A stretch of 64,000 bases of DNA from Pseudomonadota bacterium (lineage in GTDB: Bacteria; Desulfobacterota; Syntrophorhabdia; Syntrophorhabdales; Syntrophorhabdaceae): positions 1 through 64,000 of the forward strand of contig JAPLKB010000061.1 of the NCBI GenBank assembly GCA_026388275.1. Direction: 5' to 3'. The position numbers and the translations under genes were made by a program. Under the pieces are notes generated by a model that was not told the DNA's origin, did no database searches, and was given only the letters and a program-made list of their open reading frames with translations. Shown piece after piece: positions 1-64,000 of this stretch (its first letter is position 1; every line of letters begins with the position of its first letter).

Positions 1-32
1 ACAAAAATGGTTTTAAAAAAGGAGGCGGAATT

Positions 33-1673
33 ATGAGAGAATTGGAATACGACGGTATAATTATCGGCGCCGGTCCTAACGGGCTTACCGCAGCGGGTTA
101 TTTGACAAAGGCAGGCTTGAAGATTGCTATTCTGGAAAGGAGATATGAGATAGGCGGTGGATTAGCCACAGAAAACCTTCTCCTTCCCGGTATGCTTGTA
201 GACAGTCATGCCATTTATCACATGATGGTAGAATATGCTCCACCAATGAGAGATTTCGAACTTGAGACAAAGTATGACCTGCAATGGATCTACCCTGATC
301 TTCAGGTTGTCATGCCTTTTATGGATGGAACCTATATGGCCCTGTACAAGGACCCGGAAAAGACAGCCAAATGTATTGAGAAGTTCTCTATGGCTGATGC
401 AGAATCATTCAGGAATTTCGTAAAAATCACAGACGAAGCCATGGATCTCTTCCTGGCTCCGGCAAGCTATGTGAACCCCATGCCAAGCCTTGAGCAGGTG
501 GCAAAGTTAGAGACTCATCCGACAACGAAATGGGATGACGATCTCGCCGGGTACACACCAAAACAGATAATAGATTCCTGGTTTGAAAACGACAAGGTAA
601 GGACAATGATGCTCTATTGTGCCACTATGTGGGGTCTTGATTATGACCTTGAGGGTCTCGGATACCTTGTACCGCTGATGATAAACCGGGCATGGCATTT
701 CCGTCTTTCTCACATGGGTTCTCACCATATAGCACATCTTATGGGTAAATATATCTCTGAGAACGGCGGCAGGGTAATAAGCGGATGCGAAATAAATAAA
801 ATCATTGTTGAGAACAATGAAGCCAAGGGAGTTGAACTTAAAGATGGTACAATTCTCAGGGCAAAGAAGTTTGTGTGCAGCACCCTTAACCCCCATCAGA
901 CCTTCTATGACATGGTGGGCAAGGAACATCTCGATCAGGATCTGATCACAAGGCTTGACCAGTGGCATTATTCTGATATGAGCTTTTTCACTACACATCT
1001 TGCACTTACAGAGAAACCAAAGTTCAAGATATTCGAAAAGCATCCGGAACTTGAGAATGCACTTATCTATGTAATCGGATATGAAAGCGAGCAGGACCTT
1101 GTAGATCACTTTGAAGCATCAAAAAGAGGAGAACTGCATGACGGCGGTTTTAACTGTTGTTTCCCCTCTATTCATGATCCTATCCGTATGCATCGTCATG
1201 AAGGCAGCTTTGTCAAACACATTGGTCTTATCTCCCTGGAGTGCGCTCCCTATAATCTGAAAGATGGAGGCCCCCTGGCCTGGAACAAAATGAGAAGACC
1301 CTATGCAGAACGCTGCAAAGCCATACTTGAAAAATACGCACCCAATATGAATAAGGATACCATAGTCTGGGACTATATCAGCACACCCCTCGATACGGAA
1401 AACAAGTTTCCTGATATGAAGCAGGGTTGCTTTAAACAAGGCGCATACCTTCCGCTGCAGATGGGTTATATGAGGCCCAATGAATACTGCTGCCAGCATG
1501 ATACTCCCATAAAGAATCTTTACATGGGCGGGGCAAGCACCCACTCAGGCGGCATGATTACCTACGGTCCCGGCTTTAATGCAGCAGAAAAAATTGCTGA
1601 AGACCTGAAGATTAAAAAATGGTGGCCTGAACCACGGGGCGTCAAAGAAGCAAGGGATTTAGGGTTATTTTAG
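33..1673 (+). CDS. FAD-dependent oxidoreductase, phytoene desaturase-like (1)
   Basis: A 546-residue flavoprotein of the phytoene desaturase/carotenoid isomerase superfamily. Near the N-terminus is the dinucleotide-binding motif GAGPNGLTAAGYL followed by an acidic strand end (LERR) and the GGGLATE segment typical of FAD binding in this family. The C-terminus carries a second FAD-contacting stretch (MGGASTHSGGMITYGPGFNAA). The start is set by AAAGGAGGCGG just upstream of the ATG. It opens a same-strand gene run with a second, divergent flavoprotein two genes on. Family members oxidise or isomerise hydrophobic C-C bonds, but the substrate here cannot be read from sequence. Whether a gene precedes it outside the window is unknown. 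Confidence 0.85.
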   Translation: MRELEYDGIIIGAGPNGLTAAGYLTKAGLKIAILERRYEIGGGLATENLLLPGMLVDSHAIYHMMVEYAPPMRDFELETKYDLQWIYPDLQVVMPFMDGTYMALYKDPEKTAKCIEKFSMADAESFRNFVKITDEAMDLFLAPASYVNPMPSLEQVAKLETHPTTKWDDDLAGYTPKQIIDSWFENDKVRTMMLYCATMWGLDYDLEGLGYLVPLMINRAWHFRLSHMGSHHIAHLMGKYISENGGRVISGCEINKIIVENNEAKGVELKDGTILRAKKFVCSTLNPHQTFYDMVGKEHLDQDLITRLDQWHYSDMSFFTTHLALTEKPKFKIFEKHPELENALIYVIGYESEQDLVDHFEASKRGELHDGGFNCCFPSIHDPIRMHRHEGSFVKHIGLISLECAPYNLKDGGPLAWNKMRRPYAERCKAILEKYAPNMNKDTIVWDYISTPLDTENKFPDMKQGCFKQGAYLPLQMGYMRPNEYCCQHDTPIKNLYMGGASTHSGGMITYGPGFNAAEKIAEDLKIKKWWPEPRGVKEARDLGLF

Positions 1674-1697
1674 CAACTGGAATATAAGGAGGATACC

Positions 1698-2087
1698 ATG
1701 TTTATGCGATCAACCGGTTTAGGAAGGACGTTACTCAAGGCTAAAGTTTCAAATATTTTGGCTACGCACATTGTACCAGCCACATTAGAAGAACCTCAGG
1801 AAGGGACCACTGAACCCATGCGTATGATTCTGATGATGGAGGTTATTCATCCTGTACACTGGATTGTACGTGGATTTCTGGATCCATCTGATTTGAGGAA
1901 GATGATTAAGATAATATTAACGAACCCAATACTCATACTCAAGGGCATAAAGTTCTTTTTTTCAAAAGATCCTGTGTACGGGGACGTATCAGAAGCACAT
2001 GCACCGGCCCCTAAAGCAGAGGCAGGAAAAGCAGCAAAAGGACCAGGCGCTGTACCTGGACCCGGTACTATACCAACAAGGGCATGA
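1698..2087 (+). CDS. hypothetical protein with Ala/Pro/Gly-rich tail, between two flavoproteins
   Basis: A 129-residue protein with no family I recognise. The ATG follows AAGGAGGAT at good spacing, and the gene sits 24 bp after one flavoprotein and 33 bp before the other, so translation in an operon is likely. The middle contains a hydrophobic stretch (about residues 79-92, IIKLTNPILILKG-like composition) that could lie against a membrane. The last 30 residues are low-complexity Ala, Pro, Gly and Lys. Its place between two FAD enzymes suggests an accessory or tethering subunit, which is inference only. Confidence 0.7.
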   Translation: MFMRSTGLGRTLLKAKVSNILATHIVPATLEEPQEGTTEPMRMILMMEVIHPVHWIVRGFLDPSDLRKMIKIILTNPILILKGIKFFFSKDPVYGDVSEAHAPAPKAEAGKAAKGPGAVPGPGTIPTRA

Positions 2088-2120
2088 ATTTAATGAAGAT
2101 ATAAGAATAAGGAGGGTTTT

Positions 2121-3803
2121 ATGGCAGACAAAAAGTACGATGCGGTTATAGTAGGTGGTGGACACCACGCTACAATCATAGCCTGCTATTTGCAAAGAGC
2201 CGGTTTAAAAACGGCTATGTTTGAAAGGTGGCATGAGATGGGTGGTGGCGCCTGCGGCGAAGAATTGCCGGTACCCGGTTTTATTCAGAATGTATGCGCG
2301 CATTTTACCAGATTTTATACAAACCCGGCATATAGTGATTTTGACCTGAGAGATCACGGACTGGTCTACCTTTTTCCTGAGAACAATGAGGCGTGGATTT
2401 ATCCTGACGGGAGCTATATACTGGGCAAGACGATCTTCCCTGTTGTTGATCCTCTTACAGGAAGGGCAGAGTTCTCTCAGGAAGCTGCTGATTATACCAT
2501 TAAAGAAATCGCAAAAATCAATAAAGATGATGCAAACACTGTTGAAGATGTTATAAGAAGATTTAAAAACAAGTGGAGAAAGGCATTTGGATTGTACCGC
2601 TACACGGGCCCGGAAGAATGGGGTAATGGACCTGACCCTCTTGAAGCGCTTTTTGATGACCCGGTTGATGGACTTGATCGTGATATCGCGTTAGGGACAG
2701 TTGGTGAAATTGCTACGAAGATGTTCAAGAGTCCTGAAATGCAGACATTTTATATGAGGGCAATTCAGACTTCAAACGGTCTCTTTCCACAGGACAGGCC
2801 TGGGCCATATTGGCATATTCATGCCTTGGGTCTCATTCTTTCAGTAGATGCCGCAGCAATCGTAACCGGTGGAACTCATAGTATTACCCATGCACTTCTT
2901 CGTGCCTTTGAAAGATACGGCGGTGAATTCTTCGTTCTTAACGAGGTAAAGAGGGTACTGAGTGACAATAAAAAGGCAACCGGAATAGAATTGGTAAACG
3001 GCGATAGAATTATGGCCGATATCGTAATTAGTGATTTAAGTATAGAACTTACAATGGACGTGGCTGGTAAGGAAAACTGGCCGGCTGATCTGTGGGCAAG
3101 AGGCCAGAAGCTTAAAGAAAAACCCCCTACACTTGATGATAAAGCATATGAGAGAACCCAGCTTCTATGGGGTAATGTTGCCCTAATGGAGGCGCCAAAA
3201 TATCCTCAGAATCCGGAACTTGGCATGGTCCCGAGATTGTACTTTGGTGAAGCAAACCCCGAGTACTTCCTGAGCGGACAGTACCAGAGGGATCGGTGGG
3301 CAAAAGGTATTTCCGACAAGTTGTATCTCCTCGTTGCGCCTGATGTTCAGTGGGACAAGACCCGTGCCCCAGCCGGCAGGTTTGCAGCTCTTGTCGAAGA
3401 GTTTACCTGCCCATGGAGGAACTTTTCAGAGAAAGAATGGCTAAAAATGAAAAAGGAGATCGAGTTCAGGATGGTCGAAGAGTGGGGTAAATATGCTCCT
3501 AACGTTAATATGGAGAATTTTATATCTGCATGGATCGCCACCCCTGATGATGTAGTAAACAGAAATCCTTGTATGCCACAGGGTGGTTGGGGTGCATTAG
3601 ATGCCCATTATGAATGCTCCGGAAGGTTGAGACCGTTCCCGGAAATATCCGGATATCGTTTGCCTTTAAAGAATTACTATCTCTGTTCCTCGGCAGCACA
3701 CTCTGCACATGGTATAGGACGCGGGAGCAGCTATGCATGTTACAAGACTATTGCCAATGATTTTAATCTCAAATATAAACCTTGGGAAGAACGCGGGTGG
3801 TAG
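2121..3803 (+). CDS. FAD-dependent oxidoreductase, phytoene desaturase-like (2)
   Basis: A 560-residue second flavoprotein of the same superfamily as the gene at 33-1673. It has GGGHHATIIACYL in place of the usual GxGxxG loop (the two His are unusual), then ERWHEMGGGACGEE, and a C-terminal segment SSAAHSAHGIGRGSSYA where family members close the FAD site. AAGGAGGG precedes the ATG. The two flavoproteins are clearly divergent paralogues, so they may form a heteromer or act on successive intermediates. Substrate unknown. Confidence 0.83.
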   Translation: MADKKYDAVIVGGGHHATIIACYLQRAGLKTAMFERWHEMGGGACGEELPVPGFIQNVCAHFTRFYTNPAYSDFDLRDHGLVYLFPENNEAWIYPDGSYILGKTIFPVVDPLTGRAEFSQEAADYTIKEIAKINKDDANTVEDVIRRFKNKWRKAFGLYRYTGPEEWGNGPDPLEALFDDPVDGLDRDIALGTVGEIATKMFKSPEMQTFYMRAIQTSNGLFPQDRPGPYWHIHALGLILSVDAAAIVTGGTHSITHALLRAFERYGGEFFVLNEVKRVLSDNKKATGIELVNGDRIMADIVISDLSIELTMDVAGKENWPADLWARGQKLKEKPPTLDDKAYERTQLLWGNVALMEAPKYPQNPELGMVPRLYFGEANPEYFLSGQYQRDRWAKGISDKLYLLVAPDVQWDKTRAPAGRFAALVEEFTCPWRNFSEKEWLKMKKEIEFRMVEEWGKYAPNVNMENFISAWIATPDDVVNRNPCMPQGGWGALDAHYECSGRLRPFPEISGYRLPLKNYYLCSSAAHSAHGIGRGSSYACYKTIANDFNLKYKPWEERGW

Positions 3804-3847
3804 AAGATTGAAAAAACTTATGATTCAGCAGTGAAAATGTATAACAT

Positions 3848-4711
3848 ATGAAACCTCATTCGGAATGCGGCGCATGTCTTGTTCATTGGGTATTTGAAAG
3901 GACGGCGCCGTATACCCCTGAAGGTGAAGCAACTCTCCTAGTCAGAAAAATAGTTGGAGTACTGCTCAGCGATGTATCACCAGTAGCTAACGTTGGTTCC
4001 CTGTGCAATGGAACAGTCCATGCTGTTTTTTATTCAGCACAAGGGCTTCCCCAACATTATGAGGATCTTAAGCAGAAAAGCAATGAAAATGCAAAAAAGA
4101 TCCTGCCTGAAGCTATGGAATACATAAATAAAGAAAAAACGCTGGAAGGCAGAATGGCAAAGGCCTGTTTTCTTGCCGCTGCCGCCAATGTTGCCCCTCT
4201 GAACGCGCCTTCAAGCCCTTACACTTTTCAAGAAATACGCGATTTGATGCATCACGGAGATGCTGATAAGGCTGTAGTAGGTGACCTTTTCGGGACACTT
4301 AAGAATGCCCGCCATGTATTTTATGTAACAGACAATGCAGGTGAAATCGGTTTTGACTCACTTGTTATGCGCCTGATAAAGGATGCTGGTCCCAGGATAA
4401 CTCTCGTGGTAAAAGAACAGACCTTTTTTGAAGATGCCACCATGGTTGATGCCCGTGCCTTCGGTCTTGATGGGCTTGTTGATGAAATTTTGACTGTTCC
4501 CGGTTTTCTGGCACCAAATGAAATGGATGAAGTAACTGAAGCAGCCTTTAAATCGAGTGACCTTGTTATCGCCAAAGGTACAGGAAGTTACGAGGCCTTA
4601 CGCGGCGAGATACCTGATAAGAAAGCAATTTATATGTTGAAGATAAAATGTAAACCGATTGCAAGAGAATTGGGGATGGATGAAGGAAATATTATTGTAA
4701 AAGTTGAATAA
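3848..4711 (+). CDS. DUF89 / ARMT1-like metal-dependent phosphatase domain protein
   Basis: A 287-residue protein of the DUF89 family, short archaeal/bacterial type. Visible hallmarks are an N-terminal ECGAC motif, TDNAGEIGFDSL around residue 160 (the Asp-Asn pair ligating the metal in this family) and SDLVIAKGTGSYEAL near residue 240. Family members studied biochemically are Mn/Ni/Co-dependent phosphatases that remove damaged or unwanted phosphometabolites. Next to a PEP-synthase-like phosphotransferase it could dephosphorylate a pathway intermediate or by-product; that role is inferred. The ribosome binding site is weak, suggesting translational coupling or a slightly different start. Confidence 0.78.
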   Translation: MKPHSECGACLVHWVFERTAPYTPEGEATLLVRKIVGVLLSDVSPVANVGSLCNGTVHAVFYSAQGLPQHYEDLKQKSNENAKKILPEAMEYINKEKTLEGRMAKACFLAAAANVAPLNAPSSPYTFQEIRDLMHHGDADKAVVGDLFGTLKNARHVFYVTDNAGEIGFDSLVMRLIKDAGPRITLVVKEQTFFEDATMVDARAFGLDGLVDEILTVPGFLAPNEMDEVTEAAFKSSDLVIAKGTGSYEALRGEIPDKKAIYMLKIKCKPIARELGMDEGNIIVKVE

Positions 4712-4770
4712 AATCTGTATACAATATTTTAATTTTTATGTATTTAAATTCAAAGAAAGGGGGTATACTA

Positions 4771-5526
4771 ATGTTAGATATGAAGGGAAAAGTTGCGATT
4801 GTCACCGGTGGCGCTAAAGGACTCGGAAGGGCGTTTTGTGAAGGATTTGCCCGGGAAGGAGTAAAGGTTTTAGCGGTTACCCGTAAAGACATGAAAGGAT
4901 TGGAAGAAACAGTAAAAGCAGTGAGAGAAGCAGGATCTGAAGCGGAGTATCTCCAAATTGATGTGACATCCAGAGCAGATACAGAGAAAATGGCAAAATT
5001 TGCAATGGAGAGATTCGGCCGAATTGATATCCTGGTAAACAATGCGGCATTCTACTATGGTGTTGAACGTAAGGGATTCGACCAAATAAGCGATGAAGAG
5101 TGGGACATGATGATGTCAGTAAATGTTAAAGGTTCCTGGCTTCCCACGGTTGCAGTCTTTCCTTTTATGAAGCAGGCAGGAAAAGGGAAGATTATCAATC
5201 TCACATCAGAAGTCTTTTTTACTGGTTCCCATGGTTTTGTTCACTATGTGGCAACAAAGGGCGCTATTGTTGGGATGACCAGGGCTCTGGCCATTGAACT
5301 CGGGCCGCATAACATCTGTGTCAATGCAGTTGCACCAGGTTTCACAGACACAGAAGCGAGCCGCACAATTGCAGATGTCACAAAGTACGATACATCCAAA
5401 ACACCTCTAAAAAGACTCGGGGTGGCAGAAGATATCGTAGGAGCTACTATCTTTCTTGCATCAGATTCAGCAGATTTCATAACCGGACAAACCATCCTTG
5501 TGGATGGAGGAAAGGCAATGCATTAA
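4771..5526 (+). CDS. SDR family NAD(P)-dependent oxidoreductase
   Basis: A classical short-chain dehydrogenase/reductase of 251 residues from this start. It shows the cofactor motif TGGAKGLGRA, the structural NNAA motif, a catalytic Ser in NLTSEVF, the YVATK (YxxxK) catalytic pair and a C-terminal GQTILVDGG typical of the FabG-like group. I chose the ATG at 4771 over the upstream ATG at 4738 because AAAGGGGG lies just before it and the protein then begins directly at the Rossmann fold. It probably oxidises or reduces a hydroxyl/keto group of the operon's substrate, which is not known. Confidence 0.88.
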   Translation: MLDMKGKVAIVTGGAKGLGRAFCEGFAREGVKVLAVTRKDMKGLEETVKAVREAGSEAEYLQIDVTSRADTEKMAKFAMERFGRIDILVNNAAFYYGVERKGFDQISDEEWDMMMSVNVKGSWLPTVAVFPFMKQAGKGKIINLTSEVFFTGSHGFVHYVATKGAIVGMTRALAIELGPHNICVNAVAPGFTDTEASRTIADVTKYDTSKTPLKRLGVAEDIVGATIFLASDSADFITGQTILVDGGKAMH

Positions 5527-5568
5527 AAAAGAGCAATGCACCAAAAAAAATAAAAAAGGGGAGGATTC

Positions 5569-7251
5569 ATGAAGATTTATGATTGTGTTCCAGGTCTTGA
5601 GTTTGATGAAAAATTAGATTTTGAGGTTTCGCCGGCTTGGTTTCTGGATGCTACGCACTCTGTCCCGCCATGGACACCTATGTTCGGTTGGTTCTGGATA
5701 CATTTCTGCAGGCATGGCATGCAGTATGGCGCAGAAAAACTTTCATTACCCACGGTTAAGGGATGGGACTGGAGGTTTAAGGACGGAGGGGGGTATCTTG
5801 CACTACTCATAGTAAAGGACCCTGAGGAAAAAAAGGCACGTGAGGAGCGTTTCAAGACTGCAATTATGCCTTTCATCCAGGATTTCAAAGGCCTGTGGGA
5901 CGGTTTTGTGAAAGAGATTGTGGGTAAGTACGATGCGCTGAAGATCAATCTCGATACAGCCTCCAATATAGATCTTCTGGAGAATTTTGAAGGAACAATT
6001 AATGTCTGCATGCGTATGTGGGAAATACACATGTATATGATGTACGGTGTGTATACTGCTTTCGTACTTTTTGAACAGATGACGAGTCAACTTCTCGGCT
6101 TTAATGATACAGACCCTCGTTTTCACAAACTCACAAGCGGTTTCGACAATAAGAGTTTCCAGGTAGATAAAGGCCTCTTTGATCTGGCCAATAAAGCTGT
6201 AAGTATGGGACTCAAGGATGTATTTATTTCCTCGGCTGCTTCAAATATGAGAAGTGCCCTCAATGCAACGCAGAACGGACAGGAATTTCTCAAAGCCTTT
6301 GATGATTTCATGGAAAAAGAAGCAGGGTGGAGACTGGAGAGGATGGCGGAAATCAATGTCCCCACATGGCTCGAGGATCCGACGCCTGCCTTTAATGTGA
6401 TAAAAATGGCTCTTGAGAAGGGCATTGTCTACAACCTTGAGGAAGAAATGAAGAAACGTGAAGCCGAAAGATTAGCAACGGAAAAAGAGGTGCTTGAAAA
6501 AATAGCCCCCGAACAGCGAGGCTGGTTTACGACACTTCTAAGGCTTGCACAGAACTGCGCTTGGTTCAGCGAAGAACATAACCACTATCTTGATCTTTAT
6601 GCACATGCAATGGTCAGAAGGAGCGTCGTAGGTGTTGGAAAACGCTTTGCAAAATTAGGTACGATCGAAACCACTGATGACATATTTTTCCTGATGCCCG
6701 ATGAGGTAAGAAAGGCATGCATTAACCCTGACATGTTTAATCTCAGGCCGATTGTAGACCGCAGAAAGGCGGATTGGAAGGAGTGGGGTACAAGAGACAA
6801 TCCACCAGCATTTATGAAGGAAGGTTTTACTTTTGAGGATGCAATGGGAGGACTTGTGGGATCCATGGATCCTATCGCCCTGAAGGTAGTCGTGGGTACC
6901 ATGCCTGTAGCAAGACCTGAGCTGAAAGCTGATCTATATGGTGTATGCGGTTCACCCGGTGTAGCTGAGGGTACTGTAAAGGTTATCTGGAAAGAAGAAG
7001 AGCTGTCAAAGATCGTTAAGGGTGATATTCTGGTAGCGCCTACTACATCTCCAAGCTGGACTCCTGTTTTTTCATTGCTGGCAGGCGTTGTGGTAGACAG
7101 AGGTGCAAGCCTTTCGCATGCCGCTATCGTTGGCAGGGAATTCGGCATACCAGTTGTGATGAATACCTTCGAGGGCAGCAAGATCCTGAAAGACGGGATG
7201 AGAATCAGAGTAGACGCAAATATGGGTGCAGTATACATTCTTGACAAGTAG
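5569..7251 (+). CDS. PEP-utilising mobile (His) domain protein, phenylphosphate synthase subunit 1-like
   Basis: A 560-residue protein ending in the swivelling phosphohistidine domain of PEP synthase, PPDK and rifampicin phosphotransferase: DILVAPTTSPSWTPVF, then GASLSHAAIVGREFGIPVV with the phospho-accepting His at about residue 517. The first 430 residues form a helical domain with the EEHNHYLDLYAHAMVRR and DDIFFLMPDEV signatures seen in rifampicin phosphotransferase and phenylphosphate synthase substrate domains. No ATP-grasp is present; that is encoded separately at 7439-8482. This is the division of labour in Thauera phenylphosphate synthase subunits 1 and 2. A third, CBS-domain subunit is not seen. 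The likely reaction is ATP-driven phosphorylation of a hydroxyl compound; the acceptor is unknown. GGGGAGGA precedes the ATG. Confidence 0.8.
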   Translation: MKIYDCVPGLEFDEKLDFEVSPAWFLDATHSVPPWTPMFGWFWIHFCRHGMQYGAEKLSLPTVKGWDWRFKDGGGYLALLIVKDPEEKKAREERFKTAIMPFIQDFKGLWDGFVKEIVGKYDALKINLDTASNIDLLENFEGTINVCMRMWEIHMYMMYGVYTAFVLFEQMTSQLLGFNDTDPRFHKLTSGFDNKSFQVDKGLFDLANKAVSMGLKDVFISSAASNMRSALNATQNGQEFLKAFDDFMEKEAGWRLERMAEINVPTWLEDPTPAFNVIKMALEKGIVYNLEEEMKKREAERLATEKEVLEKIAPEQRGWFTTLLRLAQNCAWFSEEHNHYLDLYAHAMVRRSVVGVGKRFAKLGTIETTDDIFFLMPDEVRKACINPDMFNLRPIVDRRKADWKEWGTRDNPPAFMKEGFTFEDAMGGLVGSMDPIALKVVVGTMPVARPELKADLYGVCGSPGVAEGTVKVIWKEEELSKIVKGDILVAPTTSPSWTPVFSLLAGVVVDRGASLSHAAIVGREFGIPVVMNTFEGSKILKDGMRIRVDANMGAVYILDK

Positions 7252-7338
7252 CATTAACAACAAGAGATAAATCGAAAGGAATGCTTCCATTCGATGGATT
7301 GGATGAAACTTGAAAGGATGTTTTGAATTTAAGGATCA

Positions 7339-7367
7339 GAGGGTCCAGGCTCATCGCCTGGCCCCTC
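7339..7367 (+). promoter_or_regulatory. strong hairpin between the two PEP-synthase-like subunit genes
   Basis: GAGGGTCCAGGC pairs with GCCTGGCCCCTC across a TCATC loop: a 12-bp stem with one T/C mismatch, GC-rich, in a 187-bp spacer whose flanking genes must be co-expressed. There is no T-run straight after it, so an intrinsic terminator is doubtful. An mRNA-processing or stability element that sets the subunit ratio, or an attenuator, fits better. Confidence 0.5.
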
Positions 7368-7438
7368 GGCCTTTAATCCTTGATTGTGTTTTTGGCCGTA
7401 CCAATCTGTTCGGGATGGTGGCTTATTAGGAGAGCGCT

Positions 7439-8482
7439 ATGGATATGAAAGAAATATATTGGCTGGACGAACTATCCAAGGATTACAGAGAAGTTGTGGG
7501 GAACAAATGTGCAAACCTGGGAGAGCTTATAAAAATCGGCCTTCGTGTGCCTTATGGATTTGCTCTTTCCGTAAAAGCCTATGAAACATTTATGGAACAA
7601 TCAGGGCTAAAGGAAAAGGTTGACCATATAGTTGAAAAGGAAACAAAGGCAGGTCTTGATGTAGATAAAGAAATTGACAGGATGATAAAAATGAGCGCAA
7701 CAATAAGGGAGGCTATCGAGGAATGTGAAATGCCCCCGGACATGGCAAGGCAGATCGGTGAATTTTATACGGGGCTTCAAAAGAAGGTTGGCATTCCTGA
7801 TGTAGCCTGTGCAGTAAGATCAAGCGGGGCTGTAAGTATGCCTGGCCAGATGGAAACCTATCTGAACATAAGCGGTGAGTCTGAGATCATCAGGAATGTG
7901 AAGAAGGTTTGGGCAAGCGCCTATACAACACGGGCAATCGTCTTCAGGCTGAAAAGCAACATGCCGATGTCATATGCGCCTATCGGTATTGCGGTGATCA
8001 TGATGATCGAGGCAAACAGTGCAGGCGTTACTCTGACAGTCCTGCCAAGCGCCGGTGATCTCGATCGTACCATAGTTGAGGGTAACTTTGGTCTTGGAGA
8101 AAGTGTTGTCAGTGGTGATATAACGCCTGACTCTTTTATAATAAACAAAATTGATATGGCAATAGAATCAAGATCTGTGGCTGAAAAAACAAAGATGGTT
8201 GTCTTTGGAGAAACAGGGACGATAATCGTAGAAATACCTGAAACTCTTAAAAAAACACCTTGTCTTGATGATAATGAAATACTCGAGATAGTAAGGATTG
8301 GCAAGGAAGTTGAAAAATATTTCGGTTTCCCCCAGGATATGGAATGGGTAACGGATAAACGGTTTTCTTTTCCTGAAAATATTTTCTGGGTGCAGGCCAG
8401 AGCAGCAAAATATACAAAGAAAGAAGCTGGAAAGGATGAAGCTTATGTAGCAGACCTTATGCTTCAACTCTTTAGAAAGTAG
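7439..8482 (+). CDS. PEP/pyruvate-binding ATP-grasp domain protein, phenylphosphate synthase subunit 2-like
   Basis: A 347-residue protein equal to the N-terminal nucleotide-binding domain of PEP synthase. Visible features: VGNKCANLGELIKIGLRVPYG-like N-terminal segment, CAVRSSGAVSMPGQMETYLN, the VEGNFGLGESVVSGDITPDS loop and a closing FWVQARAAKY that matches the family's ILQARP end. It lacks the mobile His and PEP domains, supplied at least partly by the gene at 5569-7251. Known split enzymes of this layout transfer the beta-phosphate of ATP via phosphohistidine to an acceptor such as phenol. AGGAGAG precedes the ATG. Confidence 0.82.
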   Translation: MDMKEIYWLDELSKDYREVVGNKCANLGELIKIGLRVPYGFALSVKAYETFMEQSGLKEKVDHIVEKETKAGLDVDKEIDRMIKMSATIREAIEECEMPPDMARQIGEFYTGLQKKVGIPDVACAVRSSGAVSMPGQMETYLNISGESEIIRNVKKVWASAYTTRAIVFRLKSNMPMSYAPIGIAVIMMIEANSAGVTLTVLPSAGDLDRTIVEGNFGLGESVVSGDITPDSFIINKIDMAIESRSVAEKTKMVVFGETGTIIVEIPETLKKTPCLDDNEILEIVRIGKEVEKYFGFPQDMEWVTDKRFSFPENIFWVQARAAKYTKKEAGKDEAYVADLMLQLFRK

Positions 8483-8618
8483 GAGGTTCACATTTATATA
8501 AAAATGACTTTTTTTAAGGTTAAATCCGGTTAAATGGATGGATTGCGTTCTGAATGCCGATGAGGTCACTGCGAGTTCTGATCCTATAATTTTACCAATT
8601 TTTTAATAGGGAGGTATT

Positions 8619-9299
8619 ATGGCTATACTTTTTGTACAACACTGGGGTGTTATGAAGAACAAGGAAAAAGAATATGAAAATTTCATTATGAACACCCATA
8701 TGCCTGTTATGGAGAAACTGGGACTAAGAGTTGTCGGAGGTTTTTACGTGGTAGTAGGGGCAGGACCACACATAGCCGCCATATCCACAACAGAAAATGT
8801 TGAGGATTTCCAAAAAATTGTGACTTCTGCTGAATATACTCAACTTCTTGAACAGCTTTTTCCTCTTATATTGAACTATTCAAGTAGACTCTATGTATCT
8901 TATGGTCCAATTGAAGTAAAAAAATACGATATCCAGTTTGGTATGTGGAAATTTAATCAATATTTTGACATTATTCCAGGTATGGTCGATGAATATAAAA
9001 TATTTGTCCGTGATAAGTTCATTCCAGAAATGGAACGGTTAGGAATAAAGATAACGAATATCTGGAAGGCAGTCATCGGTTCAGGTCCGTTCATTCTTTC
9101 TGAAGGCAGTAGCCCTGGCTTACAGGAGATTGCCAAGGCTATCGATACAGATGAATATAGGGCTCTTATGAGAGAATTAAAATCAAAATATATTATGAAT
9201 TTTCAAAGCAGGATAATGGCTCCAACGAGAAGGGTAGAAATACCATATTTTATAAAAAGTATGACTACAGGATTAAAAAACTTGACTGGAGGAATATAA
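8619..9299 (+). CDS. tandem-duplicated dimeric alpha+beta barrel-like protein (NIPSNAP/EthD-like fold)
   Basis: A 226-residue soluble protein made of two homologous halves, about residues 5-97 and 107-207. Matching landmarks are EYENF...HMPVMEKLGLRV / EYKIF...FIPEMERLGIKI, then VVVGAGPHI / AVIGSGPFI, then SAEYTQLLEQL / TDEYRALMREL. Each half has the beta-alpha-beta-beta-alpha-beta size and pattern of the dimeric alpha+beta barrel superfamily, so one chain could form the barrel other members make as dimers. It ends the operon-like run and follows GGGAGGT. Members bind small aromatic or lipid ligands; its function here is unknown. Confidence 0.65.
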   Translation: MAILFVQHWGVMKNKEKEYENFIMNTHMPVMEKLGLRVVGGFYVVVGAGPHIAAISTTENVEDFQKIVTSAEYTQLLEQLFPLILNYSSRLYVSYGPIEVKKYDIQFGMWKFNQYFDIIPGMVDEYKIFVRDKFIPEMERLGIKITNIWKAVIGSGPFILSEGSSPGLQEIAKAIDTDEYRALMRELKSKYIMNFQSRIMAPTRRVEIPYFIKSMTTGLKNLTGGI

Positions 9300-9359
9300 A
9301 ATAGCCCCTAAAACATATTCCTACATCTCAGCTTGAACACCCAAATACACCACCACAAA

Positions 9360-9389
9360 GACGGCCAAAAAATTATTTTTTTGGCCGTC
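9360..9389. terminator. perfect 13-bp inverted repeat downstream of the first cluster
   Basis: GACGGCCAAAAAA and TTTTTTGGCCGTC flank the loop TTAT, 60 bp after the stop of the preceding gene. The A/T part is at the loop side and the GC part at the base, the reverse of a classical intrinsic terminator, and only CTCC follows. It may still end transcription or protect the 3' end. Confidence 0.45.
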
Positions 9390-9451
9390 TCCTCCCTTGA
9401 AAAATTTCACAAAAAATGGAGTGTTCGATATTCCGATAATAACAAAATGTG

Positions 9452-9475
9452 ACCTGCCTATATTTATAGGCAGGT
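9452..9475. repeat. 11-bp palindrome with 2-base loop
   Basis: ACCTGCCTATA, TT, TATAGGCAGGT. The symmetry is perfect. It could be a DNA-binding site as easily as an RNA hairpin because the loop is too short for a stable RNA turn without opening the last pairs. Confidence 0.5.
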
Positions 9476-9699
9476 TCGGCAAGCTTATGAGCAACAAAAT
9501 TACAGCATGTTTATGTGACAGAAAATTGAAAAGAAATCGAAGAATTATTGCAATATGAATGACCTTTATACTTTTATCTTTTTCATTAAAGTTAGTCAGT
9601 AACAAATCGCTCCGGAGGGGCGTGTTTCACTAATACGTTTTTTACAAATGTGGAAAAACCTTGGCTTTCCATCTAATAATATAAAAAGGGGTTTTACAG

Positions 9700-10429
9700 A
9701 TAATCAAAGCCGGTAAATGTTTTATTCTGGCAGTTCTATTTTTTTGCATTATTCTTGGACAGGCGCAAGCAAGGGATTTAACGGTAAGTCTGCCTTATAT
9801 CCCTCCACTTGCAGAGACAAAGGATAAAGGAATTCTCGTTGATCTTGTGAAAGCAATGGCCGAGGAGTATAGAGATGGGAAAATTACCTTGTTAGGTGTT
9901 TTTCCTTTTCTGAGATCTCTTGAAAATGTTGAAAAGGGAAAAGCAGATTTTCACATGCCCTACATAACACCTACCAATCCCAATAGAATCCTTTTTCAGT
10001 ACTCCACCGATGTGATATTCAAGGTTATGTTTATCCTTTGTACAAACAAAAACAATAAAGATATTAGCCCAACAAACTTGAACAAGTACAAAATCGAGAC
10101 CGATGTGGGCGTTAAGTATATCCTGGATGGCCCGATACCCAATATAGTTGGCTCTCCCAGTCTTGAGTCAAGTGGATATAGGAAGAGTAGACGGCTGGGT
10201 AATGGCCATGCCTGAAACAGATATGGGCCTCAAGAAACTCGGGCTTAAGAACATCAAAAGGTGGGAATACAAGAAATTTGACGTGAAGGCGCTGCTGCCT
10301 CTCGGTGAAAAAGGCAAAGAGGTGGACAAGATATTGGTCAATATCATAAAGAAGCTGAAAGCAAATGGAAAGTTCGATAAGATCATGGCACCTATCTTGG
10401 ATCAGAAATATGACAACTGGCAGCCATAA
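9700..10429 (+). pseudogene. broken periplasmic solute-binding protein (family 3-like) gene
   Basis: From 9700 the frame encodes a clear Sec signal peptide (FILAVLFFCIILGQAQA, cleavage before RDLTV) followed by a solute-binding fold start (VSLPYIPPLAETKDKGILVD). Two lesions are visible. First, after the ribosome binding site AAAAAGGGG there is no ATG, GTG or TTG; ATA or ATC stands where the start should be. Second, the protein continues in the next frame after about 10147-10170, where LPVLSQVDIGRVDGWVMAMP carries on to a normal end at NWQP. Together this is a roughly 240-residue extracytoplasmic binding protein inactivated by a lost start and a one-base shift. A sequencing error could explain the shift but hardly both. 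Confidence 0.7.
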
Positions 10430-10774
10430 AATGTGACATTATATGCAATGGTTGGAGATCATGTTCTGGTTCTTATCCGCATCAGGTCTGGTCTCCAATC
10501 TATACCATATTTTCCAATTAAGATAATTTATCAGTATCGGACTATCTCCAATAAATACGCTCATTACGCTCCGGCAGCTTCATTTACCGGGGCTTGTGTC
10601 GCTCCCTCCAACAGCAGAGCTGTCGGAGCCACCCTCTCTCACCCACGAATTGGGCGGGTGACGCTCCACTTCTCGTTCACCATGTGAGCTAAATGAGATG
10701 CCTGCCTCACGACGGTTTGCTTGGGGCAACCCGACACTGCTCTGGATTTATATGTAGCCGCCGATTAAAGGATA
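10430..10774. other. 345-bp spacer with clustered hairpins, no supported gene
   Basis: The segment 10565-10740 is visibly richer in G+C than its surroundings and contains stem-loops at 10606-10628 and 10639-10661. No open frame has a ribosome binding site or recognisable protein. It might hold a structured RNA or the remains of a mobile element. Confidence 0.4.
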
Positions 10775-11677
10775 TTACACTGCAAAGGTCGTGTGAATAA
10801 TTTCGATAAGCTTTTTGGCACTTGGGCTCAACAAGTGTTCTGAAAGAAAAATAAGCTGTACATCTATACATATATTGATATCGGCCATACTCAATATCTT
10901 GAGCTGACCTTTCTCTAACTCATTCTTGGCCACTGCCGGGAACATAAGCGCCATGCCTCTGCCTGTTAAAAGATATTTTTTTATCATTTCCAGATTTTCT
11001 GCTTCAAAAACAATATGTGGGGTTACCTTGTATTTATCAAAAAATTCCAAAAGAGCCAGCCTCGTAGCAGAACCTTCTCCTGCAACAAGTATGGGCTGCT
11101 GCAGCATGTCATCTATTGATATAAGCTTCTGTTGGGCAAGCGGATTCTTGGCACTAACTACAAACTCAATCTTCTCGCTCGATATCGTAAGGGCCGTAAT
11201 TTTATCATTTATGGGAACCTTGGGGATAATGCCTATATTATCTTTGAATTGCATTATCTTTTCAATGATTTCATATGAAGTACCTTCGGTAATGCTTATC
11301 TGTATATTCGGATAATGATCGCTAAAAATGTTTATCAACAATGGTAGGTATGTTTGGGAAAGAGACCTTGATGCGCCAATACGTAACACACCCCTGCCTC
11401 CACTATTATATGATGATAGAACATTTTCACATTCCTTTGACTTAGTATATATTTCCTCGGCTATGGGGAGGATCTCTTTGCCAACATCGGTAAGTTGGAG
11501 CTGCTTACCCGTGTTTATAAAAAGCTTCGCACCGAATTGTCTTTCCAGGCATTTTATTTTGGTGGTTACTGCAGGTTGTGTAAGGAACAATTGTAATGCT
11601 GCGTTGCTGAAACTCCTTTCCTTTGCTACAAAGAAAAAAGCTATAAGGTTATCGAGATTTATCTTTATGTTTTCCAT
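10775..11677 (-). CDS. LysR family transcriptional regulator
   Basis: A 300-residue LysR-type regulator. Residues 5-64 form the winged helix-turn-helix (FFFVAKERSFSNAALQLFLTQPAV then LERQFGAKLF and LTDVGKEIL), and the rest is the two-lobed effector-binding domain with the usual RIGASRSLSQTYLP start. It is transcribed away from the next gene and towards the pseudogene. LysR proteins often control adjacent operons; here possible targets are the cluster to the left or the membrane protein gene to the right, neither shown by sequence. The 375-bp upstream spacer likely carries its promoter. Confidence 0.9.
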   Translation of the reverse strand: MENIKINLDNLIAFFFVAKERSFSNAALQLFLTQPAVTTKIKCLERQFGAKLFINTGKQLQLTDVGKEILPIAEEIYTKSKECENVLSSYNSGGRGVLRIGASRSLSQTYLPLLINIFSDHYPNIQISITEGTSYEIIEKIMQFKDNIGIIPKVPINDKITALTISSEKIEFVVSAKNPLAQQKLISIDDMLQQPILVAGEGSATRLALLEFFDKYKVTPHIVFEAENLEMIKKYLLTGRGMALMFPAVAKNELEKGQLKILSMADINICIDVQLIFLSEHLLSPSAKKLIEIIHTTFAV

Positions 11678-12052
11678 GAAATATTATCATACCAGATTTT
11701 TAGAAAAAATAAATATATATAATATCCAAAAAAGATTCCTCAGCTATTAATCAAAAAATGTCATCTTCGCTCTTAAATAAGAACTTGTATGTTCCTGACA
11801 AAGTATTGATTTATGCACGTGCCGGTTATTATTGCATCTGATATCCCGAAAATTGCTTCTATCTACTACCCTACCCTTCTTTAATGCAGCCCTTTTGCCT
11901 GTCATAGCTTGATAAAAACAGATCCATATAAATATAAAGGAATAATTGTAAAAAATATTTGTATTTCCTGTTTCATAACGTTACAATCGATGTATTCAGA
12001 GATGCTTGAAACTGCCTTGCATAATGATAAATCGAATTAAATATATAGAATA
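11678..12052. other. 375-bp divergent intergenic region
   Basis: It lies between the start of the LysR gene (minus strand) and the start of the membrane protein gene (plus strand), so it should hold both promoters. It is AT-rich, with TATATATAATAT-type tracts near 11712-11722. I see no convincing operator dyad or small gene. Confidence 0.4.
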
Positions 12053-14317
12053 ATGTTTAATCGAAAACTCTCCTATTTTATTACGCTTTTGTTGGTCGGC
12101 GGCATTGGCGGGATTATTGCCCAGACAGTCCTTCTGAGAGAACTGCTGATTCTCTTCTCAGGAAATGAATTCTCCATTGGCGTTATCATAGGGTCCTGGG
12201 TCATCTGGGAGGCCATTGGGTCTTTCTTCGGGGGGAGATTGAATAAAAACAATAGTATGAAGGCCCTCATATTATCAATAATCCTGTTTTCAGTATCTTT
12301 TCCAGTGAGCATATACGTCACGAGAATATTTAAAACAGTTGCCGGCATCGATCCTGGTGTGGGAATAGGATTATTGCCGACATTCTATTTCTCCGTCATT
12401 ATTTTCCTGCCTACAGGCTTTCTTCATGGTCTTTTTTTTACAAGCGCCTGTTCAACTCACAATGAAATCACAGGAGAAGGCGCTGTTTCAACGGGAAAGG
12501 TCTACTTTATCGAAATGCTCGGAACAATTGTCGGGGGTCTGACAGTTAATTATCTGCTTATCATTTATTATAACTCTTTTCAGATAGCTATTGGAGTTAC
12601 CATTGTTAGTACGTTGGTATGTTCATTCTTCTCTTTTTCAACAGGTCTTTCAAAAAATCGCATCATCACAACCCTTTCAATATGTTTGTTTATTGTCTCA
12701 GGTGTACTTCTGGCAGGCAACGGAACAGAGAAGATAAACAACCTTGCCTTGAAAAAACAATGGCCTGATCAGAACATGATATACTACGGGAACTCCCATT
12801 ATCAAAACATCGTCGTTACTCAGAATGACAGTCAATATACCTTTTTCTCCAATGGTATCCCTGCCCTCACAACGCCAATTCCCGACATCACCTTTGTGGA
12901 AGAATTTGTGCATTTTCCTATGCTTGCGCATCCTTTACCGGAAAACATACTCATCATAGGCGCTGGTGCAGGTGGCATCATAAATGAGTTGCTTAAATAT
13001 CCCAGTGTGAAAAATATAGATTATGTTGAAAGGGACCCAATGCTGCTAACAGTCATCCGAATTTTTTCCACTCCGCTGACGCAGAGGGAACTGAATAACC
13101 CCCTTGTTAATCTCTATTATATTGACGGAAAGCGTTTTTTAACAGAAATGGCGAAAAAATACGATATGATATTCCTTGGCTTGCCCCCACCTTACACGCT
13201 TCAGACAAACAGGTTCTTCACAAAGGAATTTTTTGCAGCAGCAAAGGCAAGATTAAATGATAATGGTATATTTACAATAACTTTGACAGGTTCTCTCACA
13301 TATTACAGCAAGGAATTGAAGGAACTTAACGTAAGTATTATACATACCATTAAAACTGTTTTCTCTCATGTATATATACTGCCGGGCGATTTCAACCTTT
13401 TTATGGCATCAGAAGCCCCGGAGATTGCCCTAATCTCCCCTGCCCTTCTTTATGGCAGGCTTAAGGAATACGGGATAAAGACATACCTAATCACTTTATC
13501 ACATTTGAACTACCGCTTTAAAGAAAATTGGCGTAATTGGTTTCAATCCAACATAGAGGGCACAACAGCTTCGCTTAATAAAGATTTTTCTCCGAAGGGG
13601 CTTTTTTATCATGTTACATACATCAACCTGCTCTTTTCCCCGTATCTGAAAACATTTTTCGATTTTGTAAAGCGGATTAACATCATTGTTTCCATTGTAT
13701 TCGTAGCATCACTTTTTCTGACGTTCTTTCTGCTTCAGAGAAAATATAGCGGGGCAGCAATTATTTATACCATTGCGACTACCGGCTTTACCGCGATGAT
13801 CCTTGAGTTGATCCTCCTCTTTAGTTTTCAGATATTTTATGGTTATATTTTCCATGAAATCGGCATTCTAATAACAGCCTTCATGGTAGGCATGGCTACC
13901 GGCAGCCTCATTGTCATACTTTTCCTGGACCATATCAAAAAGACATTTCTCACTTTCATTTATACAGAGGCAATAATTGCTCTATTTTGCTTTATTCTTT
14001 TCCTGGTATTTCTTTTTCTTGATTCTGCCATCACTTTTAGCCCCCTATTCATACGGGCAATGTTTTTCTTCTTTTTATTTATATCAGGTGCTTTGGCCGG
14101 TATGGAATTTCCCCTGGCAAACAAGGTGTATCATACAATCAGTGTAGGCAGAACTGCCGGGGTTTTATACGGCGCAGACCTTCTTGGCGGTTGGATCGGA
14201 GGGATTACGGGCGGGGTGATACTACTTCCCGTGCTTGGCTTGTTGAATGGGTGTATCGTACTTATCACATTAAAAATAAGCAGCTTAGTGCTATTGTTAA
14301 CAACATACAAAAAGTAG
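12053..14317 (+). CDS. polytopic membrane protein with spermidine synthase-like domain
   Basis: A 754-residue fused membrane/spermidine-synthase-like protein. Roughly six or seven hydrophobic segments occupy residues 5-225, a soluble SAM-binding-like domain residues 290-510 (ENILIIGAGAGGIINELLKYP, then VERDP), and another block of six or seven membrane segments follows from about 545. At the aminopropyl-transfer site the family's DxxD region reads YDMIFLGLPPPYTLQTNRFF, so both catalytic-type aspartates are replaced by Gly and Pro. A simple aminopropyltransferase is therefore unlikely. Only 18 bp separate it from amrS, suggesting co-transcription with the AmmeMemoRadiSam genes. The true role of this family is not known to me. 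Confidence 0.8.
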   Translation: MFNRKLSYFITLLLVGGIGGIIAQTVLLRELLILFSGNEFSIGVIIGSWVIWEAIGSFFGGRLNKNNSMKALILSIILFSVSFPVSIYVTRIFKTVAGIDPGVGIGLLPTFYFSVIIFLPTGFLHGLFFTSACSTHNEITGEGAVSTGKVYFIEMLGTIVGGLTVNYLLIIYYNSFQIAIGVTIVSTLVCSFFSFSTGLSKNRIITTLSICLFIVSGVLLAGNGTEKINNLALKKQWPDQNMIYYGNSHYQNIVVTQNDSQYTFFSNGIPALTTPIPDITFVEEFVHFPMLAHPLPENILIIGAGAGGIINELLKYPSVKNIDYVERDPMLLTVIRIFSTPLTQRELNNPLVNLYYIDGKRFLTEMAKKYDMIFLGLPPPYTLQTNRFFTKEFFAAAKARLNDNGIFTITLTGSLTYYSKELKELNVSIIHTIKTVFSHVYILPGDFNLFMASEAPEIALISPALLYGRLKEYGIKTYLITLSHLNYRFKENWRNWFQSNIEGTTASLNKDFSPKGLFYHVTYINLLFSPYLKTFFDFVKRINIIVSIVFVASLFLTFFLLQRKYSGAAIIYTIATTGFTAMILELILLFSFQIFYGYIFHEIGILITAFMVGMATGSLIVILFLDHIKKTFLTFIYTEAIIALFCFILFLVFLFLDSAITFSPLFIRAMFFFFLFISGALAGMEFPLANKVYHTISVGRTAGVLYGADLLGGWIGGITGGVILLPVLGLLNGCIVLITLKISSLVLLLTTYKK

Positions 14318-14335
14318 TATAATTTATCGTACGTT

Positions 14336-15448
14336 ATGCTAAGCAGACGGACCTTCATAAAAATAGCCTGTATTACCCCGCTTATTTTGAACACAAAACC
14401 GGAGATCCTCTCCGGCAGTAATGGTAATCCTTTAAAAGAAGCCCTGTATTATGAAAAATATGATGAAAAAAAGCAGGTTGTATGGTGCCAGCTTTGTCCG
14501 AGAGGATGCACCATCCCGGAAGGCGGTTCAGGCTTCTGCCGTGCAAGAAAAAATATAAAGGGAAAGCTCTACTCACTCGGATATGCCCTACCTTGCGCCA
14601 TCCATATTGACCCTATTGAAAAGAAACCTTTTTTTAATGTGCTCCCCAGAAGTCTCAGCCTTTCCATCGCCAGCGCTGGTTGCAACCTGAGATGTAAATT
14701 CTGTCAGAACTGGCAGATATCACAGTCCTCCCCCCTTGAAACTGAAAACCGTTACAGTCCGCCTGATAACATTGCCTCCATGGCAAAGGCAAACAACTGC
14801 AAAAGCATTGCCTATACATATACCGAACCGACAAACTTTTTCGAATACATGCTTGATACAGCAAGGGCAGCAAAAAGTAAGGGCATCCTGAACGTATCTC
14901 ATTCAAACGGTTATATAAATCCGGAACCGTTAAAAGAGCTTTGCAAATATCTTAATGCGGTAAATATTGATCTAAAAGGATTTAGTCAGGATTTTTACAA
15001 CAAGGTCTGTGAGGCAGAGCTTGACCCTGTCCTGGAAACGATAAAAACATTAAAAAAATCCGGAATATGGGTAGAGATTACCAACCTTGTGATTCCAGGT
15101 TACAATGATGATCCGAAGATGATTACAAAGATGTGTGAATGGTTAAAAAACAATACCGGAATTGATACGCCTGTGCATTTTTCACGGTTTTACCCAATGT
15201 ATAAACTTACAGGCGTCTCTCCTACTCCTGTGAGCACGCTTGAAAAGGCAAGAGAAGCTGCATTAAAAACAGGTCTGCACTACGTTTATATCGGGAATGT
15301 TCCAGGACACCCAGGGGAAAACACTTACTGTCCAAAATGCAGGAAAATAGTAATTAAGAGGGCCGGATACAGCATGCTGGAAAACAATATGAAATCAGGG
15401 AAGTGTAAATTTTGCGATGAAAAGATAGGGGGCATATGGAACGCTTAA
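14336..15448 (+). CDS. amrS: AmmeMemoRadiSam system radical SAM enzyme with Tat-like N-terminus
   Basis: A 370-residue radical SAM protein. The cluster motif is CNLRCKFCQNW (CxxxCxxC) near residue 120, preceded by a conserved Cys-rich segment WCQLCPRGCTIPEGG and followed by the family's YTEPTNFFEYM and NIDLKGF stretches. Four further cysteines (CPKC...CKFC) close the protein. The N-terminus reads MLSRRTFIKIACITP, a twin-arginine-type signal. It resembles pyruvate formate-lyase activating enzymes, and family naming comes from its constant association with Memo and AMMECR1 proteins, encoded in the next, overlapping gene. The modified substrate is not established. Confidence 0.87.
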   Translation: MLSRRTFIKIACITPLILNTKPEILSGSNGNPLKEALYYEKYDEKKQVVWCQLCPRGCTIPEGGSGFCRARKNIKGKLYSLGYALPCAIHIDPIEKKPFFNVLPRSLSLSIASAGCNLRCKFCQNWQISQSSPLETENRYSPPDNIASMAKANNCKSIAYTYTEPTNFFEYMLDTARAAKSKGILNVSHSNGYINPEPLKELCKYLNAVNIDLKGFSQDFYNKVCEAELDPVLETIKTLKKSGIWVEITNLVIPGYNDDPKMITKMCEWLKNNTGIDTPVHFSRFYPMYKLTGVSPTPVSTLEKAREAALKTGLHYVYIGNVPGHPGENTYCPKCRKIVIKRAGYSMLENNMKSGKCKFCDEKIGGIWNA

Positions 15449-16941
15449 GAACAATTTTTAATTTTGAATTATTAATTTTTAATTTTAAAAACATTAGAAT
15501 AACAGCGTTTATTATATGTTTATTCCTTTCCCCTACTTTGGCTATGGCTGATGAAGGATCACAAAAAGTAAGAAAACAGGTTTATGCCGGTTCTTTTTAT
15601 CCGGCAGATAAAGGTATGCTTGAAAAGAAAATAGACAGCTTTTTAAAAGAAGCAGAGTCAAAATGTGAAAAGATAAATGCTCCTTTGATGGGCATTGTGG
15701 TCCCCCATGCTGGTTATGAATATTCCGGTCAAGTTGCCGCATATGCATACAGTCAATTGAAAGGCAGGTCCTATAAAACAGTCATTATTATAGGTTCAAG
15801 CCACAGAATGCCCTTCAGAGGTATTTCCATCTACCCTTCCGGCACATGGGCAACACCCCTGGGCAAGGTGGAGGTAGATCAGAAGGCAGCACAAACAATT
15901 ATGGAGCAGTGCAAGGCCATCAAGGTCTTTTCTCCTGCATTTGAACAGGAACATTCCCTTGAGGTCCAGTTGCCCTTTTTACAAAAAACATTAAAATCCT
16001 TCAGGATCGTTCCATTACTTATCGGGTCAATTGATACTAATGATTACAAAACACTTTCCTATGCACTCGTGAAGATGCTGAAACAAAACCCGAAAGACAC
16101 ACTTATCGTCGTTTCATCGGACATGTCTCATTATCACACATACAATAAAGCAAATCGGATGGATGAGCCTGCATTAAAGGAAATAGAGGCGCTTAATACG
16201 GATAGGCTACTTGATGGTTTAAATAATGGAGGGTATGAGTTGTGCGGTGCCCAGGGGGTCATTGCTTTACTGATGACATCAAAAGCGCTGAATGCCGAAG
16301 CAAAGACTCTGCATTATGCCAATTCCGGGGATGTTACTGGAGATAAGGATCGCGTTGTCGGGTACGGTGCGGTCGCCTTCTATTGTCCTGTCGACAGCCA
16401 TGCACTCAATAAAAAAGAACAAAAAATACTCCTTATGATCGCAAGAAAAACCATGGATGAGTATATTGCAAATGGGAATATCCCAAGATTCCAGATAAAG
16501 AAGGACAGGCTGCTTGAGAAGAGAGGCGCCTTTGTTACACTCACAAAAAAAGGTGAGCTGAGAGGATGCATAGGGTCTATTGTGGCCGTTGAACAACTCT
16601 ATAAGACAGTTTCGGAAATGGCCGTTGCAGCTTCAAGCAGAGATCCCCGTTTCCAGCCTGTTTCCAGTAATGAACTAAAAGACATCCACATTGAAATATC
16701 TGTTCTAAGCCCGTTAAAACTGATTAACAGCCCGGATGAAGTTGAAACAGGAAAACATGGGCTATATATAACCAGAGAAAATTACTCGGGACTTCTACTC
16801 CCGCAAGTTGCAACAGAGCAGAGGTGGAACAGGGAAGAGTTCCTGAAACAGACGTGCCGTAAGGCCGGTCTACCCACGAATGCCTGGAAAGAAAAGGGAA
16901 CAAATATCTATACCTTCACGGCTCAGATCTTTTCAGAGTGA
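15436..16941 (+). CDS. amrB-amrA: fused AmmeMemoRadiSam proteins B (Memo-like) and A (AMMECR1-like), exported-type N-terminus
   Basis: A 501-residue fusion that overlaps amrS by 13 bp. Residues about 45-315 are the Memo domain (VYAGSFYPA, VPHAGYEYSGQ, SSDMSHYH, the non-haem iron dioxygenase-like fold) and residues about 320-500 the AMMECR1 domain (GELRGCIGSI, SSRDPRFQPV). The N-terminus carries a hydrophobic segment ending in LSPTLAMADE, a plausible signal peptide. Residues 8-19 (FNFELLIFNFKN) are encoded by an AT-rich repeat of the kind found in spacers here, so the N-terminus may have been extended by an insertion. The start overlaps the previous gene, and no other ATG precedes the signal segment. 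Confidence 0.85.
   Translation: MERLRTIFNFELLIFNFKNIRITAFIICLFLSPTLAMADEGSQKVRKQVYAGSFYPADKGMLEKKIDSFLKEAESKCEKINAPLMGIVVPHAGYEYSGQVAAYAYSQLKGRSYKTVIIIGSSHRMPFRGISIYPSGTWATPLGKVEVDQKAAQTIMEQCKAIKVFSPAFEQEHSLEVQLPFLQKTLKSFRIVPLLIGSIDTNDYKTLSYALVKMLKQNPKDTLIVVSSDMSHYHTYNKANRMDEPALKEIEALNTDRLLDGLNNGGYELCGAQGVIALLMTSKALNAEAKTLHYANSGDVTGDKDRVVGYGAVAFYCPVDSHALNKKEQKILLMIARKTMDEYIANGNIPRFQIKKDRLLEKRGAFVTLTKKGELRGCIGSIVAVEQLYKTVSEMAVAASSRDPRFQPVSSNELKDIHIEISVLSPLKLINSPDEVETGKHGLYITRENYSGLLLPQVATEQRWNREEFLKQTCRKAGLPTNAWKEKGTNIYTFTAQIFSE
15453..15491 (+). repeat. AT-rich degenerate repeat inside the amrB-amrA 5' end
   Basis: Repeated AATTTTTAATTTTGAATT-type units of 8-9 bases, translated in frame as Phe/Asn/Leu-rich sequence ahead of the signal peptide. 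It resembles the low-complexity elements in spacers elsewhere in the window. Confidence 0.5.
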
Positions 16942-17008
16942 AGAAATACTATCTAAGATGAAGACTAATCTGTTATAATTTGTTAATGAAATACAAGAGG
17001 GGTTTTAA

Positions 17009-17893
17009 GTGAGAATAGGATGTTTTCAATTATACGATCCTGTACCGGAGTGTAACGAACCATACGTCCTGGCCACATTTCAGCCATGGATTGATGTTAA
17101 CAATGTCGGAAGTATGATCCTGAACGAATTGGAGACACGATTCGGGGCAACAGAATTTGGGACACTATTCAAACCAGGCCACTTTTACGACTTTACAAGA
17201 TACCGGCCTACTATCCACCTTGAAGATGGTATTCGTGATCTGTTAATTCCAAATACAACAATTAACCATGTAAGAAGAGAAGGAGAAAATGACCTTCTTC
17301 TGCTTCGTCTCCTGGAACCCCATGCCAATTCGGAGTTTTATATCAGTTCTGTTTTGAAGCTTTTAAAAAAATTCAAAGCAAAGAAATATATCATCCTGGG
17401 GAGCATGTATGACACAGTGCCTCACACCAGGCCTTTACTAATCAGCGGATATGGGATGGGAGAAACAGCGCTTCAGGATTTGAAAAAAGCAGGTGTCTTA
17501 CCTATTGCCTATCACGGACCTTCAACTATTTTAAATCTAATCACAAAAGAAGCATCAGAATCAGGGATTGAAGCAATCGTGCTAATTGTATCTTTGCCCC
17601 AATACGTTGTATTAGGAGAGGATTATCTGGGGAAAGTCAGACTCATGGAAATACTGAACATGCTGTACAACATCCCTGTGGATAAAGAAGATTTCGAAAG
17701 GGCTCTGGAGCAGCGTAATATGATAAATGAAAGAATGGAAAATTCCCCGGAGATTAAAATGCTCCTGCCGCAGCTTGAAAACATGTATGATATACGGATC
17801 AAAGCAATGGAAACAGAGGGCACCGCTCAACTGACCCCTGAAATGGAAGAAAACCTTTGGAAAGCAATAGGAAAAGATATCGGGAAAGCATAG
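17009..17893 (+). CDS. PAC2 family protein (proteasome assembly chaperone-like)
   Basis: A 294-residue PAC2/DUF75-type protein starting at GTG after AAGAGGGG. It shows the family pattern: an N-terminal strand with FQPWIDVNNVGSM, KKYIILGSMYDTVPHTRP in the middle and a C-terminal helical extension rich in Glu and Met. Bacterial and archaeal PAC2 proteins are related to proteasome assembly factors but occur in organisms without proteasomes; their function is unsettled. It stands alone, with the broken sensor gene convergent 3 bp away. Confidence 0.8.
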   Translation: MRIGCFQLYDPVPECNEPYVLATFQPWIDVNNVGSMILNELETRFGATEFGTLFKPGHFYDFTRYRPTIHLEDGIRDLLIPNTTINHVRREGENDLLLLRLLEPHANSEFYISSVLKLLKKFKAKKYIILGSMYDTVPHTRPLLISGYGMGETALQDLKKAGVLPIAYHGPSTILNLITKEASESGIEAIVLIVSLPQYVVLGEDYLGKVRLMEILNMLYNIPVDKEDFERALEQRNMINERMENSPEIKMLLPQLENMYDIRIKAMETEGTAQLTPEMEENLWKAIGKDIGKA

Positions 17894-17896
17894 ATC

Positions 17897-19711
17897 TTAT
17901 TTATCGCTTTCGTCCGACAAATTATCGATGCCTACTATGTCGGTTGTTCCAACATAGTTCTTCACCTGATATTTTCTTAATGTCATCAGCTTTCGTGTTA
18001 TTTCGCCCATCCGGATAATCTGTTTTTTTATATTTTCAAGTCTTTTTGATTGTTCATCATTGGCCTTGTCCCCAAACATCAAAATCTCTGTCTCGCCTAT
18101 GATAACCTGAAATGGCTGATTCAATTCATGGCATACTGCGTCGGCCATCTCAAGGGCGCTTTTAAGTTTTTCATTTTCAAATCTTTCTTCTTCCATTTGT
18201 TTGCGGATTTTAATATCAGTATGTGTACCGATAACCCGCATCGGTTTGCCATCCTGCGTCCTGCTGATGACCTTGCCGCGGTTCAGAATCCACTTGTATT
18301 TACCATCTTTGCACTTTAATCGATGCTCGCTGCTATATACAGACGATTCTCCTTCAAAATGTTTATTGATTTCAGCGTACACATGTTCCCTGTCATTCGG
18401 ATGTAAACGCTTGTCCCACTCATCAAACGTATCTCCTATTTCATCATCTGAAAAACCAAGCATTTCCTTCCATTGACTTGAAAAATAAACCTTGTTTGTT
18501 TCTGCATTCCAGTCCCATACACCATCACCTGATCCTTCCAGAGCAAATTGCCAGCGTTCTTCACTCTCACGCAGTTCCATTGTCCGCTGTCGGACAATCG
18601 CCTCAATCCGATAACGTTGTGATAAAAGCTGAAACAAATAAAAAACCATTAAGATTGTAAGGATAAAACCTGCTACAAATACATAAATATACATTATGTT
18701 AGTATTTTTGGAAATAAAGGCCTGGTTAGGATAAATGTCAAAATACCAGATACGTCCTGCAAATAAAATGTTCTGTGTATAGTTCAAGTCCGGATCGTTT
18801 ATTGGTTCAATCAATCCAAGCCTCGAGGTATGTGAATATAATAATTGTTTCTCCGATGGAACAGTGCTGTCAAAAATCTGGAATGGAAGTCCTGTAAATG
18901 CTGTATTTTTGAGAGTCTTTTTTATCAGATCTTCTATTTTAAACATTCCTACTACAAAACCTTTTATATTTTTTCGACGTTCTTTTATGGTTGTTGTGTC
19001 CACTTCCTTCTTGTAAACAGGCAAAAAAACCAGAATGCCTTACTGATTTTCCTGCTCCTGTGCAAGCATGATACATTCCGTTGCAACCGGCTTGCCTATG
19101 TCACGGGCCAACTCCAGTGCTGAGAAACATTCCCGATTTGACGCCATATTAAAACCAATAATACTCTTATCCTCTAAGAATGTTTCCATGTAATACACAG
19201 GATAGTATTGATCATGATCAACAGCCCTGACTAACCTTTTATTTTCGTTAAATTCCGTTAAACGGAATCCTTTAATTCCATCTTTTTGAGCTGCAATTTC
19301 AAATGATTTTCTTTGTGAGTGTTCCACTCGCGGAATCCAAGAAATCGACACGAATTCGGACTTTTCAAGAATAGGCAATACAAAATTATTAAACTATGTC
19401 TTTGTAATAGAAGATGTGGTTTTAAAAAATCGGCATATCGCGTCAAGCTCCCGCAAATTATCCGAAAGACCATCCTCGATGAGGTTGACTCGTTCTGAGG
19501 CACCTATATTGAACTTTTCTATCAAAACCTTTTTGGTCTGGTTTTTTAAATACCATGAAAAATCGAAGCATATCGCAAATCCTGAAACAGCTATGAGAAC
19601 TATAGTCAACAATTCCCTCCATGTAAATAGAAAAAAATAGTTGAAGTTAGCATGTTTATTGACTATTTTTCCGTTTCCGTCTCCCATGCCTTTGCCCTGA
19701 TGCTTGTCCAT
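17897..19711 (-). pseudogene. CHASE-PAS sensor protein interrupted by two in-frame stops
   Basis: Read through, this is one 605-residue protein in a single frame: N-terminal membrane segment (about 31-47), a periplasmic CHASE domain, a second membrane segment (IYVFVAGFILTILMVFYLF), a PAS domain (ALEGSGDGVWDWNAETNKVYFS) with PAC tail, and an H-box-like ADAVCHELNQPFQVI. It is cut by TAG at 19394-19396 (after SSITKT) and TAA at 19040-19042 (after EQENQ), both inside the CHASE domain, with homologous sequence resuming without frame change on both sides (FNNFVLPILEKSEF; GILVFLPVYKKEV). The protein ends about 60 residues after the H-box with no ATPase domain. The 3' fragment could still be made from an internal ATG at 19024 but would lack the sensor input. 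Confidence 0.8.
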
Positions 19712-19772
19712 TGGCTTATTCTATTCTTCATTAAAGGTCATTTCAAATCTTGTTTCACCCGGCTTTGGGAAC

Positions 19773-20918
19773 TTACTTTAACTTTGAAAGCAGGATATCT
19801 GTTATCTTCTCAGACGCCCTGCCATCACCATAAGGATTCACGGATTTCGACATTTTTTCATATAGGGCAGTATTTTCCAAGAGGTCCAGGGCTCCTCTTA
19901 CGATATTATCCTGATCTGTTCCTATAAGCTTAACAGCACCTGATTCTATGCCTTCAGGTCTCTCGGTAGTGTTCCTCATAACAAGAACCGGTTTGCCCAA
20001 AGAGGGCCCTTCCTCCTGGATACCGCCGGAATCGGTTAAAATCAGATATGAATTGTTCATTAAAAAGACAAACCGTTCATATTCAAGAGGTTCGATAAGA
20101 TAAATATTTTTGATCCCGCTTAACATCCTTTTTACCGGTTCTTGCACATTCGGATTTAAATGAACAGGATATACAATAGTCACATCATTCCTTTTTTCAG
20201 CAATCACCCGTAAGGCCTTGCATATATGTTCAAAGCCTTCCCCGAAATTTTCCCGTCTGTGGCCAGTAACAAGAATAAGTTTTGTCCGTTGAGCGTTAAG
20301 TGCTAAATTATAATTATTTTTAAAAAAATCCAATAAAACCTTTTGTTTGATTTTTGATTTTTGACTTTTGACTATCTGCAGGAGTCCATCTATGACGGTA
20401 TTCCCTGTTACCCATACCTTTTCTTCAGGGATACCTTCGTGTAAAAGGTTCGATTTGCTTCGCTGCGTGGGGGCAAAATGATAATCGGTTAAAGCGCTTA
20501 AAAGATGCCTGTTTTTTTCTTCAGGAAAAGGGCTGTACTTATCGTATGTCCTGAGTCCTGCTTCAACATGGCCTACAGATATTTTTAAATAAAAAGCGGT
20601 GAGCCCTGCGATAAATGCAGTTGTTGTATCTCCCTGAGCTAATACAATATCCGGTTTGACTGTTTTAAAAACCTCTTTAAGCCCTTTAAGAGATTCTATT
20701 GTTATATCAAATAAATCCTGGTTTTCCTTCATGATATCCAGATCATAATCAGGGGAAATTCTGAAAATGGAAAGTACCTGATCAAGCATTTGTCTGTGTT
20801 GTGCAGTAACACAGACAATCACGTAAAATCTTGATTCATGCTTTTTAAGCCTGTTTATCACAGGCGCAAGCTTGATGGCCTCCGGTCTTGTTCCAAAAAC
20901 AATAAGTATCTTCTTCAT
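19773..20918 (-). CDS. wecB: UDP-N-acetylglucosamine 2-epimerase (non-hydrolysing)
   Basis: A 381-residue enzyme that converts UDP-GlcNAc to UDP-ManNAc for surface polysaccharide synthesis. Motifs seen: FGTRPEAIKLAPVI at the N-terminus, QGDTTTAF, HVEAGLRT, VTGNTVIDGL, LVTGHRRENFGEGF and LTDSGGIQEEGPSLGKP in the UDP-binding half. Catalytic Asp, Glu and His positions of the family are retained in these motifs. A linker (IVKSQKSKIKQKV) is encoded by a low-complexity repeat at 20341-20374. Followed upstream by a methyltransferase gene in the same orientation. Confidence 0.93.
   Translation of the reverse strand: MKKILIVFGTRPEAIKLAPVINRLKKHESRFYVIVCVTAQHRQMLDQVLSIFRISPDYDLDIMKENQDLFDITIESLKGLKEVFKTVKPDIVLAQGDTTTAFIAGLTAFYLKISVGHVEAGLRTYDKYSPFPEEKNRHLLSALTDYHFAPTQRSKSNLLHEGIPEEKVWVTGNTVIDGLLQIVKSQKSKIKQKVLLDFFKNNYNLALNAQRTKLILVTGHRRENFGEGFEHICKALRVIAEKRNDVTIVYPVHLNPNVQEPVKRMLSGIKNIYLIEPLEYERFVFLMNNSYLILTDSGGIQEEGPSLGKPVLVMRNTTERPEGIESGAVKLIGTDQDNIVRGALDLLENTALYEKMSKSVNPYGDGRASEKITDILLSKLK
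20341..20374 (-). repeat. low-complexity TCAAAAA-type repeat within wecB
   Basis: On the coding strand the units are GTCAAAA, GTCAAAAA, TCAAAAA, TCAAAC, translated in frame as SQKSKIKQK in a loop between the two WecB domains. The same style of short-unit repeat occurs in spacers of this window, so an in-frame insertion is likely. Confidence 0.5.
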
Positions 20919-20940
20919 AATTTTTAAATTAATTTAAATT

Positions 20941-21645
20941 TTAAAGTCTTGCTATATACAACAAATCTTCGCCATCCAACAATTCGTCGGACAGATAAAA
21001 GGTGTCTTTTTGAAAACGCTTTTTTGTTTTATTTTTAATAAGCCATTTTATAAGAGGGTAGATAACCTTCCACTTTTTAACCTTTCTATTAGCTTCTATT
21101 TTTTCAATGTTGAATCCATATTTTTTCAGGATATATTTAATCTCAGCATAAAAAACAGGATTTATATGCTGGTGATCATAGTCATCCAATTGATGTCTGG
21201 ATTCTTCAGCAATCGAGCCGTAATACTTAAAATAATCGAGATAACTGTAAAATAAGAACCTTATTCTTGATTTGATCGACATTACATTAGGCGTACTAAG
21301 AACAAAATAACCATTTGTTTTAAGCACCCTTGAACACTCTCTTATCAGATGATGAGAGTTTTCTATATGTTCTATCCCCTCGATACATATCACGAAGTCA
21401 AACATCCTGTCTTTAAATGGCAATAAATGATTAAGATTAAGCTGCACTGCCCTCCCGTTTCTATAAAGAATGTTTTTATCCTCAAGATCACCTAAAAAAA
21501 CTGTAAATCCCATACTTTCAAGTTTTTTTGACAGTGCACCCTGACCTGACGGAATATCAAGGACAACACCCTTTTTCATTCCTTCCATAAAATTTAAAAT
21601 ATGTTCGGTAGTACCTTGTAAAGCATAACTCTTAAGCTCTTTCAT
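20941..21645 (-). CDS. class I SAM-dependent methyltransferase
   Basis: A 234-residue methyltransferase. Motif I is VLDIPSGQGALSKKL, followed by an acidic motif (GDLED), motif IV-like FDFVICIEGIEHIE and RECSRVLKTNGYFVLSTPN, which is typical of the UbiE/Coq5-like Methyltransf_11 group. Placed 22 bp upstream of wecB on the same strand, it may methylate a surface sugar or lipid-linked intermediate; the substrate is not readable. Confidence 0.82.
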   Translation of the reverse strand: MKELKSYALQGTTEHILNFMEGMKKGVVLDIPSGQGALSKKLESMGFTVFLGDLEDKNILYRNGRAVQLNLNHLLPFKDRMFDFVICIEGIEHIENSHHLIRECSRVLKTNGYFVLSTPNVMSIKSRIRFLFYSYLDYFKYYGSIAEESRHQLDDYDHQHINPVFYAEIKYILKKYGFNIEKIEANRKVKKWKVIYPLIKWLIKNKTKKRFQKDTFYLSDELLDGEDLLYIARL

Positions 21646-21682
21646 AATCGAAATCCTCTGTTTAAATCAAAGCAATGCTGCC

Positions 21683-22984
21683 TTATTTACCGCTGATTTT
21701 TAAACCTTCTATATATAGAGACGGGGAGCCGCATGTACCATAAAATCTTAAATCATTCCCGATCTCTTTCACATTGTTCAACATTTCAAAGATGTTTCCT
21801 GAAATAATTACCCCTTTAAAAGGTTTTTTGCTACCGTTTTTACATAAATATCCAATTGCACCGAGGGAAAAATCCCCTGTTACCGTATTGGCAGTATGAG
21901 TTCCCATAAGCTCCTCAATGATAAGACCGTTTGTCAGCTCATCTTTTATATCCCGCATACCCTTCTCAATAAAAAAGCCTCTCGTTGCACATCTCGGTGG
22001 TTCTTTCACCCCTCCCCGCTCACAATTACCTGTAGATGGCAAATTATATTTACGTCCATAATAATTGTCATAGAGAAAAGTATTAAAATACCCGTTCTCT
22101 ACAACGATGTTTTCAAAGGAGGGAACTCCTTCGCCATCAAATGGGAAACTATCCATTCCATGCATACCGGAGTCTTTTATATTAATAATCTCAGAAAAAC
22201 ATTTTGTTTCTCTCCTGTCCTTTAACATGGTTTTATCCTTATAAAGGTTCTCTGAAAGAAAAGAATCTGAGAGTATCCCCAGTATATCGGAGGATGCCTG
22301 CGGGCTGAGTATCCCATCATATGCACCTGTCTCAATCTGCTCGCTTGAAAGAAAAGAGATAGTTTTTTGAGCTGTATGTGTCCCGAAGGTCCTTGCATCG
22401 ATTTCATTCAAACGGTTGGACCATATCCAATCGTACCATGAAACCTCATCTTTATCCTTTGCAACTGCCATGGCGGAGAGCATATATAATGTCTTTCTGC
22501 TTTCCGCATTTAACCCGTTGGAATTAATTATTTTTACCTGAATCTCCGCTTCCTGAAGCTCACAGTTCCTTGTAACAACAATTTTTTTATCAAAATCAAT
22601 GATTGCCTTTTCCATCCCTATAAGTATGTCAACTTTGTACATGTCGTCAATTTCAAGACCCTTGCTGTCATATATGCTCATAGAGGGGTAGTCTTTGTAC
22701 TCCTCGGAAAATCCGGCGTTTTCATCTTCTTCTACATATGGCAAAAGTGTAACGCCATTTTCAATCAGAGCCTCAATTGCACTGTCACCCCGGTCATATG
22801 TATAGGAAAAAACGAGTCTTTTATCCTTGATGCCTCTCAGTGCAATGCCCTCCTCTTCTTTGATCTCAACACCGCATAACTGGGCATCTTTGGTTTCATA
22901 TTTTTTTAGTTTTTCCTTCAGGAAAAAAAGTTCGTAACCGTCAAAGGTTTTGCCAGCCCTGTCTTTTAGCTTTTCATAATCCAT
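21683..22984 (-). CDS. pmbA: TldD/PmbA family protein, PmbA-type
   Basis: A 433-residue TldD/PmbA protein. It has the AQKTISFLSSEQIETGAYDG-like segment and the C-terminal block TGDFSLGAIGYLCKNG then GVIISGNIFEMLNNV, which mark the PmbA/TldE half of the heterodimeric protease. PmbA lacks the zinc-binding HExxxH of TldD, and none is seen here. A tldD partner is not in the window. In Escherichia coli the pair processes unfolded peptides such as microcin precursors. Confidence 0.85.
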   Translation of the reverse strand: MDYEKLKDRAGKTFDGYELFFLKEKLKKYETKDAQLCGVEIKEEEGIALRGIKDKRLVFSYTYDRGDSAIEALIENGVTLLPYVEEDENAGFSEEYKDYPSMSIYDSKGLEIDDMYKVDILIGMEKAIIDFDKKIVVTRNCELQEAEIQVKIINSNGLNAESRKTLYMLSAMAVAKDKDEVSWYDWIWSNRLNEIDARTFGTHTAQKTISFLSSEQIETGAYDGILSPQASSDILGILSDSFLSENLYKDKTMLKDRRETKCFSEIINIKDSGMHGMDSFPFDGEGVPSFENIVVENGYFNTFLYDNYYGRKYNLPSTGNCERGGVKEPPRCATRGFFIEKGMRDIKDELTNGLIIEELMGTHTANTVTGDFSLGAIGYLCKNGSKKPFKGVIISGNIFEMLNNVKEIGNDLRFYGTCGSPSLYIEGLKISGK

Positions 22985-23174
22985 CTGTTCCTCTTATTGT
23001 CAGTCTTTAGTCGTTAGCTCCTGCTTTCCCTCTTTATTGCCCCGCCTCAGGTCAATACACCAAAGCTTGCTTCGAAATGGTTCCATATTCTTGCCTTTGA
23101 TACTCCATCCGCTTGCGGCGGGGTGATTCATTCTCTGCAGGCAGAATATACTTCCCGCTTTTTTTTTTTTTTTT

Positions 23175-23203
23175 GACTTTTACTATTCACCTTTCACTAC
23201 TTT
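23175..23203. repeat. low-complexity ACTATTCAC-type repeat at the end of the argA-like gene
   Basis: GACTTTTACTATTCACCTTTCACTAC follows a run of T. The nonamer ACTATTCAC here recurs twice near 49869-49891. It overlaps the 3' end of the N-acetyltransferase gene. Confidence 0.4.
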
Positions 23204-23641
23204 TACCATCGCTATCTCATCACATTCCGGAAATTTTGGACATTTTATACAATCAGACCATATTTTTTGCGGAAGTTCTTTTTTGTCCACAGTCTGGAAA
23301 CCGCATTTTTTAAAAAAATCTTCCTGGTAGGTCAGGAGAAATACTTTTTTAATTTTAAAGTGATAAGCCTCATCAATACAGGCATTTACAAGCTTTCTGC
23401 CGACACCCTTGCCTCTGAAGGGCTCTGCAACGCAGAGCGACCGTATTTCCGCAAGATCTTCCCAGCAAATATGGAGGGCGCCTGCACCGGCAATTGTACC
23501 CTTTTCCTCAAACACAAAACAATCCCTCATGTTATCATACAGTTCACCAAGGGATCTCGGCAGCATCTCTCCTTTTGAAGCAGAGAAATTTATGATGCTG
23601 TGGATCTGTTTTATATCTTTAATACCGGCTTTTCTCAGCAT
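23183..23641 (-). CDS. argA: short-form N-acetylglutamate synthase (GNAT family)
   Basis: A 152-residue GNAT acetyltransferase of the single-domain ArgA type: LPRSLGELYDNMRDCFVFEE, acetyl-CoA loop PFRGKGVGRKLVNACIDEA, and the characteristic tail PQKIWSDCIKCPKFPECDEIAM with three cysteines. Standalone versions catalyse the first step of arginine synthesis in many Deltaproteobacteria-like groups. It overlaps recN by 23 bp, and GGAG lies 10 bases before its ATG, within recN. The symbol is by family resemblance. Confidence 0.75.
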   Translation of the reverse strand: MLRKAGIKDIKQIHSIINFSASKGEMLPRSLGELYDNMRDCFVFEEKGTIAGAGALHICWEDLAEIRSLCVAEPFRGKGVGRKLVNACIDEAYHFKIKKVFLLTYQEDFFKKCGFQTVDKKELPQKIWSDCIKCPKFPECDEIAMVKVVKGE

Positions 23642-25238
23642 TATGCAACATCTCCTCTGACCTTAAAATAGTTTTTTCCGTAATAATTGCTCCTCCGAGC
23701 ATACGTGCAATTTCATCAATTCTTTCTTTTGTTGAAAGTTTCTTTATATTTGTCATGGTAGCTTGCTGTTCCTGAATTTTCTCAACCAGGAAGTGGTGAT
23801 CACCGTACACTGCAATCTGAGGGAGGTGTGTTATACATATTATCTGATGTTTTTTTGAAAGGTCTTTCAACCTTTTTCCAACCATATCCGCCACCCTGCC
23901 ACCTATTCCGGCATCAATTTCATCAAAAACAAGGGTTCGCTCCTCATCGCCCCCGATAACCTTTTTTATGGCAAGCATGATCCTCGACAATTCCCCGCCT
24001 GACGCTATCTTTCTTAATGGCTTTGGTTGTTCTCCTGGGTTTGTACTTATCAGCAGTTCTACATCATCTCTGCCATCTTCATCAATCATACCCTTATCCG
24101 TTATCTCCACCTTGAATTGCATACCCTTCATGGAAAGAAAACCAAGCTCATCAATAATTGCTTTCTCTATTCCCGGAACTCCTACCCTTCTTGATGCAGA
24201 CAGGCTGTCTGCAAGTTGCCTGATCCCGGCGTCAAGCAATATATTATTCTTTTCAAGCTCTTCAATATCATCAGAGATACTTTTCAGATAGGCGAGCCTT
24301 TTTTGAGCTGCATCTTTATACATCATAATGTCTTCATAGGTTTTTCCGTATTTATTTTTGAGTGCATACAATCTTGATAACCTGTCATCGAGTTTTTGAA
24401 GCTCATCAGGATCGTCATCCAACATTTTTTCCATACCCTTTATTTCAAGTAAAACATCCTCAACAACAAAAGACATCGATTCTATCCTGGCTTTCAGCTT
24501 CTCTATGGCCTCAATGTCCCTAAAAGGCTTTAAAAGCATAATGAAGGTTTTAAGCACTCCGTATACTGCATTATCGTCTTCATACATGCCTTCCCTGACC
24601 GATACAAGGGCATTCCTTATTTTCTCTGCGTCTTTCAAGACCTTGAGTCTTTCTTTAATCTCATCTTCTTCGCCTTCCCTAAGATTCTCCCTTTCTATCT
24701 CATCAATCTGGAACTCAAGGAGGGCAATTTCCTTATCGCGCCCGGCAATCTCTTTTTTCTTTGTCTCCAGCAAAATAGTGATTCCCTTCATCTCTTTGAC
24801 CTTTCCGGCAAGGGATTCCCTCGCATCCTCAAGGGACAGGATGTTATCTAACATTACGATATAACTTGTTTTATCAAGAAGATATTGAAATTCATTCTGG
24901 CCGTAAATATTTATTAGCACATTACCCAGTTCGTCCATCCTGCTTAAGGTAACCGGGCTATCGTTCAGCAATGCCCTTGATCTGCCGTTGGCATTTATTA
25001 TCCTTTTCAGCAAATACTCCTTATCTCCTTTGAAAAAATACCCTGTTACTTCTGCCTGCCCGGCATTGCTCCTGACCATCTCGGAAGACGCTTTTGCGTT
25101 GATAAGCGTGGATAGTGCATTTATTATTATGGATTTGCCTGCCCCTGTTTCACCTGTTATTATATTCAGACCATCTTCAAACTCAACCTGCAGTTCATCA
25201 ATGATTGCAAATCCCGTTACTTTAAGAAAGGTGAGCAT
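23619..25238 (-). CDS. recN: DNA repair ATPase RecN
   Basis: A 539-residue SMC-like repair ATPase. Walker A is GETGAGKS at the N-terminus, followed by a long coiled coil (residues about 150-370), the signature ASGGELSRIMLA and Walker B TLVFDEIDAGIGG near the C-terminus. RecN acts in double-strand break repair, holding DNA ends together. It follows nadK with a 2-bp gap, a common pairing. Confidence 0.96.
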   Translation of the reverse strand: MLTFLKVTGFAIIDELQVEFEDGLNIITGETGAGKSIIINALSTLINAKASSEMVRSNAGQAEVTGYFFKGDKEYLLKRIINANGRSRALLNDSPVTLSRMDELGNVLINIYGQNEFQYLLDKTSYIVMLDNILSLEDARESLAGKVKEMKGITILLETKKKEIAGRDKEIALLEFQIDEIERENLREGEEDEIKERLKVLKDAEKIRNALVSVREGMYEDDNAVYGVLKTFIMLLKPFRDIEAIEKLKARIESMSFVVEDVLLEIKGMEKMLDDDPDELQKLDDRLSRLYALKNKYGKTYEDIMMYKDAAQKRLAYLKSISDDIEELEKNNILLDAGIRQLADSLSASRRVGVPGIEKAIIDELGFLSMKGMQFKVEITDKGMIDEDGRDDVELLISTNPGEQPKPLRKIASGGELSRIMLAIKKVIGGDEERTLVFDEIDAGIGGRVADMVGKRLKDLSKKHQIICITHLPQIAVYGDHHFLVEKIQEQQATMTNIKKLSTKERIDEIARMLGGAIITEKTILRSEEMLHNAEKSRY

Positions 25239-25240
25239 TG

Positions 25241-26092
25241 CTACCTTTCACCCCATTTAAGTTTTGTTCTCAATATTTCAAAATATCCTCTCTGCAAGGA
25301 TTTAATAAGGCTTACCGTATGTGTTGATTTTTTCATAATAACCTCATCCCCATACTCCAGCGGGATACCTATCTGCCCGTCAAGGGTAAGGACAACCCTC
25401 TCATCAGCGGATAATAACAACGCTCTTATCGTCACACATTCAGGCAGTATAATCGGCCTGTTAGTAAGCATATGCGGACATATCGGTGACAGTACAACGT
25501 TTTTCAAAGAGGGATAGATGATCGGCCCTCCGGCAGCTAACGAATATCCTGTCGATCCAGTGGGGGTAGATACGATAAGCCCGTCCCCCCTGATTGTCGT
25601 CAAGTACTCATTATCTACATATGTCTCAATATCAATAATCCGTGCAAGTGTATCTTTTGTAATTACAGCATCATTCAGGGTTGCAAGCTCAAATATCTTC
25701 TCTCCTCCCCTTATTACAACAACGTCAAGCATAATTCTTTTTGATATTTCATAATCGTCTTCGAACACACGCCCCAATACGGAGGGAAGTTCTTCTGCCG
25801 AGATCTCTGTTAAAAATCCAAGGCTACCGAGATTTACACCCAGTATTGGCACATCCTCCCTCTTCACATGCCTCGATACGCTAAGCAGTGTTCCGTCGCC
25901 TCCAAGCACCATTATCATATCGGCTCCATCGCCTATATGTTCTAATTCAACGCTTTTTTCATAACCAAGCATCCTGGCGGCATCTTCTTCCAAATAAATA
26001 TCTTTCCGATTCCCGAATTCTTCTATAATATGCTCTGCTATCTTGGCAGCATGTGCATGGCCTCTTTTGCACACAATGTGGATTCTTTTCAT
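25241..26092 (-). CDS. nadK: NAD kinase
   Basis: A 283-residue ATP-NAD kinase that makes NADP. Signature motifs are VLGGDGTLLSVSRHV, NLGSLGFLTE and TPTGSTGYSLAAGGPI, the last binding the nicotinamide nucleotide. Length is normal for the bacterial enzyme. It leads a tight nadK-recN-argA group on the minus strand. Confidence 0.96.
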   Translation of the reverse strand: MKRIHIVCKRGHAHAAKIAEHIIEEFGNRKDIYLEEDAARMLGYEKSVELEHIGDGADMIMVLGGDGTLLSVSRHVKREDVPILGVNLGSLGFLTEISAEELPSVLGRVFEDDYEISKRIMLDVVVIRGGEKIFELATLNDAVITKDTLARIIDIETYVDNEYLTTIRGDGLIVSTPTGSTGYSLAAGGPIIYPSLKNVVLSPICPHMLTNRPIILPECVTIRALLLSADERVVLTLDGQIGIPLEYGDEVIMKKSTHTVSLIKSLQRGYFEILRTKLKWGER

Positions 26093-26109
26093 GCAAATAC
26101 CCCTTGAAT

Positions 26110-26163
26110 TACGTCAATCGATTTGCTGCCCATTCTTTAATAGCAAGGTCGGAGATTGACGTA
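26110..26163. repeat. 10-bp inverted repeat in the nadK upstream spacer
   Basis: TACGTCAATC and GATTGACGTA, perfect complements 34 bases apart, in the spacer between the end of the UROD/MetE-like gene and nadK. It could be a regulator site or a stem at the transcript end. Confidence 0.35.
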
Positions 26164-26200
26164 TTACGTTATTTATACAATGCCTGTTAATATTTACAGT

Positions 26201-27235
26201 TTAATTCTTTAAATATTCGTCTCTCAAGTAAAATGATACTTCTTTGAGCATTTTAAAAGCATTTTCTACAGTCGCCGTTCTATCGGGATTGAGCAGGTTG
26301 CATGTAGCCGGCGCAAGCAGGCTGTTTTCAATAATCATCTCCCTGTCGATCCCTTTTTTCTCCAGAATTTCCCACATATTCATAAGTCTATCAGATATGC
26401 TTTTCACATCCTCTTTTGAAAATTCCTCATAATAAGTCGGCACTATGCCCCAACTGATCAGATTACCTCTTTCCAGATATTCCTTAACTTTATCGTACGT
26501 TACAAAAATATCCCCGAAAGCATACGCATTGAATGACAATATCTCAATATTCAAAGAAAGTATAAAATCCCAGTCAGGTCTTCCGCACAGATGCAATCCG
26601 CGCGGCCCTTCTATGTTCTCAAAAAAATTGTTGACTTCTTTTTTGGCTCTCACATTTTCATATCCGCACATGGCATTGAATATAAATTCAAGACCAGGGT
26701 CATCCAACCACACAAAGGCATTCTCATTCCTCGTCTTCAGCTCTTTGTATTGCACATTTATCTTTTTTTTAATAAAAGAAAATACAAGGGTACGCATTTC
26801 ATCATTATAAACTATAGGTTTATCATTCTCATCAACTATTTTCAGCGCAAGGCTTACCGGACTTATCACCTGACCTCTGATGGATTTGTATGCAGCAAGG
26901 TCCTGAGATAAAAAATGCCGGTATACAAGCGAATTTCTATCCAAAATTCTAAAAAAATCAGGGTCATCTTCTTTCTCAAGATATGCCGGTATATCCTCCA
27001 TAAACTTATCCGTATCAACAAAAATCCTTAATCTTTCCTTATCCATTACAATTCCTGGAAAATTTTCCATGGCCTGTACATACATGTCTTCATAAAATGA
27101 GATTCTCGGCAACTGTGGCCAGAAAGGAACATCCACACCAAGTGCACATTTCAATGCAGCATCAATATCGATATGCGGCATAATCCCCATTGCAGTCGTT
27201 GACAACTCCCCTTTAAATCTCAACCTGTTATTCAC
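26201..27235 (-). CDS. UROD/MetE-like superfamily protein
   Basis: A 344-residue protein with the TIM-barrel features of the uroporphyrinogen decarboxylase/cobalamin-independent methionine synthase superfamily: GPRGLHLCGRPDWDFILSL (HxC zinc-type motif), SFNAYAFGDI, GIVPT and a terminal LAPATCNLL with the conserved Cys. His and two Cys could ligate zinc for methyl transfer from a corrinoid or other methyl donor, as in MtaA-type proteins. The exact substrate is unknown. Confidence 0.75.
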   Translation of the reverse strand: MNNRLRFKGELSTTAMGIMPHIDIDAALKCALGVDVPFWPQLPRISFYEDMYVQAMENFPGIVMDKERLRIFVDTDKFMEDIPAYLEKEDDPDFFRILDRNSLVYRHFLSQDLAAYKSIRGQVISPVSLALKIVDENDKPIVYNDEMRTLVFSFIKKKINVQYKELKTRNENAFVWLDDPGLEFIFNAMCGYENVRAKKEVNNFFENIEGPRGLHLCGRPDWDFILSLNIEILSFNAYAFGDIFVTYDKVKEYLERGNLISWGIVPTYYEEFSKEDVKSISDRLMNMWEILEKKGIDREMIIENSLLAPATCNLLNPDRTATVENAFKMLKEVSFYLRDEYLKN

Positions 27236-27540
27236 ATTTAATCCTTAACAGATGGGTAAACTGTTGTCAATTTTTATCTCCTGCTACCAGAGGGATTGCA
27301 GTTTCAATATAAAGCACACACTTTGGAAAACAATTACTCATATTAATTTCACAAATTCCTACATCAGATATTTCAATCAATATTTTCAATTAAGATAAGT
27401 ATGGGTGTCGGGCTGTCCCTGGCAACCGTTGCAAATGACATATCCGGGTTCAAATTTCGTGGCTGGCAACAAATAGACTTTTATGCGCGGAGAAAAAACT
27501 GGTTTATCAACGTTGATCGAATTCTGAAGATGGAGATTGT
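27236..27540. other. 305-bp spacer with a possible 47-codon reading frame
   Basis: On the plus strand 27401-27544 reads as a 47-residue frame (MGVGLSLATVANDISGFKFR...), opposite to its neighbours and without a ribosome binding site. It could be a gene remnant, but I do not recognise it. Nothing else is supported here. Confidence 0.3.
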
Positions 27541-28395
27541 TTAATCAGCAGTCGGGAGAAATGAATTATCTCCTTTATTGGACGTCCATTTCGGGAATAA
27601 TTCGGCAAAATTCAAGGGATCGTAGCTGGAATGTAGATAGATTTGGGGAAATTTCTTGTAAATCTTCTGTATGGTGTAAATTTTTCGTAATAACATCAAA
27701 ATATGTGTATCTCCTGACCAGATCACTTTAGAAAATTGATCCAGCGCTGCCTTTGTACAACAATTGGCAACAAAGCGGCAATCCATGTCAATGAATGTCT
27801 CTAACTCTGTTTTGCCACCTATCGCAAATTCCCGGCAAACAGAAACAATCTGTGCATACAGAGGTTCTTCTCTATAATCAAAAACTTTGCCACGCATTTT
27901 CAAGGCTTCAGAGAGCATATCGATCTGCTCCAGGTAGATCAACTGGTGCTTCCAGATTTTGTCTATCCATTCAACACCATGGTCTCGCCGGTTGTGATAT
28001 GTGTTTAAAAAGCTCTCGAAACCCCTTTTTTGCTCTTCATAGATTTCCAGCGATAACCTAATATCCAGGTTGTAAGCAACATCTTCTATGACCGCTAGAA
28101 AATCGCTAAGCTCTTGATACAGCATGGGCAGGTATTTCCGGTATTCCTGGTTCTGAATACGCTTGATAAAACCGATATAACTGAATATCTGGTTGATATG
28201 TGTGGAATGGATGTGACCGGGCTGCCGGAATATGCCTACATTTTGCATATTGGTCTTGCGGGGATCCTCGAAACGGAGGATATCCATGTCCCTTGGAATA
28301 TATGCCGAGAACATATTGGCGTCCAGAATATTTTCATACTGGCTTTTTTGTAGTGCCAATTTAATGGAATAAGGGTATCTGTCCGTTTCTTTCAT
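27541..28395 (-). CDS. hypothetical protein, possibly PIN-like at its C-terminus
   Basis: A 284-residue protein I cannot assign. The middle is helical and rich in aromatic and charged residues. The C-terminal part, FIDMDCRFVANCCTKAALDQF then VIWSGDTHILMLLRKI, has the spacing of an acidic PIN-like nuclease core (acidic residues then SGDxH), but the N-terminal half does not resemble such nucleases. No signal peptide or membrane segment. It stands alone between larger spacers. Confidence 0.6.
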   Translation of the reverse strand: MKETDRYPYSIKLALQKSQYENILDANMFSAYIPRDMDILRFEDPRKTNMQNVGIFRQPGHIHSTHINQIFSYIGFIKRIQNQEYRKYLPMLYQELSDFLAVIEDVAYNLDIRLSLEIYEEQKRGFESFLNTYHNRRDHGVEWIDKIWKHQLIYLEQIDMLSEALKMRGKVFDYREEPLYAQIVSVCREFAIGGKTELETFIDMDCRFVANCCTKAALDQFSKVIWSGDTHILMLLRKIYTIQKIYKKFPQIYLHSSYDPLNFAELFPKWTSNKGDNSFLPTAD

Positions 28396-28664
28396 TCAAG
28401 CCAATACTTCAGATATAAAGGAAAAGTATTGTAATGTCAAGGGAAATTGAACAGTTTGTCAAATAGATAAAAACAGGTACAGCCTTTTTTGCAGCAAATA
28501 AAAGCAATTCTTCAGTGGTAGTGGATGGTAGTTATATATTAACCTCTATACCCTACCCTATCTCGCTTTATCTACTTTTATACGTCCTATTTTTGCTCTA
28601 TGCCGGTTGTTCTAAAAAACATAGAGCAAATTTATTGGCCAAAATAACTACATTAAGCCCGGTG

Positions 28665-29384
28665 TTACTTTTCCTGAACCGCACCGGAAACAACTTTGAG
28701 CAAACTATCAGCCTGAGGATTCCTGGCTATTCTCCGGATGAGGATATCAGTAGGGGTGAGTTTCTTTTTGTGGTAATAGGCTTGATTCAATCCATTACGT
28801 ACCTTTACTACAGCCCCATCCACAGCAATGCCGCCAAACAACCCTTTTGAGCTGGCAAAGCTCACAATGTCGGCACTGAGGTTGGCTGTTGAAGCTGCTG
28901 CTCCCATACCGACAGGCCCTACGGCAACACCGACATCTGCTCCGAGTTTAGCGCTATTCCCAAGGAGAGCTGTGACACCCCGGTCGGTCATGGCAAGAAG
29001 TATCACTTCAGAGGCCTCACCACCTGCCTGAAGACCAAAACTTGCCTCACCAATTGTGTAAAAGGCAGGTCCTGCCCAGGTTCCAGATTTCCTGTCACGT
29101 ACTACGAAGACCCCACTGCCTCCGGAGACACCAAAAACAAAGGCACCTTTCAGGACCTGTGGGGCAATAAAGACACCCTTGGCATCCTTTATAAGATTGC
29201 GAAAACCTTCCATCTCCCGGGCATTAGAAAAGTTTTCCAGGGTCATCCGTGCCTTATCTACCAGTTGCGCGCTGTCCTTGGCATCATCGGCACACAACGG
29301 AGATGTCATTCCGGAAAAAGCTAAAAGCAGTGCTCCTATGAGCAAAACACTTTCGATCCAATAGCCACATTTTTTTGTCTTCAT
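28665..29384 (-). CDS. exported SYLF (Ysc84) domain protein
   Basis: A 239-residue protein with an N-terminal hydrophobic signal (VLLIGALLLAFSGMTSPLCA, cleavage or lipidation near the Cys) followed by a full SYLF domain: KDAKGVFIAPQVLKGAFVFG, GGSGVFVVRD, GPAFYTIGEASFGLQAGGE, and GADVGVAVGPVG. Domain members bind lipids. It is probably periplasmic or outer-membrane associated; no partner gene is evident. Confidence 0.85.
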   Translation of the reverse strand: MKTKKCGYWIESVLLIGALLLAFSGMTSPLCADDAKDSAQLVDKARMTLENFSNAREMEGFRNLIKDAKGVFIAPQVLKGAFVFGVSGGSGVFVVRDRKSGTWAGPAFYTIGEASFGLQAGGEASEVILLAMTDRGVTALLGNSAKLGADVGVAVGPVGMGAAASTANLSADIVSFASSKGLFGGIAVDGAVVKVRNGLNQAYYHKKKLTPTDILIRRIARNPQADSLLKVVSGAVQEK

Positions 29385-29867
29385 ATTCTCTCCTTTGTCT
29401 CCAGCTTTCGAGCTGAAGATGTATTTTTACCTCAGTAAGCTCTTCAATCAGGTTCTCTATGTTAATTCTTCTGTTGTATTGCTCAATACCTCATAATCGA
29501 TGAAAAGGCCAAATCCCGTGATGACACATCTTCTCATGATATGCTTTTTCTGTATACCTGCACATGGGATATCATTTATTTTACTATACAAAAAATGTTT
29601 CCGCATTCCACATACGTGTAGTTGGGATATCCTTCAATATTTCAATAACTATCTGGCACTGATTGGAAATTAAATGATAGGTACATTGGTAAATCATCGC
29701 TCTCCCTGTTAAAACAGTGAATAATTGTCAGTAAATATCGAATAGCTAAAAACCTTAACAATCCTGCGCTGTGCTTACCTTTTCAATCAGAAATATTTAT
29801 TTGTATACTTTATTTTCCGTATTTTGCCTGATTATTACAAGTAATTTCATACCTGCCCCAGCTCATT
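29385..29867. other. 480-bp spacer between the SYLF gene and the toxin-antitoxin pair
   Basis: No gene is supported. It contains the left copy (29626-29644) of a 19-bp inverted repeat whose partner lies beyond the antitoxin gene. The remainder is AT-rich and unremarkable. Confidence 0.5.
29626..29644 (+). repeat. 19-bp inverted repeat, left copy, flanking toxin-antitoxin genes
   Basis: GATATCCTTCAATATTTCA, identical to the reverse complement of 30454-30472. The two copies enclose 809 bp with the RelE-type pair. Confidence 0.75.
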
Positions 29868-30131
29868 TTATAGGTATACTTCTCTTCTATGGCCGATACG
29901 GATGATTAGTATGACGAGTTCTTTCTCTTTCTCCTCATAGATAACCCTGTAATTCCCAATGCGAAGTCTGTAATAATCTTCATTTGCACCGGCAAGTATT
30001 ATTATATTGTTTTTCAGAATCTCCGGGTTTTCAGCAAGGATAAGCAACTTTTCTTTGATGATTTTTTGATGAGGCAGGTCAATCTTTTTTAAATCATGGA
30101 GTGCTCTGCCGAGGAATTTAAGCTCGTACAC
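29868..30131 (-). CDS. RelE/ParE-type toxin
   Basis: A type II toxin of about 87 residues: YELKFLGRALHDLKKI at the start, RLRIGNYRVIYEEKEKELVILIIRIGHRREVY at the end, the standard RelE/ParE core with basic residues that in RelE members cleave ribosome-bound mRNA. I prefer GTG at 30131, 5 bp after the antitoxin stop and next to AAAAGGAG. The frame is also open to a TTG at 30158 inside the antitoxin gene. Antitoxin precedes toxin, as usual for this type. Confidence 0.85.
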   Translation of the reverse strand: MYELKFLGRALHDLKKIDLPHQKIIKEKLLILAENPEILKNNIIILAGANEDYYRLRIGNYRVIYEEKEKELVILIIRIGHRREVYL

Positions 30132-30136
30132 TCCTT

Positions 30137-30382
30137 TTAAACCCCAATTTCTTTCCAAACTTCTTTTGCGTCTATTATCGTGTCTCGCCCTTCTTTAAGG
30201 TCCTTCATTCTTTTTTGCACAAGTTTGAGATCAAGAAAATCAAAGTAAACAGCAAGCGCTTTTTCTATTACAGAACTTTTCTTTTCACCGAGTTCATTTG
30301 CGATTGAATCCAATTCCAGAGAAATATCCTCGTCAAGGGTAATATTATGTCTTATCTGCATACAGCACCTTTCAGCATACAC
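30137..30382 (-). CDS. ribbon-helix-helix-type antitoxin
   Basis: An 81-residue (or 74 from the second Met) partner of the RelE-type toxin. The N-terminus, IRHNITLDEDISLELDSIANELGEKKSSVIEKAL, has the strand-helix-helix pattern of CopG/RHH antitoxins, and the charged C-terminal tail (MKDLKEGRDTIIDAKEVW) would wrap the toxin. It likely represses its own promoter. Confidence 0.82.
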   Translation of the reverse strand: MYAERCCMQIRHNITLDEDISLELDSIANELGEKKSSVIEKALAVYFDFLDLKLVQKRMKDLKEGRDTIIDAKEVWKEIGV

Positions 30383-30453
30383 AAATTATACACATATATT
30401 GTACCAAGTCAAATATAAAACAAAATTCAAGTGGATATCGGCAATTGATTGAC

Positions 30454-30472
30454 TGAAATATTGAAGGATATC
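30454..30472 (-). repeat. 19-bp inverted repeat, right copy
   Basis: TGAAATATTGAAGGATATC, the exact reverse complement of 29626-29644. It lies 72 bp upstream of the antitoxin start, so it may also overlap the promoter region. Confidence 0.75.
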
Positions 30473-30487
30473 AACTATCTAACAACA

Positions 30488-31009
30488 TCACGCCATATTT
30501 ATAACTAATTTTTCAAAACGTTCTTTTTGGGCTTTGCATATAGGACAGACTTCCGGTGGAAATTCCCTTGCGCAGAGGTAGCCGCATACCGCGCATCTCC
30601 AGATCGCATAGGAGAGCCGGGTAGTACCTGTTTCAAGGAGCCGTCTCTTTTTAATCCTTTCTTCTTTGGGTGGTCTTCTCTCCGGAATAGGGTTCAACGG
30701 TCTCTTACCATCCGCTATTTCTCTGGTCACATAGAGAGCACAGTAACAGGCACCATGCTCGTTCAAGTCGACATCTCTGTAATTACAAGGGCATATGATA
30801 TCAAGATCATCTTCCTTTTTTTCATCGGCCAACCTGCAAGGGCACGAGGGATAACCATATCTTCTCTTATTAATAATAAGACCCATGATCAGGGCTTTTG
30901 TAAATTCCTTGTCCGGGTTCAGAATGTATCCTTTTGACTCTGCGTCTTTTGATAATGCATCAAAGGACACATCTACGTCATGTAAGTCCACTGTGTCTTT
31001 ATTAATCAT
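30488..31009 (-). CDS. ferredoxin:thioredoxin reductase catalytic domain fused to rubredoxin-like domain
   Basis: A 173-residue fusion. Residues about 50-100 hold the FTR catalytic-subunit pattern YGYPSCPCRLA, IICPCNYRD, GACYCALYV, whose cysteines bind a [4Fe-4S] cluster and form the redox-active disulphide. Residues about 138-168 form a rubredoxin-like iron knuckle pair, WRCAVCGYLC then CPICKAQKERFEKL. The rubredoxin could pass single electrons to the FTR cluster in place of ferredoxin. It overlaps the glutaredoxin gene by 4 bp (ATGA), so the two are translationally coupled. Confidence 0.88.
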   Translation of the reverse strand: MINKDTVDLHDVDVSFDALSKDAESKGYILNPDKEFTKALIMGLIINKRRYGYPSCPCRLADEKKEDDLDIICPCNYRDVDLNEHGACYCALYVTREIADGKRPLNPIPERRPPKEERIKKRRLLETGTTRLSYAIWRCAVCGYLCAREFPPEVCPICKAQKERFEKLVINMA

Positions 31010-31287
31010 ATTCCTATGCCTTCCTTTATCTTTTCGACATCATAACCAATGACGCATGCTTCATTATTGATTACAAGGGAAGGAAAAGAACATTTCGGGT
31101 TCCAGTGTTTCAGATCCTCCAACATTTTTTCCCTTTCTTCTCCTTCAAGAATGTCCATATCAACATAGTCATATTGTACTCCGATTTCGTTAAGGAAAGC
31201 CTTTGTCTTTTTGCACCATATGCATGTGCTTAATGTATAAAGAACCAGATTTCCTTTGTCGCTGCCGCTGATATGTGTCGTTGCCAT
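31006..31287 (-). CDS. glutaredoxin-like protein
   Basis: A 93-residue thioredoxin-fold protein with the active site CIWCKK, a cis-Pro in FPSLVIN and a short C-terminal helix (GYDVEKIKEGIG). The Trp-containing dithiol site and the overlapping FTR-rubredoxin gene suggest it is the thiol partner of that reductase, a compact ferredoxin- or rubredoxin-driven disulphide system. Partnership is inferred from coupling. Confidence 0.87.
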   Translation of the reverse strand: MATTHISGSDKGNLVLYTLSTCIWCKKTKAFLNEIGVQYDYVDMDILEGEEREKMLEDLKHWNPKCSFPSLVINNEACVIGYDVEKIKEGIGI

Positions 31288-31368
31288 AGATAATTCTCCT
31301 TCATATCTGATTTAATTACCGGGCTGTAAAGATTTGCCGATAAATCAGGCTCTCGTGAATTTCCAGCG

Positions 31369-32853
31369 TTATGAGCAAACCTTTTTCGCTACTTTACGAA
31401 AATGCTGCCCGTAAATCATCAAAGTTATAGCCTCGGAAAAAGATTTTCTATAGAATATCAAAGCTTTTATGAAAAGTCTCCAGTAATACACCTGGGTTAT
31501 GCCATTTCCAAGAATCCCGATATACAGCATGGATTTCAGAAGAGCCTTGACCCCACCCTTCCCTATCTTTCTTTTCCCGTAAGGAACATGATATTTCAGG
31601 AATTGACATATTCTCTGATAATAAGGTCCGGGGCTGTATATGGTTTTAATGATCCTTTGATAACCTTCAATAAGCTTTGCTCTGTCCATTCTGGAAATAA
31701 AGTTTATACTGCCATCCGTGTTATCCCCTGAAGCAATCAGATCGAGACGATTCTCTTCTTTCAGCCTCTGCCATAATCTCGTATTAGGCAAAGCATTCAA
31801 TAACCCAACCATAGCCGTTACTACACCGCTCTCCTGGATAAATTTGATTTGTCTTGAAAAAATACTCTCATCGTCATTATCGAATCCGACTATGTAGCCG
31901 CCAAGGACTTCGATGCCTGATGCTTGAAGTTTTTTAATAGCCGCTGTCATGTCACGCTTGCAGTTCTGATTTTTTGAACACTCTCTTAAGCTCTCCTCGT
32001 TCGGGGTTTCCAGCCCGATAAAAACCTGTCTGAATCCGGCTTCAACCATGAGACGAACCAGTATTTCATCATCGGCAATATTTATTGAAGTTTCGGTAAG
32101 GAAATCAAAGGGATAATCATGTTTTTTCAACCATTCAATTACATGGGGCAACAATTCTTTAATGGCATTTTTGTTGCCGATAAAATTATCGTCAACAATA
32201 AAAATGCTGCTGCGCCACCCCCTGTCATAAAGGGCCTGAAGCTCATTCAGGAACTGTTCTATACTCTTCAATCTTGGTTTGTGGCCATACATTGAGGTAA
32301 TGTCGCAAAAATCGCAATCAAAGGGGCACCCTCTTGAAAACTGAATCATAATAGAGGCATAATCCTTTATGTTTATTAAATCCCAGCGTGGAATTGGCGT
32401 CATGGATAAAGAAGGAAAAACAGAAGACCTATAAACTTTGCCGGGATTGCCTTCCTTGAGATCTCTAAAAAAATCCGGCAAGGTCATTTCAGCCTCGTTC
32501 AGCATAATATGATCTATAAGCGGCAGGTATTCTTCGGTTGTCCCGTTAAAAAGAGGACCTCCTGCAACAACTTTTTTCCCCAGACGAAGGCATTCCTGCA
32601 GGATTTTAGAAACAGATTCTTTTTGAATCAGCATGGCGCTTATAAAAACATAATCAGCCCATTGAAGATCTTTTTCCATAAGTTCGTGAATGTTGAGATC
32701 AGCCAGACGAATCTCCCAGTCATCAGGGAAAAAAGCAGCAATAGTCAACAATCCCAGCGGTGGGAAAGCAGCTTTCTTGGAGATGTACTTTAATGCATAT
32801 TTAAAGCTCCAGAAGGTATCAGGATATTTTGGGTATATAAGAAGTGCTTTCAT
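31369..32853 (-). CDS. B12-binding domain radical SAM protein
   Basis: A 494-residue enzyme with an N-terminal cobalamin-binding Rossmann region (LIYPKYPDTFWSFKYALKYI, LADLNIHELMEKDL), the radical SAM motif CPFDCDFCDITSMYG around residue 178, and a C-terminal DUF4070-type region (YQRIIKTIYSPGPYYQRI). Members of this class methylate or rearrange unactivated carbons; hopanoid methylases belong to a related group. It stands alone, so the substrate is not clear from context. Confidence 0.87.
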   Translation of the reverse strand: MKALLIYPKYPDTFWSFKYALKYISKKAAFPPLGLLTIAAFFPDDWEIRLADLNIHELMEKDLQWADYVFISAMLIQKESVSKILQECLRLGKKVVAGGPLFNGTTEEYLPLIDHIMLNEAEMTLPDFFRDLKEGNPGKVYRSSVFPSLSMTPIPRWDLINIKDYASIMIQFSRGCPFDCDFCDITSMYGHKPRLKSIEQFLNELQALYDRGWRSSIFIVDDNFIGNKNAIKELLPHVIEWLKKHDYPFDFLTETSINIADDEILVRLMVEAGFRQVFIGLETPNEESLRECSKNQNCKRDMTAAIKKLQASGIEVLGGYIVGFDNDDESIFSRQIKFIQESGVVTAMVGLLNALPNTRLWQRLKEENRLDLIASGDNTDGSINFISRMDRAKLIEGYQRIIKTIYSPGPYYQRICQFLKYHVPYGKRKIGKGGVKALLKSMLYIGILGNGITQVYYWRLFIKALIFYRKSFSEAITLMIYGQHFRKVAKKVCS

Positions 32854-33303
32854 AGTTTTTTATAATGTCTGGACCGTCCCTTTCGGTCAATGGTTAAATA
32901 TTGGTTTTTGCCGTTTTCTGATCTTCTACAAATGTATATTGGAATAACAAAATCGTTTCTTGAATCCCTTCAATTATTTTCTAATGCAATTATTCTCTAT
33001 TAAGAACCCTAGTCGATGCAGACACTTGGTATATCCGCATTTTTACCATTATTTATATTTCATTCTATGCTTTAAATGATTCATTCTCAATAGATTTTTT
33101 TTGTTTCAAGTTAACCTTGTGATAAACATGAAAGTGTCTGCTCTAATTATAACAGATATATATAAATAGTTGTAAATTTTAAATACCTCCAGAAAGACTT
33201 AAATTTTGCTCCACTCCACTCGCCTTCTCTGATTGCGTAACTCCGGTAATAGTGGTATAATATTATTAGTTAAAACTCCATCAAAGAATTGAAGGGGTGA
33301 ACA
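32854..33303. other. 450-bp spacer with promoter and a 10-bp inverted repeat
   Basis: No gene seen. GCAGACACTT at 33018-33027 and AAGTGTCTGC at 33132-33141 form a perfect 10-bp inverted repeat around an AT-rich core of about 100 bp. A promoter for the next gene is listed separately. Confidence 0.5.
33233..33261 (+). promoter_or_regulatory. sigma70-type promoter
   Basis: TTGCGT (33233-33238), 17-base spacer ending in TGG, and TATAAT (33256-33261), about 40 bp before the exported-protein gene at 33304. Pattern-based call. Confidence 0.55.
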
Positions 33304-33675
33304 ATGAAAAAATATATATTATTAATTATATTTTTATTTCTGCTACTATCCCTTGCCCTCCCTGCCGAAAGCAGATATTATGGCGGTCATCATCATTACG
33401 GGCATCATGGATGGTATGGTCAACGAGTTTTTTTCGGAACATCGCTCATAATACCATGGTATTTTCCTGTTACGTATCCTGTATATGTCAACTCCCAGCC
33501 GGTTGTTAATAATGCTCCTGCGCCAAATCAGGCATATGCATATCCGGATCCAGAATTTATCGCAAAGTATAAAAAAAGTGAGAACCCTCCAGGCGAATGG
33601 GTTACTATTCCCGGCCAATGGGTAAACGGCACCTGGGTTCCTCCACACAAGGCACAGGTTTCGGTAAATCCTTAA
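33304..33675 (+). CDS. small exported His/Tyr-rich protein
   Basis: A 123-residue protein with a Sec signal peptide (YILLIIFLFLLLSLALPAES) and a mature region beginning YYGGHHHYGHHGWYG, followed by a Pro-rich segment and a Trp/Pro-rich end (GEWVTIPGQWVNGTWVPP) that resembles the YXWVPGHW-type repeats of small periplasmic proteins. GAAGGGGTG precedes the ATG. The His cluster could bind metal; the function is unknown. Confidence 0.75.
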   Translation: MKKYILLIIFLFLLLSLALPAESRYYGGHHHYGHHGWYGQRVFFGTSLIIPWYFPVTYPVYVNSQPVVNNAPAPNQAYAYPDPEFIAKYKKSENPPGEWVTIPGQWVNGTWVPPHKAQVSVNP

Positions 33676-33685
33676 CATCTCTTTA

Positions 33686-34006
33686 ATGAAAATTATAAGT
33701 GTGAAAACATTCATATTATCTTTTATAATTCTTTGTTTGACCTTTTCGGGTGCCATAGCAGACTCTTTTCGATGCCCTAACGGAGACATTGCTTCAACAG
33801 GCGACAGAATCGGCGAGGTTGCAATAAAATGTGGGAACCCGACTTATAAATCCCATCGGATAATAGAAGGCGGATCATATAAGGGATTTACAACCATTGA
33901 GATAGAAGAATGGACTTACAACATGGGTCCACGTGATTTTGTATATACCTTAATATTTAGAAACGGTATTCTCTCCAGTGTAGAATCGGGCGACTACGGC
34001 AATTGA
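33686..34006 (+). CDS. DUF2845-type exported protein
   Basis: A 106-residue secreted protein: signal peptide (FILSFIILCLTFSGAIA), then DSFRCPNGDIASTGDRIGEVAIKCGNP with two cysteines that may form a disulphide, and EIEEWTYNMGPRDFVYTLIFRNG. This matches the DUF2845 (SmpA/OmlA-like small fold) pattern. It follows the previous small exported gene by 10 bp, so the two are probably co-transcribed. Confidence 0.8.
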   Translation: MKIISVKTFILSFIILCLTFSGAIADSFRCPNGDIASTGDRIGEVAIKCGNPTYKSHRIIEGGSYKGFTTIEIEEWTYNMGPRDFVYTLIFRNGILSSVESGDYGN

Positions 34007-34008
34007 TA

Positions 34009-34782
34009 TTAATAAACAATACATTTATTCCTGCATTCGGCTGTCTTATTTCCCGTGCACTCAGCTTTTATCCCTACCATATGGCATAATAAGAGATCAT
34101 ATTTTAAAGGATCATCGGGGGAAAACTCCTTCAGTACCTCAGTTATCTCCTTTGCTGCCCTGTATGTAGGTGTTTTACACCCCGTCCAACCGAGACATTT
34201 ACTGATCTTGAATATATGTGTATCAAGGGGAATAATCAGGTTTTTCTTATCGATAAAATCCCATAAACCCGAGTCTACTTCATCTTTCCTGACCATCCAT
34301 CGAAAATAAAGGTTCCACCTCTTCAACGGATTCGATTTTAACGGTTTCGGGAAAAAAAATGTAAGTTCATTATTATTTTCGAAATAATGCTCCCTCGCTT
34401 TCCACAGTGTTTCTCTTGTGTTACCTTTATAGAAGTGTCTGATCATATTCCCAATACTGCCGAATTCATCGATGATCCTTTTCAAAACATTGAACAGGTC
34501 AATGATGTCTTTATCTTTCTGGAACCGATAATACAAACCGTCAAACCCAGAAAAATCACCCTTCTTTATAAATGTTAGCAAATTGATTCCCATATGCTCG
34601 AAAATGCTTGTAAGAAATCTCTTGAAAATATCTATTTTTCCATAGGCAAACTGGGAGGCAAGAAAACCTGCAATCTCCTTATCTATGACGTTTTCGTATC
34701 TGTGCATAAATTCTACAGGATCATTGTTGATGAGTCCTCGCAGGCACTCTCTTTCTTGTTTATATATTTCTTCCAGATTAAT
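34009..34782 (-). CDS. TIGR02757 family (DUF2400) protein
   Basis: About 258 residues. The frame from ATG 34707 begins MHRYENVIDKEIAGFLASQFAYG, but family members carry a preceding segment (LYxxY...DPVEFxHRY). That segment is present in the same frame: LEEIYKQERECLRGLI then NNDPVEF. No ATG, GTG or TTG precedes it before the stop at 34798-34800; ATT 34782, with GGGAG upstream, or CTG 34776 are the possible starts. C-terminal cysteines (CTGNKTAEC, CLGWTGC) are typical of this helical, DNA-glycosylase-like family of unknown function. Confidence 0.8.
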   Translation of the reverse strand: MNLEEIYKQERECLRGLINNDPVEFMHRYENVIDKEIAGFLASQFAYGKIDIFKRFLTSIFEHMGINLLTFIKKGDFSGFDGLYYRFQKDKDIIDLFNVLKRIIDEFGSIGNMIRHFYKGNTRETLWKAREHYFENNNELTFFFPKPLKSNPLKRWNLYFRWMVRKDEVDSGLWDFIDKKNLIIPLDTHIFKISKCLGWTGCKTPTYRAAKEITEVLKEFSPDDPLKYDLLLCHMVGIKAECTGNKTAECRNKCIVY

Positions 34783-34861
34783 TTGCCATCTCCCTGTTTA
34801 TATTTCACGGTTCACAATAAAAGTATTTGAAAAAACAAAATAATTATCATAAACAGATTGT

Positions 34862-35410
34862 TCATTTGCTACCTGCTGCATTCAGCCTGTTTTTCCATTC
34901 GATGATACGGTCTTTGAACGCCCTTCCTGTTTCTTCCACATTTTCATTCCATTCATCCCATGCCTGAACATTGGGTTCTACACCGCTGCCCGTAATGCCT
35001 ATCTCTCCCAGACGATTTAATACTTTCTCCCTGATAACCGTCTTGCTTTTCAGAGTCTCTTCTAAAAATTTATTTTGCATTATTTCCATATCATATTTAA
35101 ATGGTTCCTTCAAACCTTCACATATAGCATTAAATATCTTAAGCAACCTATCGTTATTACTATTAATATCAAACTCATCAATTAATCTGTCTATCAAAAT
35201 CGACTTCTTTAATCCTTCGTCTGCTTTAATTCTTGCAATCTCCTTGTCAACACCATTTCTCTCAATTATCCCCTCAAGATATCTTTTCACCACCGCTTTA
35301 ACTTTGTTTTCCGTCTCCTTCAAAGCTAAAGATTTCCTTTCCTCATCATCCATGACAAGACCTTTTGTTCTCTCCATGGCCAATTCTATTGCACTTTTTA
35401 TCGCCGACAT
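34862..35410 (-). CDS. hypothetical helical protein
   Basis: A 182-residue charged, mostly helical protein (IKSAIELAMERTKGLVMDDEERKS at the start; many Glu/Lys heptads), with no signal or membrane segment. It resembles uncharacterised conserved proteins of Deltaproteobacteria-like genomes, but I cannot name a function. Neighbours give no guidance. Confidence 0.65.
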   Translation of the reverse strand: MSAIKSAIELAMERTKGLVMDDEERKSLALKETENKVKAVVKRYLEGIIERNGVDKEIARIKADEGLKKSILIDRLIDEFDINSNNDRLLKIFNAICEGLKEPFKYDMEIMQNKFLEETLKSKTVIREKVLNRLGEIGITGSGVEPNVQAWDEWNENVEETGRAFKDRIIEWKNRLNAAGSK

Positions 35411-35541
35411 TATACACCTCTGAAATTTGAAATTAATACCAGGGAAACAAAATCTTCTCTTTTGACTTTATTATTTATTATCTTTTTAATCTTTTACAAT
35501 CCATTTTATTGCACCTTAATTATCTCATGGCCACAACATCA

Positions 35542-35937
35542 TTAATTTCCAAAATCAACCTGATAGGCATCGCCTTTATCGTACACCTGGGGGCTGTATT
35601 CCACAACAAGGGCATCTTCAAGCCCGTAGAAGATATGTCCGCAATTTGTCTTTACCCTTATTCTGTCACCCTTTACCAGGATATGTTCTTCCTGTCTGAG
35701 GGTTTCCATATCCCGGAAAATTGCCCTTACTCTGCCTCTTACCATATAAAATGTTTCTTCTTTTTGCTTATGAACATGACTCCCTCTTAAAAATCCTTTT
35801 TTTAATTCAAAGAATGCAAGATGTCTTATATCTTCTTTATATGCAATCTGTGCAAATTCTCCTTTTTCTTCGACCCACCATTTTGCGCCATCAGTATCTT
35901 TTGTGTTGGGAAGCTTCTCAATTGTTACCATACTCAT
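35542..35937 (-). CDS. cupin-fold sugar 3,4-ketoisomerase/epimerase-like protein
   Basis: A small single-domain cupin of about 130 residues: AFFELKKGFLRGSHVHKQKEETFYMVRG gives the His-x-His and Glu of cupin motif 1, and CGHIFYGLEDALVVEYS motif 2. It resembles dTDP-sugar isomerases and RmlC-like cupins. GAGAGG lies 5 bases before ATG 35937; upstream ATGs at 35940 and 35952 are also open. Substrate unknown. Confidence 0.72.
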   Translation of the reverse strand: MSMVTIEKLPNTKDTDGAKWWVEEKGEFAQIAYKEDIRHLAFFELKKGFLRGSHVHKQKEETFYMVRGRVRAIFRDMETLRQEEHILVKGDRIRVKTNCGHIFYGLEDALVVEYSPQVYDKGDAYQVDFGN

Positions 35938-36124
35938 CATAACCTCTCTCATCTTTCACGGGTAATTTTTCAACATAATATAAAGGTTACTTTTAAAGGG
36001 GTCAAGAAAAAGAGTTTACAAGACATTATATATCCACAGCGCAAGGTATGATCACGCCTATGGATTCTGCTGCCAATGGAGTTTTTGTGTTAGAGGATGA
36101 TACATTGAATTTGCAATATTCAGG

Positions 36125-36586
36125 TTAGCAATGCTTCTCATTATGGAAGGACTTAATGGTTAAAATCAGTTTGTTCATCTGATCCTTATCGAGTACATTA
36201 TCAATCATTGCTTTTGCTGGTCCGATCAACATGGCATTGGCCCTACTACACAGAGTTTCGGAAACGAGAATTACCGGTTTATTTATTGCATAGGCATAGC
36301 CTGATTCGAAGGCTGTGCCGGTATCATCTCCGTCAACAAGAGCAATGACAATGTCGCATTCAACCAATAACTGGAGGCACTTCTCCATGATCTGCATACT
36401 CATTAAAAGCTTTGTTTCTATATCGCCTTCAATATTGGGCGTATGTTCAAAGGGGTCGATTATGATAATTTCCATTGCAATTTTGTTTCGATCAACAGCA
36501 TGACTTATTATTTTGAGGAAATTTTTCTTAAATTCGATCTGCTTCTCTGTGAAACAAGGATGGGCAAAATAGATTTTCATCTCCAA
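36125..36586 (-). CDS. nucleoside 2-deoxyribosyltransferase family protein
   Basis: A 153-residue protein with the family pattern: IYFAHPCFTEKQ at the start, DPFEHTPN, a CDIVIALVDGDDTGTAFESGYAYA core with the catalytic-type Glu, and KPVILVSE. These enzymes exchange or hydrolyse the base of deoxynucleosides and related nucleotides. The position next to a small unknown gene gives no pathway hint. Confidence 0.8.
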   Translation of the reverse strand: MEMKIYFAHPCFTEKQIEFKKNFLKIISHAVDRNKIAMEIIIIDPFEHTPNIEGDIETKLLMSMQIMEKCLQLLVECDIVIALVDGDDTGTAFESGYAYAINKPVILVSETLCSRANAMLIGPAKAMIDNVLDKDQMNKLILTIKSFHNEKHC

Positions 36587-36599
36587 GCAATCCCCTCCA

Positions 36600-36809
36600 C
36601 TAAAGATCTACTTCTTCTATTCGCGCTATCAATGCCTCCAGATCCGCTTCATCGAAAGAAGGGCGAAGGACGTTTGCAGCGCCCCGATAGAACTGGTATC
36701 TACCGGTGAATGGATTCTTGCGTATGTTGCCCTTGCAGACAGAACCTTTTCGTACTTCCATCCACCATCTTACTGAAGACGGTTTTTCTTTGTAATCATA
36801 CTTAGTCAT
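36600..36809 (-). CDS. small conserved hypothetical protein
   Basis: 69 residues from ATG 36809, which follows AGAGGGGATT; the frame is open further upstream without a better signal. The sequence (KPSSVRWWMEVRKGSVCKGNIRKNP) is basic and Trp-rich, ending in an acidic helix (FDEADLEALIARIEEVDL). It lies 13 bp upstream of the deoxyribosyltransferase gene and is likely co-transcribed. I do not recognise the family. Confidence 0.6.
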   Translation of the reverse strand: MTKYDYKEKPSSVRWWMEVRKGSVCKGNIRKNPFTGRYQFYRGAANVLRPSFDEADLEALIARIEEVDL

Positions 36810-36905
36810 CGTAGAATCCCCTCTACATTTAACAACACTTAGCATAACATAAACCTGATCAATCAAATTAAGATATTAGCTATGCAGAACCAATAATGAT
36901 TATTA

Positions 36906-38276
36906 TTACAAAAATATCTTGCCGGGATTCAATATATTATTGGGATCAAAGAGCTTTTTTATATCCTTCATGGTGGCAATTGTTTCGTCAGACAACTCCA
37001 TCCCTATATAAGGTGCCTTTGAGATGCCAACCCCATGTTCGCCAGAGAGTGTACCGCCGAGTCTTAATGTTTCAGCAAATATCTCCTTTACCGCCTCTTC
37101 TGCTTTCTCCCTGTCTTCTACCGTATCCCTAATCATGATGCTTACATGAAAATTGCCGTCACCGGCATGTCCGAAACTTAAAATTGGAATGCCAAACTTC
37201 TTCTCCATTTCCTCAAGAGCATGGATAAGAACCGGGATTTTCGATCTGGGCACCACAACATCTTCGGCTATTTTTATCGGATTAAGATTGTATGTGGCCT
37301 GTGAAAGGGTACGCCTTGCCAGCCAGAGTTTATCTGCCTCATTCTGGTCCTGAGTCATGGTGCATTGAACTGCTTTATTTTCAAGAACAATTTTTTTGAC
37401 CCTTTCTGCCTGTCCTTTTATGGACTCGCTATCTCCATCAACTTCAATAAGAAGCATGCCTCCGATACCCTCAGGAAGCCCCATGGGATTAGCCTGTTCG
37501 CTGCATTTAATCGATGCTCTATCCAGAAACTCGATTGTTGAAGGAACGATCCGTGCTGCAATAATTGCCGAAACTGTTTCAGCAGCTTCCTCAACCTCCT
37601 GGAAAAGTGCTAAAATAGTCGCTTTTGCTTCAGGAAGGGGAATAAGCTTTAAGATGATCTTTGTAATCACACCAAGTGTACCCTCGCTTCCTACAAAAAG
37701 ACGGGTAAGGTCATACCCTACTACACCTTTCATTGTTTTAACACCGGTTTGTATAATCTCACCGGTAGGTTTTACGACTTCCAGACCAAGAACATAATCC
37801 CTTGTAACGCCATATTTTAAAGAATTCGGGCCGCCTGCACATTCTGCTGCATTGCCTCCAATACTGGAATATTTATAAGATGCCGGGTCAGGCGGATAAA
37901 AAAGACCAAATTTTGCAACTTCTTCCTGAAGTAAAAACGTAATCGCACCCGGCTCAACAACAGCAACAAGATTCTTTGTATCAATTTCGAGAATTCTGTT
38001 CATCTTTGTAAAAGACAGTACTGTTCCACCCTTGAGCGGTACAGCTCCACCAGTCAAACCGGAACCTTGTCCCCTGGGGATTACTGGAAAAAGATGCTTG
38101 TTGGCAAGAATAAGTATCTGCGATACCTCCCCGGATGAAGAAGGAAATACAACAAGATCCGGTATTGCCCCATCTGTTCTTGCATCATAGGAATAGCATT
38201 TTCTATCTTCAATGGAAGTAAGAACATTCTCTTTTCCCACAATTTTTATGATTTCATTGATAATTATATTGTCCAT
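36906..38276 (-). CDS. glcD: FAD-binding 2-hydroxyacid (glycolate/lactate) oxidase subunit GlcD
   Basis: A 456-residue flavoprotein of the PCMH/VAO type. The FAD-binding part shows VIPRGQGSGLTGGAVPLKGG and the substrate half GHAGDGNFHVSI and GEHGVGISKAPY near the C-terminus. It oxidises glycolate, lactate or another 2-hydroxyacid and passes electrons to a partner iron-sulphur protein; no glcE/glcF is nearby, so the electron acceptor and exact substrate stay open. Confidence 0.88.
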   Translation of the reverse strand: MDNIIINEIIKIVGKENVLTSIEDRKCYSYDARTDGAIPDLVVFPSSSGEVSQILILANKHLFPVIPRGQGSGLTGGAVPLKGGTVLSFTKMNRILEIDTKNLVAVVEPGAITFLLQEEVAKFGLFYPPDPASYKYSSIGGNAAECAGGPNSLKYGVTRDYVLGLEVVKPTGEIIQTGVKTMKGVVGYDLTRLFVGSEGTLGVITKIILKLIPLPEAKATILALFQEVEEAAETVSAIIAARIVPSTIEFLDRASIKCSEQANPMGLPEGIGGMLLIEVDGDSESIKGQAERVKKIVLENKAVQCTMTQDQNEADKLWLARRTLSQATYNLNPIKIAEDVVVPRSKIPVLIHALEEMEKKFGIPILSFGHAGDGNFHVSIMIRDTVEDREKAEEAVKEIFAETLRLGGTLSGEHGVGISKAPYIGMELSDETIATMKDIKKLFDPNNILNPGKIFL

Positions 38277-38312
38277 TTTTTCTTGTCCTCGTACATTTAA
38301 TATTTATAAATT

Positions 38313-38762
38313 TTATTGCTGTCGGATTGAATTAACCTGCTTTGCAAGCTCATCTCTTAATTCTATGGGAGATACAATCATTCTGAAAGCATATCTCCTC
38401 CGGGCAACAGATTGTATGATAATCTTCCCGAAATTCAAGAATTTGCCGAGGGAAGGCTGGTATATGTCTACCATTTGTATTGTTTCCAAAGGGATATCAC
38501 ATGATCTTCTTAATGGAAAACCGACTCTCAAAAGAAGTCTTTTATTGGTTATACCGATTTCAGAGTTTTGAAGGCTTATGGAAGAAAAAATACCCCATAT
38601 CACACCAAGAGCAAGCAGGGCTAAGGCAGATAAACCCTTAGAAGGTATCCACAATCCTGCAAGGATTATCAGCGTTCCAGGGCCAAGAAGCGTAGCCCAG
38701 TGCAGCTTTGTGCGATATACAACATGTTCTCCATCTGTCAGTTTATCTTCAATATAACCCAT
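38313..38762 (-). CDS. bacterial PH domain membrane protein
   Basis: About 149 residues from ATG 38762, which follows GGAG at 7-base spacing; the frame opens earlier, overlapping ilvD. Two adjacent hydrophobic segments (LLGPGTLIILAGLWIPS; LSALALLALGVIWGIF) are followed by a PH-like domain (ITNKRLLLRVGFPLRRSCDIPLETI). It is membrane-anchored with the PH domain in the cytoplasm. Function unknown. Confidence 0.78.
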   Translation of the reverse strand: MGYIEDKLTDGEHVVYRTKLHWATLLGPGTLIILAGLWIPSKGLSALALLALGVIWGIFSSISLQNSEIGITNKRLLLRVGFPLRRSCDIPLETIQMVDIYQPSLGKFLNFGKIIIQSVARRRYAFRMIVSPIELRDELAKQVNSIRQQ

Positions 38763-38788
38763 ATTATTTCTCCGGCCATGCAACTCCA

Positions 38789-40450
38789 CTATTTCTTAAA
38801 AACAGCCCCTGTAGATGCTGATGTTACCTGTTTTGCATATCTTGCCATATAACCGTCCTTTATCTTAGGCTCATGCTGTTTCCAAACCTTTTTTCTCTTC
38901 TCCATTTCTTTTTTGCTCACAACAAGCTCAACAGTCTTCTTATTGAGATCAATTTCAATCTTGTCTCCGTTTTTCACAAATGCTATGGGGCCTCCTTCTG
39001 CTGCTTCAGGCGACACATGCCCGATGCAAAGCCCTCTTGTTCCGCCCGAAAACCGTCCGTCTGTAATAAGAGCGCATGCCGCATCAAGACCCCTGCCTGC
39101 AAGGATACTTGTGGGGGTAAGCATTTCCCTCATTCCAGGACCACCCTTCGGCCCTTCGTATCTGATTATAACTGCATCTCCAGCCTCTATTTTACCGGCC
39201 ATTATTGCTGCCCCTGCTTCTTCTTCGCTTTCATATACTTTAGCTTTTCCCTTAAAATGCCATATGCTCTCCAAAACACCTATCCTCTTTACTATTGAAC
39301 CGCCAGGCGCAAGACTTCCGTGAAGTACGGCAAGCCCCCCTTTCTCGTGATAAGCATCTTTCACCGGTCTTATAACAGTGTTGTCTGCAATCTCAGCATA
39401 TTTGATAAGGTCTCCTATCTTTCTACTTTCCACTGTTAAGCATTTTTTGTTAATAAGATTTTTTCTTGAAAGCTCTTTCATGATGCCATACACACCCCCT
39501 GCTTCGTTTAAATCTTCGAGATGATGTGGTCCTGCAGGGCTCATGTTACATATATGCGGAACTTTTTCGGAAATCTCGTCAAATAATGCGAGAGGCAATG
39601 TAATTCCACCTTCATGGGCTATTGCAGGAAGATGCAAGGCCGTATTTGATGAACCACCGAAAGCCATATCAACTGTAATAGCATTTTTAAATGAATCTAA
39701 TGTCATTATATCCCGAGGTTTTATATTCTTTTTTATAAGCTCAACAATTTTCTTGCCTGTTATTTTAGCAAGTCTTATTCTTCCTGCAAAAACAGCTGGT
39801 ATAGTACCGTTTCCCGGCAAGGCAATACCGAGAGCTTCAGACAAACAATTCATTGAATTTGCTGTAAACATTCCGGCACATGAGCCTGCTCCCGGACAGG
39901 CACATTCTTCAAGCAATGCAAGCTCCTCCTGACCCATAAGATCGGCTGCTACCTTGCCAACTCCTTCAAATACCGATATCAGGTCTACGTCCTTTCCCTT
40001 GAATCTTCCGGCCAACATAGGCCCACCGCTTATCATAATGCAGGGTATGTTAAGCCTCATAGCAGCCATCATCATACCGGGAATAATTTTGTCACAATTA
40101 GGTATAAGTACAAGACCGTCAAAAGGACATGCCTTTGCCATAACCTCAATTGAATCACAGATAAGTTCCCGTGAACCAAGGGAATATTTCATACCCTCAT
40201 GGTTCATGGCAATACCGTCGCAAACACCAATGGTAGGGAATTCCATAGGTGTACCACCTGCCATACGCACTCCATCCTTTACTGCCTGTGCAATTTTATC
40301 AAGATGTATATGACCCGGTATAACCTCATTGGCTGAGTTTACTACACCTATAATCGGCCTCTCTATTTCTTCAGGCAGATAACCCATTGCGTAAAAAAGG
40401 CTCCTGTGAGGTGCTCTGTCAATCCCTTTTTTCATTTTATCCGATCTCAT
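38789..40450 (-). CDS. ilvD: dihydroxy-acid dehydratase
   Basis: A 553-residue IlvD/Edd-family enzyme converting 2,3-dihydroxy-3-methylvalerate or -isovalerate to the 2-oxoacid in branched-chain amino acid synthesis. Iron-sulphur and active-site segments seen: [40 protein letters not shown], and [12 protein letters not shown] with [16 protein letters not shown]. Length is typical. Confidence 0.96.
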
Positions 40451-40520
40451 TATTGCCTCCTATATCAACAGAATTTTAAGTTTAAGCTAAGGAAATAACT
40501 ATTGGAGTTTCCTATTCCAT

Positions 40521-40553
40521 CATTCAACATTTAAAATTCAACATTCGACATTG
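40521..40553. repeat. low-complexity ATTCAACA-type repeat
   Basis: CATTCAACA, AATTCAACA and TTCGACA units in the spacer between ilvD and the 77-residue hypothetical gene. One of several degenerate short-unit repeats in the window. Confidence 0.45.
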
Positions 40554-40559
40554 CTTTTA

Positions 40560-40793
40560 TTACGCTCTTTTAAATTTATCATTCAACAGTCTTTTGAATC
40601 TTGGTATATAAATAATATCAAAGGCCTCTTCCTTGTCCGGAAAAAGTTTTAACGCATATTTTTTAACCCCTTCAACAATCTTTATCGCTTCATCATGGGT
40701 AATGTTATGATTTTTAATAAATTCTATTGCAAAATCCACAACAAATCTTAATTGCCTGAGCCTTTTTTCTTCATCAAGGAGTTCTTTATTCAT
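40560..40793 (-). CDS. small helical hypothetical protein
   Basis: 77 residues: LRQLRFVVDFAIEFIKNHNITHDEAIKIVEGVKKYALKLFPDKEEAFDI. Predominantly helical, soluble, charged. It sits between lspA and ilvD on the same strand. Similar short proteins are widespread in Deltaproteobacteria-like genomes, but I know no function. Confidence 0.65.
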   Translation of the reverse strand: MNKELLDEEKRLRQLRFVVDFAIEFIKNHNITHDEAIKIVEGVKKYALKLFPDKEEAFDIIYIPRFKRLLNDKFKRA

Positions 40794-40856
40794 GACTTAC
40801 CATTATTATATGAAACAAGTAAAAAATCCGGAACAGGTTAAAACTGTTTTCTACCT

Positions 40857-41339
40857 TTATTTTTTCGTTTTGAGCCTTGCTTCAAAAAATTCCATGAAAA
40901 TCCACAGACATATGCCGAAAGAGATTGAAATATCGGCAACATTAAATGCAGGCCAGTGGTAGTCTTTGTAGTATACATCAAGAAAATCAACGACATATCC
41001 ATAGGAAATCCTATCGTATATATTCCCTATTGCGCCCGATAATATACATGTTAAAGAAAGCCTTTTGAAAAACTGCGTCTTGTATGTAACAATAACAAAT
41101 ATAAGCAACCCGATAATAAGTAGCGGAATAACAGTAAATATATACTTTGCATAAGCATGCTGTGACAAAAGGCTGAAAGCCCCTCCATAATTCCTTGCAT
41201 GGACAATGGAAAAGAAGGGTGTAACATCATAGTGGCGGGCAAACGCCAGTCCATTGACGACAAGCAGTTTTGTCCATCTGTCGAGAAGAAAAATAAAAGG
41301 AACTATAAGGAATACAAGGTGTCGGCGCATCTTTTGCAT
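40857..41339 (-). CDS. lspA: lipoprotein signal peptidase (signal peptidase II)
   Basis: A four-segment membrane aspartyl protease of about 160 residues that cleaves prolipoprotein signal peptides. Conserved boxes: LLDRWTKLLV, NYGGAFSLL, GAIGNIYDRISYGYVVDFLD and FNVADISISFG, the last two carrying the two catalytic aspartates. The frame is open to 41399 inside ileS; I prefer ATG 41339 (MQKMRRHLV), which keeps the usual first membrane segment. It overlaps ileS, the classic ileS-lspA arrangement. Confidence 0.93.
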   Translation of the reverse strand: MQKMRRHLVFLIVPFIFLLDRWTKLLVVNGLAFARHYDVTPFFSIVHARNYGGAFSLLSQHAYAKYIFTVIPLLIIGLLIFVIVTYKTQFFKRLSLTCILSGAIGNIYDRISYGYVVDFLDVYYKDYHWPAFNVADISISFGICLWIFMEFFEARLKTKK

Positions 41340-44059
41340 ACATGGGTAAATTGCCCGGTTTCGATCAGATCCGTTGTATACTGCCAGCATCTCCCGCATT
41401 TCTCTCCCTCTGCCCTGAGAACAGTAACTTCAACCTCGTTTTCCTTTTTAAGCTCAATCTGGGATACAATAAAAATATCTTTAAGCTCATCGCCTAATTT
41501 TTTTAATAACTCATATTCGCTCTCAGGCACATTGAGGACAACTTTTGCATCGAGTGAATGCCCAATTACTTTTTCAGCCCTTTTTTCCTCAATTTTTTTA
41601 TTAACTGTTTCCCTTATGGCCCATATCTTTTCCCATTCTTCTTCGCTCTTTGCATCAATAAGCTCTTTTTTAACAACAGGAAATGTTGTTAACAGCACGC
41701 TCTCTTCATTGACTGTTCCCTTTAAATATGACCACATCTCTTCGGCAGTCGAAGAGAGCACAGGCGCAATAAGTTTAAGAAACGAAATGAGGGTTTCATA
41801 GATTACAGTTTGAGATGCCCTTCTCTTAATCGAATCCTTTTTTTCCACATAGATCCTGTCTTTAACGATATCCAGATACAGGGAGCTTAGATCAACAGAA
41901 CAAAAATTATGAATGCTGTGGTATATTGTATGAAATGCATAATCGTTATAACAAGTTGTAACTCTATCTATTAATCTTTGCAGCCGTGATAACATCCATT
42001 TATCAAGATATGACATCTTCTCATAGGGGACCATATCCTTTTCAGGATTGAAATCATCATTTATGTTTGCATGGAGGAATCTCAAGGTGTTCCGGATTCT
42101 CCGGTAAGTTTCAATAAGTCTGTTTATAATATCCTTGGATATCTTTATATCATCTCTGTAATCTTCATAGGTAACCCAGAGCCTCAGAATCTCGGCACCG
42201 TATTTTTCTATTATTTCTTCAGGGGATATGTTGTTTCCAGAGGATTTTGACATTTTCCTGCCTGTACCGTCCACGACAAAACCGTGCGTTAGCACAGATT
42301 TATACGGAGCAGCGCCTTCATTTGCCACAGAAGTCAAAAGAGAGCTATGGAACCACCCCCTGTGCTGATCGCTTCCTTCAAGATACAAATCTACAGGGTA
42401 TTTCAGCTCTTTTCTTTTTTTACATACCGCTGCCCAGCTCACCCCTGAATCAAACCATACATCAAGAATATCTTCTTCTTTCACAAAAGTATCATTACCA
42501 CAATGTTTGCAGGTCATACCTTCCGGAATAAAATAAGATGCCTCTTTCTCGAACCAGATATCAGCTCCATGTTCCATGACAAGATTTTTAATTTTATTGA
42601 ATGTTTCATCACTCCAGAAAGGTTCCCTGCATTGTTCACAATAAAATATGGTAATCGGAACTCCCCATGTTCTCTGGCGTGAAATACACCAGTCCGGCCT
42701 CATCTGAAGCATGTTGTATATCCTGTCATGCCCCCAGGCCGGTATCCATTTTGTCCTGTCTACCTCTTCAAGAGCCTTTTGTCGAAGACCAAGTTTATCA
42801 AGGGAGATAAACCACTGTTCAGTTGCCCTGAAAATTACAGGTTTTTTACAACGCCAACAATGAGGATAAGAATGTTCAATCTGTTCCTTATGTAAAAGAA
42901 GCCCAAGTTCTTCAAGTTTGCTGATGACATGTTTGTTGCTTTCAAAGACGTTCATGCCTTTAAAGAATTCAACTTCTTCAAGGAATTCACCTCTGTCATT
43001 TACCGGTGAATAAACATCAAGCCCGTATTCCAGTCCTGTTTCGTAGTCCTCTTCACCATGTCCGGGAGCGATGTGAACAGATCCTGTGCCTGTATCGTTT
43101 GCCACATAATCTGCATACACAACAACAGAGTCCCTTTCAATAAAGGGGTGCCGGAATGTAAGTCCTTTAAGCCTTTTAGCCTCTATCTCATCTATTATCT
43201 TATATGTTTCGATACCTGCTTTTTTCATGATATCTTCAACAAGGTCCTTGAGCACGATATATACCCCTTCCTGTGTCTCAATGGCTTCATATGTAAAATC
43301 AGGGTTTATGGCTATGGCAAGGTTTGCCGGCAGTGTCCATGGTGTTGTTGTCCATATAAGCATAAAAATTGGTTTATCAGGGTAACGGTCAAAAACACCC
43401 TCTCTTTTCTGTGTGTAAGGAAATTTTACATAGACTGCATCAGATTTCTTCGTATCATATTCTATTTCTGCCTCTGCAAGGGCAGTAAGACAGTTTGTGC
43501 ACCAGAGGACAGGCTTCTTTTTCCTGTATGCCTCGCCTCTTTCGAAGAATTTTTGTACTTCCCCGATGATGGTTGACTGATAATCAAAATCCATTGTGAT
43601 GTATGGATGTTCCCAATCCCCGATATTGCCGAGTCTCTTGAACTCTTCTCTCTGGATATTCAGGAATCCTTCCGCATAGGTACGACATTGATGTCTTATT
43701 TCTATTTTAGATAATGCAAGTTTCTTTTCCTTTGTATTCTTCTCGATCTGATGTTCTATCGGCAACCCATGACAATCCCAGCCCGGTATATAGTCAGCCC
43801 TGTATCCTGACATGAACTTTGATTTTATAATAATATCCTTCAGTATTTTATTTAATGCAGTTCCAAGATGAATATGACCGTTTGCATACGGGGGACCATC
43901 ATGAAGTATGAAAGAAGGATTTCCCTCATTTTTTTTAGTAAGTTTTTGATAAACCTCCGTCTCTTCCCAGAATTTTAGTATTTCCTTTTCCTTGATCGGA
44001 AGATTGCCTCTCATTGGGAAGGGCGTCTTGGGTAAATTTAATGTGTCTTTATAGTCCAT
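41303..44059 (-). CDS. ileS: isoleucyl-tRNA synthetase
   Basis: A 918-residue class I synthetase. The HIGH-type motif is PPYANGHIHLGTALNK, the editing domain contains TTTPWTLPANLA and HIAPGHGEEDY, the KMSKS motif appears in GRKMSKSSGN, and the C-terminal zinc site is CGRCWQYT...CKRC. Full length with no anomaly. Confidence 0.98.
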   Translation of the reverse strand: MDYKDTLNLPKTPFPMRGNLPIKEKEILKFWEETEVYQKLTKKNEGNPSFILHDGPPYANGHIHLGTALNKILKDIIIKSKFMSGYRADYIPGWDCHGLPIEHQIEKNTKEKKLALSKIEIRHQCRTYAEGFLNIQREEFKRLGNIGDWEHPYITMDFDYQSTIIGEVQKFFERGEAYRKKKPVLWCTNCLTALAEAEIEYDTKKSDAVYVKFPYTQKREGVFDRYPDKPIFMLIWTTTPWTLPANLAIAINPDFTYEAIETQEGVYIVLKDLVEDIMKKAGIETYKIIDEIEAKRLKGLTFRHPFIERDSVVVYADYVANDTGTGSVHIAPGHGEEDYETGLEYGLDVYSPVNDRGEFLEEVEFFKGMNVFESNKHVISKLEELGLLLHKEQIEHSYPHCWRCKKPVIFRATEQWFISLDKLGLRQKALEEVDRTKWIPAWGHDRIYNMLQMRPDWCISRQRTWGVPITIFYCEQCREPFWSDETFNKIKNLVMEHGADIWFEKEASYFIPEGMTCKHCGNDTFVKEEDILDVWFDSGVSWAAVCKKRKELKYPVDLYLEGSDQHRGWFHSSLLTSVANEGAAPYKSVLTHGFVVDGTGRKMSKSSGNNISPEEIIEKYGAEILRLWVTYEDYRDDIKISKDIINRLIETYRRIRNTLRFLHANINDDFNPEKDMVPYEKMSYLDKWMLSRLQRLIDRVTTCYNDYAFHTIYHSIHNFCSVDLSSLYLDIVKDRIYVEKKDSIKRRASQTVIYETLISFLKLIAPVLSSTAEEMWSYLKGTVNEESVLLTTFPVVKKELIDAKSEEEWEKIWAIRETVNKKIEEKRAEKVIGHSLDAKVVLNVPESEYELLKKLGDELKDIFIVSQIELKKENEVEVTVLRAEGEKCGRCWQYTTDLIETGQFTHVCKRCADTLYSL

Positions 44060-44161
44060 GTCATGCCTGTCCTTTTATTAAAAATTTAGTAAAATTAACA
44101 TAAAGAGGCTATCTATGCAAGAGTTTAACTTATTCCGAAAATATCATCAGAGGTCCGGGCG

Positions 44162-44785
44162 CTATGTTTTTTGTATTTTCACATTATCCCGTATAAATTC
44201 TTCTATTTCTTTCTCTTTTCCCCAATAGAAATGGTCGGTTGAAATAATCTTTAGCGATTTCTCCACAACAGGCATTTCTTTGTAAAATTTCATCAGGCTG
44301 TCTATGGGGGATATATCATCATATTCGCCGCCTATAAAATATATATCCTTTCTAAATTTGCTCAATTCTTCTGTTGAATAAAATGCGAAAGGGTATGATA
44401 CAAGAAAAAGCGCATTTACATCTTTAGCTTTTTCTACAGCTCTGCTTGCCGCCCAGGCTCCAAAAGAATACCCGGCAAGTACCATGCAGGCGTCCTCGTT
44501 TATGTTTTCTTTCAGGAATGCCAGTGATGCGATTACGTCTTTTACCTCTCCTTCTCCTTCATCGTAGGCACCCATGCTCATTCCAACACCTCTGAAATTA
44601 AACCTTAACGTTGTAAATCCATTTTCAAAAAAACCGTTGTCTATAGCATCAACAACATTATTATGCATACTTCCACCATATAAAGGGTGCGGGTGGCATA
44701 TAACAACACCTGCTTCTTTTCCGTTTTCACGTATTACTCCCTCAAGTAAACAGTCGGATGCTATAGAGACCCTTTTTATTGACAT
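44162..44785 (-). CDS. alpha/beta hydrolase
   Basis: A 207-residue alpha/beta hydrolase. HPHPLYGGSMHNNV provides the oxyanion loop, LAGYSFGAWAA the nucleophile elbow (Ser), GEYDDISP the acid and STDHFYWG the catalytic His. This matches the CocE/dienelactone hydrolase-like small group. It is divergent from accD. Substrate unknown. Confidence 0.82.
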   Translation of the reverse strand: MSIKRVSIASDCLLEGVIRENGKEAGVVICHPHPLYGGSMHNNVVDAIDNGFFENGFTTLRFNFRGVGMSMGAYDEGEGEVKDVIASLAFLKENINEDACMVLAGYSFGAWAASRAVEKAKDVNALFLVSYPFAFYSTEELSKFRKDIYFIGGEYDDISPIDSLMKFYKEMPVVEKSLKIISTDHFYWGKEKEIEEFIRDNVKIQKT

Positions 44786-44835
44786 ACCTTATTTATTTTG
44801 GTAGTTTTCTATCGAAAAATCAACAAGGAAATATC

Positions 44836-45699
44836 ATGGGTTTTTTTAAAAAGAAAGAAAAAGAGATAAAACCATATAAAGAAATTGATATACAAAAAGA
44901 AATAAAAAAAGCCGAAAGAGATGAATCGCTCTGGATAAAATGCAGCTCCTGTCAGGAACTGCTTTACAAAAAAGAGGTTGAGAGGAATCTGCATGTCTGC
45001 CTGAAATGCTTCTATCATTTTCCTATTAGCGTTGAAAACAGGATAGCATTGACCTTTGACAAAAACACCTTTAACGAACTTTTCAATAAAATAGCTCCAA
45101 TTGATTTTCTTAAATTTAAGGATACAAAACCATATAAGACAAGATTAAGCGAAACACAGGAAACAACTAAAAAAAGCGATGCAATGATATGCGGAAAAGG
45201 GAAAATAAACGGAATTGATGCGCTGGCAGCTATTTTCGATTTTTCATTCATGGGCGGCAGCCTTGGTTCCGTTGTCGGCGAAAAAATAACAAGAATACTT
45301 GAAGAAGGGGTAAATCAAAAATTACCTGTTATAGTTTTCTGTGCATCAGGTGGTGCGCGTATGCAGGAAGGCATTATGTCACTTATGCAGATGTCAAAAG
45401 TATCGGCTGCAATATACAGGTTAAAATCCGAAGGAATTCCCTATATCGTTGTCCTTACAGATCCTACGCTGGGCGGCGTTACTGCAAGTATGGGCATGCT
45501 GGGAGACGTCATCATTGCCGAACCGAAAGCAATGATAGGCTTTGCAGGCCCGCGAGTGATAAAAGATACAATTAAAGAGGAATTGCCACTGGGATTTCAG
45601 AGGGCTGAATTTCTTCTTGAACATGGAATGCTGGATATGATTCTGCCAAGGAAAGAACTAAAACAGGGATTATCAAGGATACTTTCGTTAATAACATGA
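44836..45699 (+). CDS. accD: acetyl-CoA carboxylase carboxyltransferase subunit beta
   Basis: 287 residues from ATG 44836, with AAGGAA upstream; an earlier in-frame ATG at 44779 overlaps the divergent gene and would add a non-homologous tail. Zinc finger CSSCQELL...CLKC near the N-terminus; carboxyltransferase core FMGGSLGSVVGEK, FCASGGARMQEG and DPTLGGVTASMG. It works with AccA to make malonyl-CoA for fatty acid synthesis; accA is not in the window. Confidence 0.96.
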   Translation: MGFFKKKEKEIKPYKEIDIQKEIKKAERDESLWIKCSSCQELLYKKEVERNLHVCLKCFYHFPISVENRIALTFDKNTFNELFNKIAPIDFLKFKDTKPYKTRLSETQETTKKSDAMICGKGKINGIDALAAIFDFSFMGGSLGSVVGEKITRILEEGVNQKLPVIVFCASGGARMQEGIMSLMQMSKVSAAIYRLKSEGIPYIVVLTDPTLGGVTASMGMLGDVIIAEPKAMIGFAGPRVIKDTIKEELPLGFQRAEFLLEHGMLDMILPRKELKQGLSRILSLIT

Positions 45700-46961
45700 T
45701 GAGATATTCCGATACTATGAGTTACCTTTACGGTCTTGAGAAATTCGGAATGGTATTCGGACTTGAAAATATTAAATGGTTACTCAGCCTTATTAACAAT
45801 CCTCACTCCCGCCTCAAAACTGTTCATATCGGGGGTACTAACGGCAAAGGCTCTGTTGCAAGTATGTTATCACACATATTAAAAGAAGCAGGATATACAG
45901 TAGGCAAGTATACATCACCACATCTTATATCCTTTAACGAAAGAATCACTGTCAATGAGAAAGAGATTACCGACAAGGAAGTTTCAGAGCTGACAGAGAC
46001 AATAAGGAAAAAGGCTGAAAAAGAAAATAAAGGAAAATTTTTTACCTTCTTTGATTTTACAACAGCCCTTGCATTTGAACATTTTTCCAGAAAAAAAACG
46101 GATATCTCCATGATAGAGGTGGGTCTTGGGGGACGTTTTGATTCCACAAATGTGATAGACCCTTTGATAAGTATTATAACCAATGTATCCTATGACCACA
46201 CGGAACAGCTTGGAGAAGATATTGCCGATATAGCAAAAGAAAAGGCGGGTATAATAAAAGATAGTACACCCGTTGTCACCGGAGCACAGGGCACATCCGT
46301 ACAGCTAATTGAAGCGACAGCAAAAAGTTTCAACTCTCCGGTATATAAACTCCACAGGGATTTTTCCTATAATAAGACCGGAGATCAGATAATGTCTTAC
46401 AGGGGCATCAATAAAAGTATTGACAATCTTTCAATTAATCTAATGGGAGACCATCAATTTGTTAATGGGGCAATATCCTTATGCGCCGCTGAAGTATTGT
46501 CATCCTTTGGATTCGATATAAAGGAGGATTCCCTTCGTAAGGCACTCTCTTGTATGAAATGGCAAGGCAGACTTGAAGTAGTAAAGAAAAACCCCACCAT
46601 TATTCTCGACGGTGCGCACAATCCTGACAGCGCAAATGTCCTTGCAGAATTTTTTAAATCTCATTATACAGATAAAAAGAAAATGTTAATTTTCGGCGTT
46701 ATGAAGGATAAAGATTATAGAAAGATTATTGAAAAAATAGTACCATTTACAGATACAGTTATTCTTACAAGACCGGCAACAGAAAGAGCTCTGCCGCCAA
46801 GCGAAATTGAAGGATATATAAAGAATCCTTTTGTCACAGAAGATGTACGGAGCGCTCTTATAAAGGCAAAAAGCATTGCCGATAGAAACAGCCTGATTCT
46901 TGTAACCGGTTCATTTTATACAATCGGGGAGGCAAAGGCAATCATTGATGAAATTTTTTAA
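45696..46961 (+). CDS. folC: bifunctional folylpolyglutamate/dihydrofolate synthase
   Basis: A 421-residue Mur-ligase-family enzyme that adds glutamate to dihydropteroate and folates. ATP loop GTNGKGSVASML, MIEVGLGGRFDSTNV, NVSYDHTEQLG and LDGAHNPDSA are all present. It overlaps accD by 4 bp, the usual accD-folC coupling. Confidence 0.95.
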   Translation: MMRYSDTMSYLYGLEKFGMVFGLENIKWLLSLINNPHSRLKTVHIGGTNGKGSVASMLSHILKEAGYTVGKYTSPHLISFNERITVNEKEITDKEVSELTETIRKKAEKENKGKFFTFFDFTTALAFEHFSRKKTDISMIEVGLGGRFDSTNVIDPLISIITNVSYDHTEQLGEDIADIAKEKAGIIKDSTPVVTGAQGTSVQLIEATAKSFNSPVYKLHRDFSYNKTGDQIMSYRGINKSIDNLSINLMGDHQFVNGAISLCAAEVLSSFGFDIKEDSLRKALSCMKWQGRLEVVKKNPTIILDGAHNPDSANVLAEFFKSHYTDKKKMLIFGVMKDKDYRKIIEKIVPFTDTVILTRPATERALPPSEIEGYIKNPFVTEDVRSALIKAKSIADRNSLILVTGSFYTIGEAKAIIDEIF

Positions 46962-48984
46962 AATTATACTCTTAGTTTTCATTATTACAGCACCTTTTGT
47001 CGTTTCAGGAAAACAATCTGATTTCAAGTCCTCTTTAACGACCCCGATAGATATATCAGCTTATTTCCTTGAGCAGGATAAAGATCAGAACATATATACT
47101 GCCAAAGGAAAGGTTGAGTTAAAAGAGGGGACAAGGTTGTTAAATGCCGATTATGTTACTTACAATACAAGTACCCAAGAGATATTTGCAGAAGGAAATG
47201 TAATTCTTCGTGAAGGAGATGACACAGTTGAGTGCAGTAAGCTGCATTTGAACCTTGCTACTAAAATGGGTAAGATAGAAAAGGGGAAGATATTCATAAA
47301 AAGAGGTGATTTTAACATCACCGGCACAGAAATAGAAAAAATAGGCGAGTCAACATACACTATTAAAAACGGTGAAATGACAACCTGTGAAGGAGATAGA
47401 CCTGCCTGGAAATTTACTGCAAATGATGTAGAACTGACTGTTGAAGGCTACGCCAAAACAAAAGGTACAAAATTTCAAATTTTAAATCAGACTGTCTTTT
47501 ATTTGCCCTGGGGTATTTTTCCCGTAAAAACGGAAAGACAGTCCGGATTTCTTATACCCGGAATAACATTGTCAAGCAGAGACGGCATGTTAATAAAAAA
47601 TTCATATTTCTGGGCTATATCCAAGGACAAAGACGCCACGTTTGATCTTGATTATATAGAAAACAGGGGATTCAAGCCTGGCGCTGAATTTAGGTACGCA
47701 CTCAAGGAAGATTTGCAAGGTTCCTGGTATGCTTCAATTATCAGCGACAAAGATTACGACAATACCAGATATCAGATTAAGGGCAAACACGAGCAGGTTA
47801 TTGGTAAAGACATGGTTTTTAAGGTAAATGCCAATTATGTTTCCGACATTGATTATCTCAAAGATTTTGGAGAAAGTATTCAGGAAAGAAGTGAGGACAT
47901 GGTGAAATCAACGGCTTATATTGAAAAACCTTTGACGAGATCTCTTCTCACTTTCGAAACGTCTTACATAAAAGATCTTACGCAAAGAGATAATGATTAT
48001 ACACTTAAATATTTACCCTTTGCATCCTTTTTCACAGAATATATTCCTATTATGAAAGATACATTTTATACTGATGTCCGGGCTGACTATACAAATTTTT
48101 ACAGGGAAAGAGGTGATACGTATTCAAGGCTAAACTTTGAGCCAAGCTTAAGATTGCCCTTTTCTTCCAACGGCATAAATCTTCTTCTTAACGGTACGCT
48201 TTACGAAACAGCTTATTTTATCAACTCCTTACAAAATGACAGCAAAGATACAAAACTTCGCCAGACAGCCAAGATTGAAGCAGACATGAATGTCCAATTT
48301 TTCAGAAATTATTATACTGAAACTTTTAACCTTGGCGAAATGCAAAGCCTTATAAAACCAAATTTAAAATATACCTTCATACCGAACACATCTTTTGTTG
48401 ACATTCCCAACATTGATTCGTCTGACAGATATTATCAGACAAATACTTTAACATATTCACTAAACCACTACCTTAATACCTTCACTCCGGATGGGTCAAG
48501 GGAAATATCTCTTTTTGAGATCGAACAGACTTACGGGATTTCCGGGGGATTAAGACCTTCAAAACTTTACGAAGGGTCAAGTGGACGGTTTTCTGATATA
48601 AAAGCAAGATTAACTCTCTATCCGATAGAAAATTTTTCTTATGGAAATGAAAGTATATTCAATACAAGCGGCATCGGTCTCAAAACTATGAGGAACTCAT
48701 TGAGTCATAAAATACCTGACATATATACTATGAATCTTAGTCACAGTTACACAAATCAGTTAACTAATGAACTCTATTACGAATTAGCCGGTAAATATAA
48801 ATATTTTGAAGGCAAATACCAGATCAGATATTCCTTTTATGACGGCATGTGGATAGATACACTTTACCAATTCACATATCATCCAAAATGCTGGGCAACA
48901 ACGCTTACCCTGAGCCAGTCAAAAAGGCCAAGGGATACGTCTGTCAGGCTGTCCTTTGACCTGGCAGGCATTACAACAAGATGA
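46945..48984 (+). CDS. lptD: LPS assembly protein LptD
   Basis: 679 residues: a Sec signal (IILLVFIITAPFVVSG), an OstA-like N-terminal domain (VELKEGTRLLNADYVTYNT, AEGNVILREG) and a C-terminal 26-strand-type beta-barrel with LPWGIFPVKTERQSGFLIPG and aromatic strand ends. It inserts LPS into the outer membrane with LptE. It overlaps folC by 17 bp; a second ATG directly follows the first. Shorter than the enterobacterial protein but normal for this group. Confidence 0.92.
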   Translation: MMKFFKIILLVFIITAPFVVSGKQSDFKSSLTTPIDISAYFLEQDKDQNIYTAKGKVELKEGTRLLNADYVTYNTSTQEIFAEGNVILREGDDTVECSKLHLNLATKMGKIEKGKIFIKRGDFNITGTEIEKIGESTYTIKNGEMTTCEGDRPAWKFTANDVELTVEGYAKTKGTKFQILNQTVFYLPWGIFPVKTERQSGFLIPGITLSSRDGMLIKNSYFWAISKDKDATFDLDYIENRGFKPGAEFRYALKEDLQGSWYASIISDKDYDNTRYQIKGKHEQVIGKDMVFKVNANYVSDIDYLKDFGESIQERSEDMVKSTAYIEKPLTRSLLTFETSYIKDLTQRDNDYTLKYLPFASFFTEYIPIMKDTFYTDVRADYTNFYRERGDTYSRLNFEPSLRLPFSSNGINLLLNGTLYETAYFINSLQNDSKDTKLRQTAKIEADMNVQFFRNYYTETFNLGEMQSLIKPNLKYTFIPNTSFVDIPNIDSSDRYYQTNTLTYSLNHYLNTFTPDGSREISLFEIEQTYGISGGLRPSKLYEGSSGRFSDIKARLTLYPIENFSYGNESIFNTSGIGLKTMRNSLSHKIPDIYTMNLSHSYTNQLTNELYYELAGKYKYFEGKYQIRYSFYDGMWIDTLYQFTYHPKCWATTLTLSQSKRPRDTSVRLSFDLAGITTR

Positions 48985-49020
48985 TTTATATGAGTAAAAA
49001 AGTTTAAGCTGTAAAGCCAG

Positions 49021-49052
49021 GAAGTTGAAGGGTTGAAAAAAGCAGCAACTTC
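49021..49052. repeat. GAAGTTG inverted repeat between lptD and rmlA
   Basis: GAAGTTG (49021-49027) pairs with CAACTTC (49046-49052), within a GAAGTTG/AGGGTTG-type low-complexity stretch much like that at 57514-57545. Confidence 0.35.
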
Positions 49053-49096
49053 TCATCTTCTCAAGCTCGTATTTCTTTATTTATCAGGAGGCATTA

Positions 49097-49834
49097 ATGA
49101 AAGGCATTATACTTGCCGGCGGTCTTGGAACAAGGCTGCAACCTCTTACAAGGATTACTAACAAGCACCTATTGCCGATATACGGTAAACCAATGATCTA
49201 TTATCCCATAGAAACCCTTATTCAGGCCGGCATAACAGATATCATGATAGTAACCGGCGGAAATAATGCAGGAGATTTTTTGAAGCTTCTGGGGAACGGC
49301 ATGGATTTTGGTTTAAAACATATTAACTACACCTATCAGGAAGGTGAAGGCGGTATTGCAGCAGCTCTGTCTCTTGCAGAATATTTTGCAGACAAACAGA
49401 AGGTATGTGTTATTCTTGGAGACAATATTATAGAAAAAAATATAATTAAAGCTGTAATGGATTTCAAGGCACAAAAAGCAGGGGCAAAGATTCTCCTGAA
49501 AGAAGTACCCGACCCGGAAAGATTCGGAGTAGCACAGATAGAAAACAACAAGCTCATCAATATTGTAGAAAAACCCAGACAGCCTAAAAGCAATCTTGCA
49601 GTCATAGGTATCTATATGTATGATGCACGTGTTTTTGATATAGTAAAGACACTTAAACCATCGGATAGAGGTGAACTTGAGATTACAGATGTAAACAACG
49701 CATACGTAAAAGAAAATAAAATGACATGGGAAATGCTCAAGGGGTGGTGGACAGATGCAGGTACATTTGAATCACTACTTCGTGCTAATATACTCGTCTC
49801 CCAAACAGGAACAAATAATAAAGACCGTGAATAA
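49097..49834 (+). CDS. rmlA: glucose-1-phosphate thymidylyltransferase-like nucleotidyltransferase
   Basis: A 245-residue nucleotidyltransferase: GGLGTRLQPLTRITNKHLLPI, the LGDNII motif, KEVPDPERFGVAQ, and GWWTDAGTFESLL. It makes dTDP-glucose for the rhamnose pathway. It lacks the C-terminal extension of the long RmlA form, which matches the short RmlA type. First gene of an rmlACBD group. Confidence 0.9.
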   Translation: MKGIILAGGLGTRLQPLTRITNKHLLPIYGKPMIYYPIETLIQAGITDIMIVTGGNNAGDFLKLLGNGMDFGLKHINYTYQEGEGGIAAALSLAEYFADKQKVCVILGDNIIEKNIIKAVMDFKAQKAGAKILLKEVPDPERFGVAQIENNKLINIVEKPRQPKSNLAVIGIYMYDARVFDIVKTLKPSDRGELEITDVNNAYVKENKMTWEMLKGWWTDAGTFESLLRANILVSQTGTNNKDRE

Positions 49835-49868
49835 TGAATAACTGAAAAAGGCGGTAGATATTAGAAAT

Positions 49869-49891
49869 ACTATTCACTAACGACTATTCAC
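49869..49891 (+). repeat. ACTATTCAC direct repeat between rmlA and rmlC
   Basis: ACTATTCAC at 49869-49877 and 49883-49891, 14-base period; the same nonamer occurs at 23182-23190. Low-complexity spacer element. Confidence 0.45.
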
Positions 49892-49914
49892 TGTATTTAA
49901 GAATTGGAGGCCTG

Positions 49915-50370
49915 ATGATAAAGGACGTAATTGTAAAACAGCTAAAATATATACCCGATGAGAGAGGCAGGTTGATGGAGATACTCAAATGTAACGAAGA
50001 GATTTTCACAAAATTCGGTCAGGTATATATTTCAACCACATATCCTTATGTAGTCAAAGCATGGCATTTTCATAAAGAGCAGGATGATTTTATTGTATGC
50101 ATAAAGGGTATGCTGAAACTTGTTCTATATGACAACAGAGATGATTCACCCACGAATGGAGAAATCAATGAATTCTTTATCGGTGAGTTCAATCCATCCC
50201 TTGTTAAAGTCCCTAAATCGGTTTATCACGGCTGGAAATGCATAACCGCTGAAGAAGCCATTGTATTAAATGTTCCAACAGAACCATATAACAGGGAAAA
50301 ACCTGACGAGTACAGGATAGACCCTCATGAAAATAATATACCATACAACTGGGAGAGGAAAGATGGATAA
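49915..50370 (+). CDS. rmlC: dTDP-4-dehydrorhamnose 3,5-epimerase family protein
   Basis: A 151-residue RmlC-type cupin: VVKAWHFHKEQDDFIVCIKG contains the His base and HxxQ-like region, VKVPKSVYHGWK the second half. It is shorter than E. coli RmlC, and its His-Lys-Glu-Gln run differs from the standard HxQ. Its position between rmlA and rmlB supports the role. TTGGAGG precedes the ATG. Confidence 0.85.
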   Translation: MIKDVIVKQLKYIPDERGRLMEILKCNEEIFTKFGQVYISTTYPYVVKAWHFHKEQDDFIVCIKGMLKLVLYDNRDDSPTNGEINEFFIGEFNPSLVKVPKSVYHGWKCITAEEAIVLNVPTEPYNREKPDEYRIDPHENNIPYNWERKDG

Positions 50371-51376
50371 CATAAACATACTCGTTACAGGCGGATGCGG
50401 TTTTATAGGTAGCAATTTCATCCGCTATATGCTTTCAACGCATTCCTACAACATAATTAACCTTGACAAGCTGACCTATGCCGGTAATCTCGAAAATCTT
50501 AAAGGTATAGAGAACGATAAACGGTACACTTTTATAAAGGCCGATATTTCGAGCAGATCAGATCTGGAAAAGGTATTTGAAAAAAATATAGATATGGTTG
50601 TCAATTTTGCAGCAGAATCTCATGTGGATAGAAGCATTATAGACCCTGATGCATTTATCATGACAAACATCAACGGCACATTCAATCTCCTTGAAATGGC
50701 AAAAAAGAAGGAGGTTAAAAAATTCATACAGATCTCAACAGACGAAGTCTACGGGTCTCTCGGCAAGGAAGGCAAATTCAAGGAAGACACGCCTCTTGCT
50801 CCTAACAGCCCCTATTCCGCATCCAAAACATCGGCAGACATGCTTGCAATGGCATATTTTAAAACCTTCGAAACACCTGTAATGATAACAAGATGCTCAA
50901 ACAACTACGGCCCATACCAGTTTCCTGAAAAATTAATTCCATTGATAATCACAAATGCCCTTGAAAATATCGAACTGCCTGTTTATGGAGACGGTATGAA
51001 TATAAGGGACTGGATACATGTTTTAGACCATTGCGCAGCCATAGATACGGTATTGCATAAAGGCACAGTCGGAAACGTCTACAATGTTGGCGGTGAAAGC
51101 GAAAAAACAAACATTGATATAGTAAAGCTTATTCTGGACATTCTCGGAAAACCTCATTCATTAATAAAATACGTCAAAGACAGACCGGGCCACGACAGGA
51201 GATATGCAATAGACCAGGCCAAAATTAAGAAAGAACTGGGCTTTCAAACAAAAAACAGCTTTGAAAAGGGCATGGAAGACACAGTAAAATGGTACGTAGA
51301 AAACAGGTCATGGTGGGAGCGGATTAAAAGCGGGGCATACCTGGAATATTATGACATGATGTATAAGAACAGATGA
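50363..51376 (+). CDS. rmlB: dTDP-glucose 4,6-dehydratase
   Basis: 337 residues from ATG 50363 (GGGAGAGGAAAG before it; an upstream in-frame ATG at 50327 adds an unrelated tail). NAD motif GGCGFIGSNFIR, AAESHVDRSI, STDEVYGSLG, PYSASKTSADML (YxxxK) and NNYGPYQFPEKLIP are all present. It overlaps rmlC by 8 bp. Confidence 0.96.
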   Translation: MDNINILVTGGCGFIGSNFIRYMLSTHSYNIINLDKLTYAGNLENLKGIENDKRYTFIKADISSRSDLEKVFEKNIDMVVNFAAESHVDRSIIDPDAFIMTNINGTFNLLEMAKKKEVKKFIQISTDEVYGSLGKEGKFKEDTPLAPNSPYSASKTSADMLAMAYFKTFETPVMITRCSNNYGPYQFPEKLIPLIITNALENIELPVYGDGMNIRDWIHVLDHCAAIDTVLHKGTVGNVYNVGGESEKTNIDIVKLILDILGKPHSLIKYVKDRPGHDRRYAIDQAKIKKELGFQTKNSFEKGMEDTVKWYVENRSWWERIKSGAYLEYYDMMYKNR

Positions 51377-52203
51377 AAATTATTATCCTCGGGGGTAAAG
51401 GTTTAGTAGGAAAAAATATTTCACCGCATTTCAGTACCTGCCATGAAATTATTACCGTAGATATTGAAGAATGGGATATTACAAATATTGAAAAAAGTGA
51501 AGAATTTATACGGCAATATACACCGGATGCAATTATAAACCTTGCGGCAGTTACAAATGTTGACGGCTGTGAAGATAATGTTGAACTCGCCCGGAAAGTA
51601 AACGGAGAAGCCCCTGGATTTATCGCAGAAATCTGTGAAAAATATCATGCTAAACTTATTCACTTAAGCACTGATTACATATTTAACGGCAAAAAGAATA
51701 CGCCTTACATTGAAGAAGATGCTCCTGATCCGCAGTCAGTATACGGTATTACAAAACTCACCGGCGAAAGAAACATAATGAGGAAAAATCCATCGTCCCT
51801 CATAATAAGAGCCGAATGGGTATACGGAGACGGCGGAGAAAACTTTATAACAAAAATCAAAAAAATAGCAGACGAAAAAGGCATGGTCGAGGTGGTTAAC
51901 GACCAAAGAGGCGCACCTACATACGCAAAAGACCTGGCCTTACCGTTAAAAACTCTCATCGAGAATGGAAATTCTGGGATTTATCATATTGCAAACAGCG
52001 GCTCATGCACATGGTTTGAATTTGCCAAAGAAATTTTCTCACAGCTTCAAACGGAAATAGAGGTTAAACCGATTACATCCACCCAGCTAAACAGAAAAGC
52101 AAAAAGACCGTCATATTCAGTATACGATTGTTCAAAACTTCAGAAAGACACCGGCATTGTAATGAGAAGCTGGCAGACAGCCCTTAAAGAGTACCTGGGC
52201 TGA
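51373..52203 (+). CDS. rmlD: dTDP-4-dehydrorhamnose reductase
   Basis: A 276-residue extended SDR that makes dTDP-L-rhamnose. GGKGLVGKNI, INLAAVTNVDGCEDN, STDYIFNG and VYGITKLTGERN (YxxxK) are visible. It overlaps rmlB by 4 bp, completing the set rmlA-rmlC-rmlB-rmlD. Confidence 0.94.
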   Translation: MKIIILGGKGLVGKNISPHFSTCHEIITVDIEEWDITNIEKSEEFIRQYTPDAIINLAAVTNVDGCEDNVELARKVNGEAPGFIAEICEKYHAKLIHLSTDYIFNGKKNTPYIEEDAPDPQSVYGITKLTGERNIMRKNPSSLIIRAEWVYGDGGENFITKIKKIADEKGMVEVVNDQRGAPTYAKDLALPLKTLIENGNSGIYHIANSGSCTWFEFAKEIFSQLQTEIEVKPITSTQLNRKAKRPSYSVYDCSKLQKDTGIVMRSWQTALKEYLG

Positions 52204-52211
52204 ACAGCGTT

Positions 52212-52931
52212 ATGAAGATAATCTTTTTTTCAGATGCACACCTCGACAAAAAAGATGACGGGAGAAAGGTCTTTCTCATGCGATTTATCAACGATGTATG
52301 CAAAGATGCAGATATGCTGGTCATCATTGGAGACCTCTTTGAATTCTACCACGGCTATGACGGGTATATCTATCCATGGTACAAAGAAGTCATAGATTCG
52401 CTGAAAAACATAGCTTCTAAAGGTAAACGTGTATACTTCATTGAAGGGAATCATGAATTTCAAATGGGCAGCTTTTTTGAATCATATACAGGCATCAAAT
52501 GCATGGATGACCTGGTATTAGATATTGAAAATAAAAAGTTTTTAATTATTCATGGCTATCAATTAAGGAAAAGCTATCTTGTCAGATTTCTGAAAACCTC
52601 TTTTATCTATGCAATAATGGATATGTTCGGGCCGGTGCTGACATGGAAAATTGCTGCAATTTCAGGCAAGTTTCTATCCAATAAGAAAAAAACCTTTAAT
52701 GTAAAAGCACTTGATTTTTTCAGAGAATTAGGTCAAAGAAAGCTTGATGACGGTTATGACGCTGTTATATTCGCACATTCGCACATGCCGGATAAAATGG
52801 AATATATTTCAGGAGATACAAAAAAATACTATCTGAATACCGGTGATATTATAAAATCCTCAACCTATGTGGAATACAATACCGGAACAGGGTTTGAGAT
52901 TAAAAAATACTCAATAACAGTTCAGCCATAA
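52212..52931 (+). CDS. lpxH: UDP-2,3-diacylglucosamine diphosphatase-like phosphoesterase
   Basis: A 239-residue calcineurin-like phosphoesterase. Metal motifs: FFSDAHLDKK, IIGDLFEFYHGYDG, GNHEFQMGSF and FAHSHMPDK. It closely fits the LpxH type that removes UMP from UDP-diacylglucosamine in lipid A synthesis. It follows rmlD by 8 bp, so rhamnose and lipid A steps may be co-expressed. Other LpxH-like family members have different substrates. Confidence 0.85.
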   Translation: MKIIFFSDAHLDKKDDGRKVFLMRFINDVCKDADMLVIIGDLFEFYHGYDGYIYPWYKEVIDSLKNIASKGKRVYFIEGNHEFQMGSFFESYTGIKCMDDLVLDIENKKFLIIHGYQLRKSYLVRFLKTSFIYAIMDMFGPVLTWKIAAISGKFLSNKKKTFNVKALDFFRELGQRKLDDGYDAVIFAHSHMPDKMEYISGDTKKYYLNTGDIIKSSTYVEYNTGTGFEIKKYSITVQP

Positions 52932-52933
52932 AA

Positions 52934-53779
52934 TCAATGCACGGCAGCAATAGGGAGATCGAGAGATATTGCCCAGGCCTCCCACTCAAGGGCAGTTTTT
53001 GTTATAAATATCTCCATGAGTTCTTCGTATTTTATGCCGGTCACTTGCAAACCAAGTTCTTTAGCAAACCGATTTAGAAAGTGGTCCTCCAGTGCCGCAA
53101 CAGCTATCCATCCATTACGGGTTTCATACAGGTTATATTGAGGTAATGCACCCCCAAGAAGTCCACCCGGAATAGTAAGCCCATATCGTAGTGGGACAGC
53201 AAAATTTTCAGCGCTTTCAGAAAGGGCTACTTCCGCATAACCTGAACCATTGCCTCTTTCACGTACATAAAGAAGAGCAAGAGCACTGCTCACTGCTCTC
53301 TCTGCACCCGCAAGATCAGCAAGAAATGTAAGCGGCATATTTGGCGGCAAGAGAAGTCCAACTGCTGCCATGTAAGTTAAATCATGGCCTGCTTTGTTCT
53401 GGTCCGGTGCAGGATACCCGACAATAGCTACCTGACAGAGCTTGGGGTATCTGGAGTGAATATCGGCCCAGCCCAATGACAGACGATCAAGGGCAGATGG
53501 CCTGCTGGAGGTGAGAAATATGTCGCATTCTTTCATCAGACTCTCAAATGTTTCACGGTCACGGAGATTCTTAAGATCAAGGCGCATAACATTTTGCCCT
53601 GTGCATAAAACCTCATACCAGCGGGAAGACATTTTTTCAAAAGGGTCTCCGTCAGGCGGCTCAATTTTTGTAACAGAGGCTCCCAGACTTTTCAGCTTTT
53701 GTGCGGCAGCAGGTCCTGGAAGATTAAGAGCCAGACTTACAACCTTGATGTTATGAAGCGGTTTGTTTTTATCATCCAT
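52934..53779 (-). CDS. short-form CaiB/BaiF (family III) CoA-transferase
   Basis: A 281-residue family III CoA-transferase. The N-terminal IKVVSLALNLPGPAAAQKLKSLGASVTKIEPP is clear, and the catalytic-type Asp is in AGHDLTYMA. At 281 residues it is about 100 shorter than classical CaiB enzymes, though a short form of this length ending at about this point is known. It is convergent with lpxH, 2 bp apart. Acyl group unknown. Confidence 0.8.
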   Translation of the reverse strand: MDDKNKPLHNIKVVSLALNLPGPAAAQKLKSLGASVTKIEPPDGDPFEKMSSRWYEVLCTGQNVMRLDLKNLRDRETFESLMKECDIFLTSSRPSALDRLSLGWADIHSRYPKLCQVAIVGYPAPDQNKAGHDLTYMAAVGLLLPPNMPLTFLADLAGAERAVSSALALLYVRERGNGSGYAEVALSESAENFAVPLRYGLTIPGGLLGGALPQYNLYETRNGWIAVAALEDHFLNRFAKELGLQVTGIKYEELMEIFITKTALEWEAWAISLDLPIAAVH

Positions 53780-54180
53780 AACCTATCTCCTGACTATTTT
53801 TCAATGTTTCTGTGCACTGCTCCAGTCATTATAAATAAAACCAAAGATCGGGCACATCTTTCGCATCAGCGGTTTTAAACGGCTCAACTATAAATGAATC
53901 ATTTGCCATTTCACCTCCCGGGAACTTTTGATTCTGCTTCCCACCCCTGCATATGTTGCAGACTGATTATTATAAAATGTCTTGCAGAAAAATAACATAC
54001 TTTTACTAAATCCTTAATATGCGAGTGGATTAATAGCTTGCCTGATTTTGCTTGACTTCATACTGTTCTGATTGTAAAACGTAAATATTCCAATAACATA
54101 TTTATCTGTTTTTGAATCCAGTGAGATTGTTTGAAAGATAGTTTAATAGACTGGAACAGTTTGGATAGTTAAGAGGGGAA
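53780..54180. other. 400-bp spacer with an acetyltransferase remnant
   Basis: Apart from the short reading frame at 53829-53909, listed separately, no gene is supported. The right half is AT-rich, ending in AGAGGGGAA, the ribosome binding site of the next gene. Confidence 0.5.
53829..53909 (-). pseudogene. truncated N-terminus of a GNAT-like acetyltransferase
   Basis: A strong ribosome binding site (GGGAGGTGAA) leads into ATG and 26 codons reading MANDSFIVEPFKTADAKDVP then DLWFYL and a stop. The segment matches the start of GNAT acetyltransferases (VxPFxxxDAxxVxxLF). The rest of such a protein is missing in all frames. It lies 49 bp upstream of the CoA-transferase start, so it may be the residue of a deletion. 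Confidence 0.4.
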
Positions 54181-54639
54181 ATGCCGAATAAATGTTTTGA
54201 AGATCTTGAAATCTGGCAGGAAGCAAGAAGACTCACAAACAACATGTATGCGATCACAAAAAGAGAAACCTTCTCAAAGGATTTTGGTTTCCGTGATCAG
54301 ATCAGACAAGCTTCAGTTTCCATAGTGTCCAATATAGCCGAAGGTTATGAACGTGAAGAAAATCAGGAGCTTTCACAGTTCCTTTCCATTGCCAAAGGAT
54401 CTTGTGGAAAAGTAAGAAGTCAATTATACATTGCTCTTGACCAGGGATATATTGATGCAAAAGAATGCGAAGCACTCATCATTGAGTTCAAAAAACTCTC
54501 CGTTTCAATACACAATTTCATAAACCATCCTGAAAAAACAACATCAAACAACACAAGCATAGATGAACAGCCTAAACGAGGGAGCATTAAAAAAGAGCTT
54601 GAAGCAATATTCGATGAAGTAGATAAAGAAAAAGTTTAA
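54181..54639 (+). CDS. four-helix-bundle protein (23S rRNA intervening-sequence protein family)
   Basis: A 152-residue protein beginning with the family signature FEDLEIWQEARRLTNNMYAITK, followed by SIVSNIAEGYERE and SQFLSIAKGSCGKVRSQLYIA. Members were first seen in inserts of bacterial 23S rRNA genes, and standalone chromosomal copies are common. Their function is uncertain. GAGGGGAA precedes the ATG. It opens the accessory region up to the CRISPR genes. Confidence 0.87.
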   Translation: MPNKCFEDLEIWQEARRLTNNMYAITKRETFSKDFGFRDQIRQASVSIVSNIAEGYEREENQELSQFLSIAKGSCGKVRSQLYIALDQGYIDAKECEALIIEFKKLSVSIHNFINHPEKTTSNNTSIDEQPKRGSIKKELEAIFDEVDKEKV

Positions 54640-54743
54640 CTTTATCGTACCCTTTCCTGCAAGTCTATGATAAATTTATAACATTGGAAGAGAGTAGTAA
54701 CCAATGGAACAATTGCTCCAGTTTTGCATAAGGAGGTGTGGTT

Positions 54744-54989
54744 ATGAATAAGAATTATAAGACAAAACAACGAGTTACCCTGAAACCGGAGGTATGTGGT
54801 GGAAGGCCATGCATCCGGAACACCCGCATTGAGATAGCAATAATATTGGATGGACTGGCAGAAGGGATGACAGAGACTGATATTATGGACCATTATCCTC
54901 AACTTATTATAGAGGATATAAGGGCTGCCCTATCATATGCCGCTGAGCTTTCTCATGAAAGCATTTGGAAGACGGCCGTATCCGCATGA
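54744..54989 (+). CDS. DUF433 antitoxin-like protein
   Basis: 81 residues from ATG 54744, after AAGGAGG. Features TLKPEVCGGRPCIRNTRIEIAIILDGLAEGMTE are the DUF433 signature (Mut7-C-associated, helix-turn-helix antitoxin type). It is coupled to the next gene by an ATGA overlap. Together they form a type II toxin-antitoxin-like pair. Confidence 0.85.
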   Translation: MNKNYKTKQRVTLKPEVCGGRPCIRNTRIEIAIILDGLAEGMTETDIMDHYPQLIIEDIRAALSYAAELSHESIWKTAVSA

Positions 54990-55354
54990 GACTAAAGCTG
55001 GATGAAAATCTGTCGCGTCACCTGAAACTTGCCCTTGAGAATCTTGGGCACGATGTTAAAACAGCGGCAGAAGAAAACCTCCTATCCCATCCCGATACTG
55101 AAATAGCCGCAGCAGCGAACAAAGAAAATCGGATACTATTTACCATGGACATAGAATTTGCGGATCTTCGGAAATACCCACCTGGTAGTCATCCCGGAAT
55201 TGTTCTATTCCGTCCTGCCACATTTGGGCCTTTGTCGGTCAATAAATTTATCATCGAATTTGTACGTTCTACCGATTTAAGCGAGTTGGAATCTTGCGTT
55301 GCCATCGTTGATCCAGCCAAGGTTCGTGTCAGATCACCAAAGAAGCGTTCATAA
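54986..55354 (+). CDS. DUF5615 PIN-like toxin
   Basis: 122 residues from ATG 54986, which overlaps the DUF433 stop as ATGA. LKLDENLSRHLKLALENLGHDV, LSHPDTEIAAAANKENRILFTMDIEFADLR contain the acidic residues (Asp8-type, Asp and Asp-x-x-Phe) of the PIN-like Mut7-C/DUF5615 fold. Expected to be an RNase toxin neutralised by the DUF433 protein. Confidence 0.85.
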   Translation: MRLKLDENLSRHLKLALENLGHDVKTAAEENLLSHPDTEIAAAANKENRILFTMDIEFADLRKYPPGSHPGIVLFRPATFGPLSVNKFIIEFVRSTDLSELESCVAIVDPAKVRVRSPKKRS

Positions 55355-55529
55355 CTTACAAAAAAACACACAACCTAAAATTTAATATTTCAACTTTTTA
55401 TAAAATTTATTTTTCCACTGACATAATGTTGTCAGTTTCATAGTATATAATTTTCATATGTCCAATTTTTTGTTTGTATTTATAAAGTTAGAGTTGTAGA
55501 GTTTTTTATACGAACAACAAATGGGAACT

Positions 55530-55564
55530 ACAAATGACAAATAACGATTTACAAATTACGAATG
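55530..55564. repeat. low-complexity ACAAATG/ACGAATG repeat
   Basis: ACAAATGACAAATAACGATTT then ACAAATTACGAATG: degenerate 7-base units in the spacer upstream of the BRO gene, same class as the other short-unit repeats in this window. Confidence 0.45.
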
Positions 55565-55577
55565 ATAAAACATCTTA

Positions 55578-55602
55578 AGTTTCAAGGGTTTTACTTGAAA
55601 CT
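55578..55602 (+). promoter_or_regulatory. perfect 9-bp hairpin upstream of the BRO-family gene
   Basis: AGTTTCAAG, loop GGTTTTA, CTTGAAACT, ending 29 bp before the GTG start. It could be an operator for a repressor encoded nearby or an RNA element covering the 5' leader. Confidence 0.45.
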
Positions 55603-55631
55603 CGACAATCGACATTTTATAAGGGGGTAAA

Positions 55632-56456
55632 GTGGAATCTCATATAGCGATTTTCAGGGGTAAAGAGATCAGGAAGACGATTCATAACAATGAATGGTGG
55701 TTTTCGATTGTTGATGTTGTATCTGTGCTGACAGATTCAAAAGATCCATCAGGGTACATAAAAGATATGCGTCGTCGTGACGCAGAGTTATCCAAAGGGT
55801 GGGGGCAAATTGCCACCCCCCTTTGGATGGATACTCCCGGAGGAAAACAAAAAGTCAATTGTGCCAACACTGAAGGCATTTTCCGCATTATCCAGTCAAT
55901 TCCCTCCCCCAAAGCAGAACCATTCAAACGCTGGCTGGCAAAAGTCGGCTATGAGCGGGTGCAGGAAATTGAAGACCCGGAACTGGGAACAAAGAGAACT
56001 CGTGCGCTATACAAGGCGAAAGGTTATTCGGATGACTGGATAGAGAAAAGGATGCGCGGTATCGCCGTTCGTGCCGAATTGACTGAGGAATGGAAAAACA
56101 GAGAAGTCGGGGCTGAACGTGAATATGCTATTCTGACCGCTGAGATTTCCAAAGCCACCTTCGGGTTGACTCCATCAGAATACAAAGATTTGAAAGGGTT
56201 GGAGCGTGAAAACCTGCGGGATCATATGACCGATCTTGAACTGATTTTTTCCATGCTCGGCGAAGCAGCCACAACGGAGATTACAAAAACCCAGGATGCC
56301 CAGGGGTTTGATGAAAACCGTACTGCTGCCAAAAAAGGCGGTCGAATAGCCGGTGATGCCCGTCAGGAATTGGAAAAAGAAACAAAGAAGAAAGTTGTAA
56401 CTTCGGAAAACTATCTGGAGATAACACAGAAGGATAAAAAGAGGCTCAAAAAATGA
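55632..56456 (+). CDS. BRO-family (phage antirepressor-like) protein
   Basis: 274 residues starting at GTG after AAGGGGG. The Bro-N domain occupies the first 110 residues (WWFSIVDVVSVLTDSKDPSGYIKDM, WMDTPGGKQKVNCANTEGIFRIIQSI), and a long charged C-terminal region follows (GRIAGDARQELEKETKKKVV). Such proteins are found in phages and genomic islands and bind DNA. It suggests this stretch derives from mobile DNA. Confidence 0.85.
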   Translation: MESHIAIFRGKEIRKTIHNNEWWFSIVDVVSVLTDSKDPSGYIKDMRRRDAELSKGWGQIATPLWMDTPGGKQKVNCANTEGIFRIIQSIPSPKAEPFKRWLAKVGYERVQEIEDPELGTKRTRALYKAKGYSDDWIEKRMRGIAVRAELTEEWKNREVGAEREYAILTAEISKATFGLTPSEYKDLKGLERENLRDHMTDLELIFSMLGEAATTEITKTQDAQGFDENRTAAKKGGRIAGDARQELEKETKKKVVTSENYLEITQKDKKRLKK

Positions 56457-56546
56457 AATAGTATTTAAGTTACCTGGAAATGGGCGAGAGGAAGGACATA
56501 TTTTCATGTGGCTTTGATTATAAAATACTAAAAAGGGGGAAACGAT

Positions 56547-57482
56547 ATGGCAACAAAGAAAACAGTTGTGAATGCAGAGTTCTTATATCTGTCCTTAGAG
56601 GATATCATTATTGAGGAACAGATCAGGTCAAGCATCGACACGGAGAGTAATTCCTTCAAGGCCCTTATGGAGTCCATTAAAGACCGGGGTATCTTAGAGC
56701 CTGTCCTTGTAACGCCGAAAGACGGCAAATACCTGCTCCTCTGCGGGGAACGCCGTTATCTTGCTGCACTGAAGTCGGGACTCCCGACAATACCGGCGCG
56801 TATCCTTGATGCGATCACTCAGAAGGATGAAATACTTGCCTTCCAACTGACAGAGAACCTCCAGAGGGAAGACTTGAATCCTATCGATCAGGCAAAGGGA
56901 ATATTGGCATTTATTCAGGCAAGACATTCCGACAAAAACTATGATGTGGATGGGGCGATTAACGAGTTGGTTAATTATGATAGAAGACCTGACGGGGTAT
57001 CTGATGCAATTGCCGCAACAGTTGCGGCAATTCTTCAAATCTCTGGAAAGTCAACAAAGACGCTGTTTAACGGACTTTCACTTTTAAAACTTCTCCCCGA
57101 GATTCAAGTAGCAATCAGAGCAGGAAACCTCCCCGTTTCTCAGGGGTATCTCTTCGCTGCCAACCTCGATTGTCCCGACCGCATGCAGATATTTACCAAC
57201 ATCATGAAGACACCCGTAACCAATGCCACGCTGAATAATTTGCTCACAGCATATAAAAAAGTCAAACCAAAGCCGGGCAAAACGAAGCTCATACCTATGA
57301 CAAAGCAGATTGCCAGCTTACGATCTTTTGAATCAGGCGTTGAGGTGGGCTTTGCAAAATACACAGGGCCTGACCTTGAGACGCTTCGTGATGAGCTGCG
57401 GACTTTTCTGGCCTTAGTGGAGCTGCGGATACCGATTGCTCCGGAACCAGCCCCGGAGAAGAAAAAGCCACCACAGTTGTGA
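56547..57482 (+). CDS. ParB/Spo0J-like protein
   Basis: A 311-residue ParB-family protein with the N-terminal ParB/Srx fold: LSLEDIIIEEQIR, IKDRGILEPVLVT, LLCGERRYLAALKSG, then AFQLTENLQREDLNPIDQA, the helix-turn-helix adaptor region. The C-terminal third is less typical, ending in a Pro/Lys tail. No parA gene accompanies it. The dyad and repeats just downstream may be its binding sites; it may come from a plasmid or integrative element. AAAGGGGGAAA precedes the ATG. Confidence 0.85.
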   Translation: MATKKTVVNAEFLYLSLEDIIIEEQIRSSIDTESNSFKALMESIKDRGILEPVLVTPKDGKYLLLCGERRYLAALKSGLPTIPARILDAITQKDEILAFQLTENLQREDLNPIDQAKGILAFIQARHSDKNYDVDGAINELVNYDRRPDGVSDAIAATVAAILQISGKSTKTLFNGLSLLKLLPEIQVAIRAGNLPVSQGYLFAANLDCPDRMQIFTNIMKTPVTNATLNNLLTAYKKVKPKPGKTKLIPMTKQIASLRSFESGVEVGFAKYTGPDLETLRDELRTFLALVELRIPIAPEPAPEKKKPPQL

Positions 57483-57513
57483 AAAAGGTGAAAGGTGAAA
57501 AGAGCATACAGCC

Positions 57514-57545
57514 GAAGCTGCGAAGTTGGGAGGTTGGGAAGTTTG
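57514..57545 (+). repeat. 8-bp tandem repeat, four units
   Basis: GAAGCTGC, GAAGTTGG, GAGGTTGG, GAAGTTTG directly abutting, each differing from the consensus GAAGTTGG by at most two bases. Confidence 0.7.
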
Positions 57546-57597
57546 AATAATGGAATACAGAATTCGAGATTATCAATGCGAGGCAAACATTTAATTC

Positions 57598-57630
57598 TGT
57601 CACTGCGAGGCGAAACCGTGGCAGTCTCGC
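57598..57630. repeat. REP-like interspersed repeat
   Basis: TGTCACTGCGAGGCGAAACC then GTGGCAGTCTCGC. It closely resembles the widespread intergenic repeat family of the form GTCATTGCGAG...GCAATCTCGC found in many bacteria. GCGAG and CTCGC at the ends can pair. Confidence 0.5.
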
Positions 57631-57643
57631 TAAAAGACATTGG

Positions 57644-57676
57644 CTCAAACTGTTCAAATGGTTCAAACAGTTCGAG
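57644..57676. promoter_or_regulatory. imperfect palindrome downstream of the ParB-like gene
   Basis: CTCAAACTGTT and AACAGTTCGAG are complementary at 10 of 11 positions around CAAATGGTTCA, and the centre also repeats TTCAAA twice. Candidate binding site for the adjacent ParB-like protein. Confidence 0.4.
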
Positions 57677-57690
57677 GACAACATGGTGGA

Positions 57691-57738
57691 AAACGCGATA
57701 ATAACCATTAAACATGATAAGAAACGTGATAATAACCA
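57691..57738 (+). repeat. iteron-like direct repeats before the cas operon
   Basis: AAACGCGATAATAACCA (57691-57707) and AAACGTGATAATAACCA (57722-57738) differ at one base; a partial third copy, AAACATGATAA, lies between them. They are about 80 bp upstream of the first cas-like codon. Confidence 0.6.
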
Positions 57739-57820
57739 ATCTCTTGAGAGGGAGCTGTGCTGATGACTGAACCTTCGGGGGGACAGACATGAGCCCATGT
57801 GACAGAATAAGGAGAAATAG

Positions 57821-58013
57821 ATGATTCACGAATATTACGCCCATAGCCTTCCTGGAAGACCGAAAGAAGAATGGCAGCGGCTTGAAAACCACTTAAAAAA
57901 TGTGGCAGAACTGGCAAAGGGCTTTGCGGAGGAATTCGGGGCGGGGGAGCGTGTCTGCATTAGCCGACTATGCTGGGGTGTACCGGCAATTCAAGGATGG
58001 TGGAGATGAATAA
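57821..58013 (+). pseudogene. remnant of a second Cas3 HD domain
   Basis: After AAGGAGAAA an ATG opens MIHEYYAHSLPGRPKEEWQR then LENHLKNVAELAKGFAEEFGAG, the normal start of a Cas3 HD nuclease (H...H...). After GAGE homology stops abruptly. In a different frame 57957-58010 reads ALADYAGVYRQFKDGGDE and then a stop, suggesting it was the end of a reading frame joined to the first part by deletion. The intact cas3 begins at 58006 in the third frame. Confidence 0.6.
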
Positions 58014-60402
58014 CCCTTTAAATCAAGAAGGTACTCAGTTTTACGGACGAATCCTCCTTAAAGATAAGACGAAAAGACAACCATTAAAATCACATCTCAC
58101 GAATGTAGCTAAAAAGGCACTGCAATTTGCAGAAGAAGTTCTACGCATAAGGCCGAGTGACAGCGATGAGGTTAAACAGTGGAAAGAGGTGTTTCATAAT
58201 ACCGCATGGCGTGCCGGCTTATTACACGATCTTGGTAAGTACCGGAAAGAATTTCAAGAATACTTATTTGGCCTGAGGAACCGCAGTCAAGAAACTAATC
58301 ATTCAGTGTACGGTTCTGCGGCAGCTTGTCATCATTTCAATGATGATGCTTCTGCCTTTGCCATAGCGGGGCACCATGCAGGACTTCACAACATAGGGGA
58401 TTTGGACAGCATGGTCAATGGTGCTAAATATGATGCCTGTCAGAAATATGCTCAACTGCTCGCCCTTGCCCAAAACGAAAAGGAATTGGGAATCATTCAG
58501 GAATTTCATCCTACCCTTATTGATGATACCGATGAAAACGAAAAGCGTCGTTACGAATTCATGACGCGCGTACTGTTTTCGATTATTGTCGATTCTGACC
58601 GTTTGGACGCAGAACAATGGGAAATGGAGCAAAAAACAGGAAAGGCTTGGCAACGTTCAACTGTCAAACTCAATGCTGAATCGTTTCTGCAAAAGATTCA
58701 AGAGGTGCGCGAGGGGAAAAAACAAGGCCGCCCCAATGATGTCCTTAATCATTTACGCAACACTATTTTTGATGCTTGTATAGAAAAAGGTGGAAGTCTG
58801 TCTCAAGGTTTTTTTAGTCTCACAGTGCCGACTGGTGGCGGGAAAACCCTCTCCTCAATGGCCTTCGCCCTATCTCATGCCAAAAAACATGATCTCAGAC
58901 GTGTAATTGTTGTGATCCCTTATCTGTCCATCATCGAACAAAATGCCAAGGAATACAGAGATGCTCTTGGGGCAGAACTGGTGTTGGAGCATCACTCCGC
59001 CGTTGAACTCAATCAAGGTTCCCTCATTGCGGACAATAACGATCCCGACGAACCCACAAGTACCTCGGATATGGAAAAAGTGATGGAAAACTGGGATGTG
59101 CCCGTTGTTGTCACTACCAGTGTTCAGTTCATTGAAACGCTCTTTGCCGCATCCTCCGGGCAGGCCCGTAAACTACACAATATCGCAAGAAGTATCGTCA
59201 TATTTGATGAGGTACAAACATTGCCTGCCCATCTGCTTGAACCAACACTGAATGTTCTGCGTGAATTGAAGGATCGGTGGGGGGTCAGTATTCTTTTCTG
59301 TTCAGCCACACAACCAGCCTTCAAAAAATCGGCTGCTTTAAAAAATGGATTTGAACCGGATGAAATGACCCCGATCATTTCATCGCCGGAAAACGTATTC
59401 AAAAAGCTTCGTCGCGTGGATTATCGCATAGAACCCAAAGAGAATCCTCTGGATTGGCGGACTATTGCCGAAAGAATGATTGCCCAACCTCAAGCCCTCT
59501 GTGTTCTCAATGTCCGCCGTCAGGCTTTTCAGCTTTGGGAGGCTCTGCGGCGTCTCATGCATGAAAGGGGATTTGGCGAAGAAGCCCTGTTTCACCTGTC
59601 CTCTGCTATGTGCCCGGCACATCGTTTAGATTTGCTGGGATTATCTGAGAATCCGCCGCCGAATAATATTAAGGAGAGGCTCAGAAACGAAAAACACTGC
59701 TGGGTTGCGTCCACGCAGTTGATCGAGGCGGGCGTTGATATTGACTTCCCCAGCGTATTCAGAGCCATGGGGCCTCTGGACTCCATCGTCCAGGCTGGAG
59801 GAAGGTGCAACCGGGAAGGGTTATTATGTGATGAACAGGGGAACCTTAGCCATGGCCAGGTGATCATATTCTATCCCGCAGATGGTGGACTTCCTCCTGG
59901 TATTTACAGCAAAGGAACAAGTATTACTCCTTCCTATCTTGAGCCTGACAAACTGGCAGAAGATCCGCTTATCTTTGCAGAATACTTTCATGAACTCCAC
60001 CAAATCACACCGACAGATTTTGATCAGCGCGGCCAACGCACCATTCAGGAAGATCGCGCTCAATTCAGATTTCGCAAAGTAGCGGAACATGCGCGAGTTA
60101 TTAAAAAAGGTGAGACCATTTCCGTAATCGTGCCCTATGGCAACGGCAAAGCAATAATTGATGAAATCCGTCGCACCAAGGATTTCGATTTCAAAACCAT
60201 GCGCCGTCTTCAACGATATATGGTGAATGTCCGTAAACAAGAACCCATTTCCGACTTTGTAAAATTAAACAGGCTTGGAGCCATAACACCACTACTGCCT
60301 GACCGCCTTGAAATTCCGGTGGTTGGCGATTGGTGCTACAAAATCGATCCGCCCCTTGGGGTGGTCATCGAAAACAGACCATTGGAGGACTTTTTCTCAT
60401 GA
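58006..60402 (+). CDS. cas3: CRISPR-associated helicase/nuclease Cas3 (type I-C)
   Basis: 798 residues from ATG 58006, which GGTGGAG precedes; in-frame ATGs at 57970 and 57997 are possible but lie in the remnant. HD nuclease motif His at about 30 and His74-Asp75 in AGLLHDLGKY; helicase Walker A VPTGGGKTLSS near 275, DEVQ box IVIFDEVQTLPAHLL near 400, and QAGGRCNREG. It unwinds and degrades DNA recruited by Cascade. Overlaps cas5 by 4 bp (ATGA). Confidence 0.95.
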   Translation: MNNPLNQEGTQFYGRILLKDKTKRQPLKSHLTNVAKKALQFAEEVLRIRPSDSDEVKQWKEVFHNTAWRAGLLHDLGKYRKEFQEYLFGLRNRSQETNHSVYGSAAACHHFNDDASAFAIAGHHAGLHNIGDLDSMVNGAKYDACQKYAQLLALAQNEKELGIIQEFHPTLIDDTDENEKRRYEFMTRVLFSIIVDSDRLDAEQWEMEQKTGKAWQRSTVKLNAESFLQKIQEVREGKKQGRPNDVLNHLRNTIFDACIEKGGSLSQGFFSLTVPTGGGKTLSSMAFALSHAKKHDLRRVIVVIPYLSIIEQNAKEYRDALGAELVLEHHSAVELNQGSLIADNNDPDEPTSTSDMEKVMENWDVPVVVTTSVQFIETLFAASSGQARKLHNIARSIVIFDEVQTLPAHLLEPTLNVLRELKDRWGVSILFCSATQPAFKKSAALKNGFEPDEMTPIISSPENVFKKLRRVDYRIEPKENPLDWRTIAERMIAQPQALCVLNVRRQAFQLWEALRRLMHERGFGEEALFHLSSAMCPAHRLDLLGLSENPPPNNIKERLRNEKHCWVASTQLIEAGVDIDFPSVFRAMGPLDSIVQAGGRCNREGLLCDEQGNLSHGQVIIFYPADGGLPPGIYSKGTSITPSYLEPDKLAEDPLIFAEYFHELHQITPTDFDQRGQRTIQEDRAQFRFRKVAEHARVIKKGETISVIVPYGNGKAIIDEIRRTKDFDFKTMRRLQRYMVNVRKQEPISDFVKLNRLGAITPLLPDRLEIPVVGDWCYKIDPPLGVVIENRPLEDFFS

Positions 60403-61283
60403 ACACACCGAACCTTATTAACATTCGCGTTTGGGGAGATTATGCCTGTTTCACAAGACCGGAGATGAAGGTCGAACGGGTAAGTTACCCCGTCTGTACT
60501 CCCTCTGCTGCACGGGGGATACTGGAAGCAATCTACTGGGAACCGCAAATGTATTATGTCATCGATAGTATAACGGTTATTAAAAAAGGCCGATGGTTCA
60601 ACTTTCGGCGAAACGAAATAACCTCAATTATTAGTTTGAAAGAGACCCAGTCATGGATGGCCGGGAGGACATCGGTCAAGTATATATCTGCCGGAGGAGG
60701 CGCTCCAGATGCAGCACAGAGGAACATGCTTGGGTTGGCAGACGTGGAATATATCATAACTGCCGAGGCGAGGACAACCAGGCTCCATGATGCTACCAGA
60801 TTCAACCTGAAAAAATACCTTGAAGAAATTGAAAGACGGGCATCAAAAGGTAAGTGCTACCACCGCCCTGCCTTCGGATGCCGAGAATTCACGGCTGATT
60901 TTGAATGGGTTCAGGATGTACAGGAAACTTTGGGAAAAAGAGCCGCAGAAGTGCGTGCTGACAAAGAAGACAAAGACTGGAAGAAAATATGGATCGAAGA
61001 AGACCTTGGTCTGATGCTTTACGATGTTTTCGATGTTGACCAGCGTGAAGATGGTTTTAGGTGGTTTATGGAGCAGGAATTAAAGAGTATTCTACTTGAA
61101 CAAAAACCTGAGCATTTAAGGACAAAAAAGAGCACCCCTTCAGACAGCACAATAAAATATTTCGAGGGAACGGCTATTACACCACGTGCTTCCTTCTTCC
61201 ATGCCAAAATCAAAGACTCGAGGATGGATTGCCACCCCGACCGGGTTAAAATTATTCCTACCAGAGAAAAGGAGGTGATTTGA
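60399..61283 (+). CDS. cas5: type I-C Cas5 (Cas5c/d), crRNA-processing subunit
   Basis: 294 residues from ATG 60399 overlapping the cas3 stop. N-terminal IRVWGDYACFTRPEMKVERV and YPVCTPSAARGILEAIYW are the Cas5d signature. Type I-C lacks Cas6, and Cas5c cleaves the precursor crRNA. A C-terminal segment (YFEGTAITPRASFFHAKIKD) follows the family pattern. The start before the glycine-rich region seems well fixed. Confidence 0.92.
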   Translation: MNTPNLINIRVWGDYACFTRPEMKVERVSYPVCTPSAARGILEAIYWEPQMYYVIDSITVIKKGRWFNFRRNEITSIISLKETQSWMAGRTSVKYISAGGGAPDAAQRNMLGLADVEYIITAEARTTRLHDATRFNLKKYLEEIERRASKGKCYHRPAFGCREFTADFEWVQDVQETLGKRAAEVRADKEDKDWKKIWIEEDLGLMLYDVFDVDQREDGFRWFMEQELKSILLEQKPEHLRTKKSTPSDSTIKYFEGTAITPRASFFHAKIKDSRMDCHPDRVKIIPTREKEVI

Positions 61284-63355
61284 TGTTTCTTCAATCTCTG
61301 TATGAGTATGCACAAAAAAACAGATTACTTGAGAATCTCCCTTTGCAGGGAAGAATTTTACATGCATTGATCCCAGTTAATTCCGATGGAAAGTTGAGAT
61401 TCGATCACTTAGTCCCACTGACGCGCACCGATGAGAAAGGAAAAGAACGCCCAGGCCAAGAAAGGCGGATGCCACGATTTCCCGGCGAGAACAATGGTGG
61501 CAAAGCATATTTTCTTGCGGAGAATTGCACGGCTGTTTTAGGACGTGAGCACTCTGAGGATATAAAAAAAGGGATTTCACCGGGCGATCCGATCCTGAGC
61601 AATCCAACAAAAGGTGGTAATCCTACAAAAGCTTTTCTACATTTTTGGAATCAGATTGAACAAGCTTATAATGAAACCAACGATAAGCGTTTGGGCGCAT
61701 TGCTGTCATTTCGTTCAATCTACCTAATTGAGGATAATGAGAAAATAGCAGGTAATTTACCTTTTATTGAAGTTCAGGCGAACAAGAAGGGTAATCTTGA
61801 ACTAATGGCAAAAACTAATGAGGGAAACTTTTTGCCTCTGAAAGCAGCAACTTTGGGGTTCAGTGTTGACGGCGAGCCACTAACTATGGAAAACGATACC
61901 GATCCCCTCCGTGCATATTGGTTTGATAAATATCTGGGTGAAGCGTTTCAGGATGATGCTGACGAGGCTTCAACTTCAGCTTTAGATGCCCAAAGTGTAT
62001 GTCTTATATCCGGAGATATTGGCTTACCTATCGCTCGCTCCCATAAGCCTAAAATTCTTGGTGTACCAAGATTATCGTCAGGTGGTTATATTGTTTCATT
62101 TGCCAAAGAGGCGCCTGCTTTTTCATCCTATGGTAATGAAATGGGTCAAAATGCCCCTGTGTCTGAGCGTGCTGCTGCATCTTATGTATTAGCCGTCAAC
62201 GAATTTCTAAAGCAAGAAGATAACCATATCAATATTGGGCCTATATCAATCTGTTTTTGGTCAAAAGTAATCAGCGAAGTGCCAGGACAGTTTAAATCAA
62301 TGCTGAACCGGGCATATCCGGAACAGATCAGAAACTTTCTTCTTACACCTTTCGCTGGTATTACCGATAGAGAAGTATTACGCAGAGATCGACTTTACAC
62401 AGTAGCTCTTACAGGGAATGCAGGGCGGGTAGTAATCTGCCATTGGTTGGATCAGACTTTGGATGACGCTGTTGCTAATTTTAAACGATGGTGGGATGAT
62501 CTCCAGATTGTCAATTTTTACATAGACTTCGTTGCCGAAGATGCAGGCAGACGGCCATCACCTCTGGCAATTCAAAATCTGGCTCGTGCGACCCTCCGAC
62601 AATCCAAGAAACAGAAGAATGACAAGCTATTGCCAACCCGCATTGTCCAATTATACCGTTCCGCCCTTGAAGGAACATCGCTCCCAATAACGATGCTTAA
62701 GCCTATTCTTGATGAATTTCGCAGTGCCCTTGTCAAGAACGAAGAGAAAAAGCCCACGTACCCTTATAGCCAGTCAAGGTTTGCCCTCATCAAATTAGTA
62801 TTGATTCGGAATAATAACAAAAAGGAGGAATTTATGCCTGAGTATCAATTAACAGACACAAACGACGCATCATACAATCTTGGTTGTTTGCTCGCTATAC
62901 TTGAATCCCTGCAGAAACGATCAATGAGAGCAGGAAAGGCGGGGTCTGAACGCGGGGTTGAAAAGCCCAATGCCGGTATCATTGAACGGTATTACGGTCA
63001 GGCATCAACGGCCCCGGCACTTGTATTTCCATACCTCTTGTCTCTTTCTCGACATCATTTGTCAAAACTTTCGAAAGGAAACGAGAAGGACAAGCGGGCG
63101 GCTAATGCTATTGAGGAGACCATAATTAATATTTGCAAAAAGTTTAAGCCTAATCCCGAAGTGCCAGGTGACCCGCCAAAGTTTCCACGTCTCTTGGACC
63201 TCGAACGGCAAGGCCGTTTTGCTCTCGGTTTTTATCAGCAGAAAGCATATGATATCGAGCAAGCAAGGAAATACAAGGCATCTCAGGGAAAAGAGGGTCT
63301 TGACATTGTCGATATTGATGAAAGCAACGAAGTAGATAGCGAACCTGTTGAATAG
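61283..63355 (+). CDS. cas8c: type I-C large subunit Cas8c (Csd1)
   Basis: 690 residues from ATG 61283 in a TGATG overlap with cas5 and behind GGAGGTGATT. N-terminal FLQSLYEYAQKNRLL is typical of Csd1. It recognises the PAM and anchors the target in Cascade. The last 173 codons carry their own strong ribosome binding site and start, producing Cas11c. Confidence 0.94.
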   Translation: MFLQSLYEYAQKNRLLENLPLQGRILHALIPVNSDGKLRFDHLVPLTRTDEKGKERPGQERRMPRFPGENNGGKAYFLAENCTAVLGREHSEDIKKGISPGDPILSNPTKGGNPTKAFLHFWNQIEQAYNETNDKRLGALLSFRSIYLIEDNEKIAGNLPFIEVQANKKGNLELMAKTNEGNFLPLKAATLGFSVDGEPLTMENDTDPLRAYWFDKYLGEAFQDDADEASTSALDAQSVCLISGDIGLPIARSHKPKILGVPRLSSGGYIVSFAKEAPAFSSYGNEMGQNAPVSERAAASYVLAVNEFLKQEDNHINIGPISICFWSKVISEVPGQFKSMLNRAYPEQIRNFLLTPFAGITDREVLRRDRLYTVALTGNAGRVVICHWLDQTLDDAVANFKRWWDDLQIVNFYIDFVAEDAGRRPSPLAIQNLARATLRQSKKQKNDKLLPTRIVQLYRSALEGTSLPITMLKPILDEFRSALVKNEEKKPTYPYSQSRFALIKLVLIRNNNKKEEFMPEYQLTDTNDASYNLGCLLAILESLQKRSMRAGKAGSERGVEKPNAGIIERYYGQASTAPALVFPYLLSLSRHHLSKLSKGNEKDKRAANAIEETIINICKKFKPNPEVPGDPPKFPRLLDLERQGRFALGFYQQKAYDIEQARKYKASQGKEGLDIVDIDESNEVDSEPVE
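62834..63355 (+). CDS. cas11c: internally translated small subunit Cas11c
   Basis: Inside cas8c, AAAGGAGGAATTT precedes an in-frame ATG at 62834 (Met518 of Cas8c), giving a 173-residue product (MPEYQLTDTNDASYNLGCLL to the end of Cas8c). In type I-C systems the small subunit is known to be made from an internal start in the cas8c gene. Here the signal is visible: near-perfect Shine-Dalgarno at 5-base spacing. Confidence 0.85.
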   Translation: MPEYQLTDTNDASYNLGCLLAILESLQKRSMRAGKAGSERGVEKPNAGIIERYYGQASTAPALVFPYLLSLSRHHLSKLSKGNEKDKRAANAIEETIINICKKFKPNPEVPGDPPKFPRLLDLERQGRFALGFYQQKAYDIEQARKYKASQGKEGLDIVDIDESNEVDSEPVE

Positions 63356-63382
63356 AAAATAAAAATCAAAGGAGAATAAACC

Positions 63383-64000
63383 ATGAATACAATCATCACC
63401 AACCGTCACGATATCCTGATTCTTTTCGATGTAACCAATGGCAATCCCAACGGTGATCCTGATGCAGGCAACATGCCCCGCATTGATCCTACCAGCAACA
63501 AGGGTTTGGTCTCGGATGTCTGCCTGAAAAGAAAAATACGAAACTACGTAATGGATTTTTGCAAGGATAACAGGTTTGATATTCTGGTGAAACAGGGGAA
63601 TATTATTAACAATGAGATTACAACCGCTATAACAGATGCAACTGAGACACTCCCAAATAAAGGTAAATCTACCGACAAAGAAAAAGCCGAAGCTGCTATG
63701 AAATGGCTCTGTAACAAATTCTACGATGTCAGGGCTTTTGGTGGAGTACTTTCAACCGGGAAAGACGTTCTTCAGGGCTCTGCTTTTGGGCAAGTACGTG
63801 GTCCTGTTCAATTTACATTCGCCCGGTCTCTTGATCCTATTACTCCATTGGATATTTCAATCACCCGCTGTGCTGTGACAAAACCAGAGGACGAGAAAAA
63901 GGAACGCACCATGGGAAATAAGCATATTGTTCCTTACGCCCTTTATGCAGCCAAAGTGTATGTGTCACCCGTATTTGCCGAAAGAACTGGCTTTACAGAT
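63383..64000 (+). CDS. cas7c: type I-C backbone subunit Cas7c (Csd2), cut by window end
   Basis: The first 206 codons of Cas7 from ATG 63383 (GGAG upstream), running off the right edge. The N-terminus RHDILILFDVTNGNPNGDPDAGNMPR is the Cas7/Cst2/DevR signature, and AFGGVLSTGKDVLQGSAFGQ follows. It coats the crRNA in Cascade. Further genes (cas4, cas1, cas2, array) would be expected downstream. Confidence 0.92.
   Translation, partial: MNTIITNRHDILILFDVTNGNPNGDPDAGNMPRIDPTSNKGLVSDVCLKRKIRNYVMDFCKDNRFDILVKQGNIINNEITTAITDATETLPNKGKSTDKEKAEAAMKWLCNKFYDVRAFGGVLSTGKDVLQGSAFGQVRGPVQFTFARSLDPITPLDISITRCAVTKPEDEKKERTMGNKHIVPYALYAAKVYVSPVFAERTGFTD

Follow-up and report, generated by a model that had tools for sequence, protein, structure and literature searches.

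The 19-bp inverted repeat that encloses a toxin–antitoxin operon in the window (the whole stretch of 64 kb analyzed here) is, in related genomes, the terminal inverted repeat of elements carrying a Y1 transposase. The mobile-element character that a first-pass annotation had attributed to the 19-mer is therefore borne out. Probably, the two arms are TIRtron-end repeats and the operon was acquired separately; slightly more likely than not, two copies of the repeat settled on either side of it. Direct support exists for four points: what the repeat is, its link to Y1 transposases, the end type of the left arm and the absence of the repeat from the homologous loci examined.

The Inverted Repeat and the Enclosed Operon

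The left arm (GATATCCTTCAATATTTCA, positions 29626–29644, forward strand) has the core of a TIRtron-type terminal repeat and is placed between the toxin gene and a Ysc84-domain gene (28665–29384, reverse strand). The right arm (GATATCCTTCAATATTTCA on the reverse strand, 30454–30472), of which only the core matches element ends, is situated 15 bp beyond the stop codon of a ferredoxin-thioredoxin reductase/rubredoxin gene (30488–31009, reverse strand). The arms are complementary at 19 of 19 positions and span 847 bp between their outer edges, exactly as first described. It had also been claimed that such a pair is far above chance, and this holds: base composition predicts 0.00045 exact 19-bp pairs in inverted orientation within 1 kb for a stretch of 64 kb, and 0.025 for the whole genome of 3.53 Mb. 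Among the nine inverted pairs listed for the window, the arms form the only perfect one (at least 15 bp, within 3 kb), the remaining eight being 71–93% complementary. At up to three mismatches, the 19-mer has four matches in the window, vs. a mean of 0.04 in shuffled sequences; the two outside the arms, with three mismatches each, lie at 43832–43850 and 19556–19574. An 8-mer, AACTATCT, is found just inside the left arm (29647–29654, forward strand) and again beyond the right arm (30473–30480), so that it follows both arms on one strand, though the arms are inverted. An 8-mer was shared in such a placement by 12 of 20000 random pairs, a figure for a coincidence that was noticed after the fact. 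As a target-site duplication or transposition footprint, AACTATCT has been rejected, since the would-be ends are unlike each other.

The operon between the arms is predicted to be an ordinary RelE/RelB-type module with its own promoter. The toxin, of the ParE/RelE superfamily (29868–30158, reverse strand; 96 aa from a mechanically called TTG start), matches PF05016 (E = 1.3e-14) and TIGR02385 (32.0 bits, above the cut-off of 27.9), which agrees with the RelE-type module of the first-pass annotation. The RelB-like antitoxin (30137–30382, reverse strand; 81 aa from a mechanically called GTG) matches NF048017 with 41.8 bits, under the cut-off of 50. A sigma-70-like promoter (TTGACT, 16 nt, TATAAT) can be recognized by eye at 30385–30412 on the reverse strand, and because its −10 box occupies 30385–30390, the antitoxin more likely starts, as judged by eye, at the ATG of Met-8, around 30361. 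The statement that no transposase lies inside the repeat also stands: tblastn between the arms with 27 Y1 proteins, a set leaving out the transposases of the paired elements L181–L184 described below, gave a best E of 0.16 (a spurious match on the ParE gene), and with the intact transposases of L181, L183, and L184 a best E of 0.45.

Distribution of the Repeat

In its own genome (G000), the 19-mer occurs in seven copies at up to two mismatches, window pair included. Another exact copy is found at G000:C21:26973, and four copies with one or two mismatches are located on C56, C8, and C16. The proposed search for further copies found these five, which are single or directly oriented, and differ from each other at one to four positions. 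Most of the solo copies whose surroundings were inspected follow closely on the 3′ end of a gene, on the same strand.

Of the 39 genomes of the family, 17 contain the consensus GGGGACGTCCTTCAATATTTCAATT at up to three mismatches, and none has a match to the reversed control pattern. The nearest named relatives suggest that this family is Syntrophorhabdaceae; among the matches listed, the nearest named toxin carriers are Syntrophorhabdus MAGs. The Y1_Tnp domain is present in 32 of the 39 genomes and, by domain search, absent from the window's own genome, which is 99.5% complete. Four Y1 genes (L181–L184) have been found between inward-facing copies of the repeat, with outer spans of 1057–1096 bp. 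The Y1 reading frame is intact in three of them (332–341 aa), and all three proteins match Y1_Tnp and Bac_DnaA_C with E < 0.001, the latter above the Pfam cut-off in one of the three. Seven short derivatives of 209–510 bp share both ends but contain no complete transposase gene, and by eye about four of the seven keep the transposase start. These 11 paired elements were found at up to five mismatches in the stretches fetched, and are not a full census; by eye, each contains only a transposase gene or remnants of it, or else a short non-coding stretch. In the scripted ORF listings, frames covered to more than half by a longer one were left out. Neighboring copies within 1.5 kb, excluding the window pair, face inward in nine cases, are direct in six and face outward in one. 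Tandem direct copies about 47–51 bp apart were also observed (G027:C62:14466–14727 and G029:C159:6442–6513), those of G027:C62 standing before a TIRYT gene. No plasmid match to the repeat was obtained, and viral contigs gave one exact match to the 19-mer and none to the 25-mer; the 19-mer match lies inside what reads as a coding sequence (ThyX-like by eye).

Termini and Interior of the Window Unit

The scoring of end types was trained on ends of the same paired elements, 13 of them left and 12 right. The left arm with its inner side (29624–29679, forward strand; TTCAATAACTATCTGGC...ATTGGAAATTAA) is of the right-end type, with a right-end score of +6.2 and a left-end score of −7.0. It matches a solo copy of G001, a genome of the same genus (C93, L324; E 1.1e-4), and in another search, among the best 14 of 147 matches, the match extends over 56 bp at 79% (E 5.9e-6). 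On the other hand, the inner side of the right arm fits neither type (left-end score −12.3, right-end score −3.2), and the window unit does not have the one right-end and one left-end terminus of a derivative. The right arm's best longer match, among the best 14 of 58, is weak and covers 35 bp at the start of a multi-hairpin element of G001 (E 0.014).

The non-coding interior adjoining the left arm (29681–29848, forward strand) resembles the interior beside a copy of this repeat on G016:C8 (L307/L159), where a HicBA pair lies next to it; the similarity score of 24 was reached by none of 1000 shuffles, the largest of which scored 18. Another match of the left interior, 42 bp to a Y1 gene of G001 (L187), was set aside as chance, with no match at the protein level; it was reached by none of 300 shuffles but had been chosen among many loci. 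Finally, both arms carry the uncommon variant GATATCC. Arms inside one element differ at zero to three positions (10 elements).

The Operon in Other Genomes

The toxin search returned at least 590 stretches from at least 436 relatives, of which the best 80 loci were retained and the four nearest checked for the repeat; the antitoxin search had matches in 26 of 297 genomes of the phylum, and the five best loci outside the window's own genome were checked. None of these nine homologous loci (L201–L204, L282–L286) has the repeat at up to 6 mismatches in 24 within the DNA covered around it, and no second composite of arm, toxin–antitoxin pair and arm was seen among them. In five well-aligning homologues outside the genus (G010, G008, L201, L202, and L203), the similarity is limited to the block from promoter to stop codon; it runs from the stop codon up to roughly the −35 box, and this conserved block ends at the promoter.

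Within the genus, two genomes could be compared, the window's own and G001. In G001, the antitoxin likewise follows the ferredoxin-thioredoxin reductase/rubredoxin gene, with 86% DNA identity, the toxin is truncated, and the sequence carrying the right arm and the −35 box is absent. This gap reads as a deletion because the outgroups retain the promoter stretch, and as such it is mute on the earlier presence of the right arm. An empty site in relatives had been proposed as a check on mobility, and the check yielded none: the G001 site is no empty site, because the deletion also took the promoter. On the left side, the similarity to G001 ends about at the start of the Ysc84 gene, and a reading of this side as an empty site has been rejected, since G001 has a Ysc84 gene at another site (C21:11671–12411). 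A candidate empty site in G001 for the solo copy on C21 was likewise rejected, the three short matches not spanning the copy. At the loci of the ferredoxin-thioredoxin reductase/rubredoxin gene in six other genera, the toxin–antitoxin pair has no DNA match, which suggests that it was probably acquired here by the common ancestor of the two species or earlier.

How the Arrangement May Have Arisen

According to the explanation that we prefer, each arm would be a copy of the core found in the terminal repeats of a TIRtron family, whose transposase (TIRYT) is a relative of the REP-associated RAYT proteins. By analogy with that family, in the relatives the transposase presumably recognizes the element ends as single strands, and would move the element or its transposase-less derivatives. 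The repeats of the window's genome would be either fossils or dependent on a transposase acting in trans, because no Y1 transposase was found in this genome. The toxin–antitoxin operon would have been acquired separately, and two repeat copies would have come to rest in the intergenic spaces that flank it, an order of events that we infer. Flanking by two settled copies is slightly favored over a cassette carried by the repeats because the right arm sits like the solo copies (after a gene, on the same strand), and because it is without the left-end inner sequence. Some findings run against this explanation. Two independent insertions require neither GATATCC in both arms nor inward-facing arms, and matching arms are usual within one element. 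The right-arm inner side, fitting neither end type, also weakens the filing of this arm as an element end.

The shared variant and the orientation of the arms favor the first alternative, in which the 847-bp unit is a non-autonomous TIRtron, with the toxin–antitoxin operon replacing the transposase, moved or movable as a whole by a TIRYT in trans. Besides the inward arms with their identical uncommon variant, the span is near that of the autonomous elements; the genes would stand at the transposase's place and on its strand if the left arm is taken as the right end; and the interior of the left arm recurs beside the repeat and the HicBA pair of G016:C8. There is also a reported precedent in E. 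coli, where a toxin–antitoxin operon has taken over a REPtron locus (PMC6006769). Against it stand the nine homologous loci, with neither the repeat nor a second composite, the 11 other paired elements, which by eye lack foreign cargo, the right inner side, which is not of the left-end type, and the absence of a transposase from the genome. The movement of the whole unit is accordingly unlikely, though it is the foremost of the alternatives. Somewhat more doubtful still is its strongest form, a minimal selfish unit in which the operon in the transposase's place would be mobilized as single-stranded DNA by a transposase acting in trans and would persist through addiction, not through a transposase of its own. 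The small mobile cassette of the first-pass annotation consequently survives in one part, the repeat being of mobile-element type, but not in the other: the toxin–antitoxin pair as cargo is only possible, in view of the repeat-free homologues, the right arm, the single or direct orientation of the other copies in the genome and the one same-genus site, broken by the deletion.

A local event in which one arm gave rise to the other as its reverse complement (through template switching or inversion of the core) would account for AACTATCT following both arms on one strand, with the frequency and hindsight noted above, and for arms identical over 19 bp while their inner and outer sides differ. Yet the identical 19-mer on C21 indicates that such identity needs no local copying, and we regard this event as improbable. 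Less credible still is a host regulatory or transcription-termination motif. The solo copies, mostly just 3′ of genes and on the same strand, would suit it, but elsewhere two copies of the repeat enclose a transposase gene or form the ends of a short derivative, and seven copies in 3.5 Mb at up to two mismatches are few for a general motif; nor, in the surroundings inspected, is the 19-mer a common motif at promoters, which had been named as the result that would speak against a mobile repeat. Chance origin of the inverted pair can practically be dismissed, given the expected number of such pairs in 64 kb and the family-wide repeat, even if the exact viral 19-mer inside an apparent coding sequence indicates that chance copies exist.

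A Multi-Hairpin Repeat with the Same Starting Box

The box of the window repeat also stands at the start of the longer copies of a multi-hairpin repeat. This repeat, of about 250 bp, contains three hairpins of 7–9 pairs with 3-nt loops and covarying stems, and a fourth helix without double changes. In an alignment of 19 copies from three genomes, 94.3% of the cells are paired, and 78 cells are changed on both sides, vs. 22.4 in shuffled and 9–24 in slid alignments; these controls are not probabilities, the structure having been drawn from some of the same sequences. The aligned copies (alignment A2) include L120, L114, L112, L111, L113, and L116–L118 in the window's own genome, L109, L110, L187, and L196 in G001, and L185 in G016. 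Within the window, no such element was detected by blastn (merged matches above 50 bp). An Rfam search with E up to 5 over 18,114 bases from six loci, of which some contain copies, gave no match at the element. An identity as integron attC has been rejected, since ordinary attC-like folds are present elsewhere in the same arrays, as judged by eye.

The multi-hairpin copies are situated after gene ends. Copies of the box or the hairpins have been observed near ParE, BrnT, TumE, and HicBA genes, as well as near a PADLOC PDC-M05A/B candidate pair, a type II restriction-modification system and PDC-S15 (G000 contigs C8, C16, C21, C37, and C56; G001:C80, L196; G016:C8, L307); no enrichment is claimed. 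Other observations in the same genome concern decayed 3′ ends of integron-type integrases, all under the TIGR02249 cut-off and each followed by a similar attI-like stretch (G000:C25:38977–39129, C56:48963–49115, C46:25958–26110, and C11:69095–69259), and attC-like folds, recognized by eye, between same-strand genes on C25 and C56. Locus L005 contains, at 76–150, a match resembling a c-di-GMP-I-GGC riboswitch (42.6 of 59 bits, under the gathering score; E 3.2e-7).

Significance and Relation to Known Systems

The TIRtron repeat family defined here in genomes related to Syntrophorhabdaceae includes elements with a transposase, short derivatives and solo copies, and makes it testable whether TIRYT ends move anything. 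Had the window unit moved whole, Y1 transposon ends could carry addiction modules as cargo. A more useful lead may be the structured repeat, whose copies lie near toxin–antitoxin, defense and integron-cassette genes.

TIRtrons are an established kind of single-strand-DNA transposon. TIRYTs have been described as RAYT relatives flanked by long terminal inverted repeats instead of REPs, the whole being named a TIRtron, with a shared motif GGGGWSAS and with repeat families that occur single, paired and grouped (PMC3733652); most of them have been placed in subclass 2.1, which carries an HTH such as Bac_DnaA_C at the C terminus (PMC6006769). The elements of the relatives are alike in several respects: the Y1/HUH transposase gene lies between terminal inverted repeats that start with GGGGACGT or similar, the protein joins a Y1 domain to a C-terminal HTH (the Bac_DnaA_C match), and the repeat families have single and paired copies. 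The consensus GGGGACGT nearly fits GGGGWSAS, and copies such as L191 (GGGGACAC) fit it fully. Unlike them, the window arms (TGGGATAT and GTTGATAT) do not fit this motif, and between them lies a toxin–antitoxin operon instead of a transposase gene.

The operon itself can be compared with type II toxin–antitoxin systems of the RelBE/ParDE kind, which it resembles in a RelE/ParE-superfamily toxin above the Pfam and NCBIfam cut-offs and in an adjoining RelB-like antitoxin gene, directly upstream and overlapping the toxin gene; it differs in that the antitoxin is under its NCBIfam cut-off. As a whole, the unit recalls mobile insertion cassettes, in which the ends of an insertion sequence enclose a passenger gene without a transposase. 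The ends of these cassettes are of the DDE type. The window's inverted ends likewise enclose passenger genes without a transposase, but they are of the Y1 type, and joint movement is here only a possibility for a unit that occurs in a single copy and whose one sister site carries a deletion. The reported E. coli REPtron locus (PMC6006769) is similar in that a toxin–antitoxin operon occupies the place at which a REP-type Y1 transposase would be, although the repeats there are REPs.
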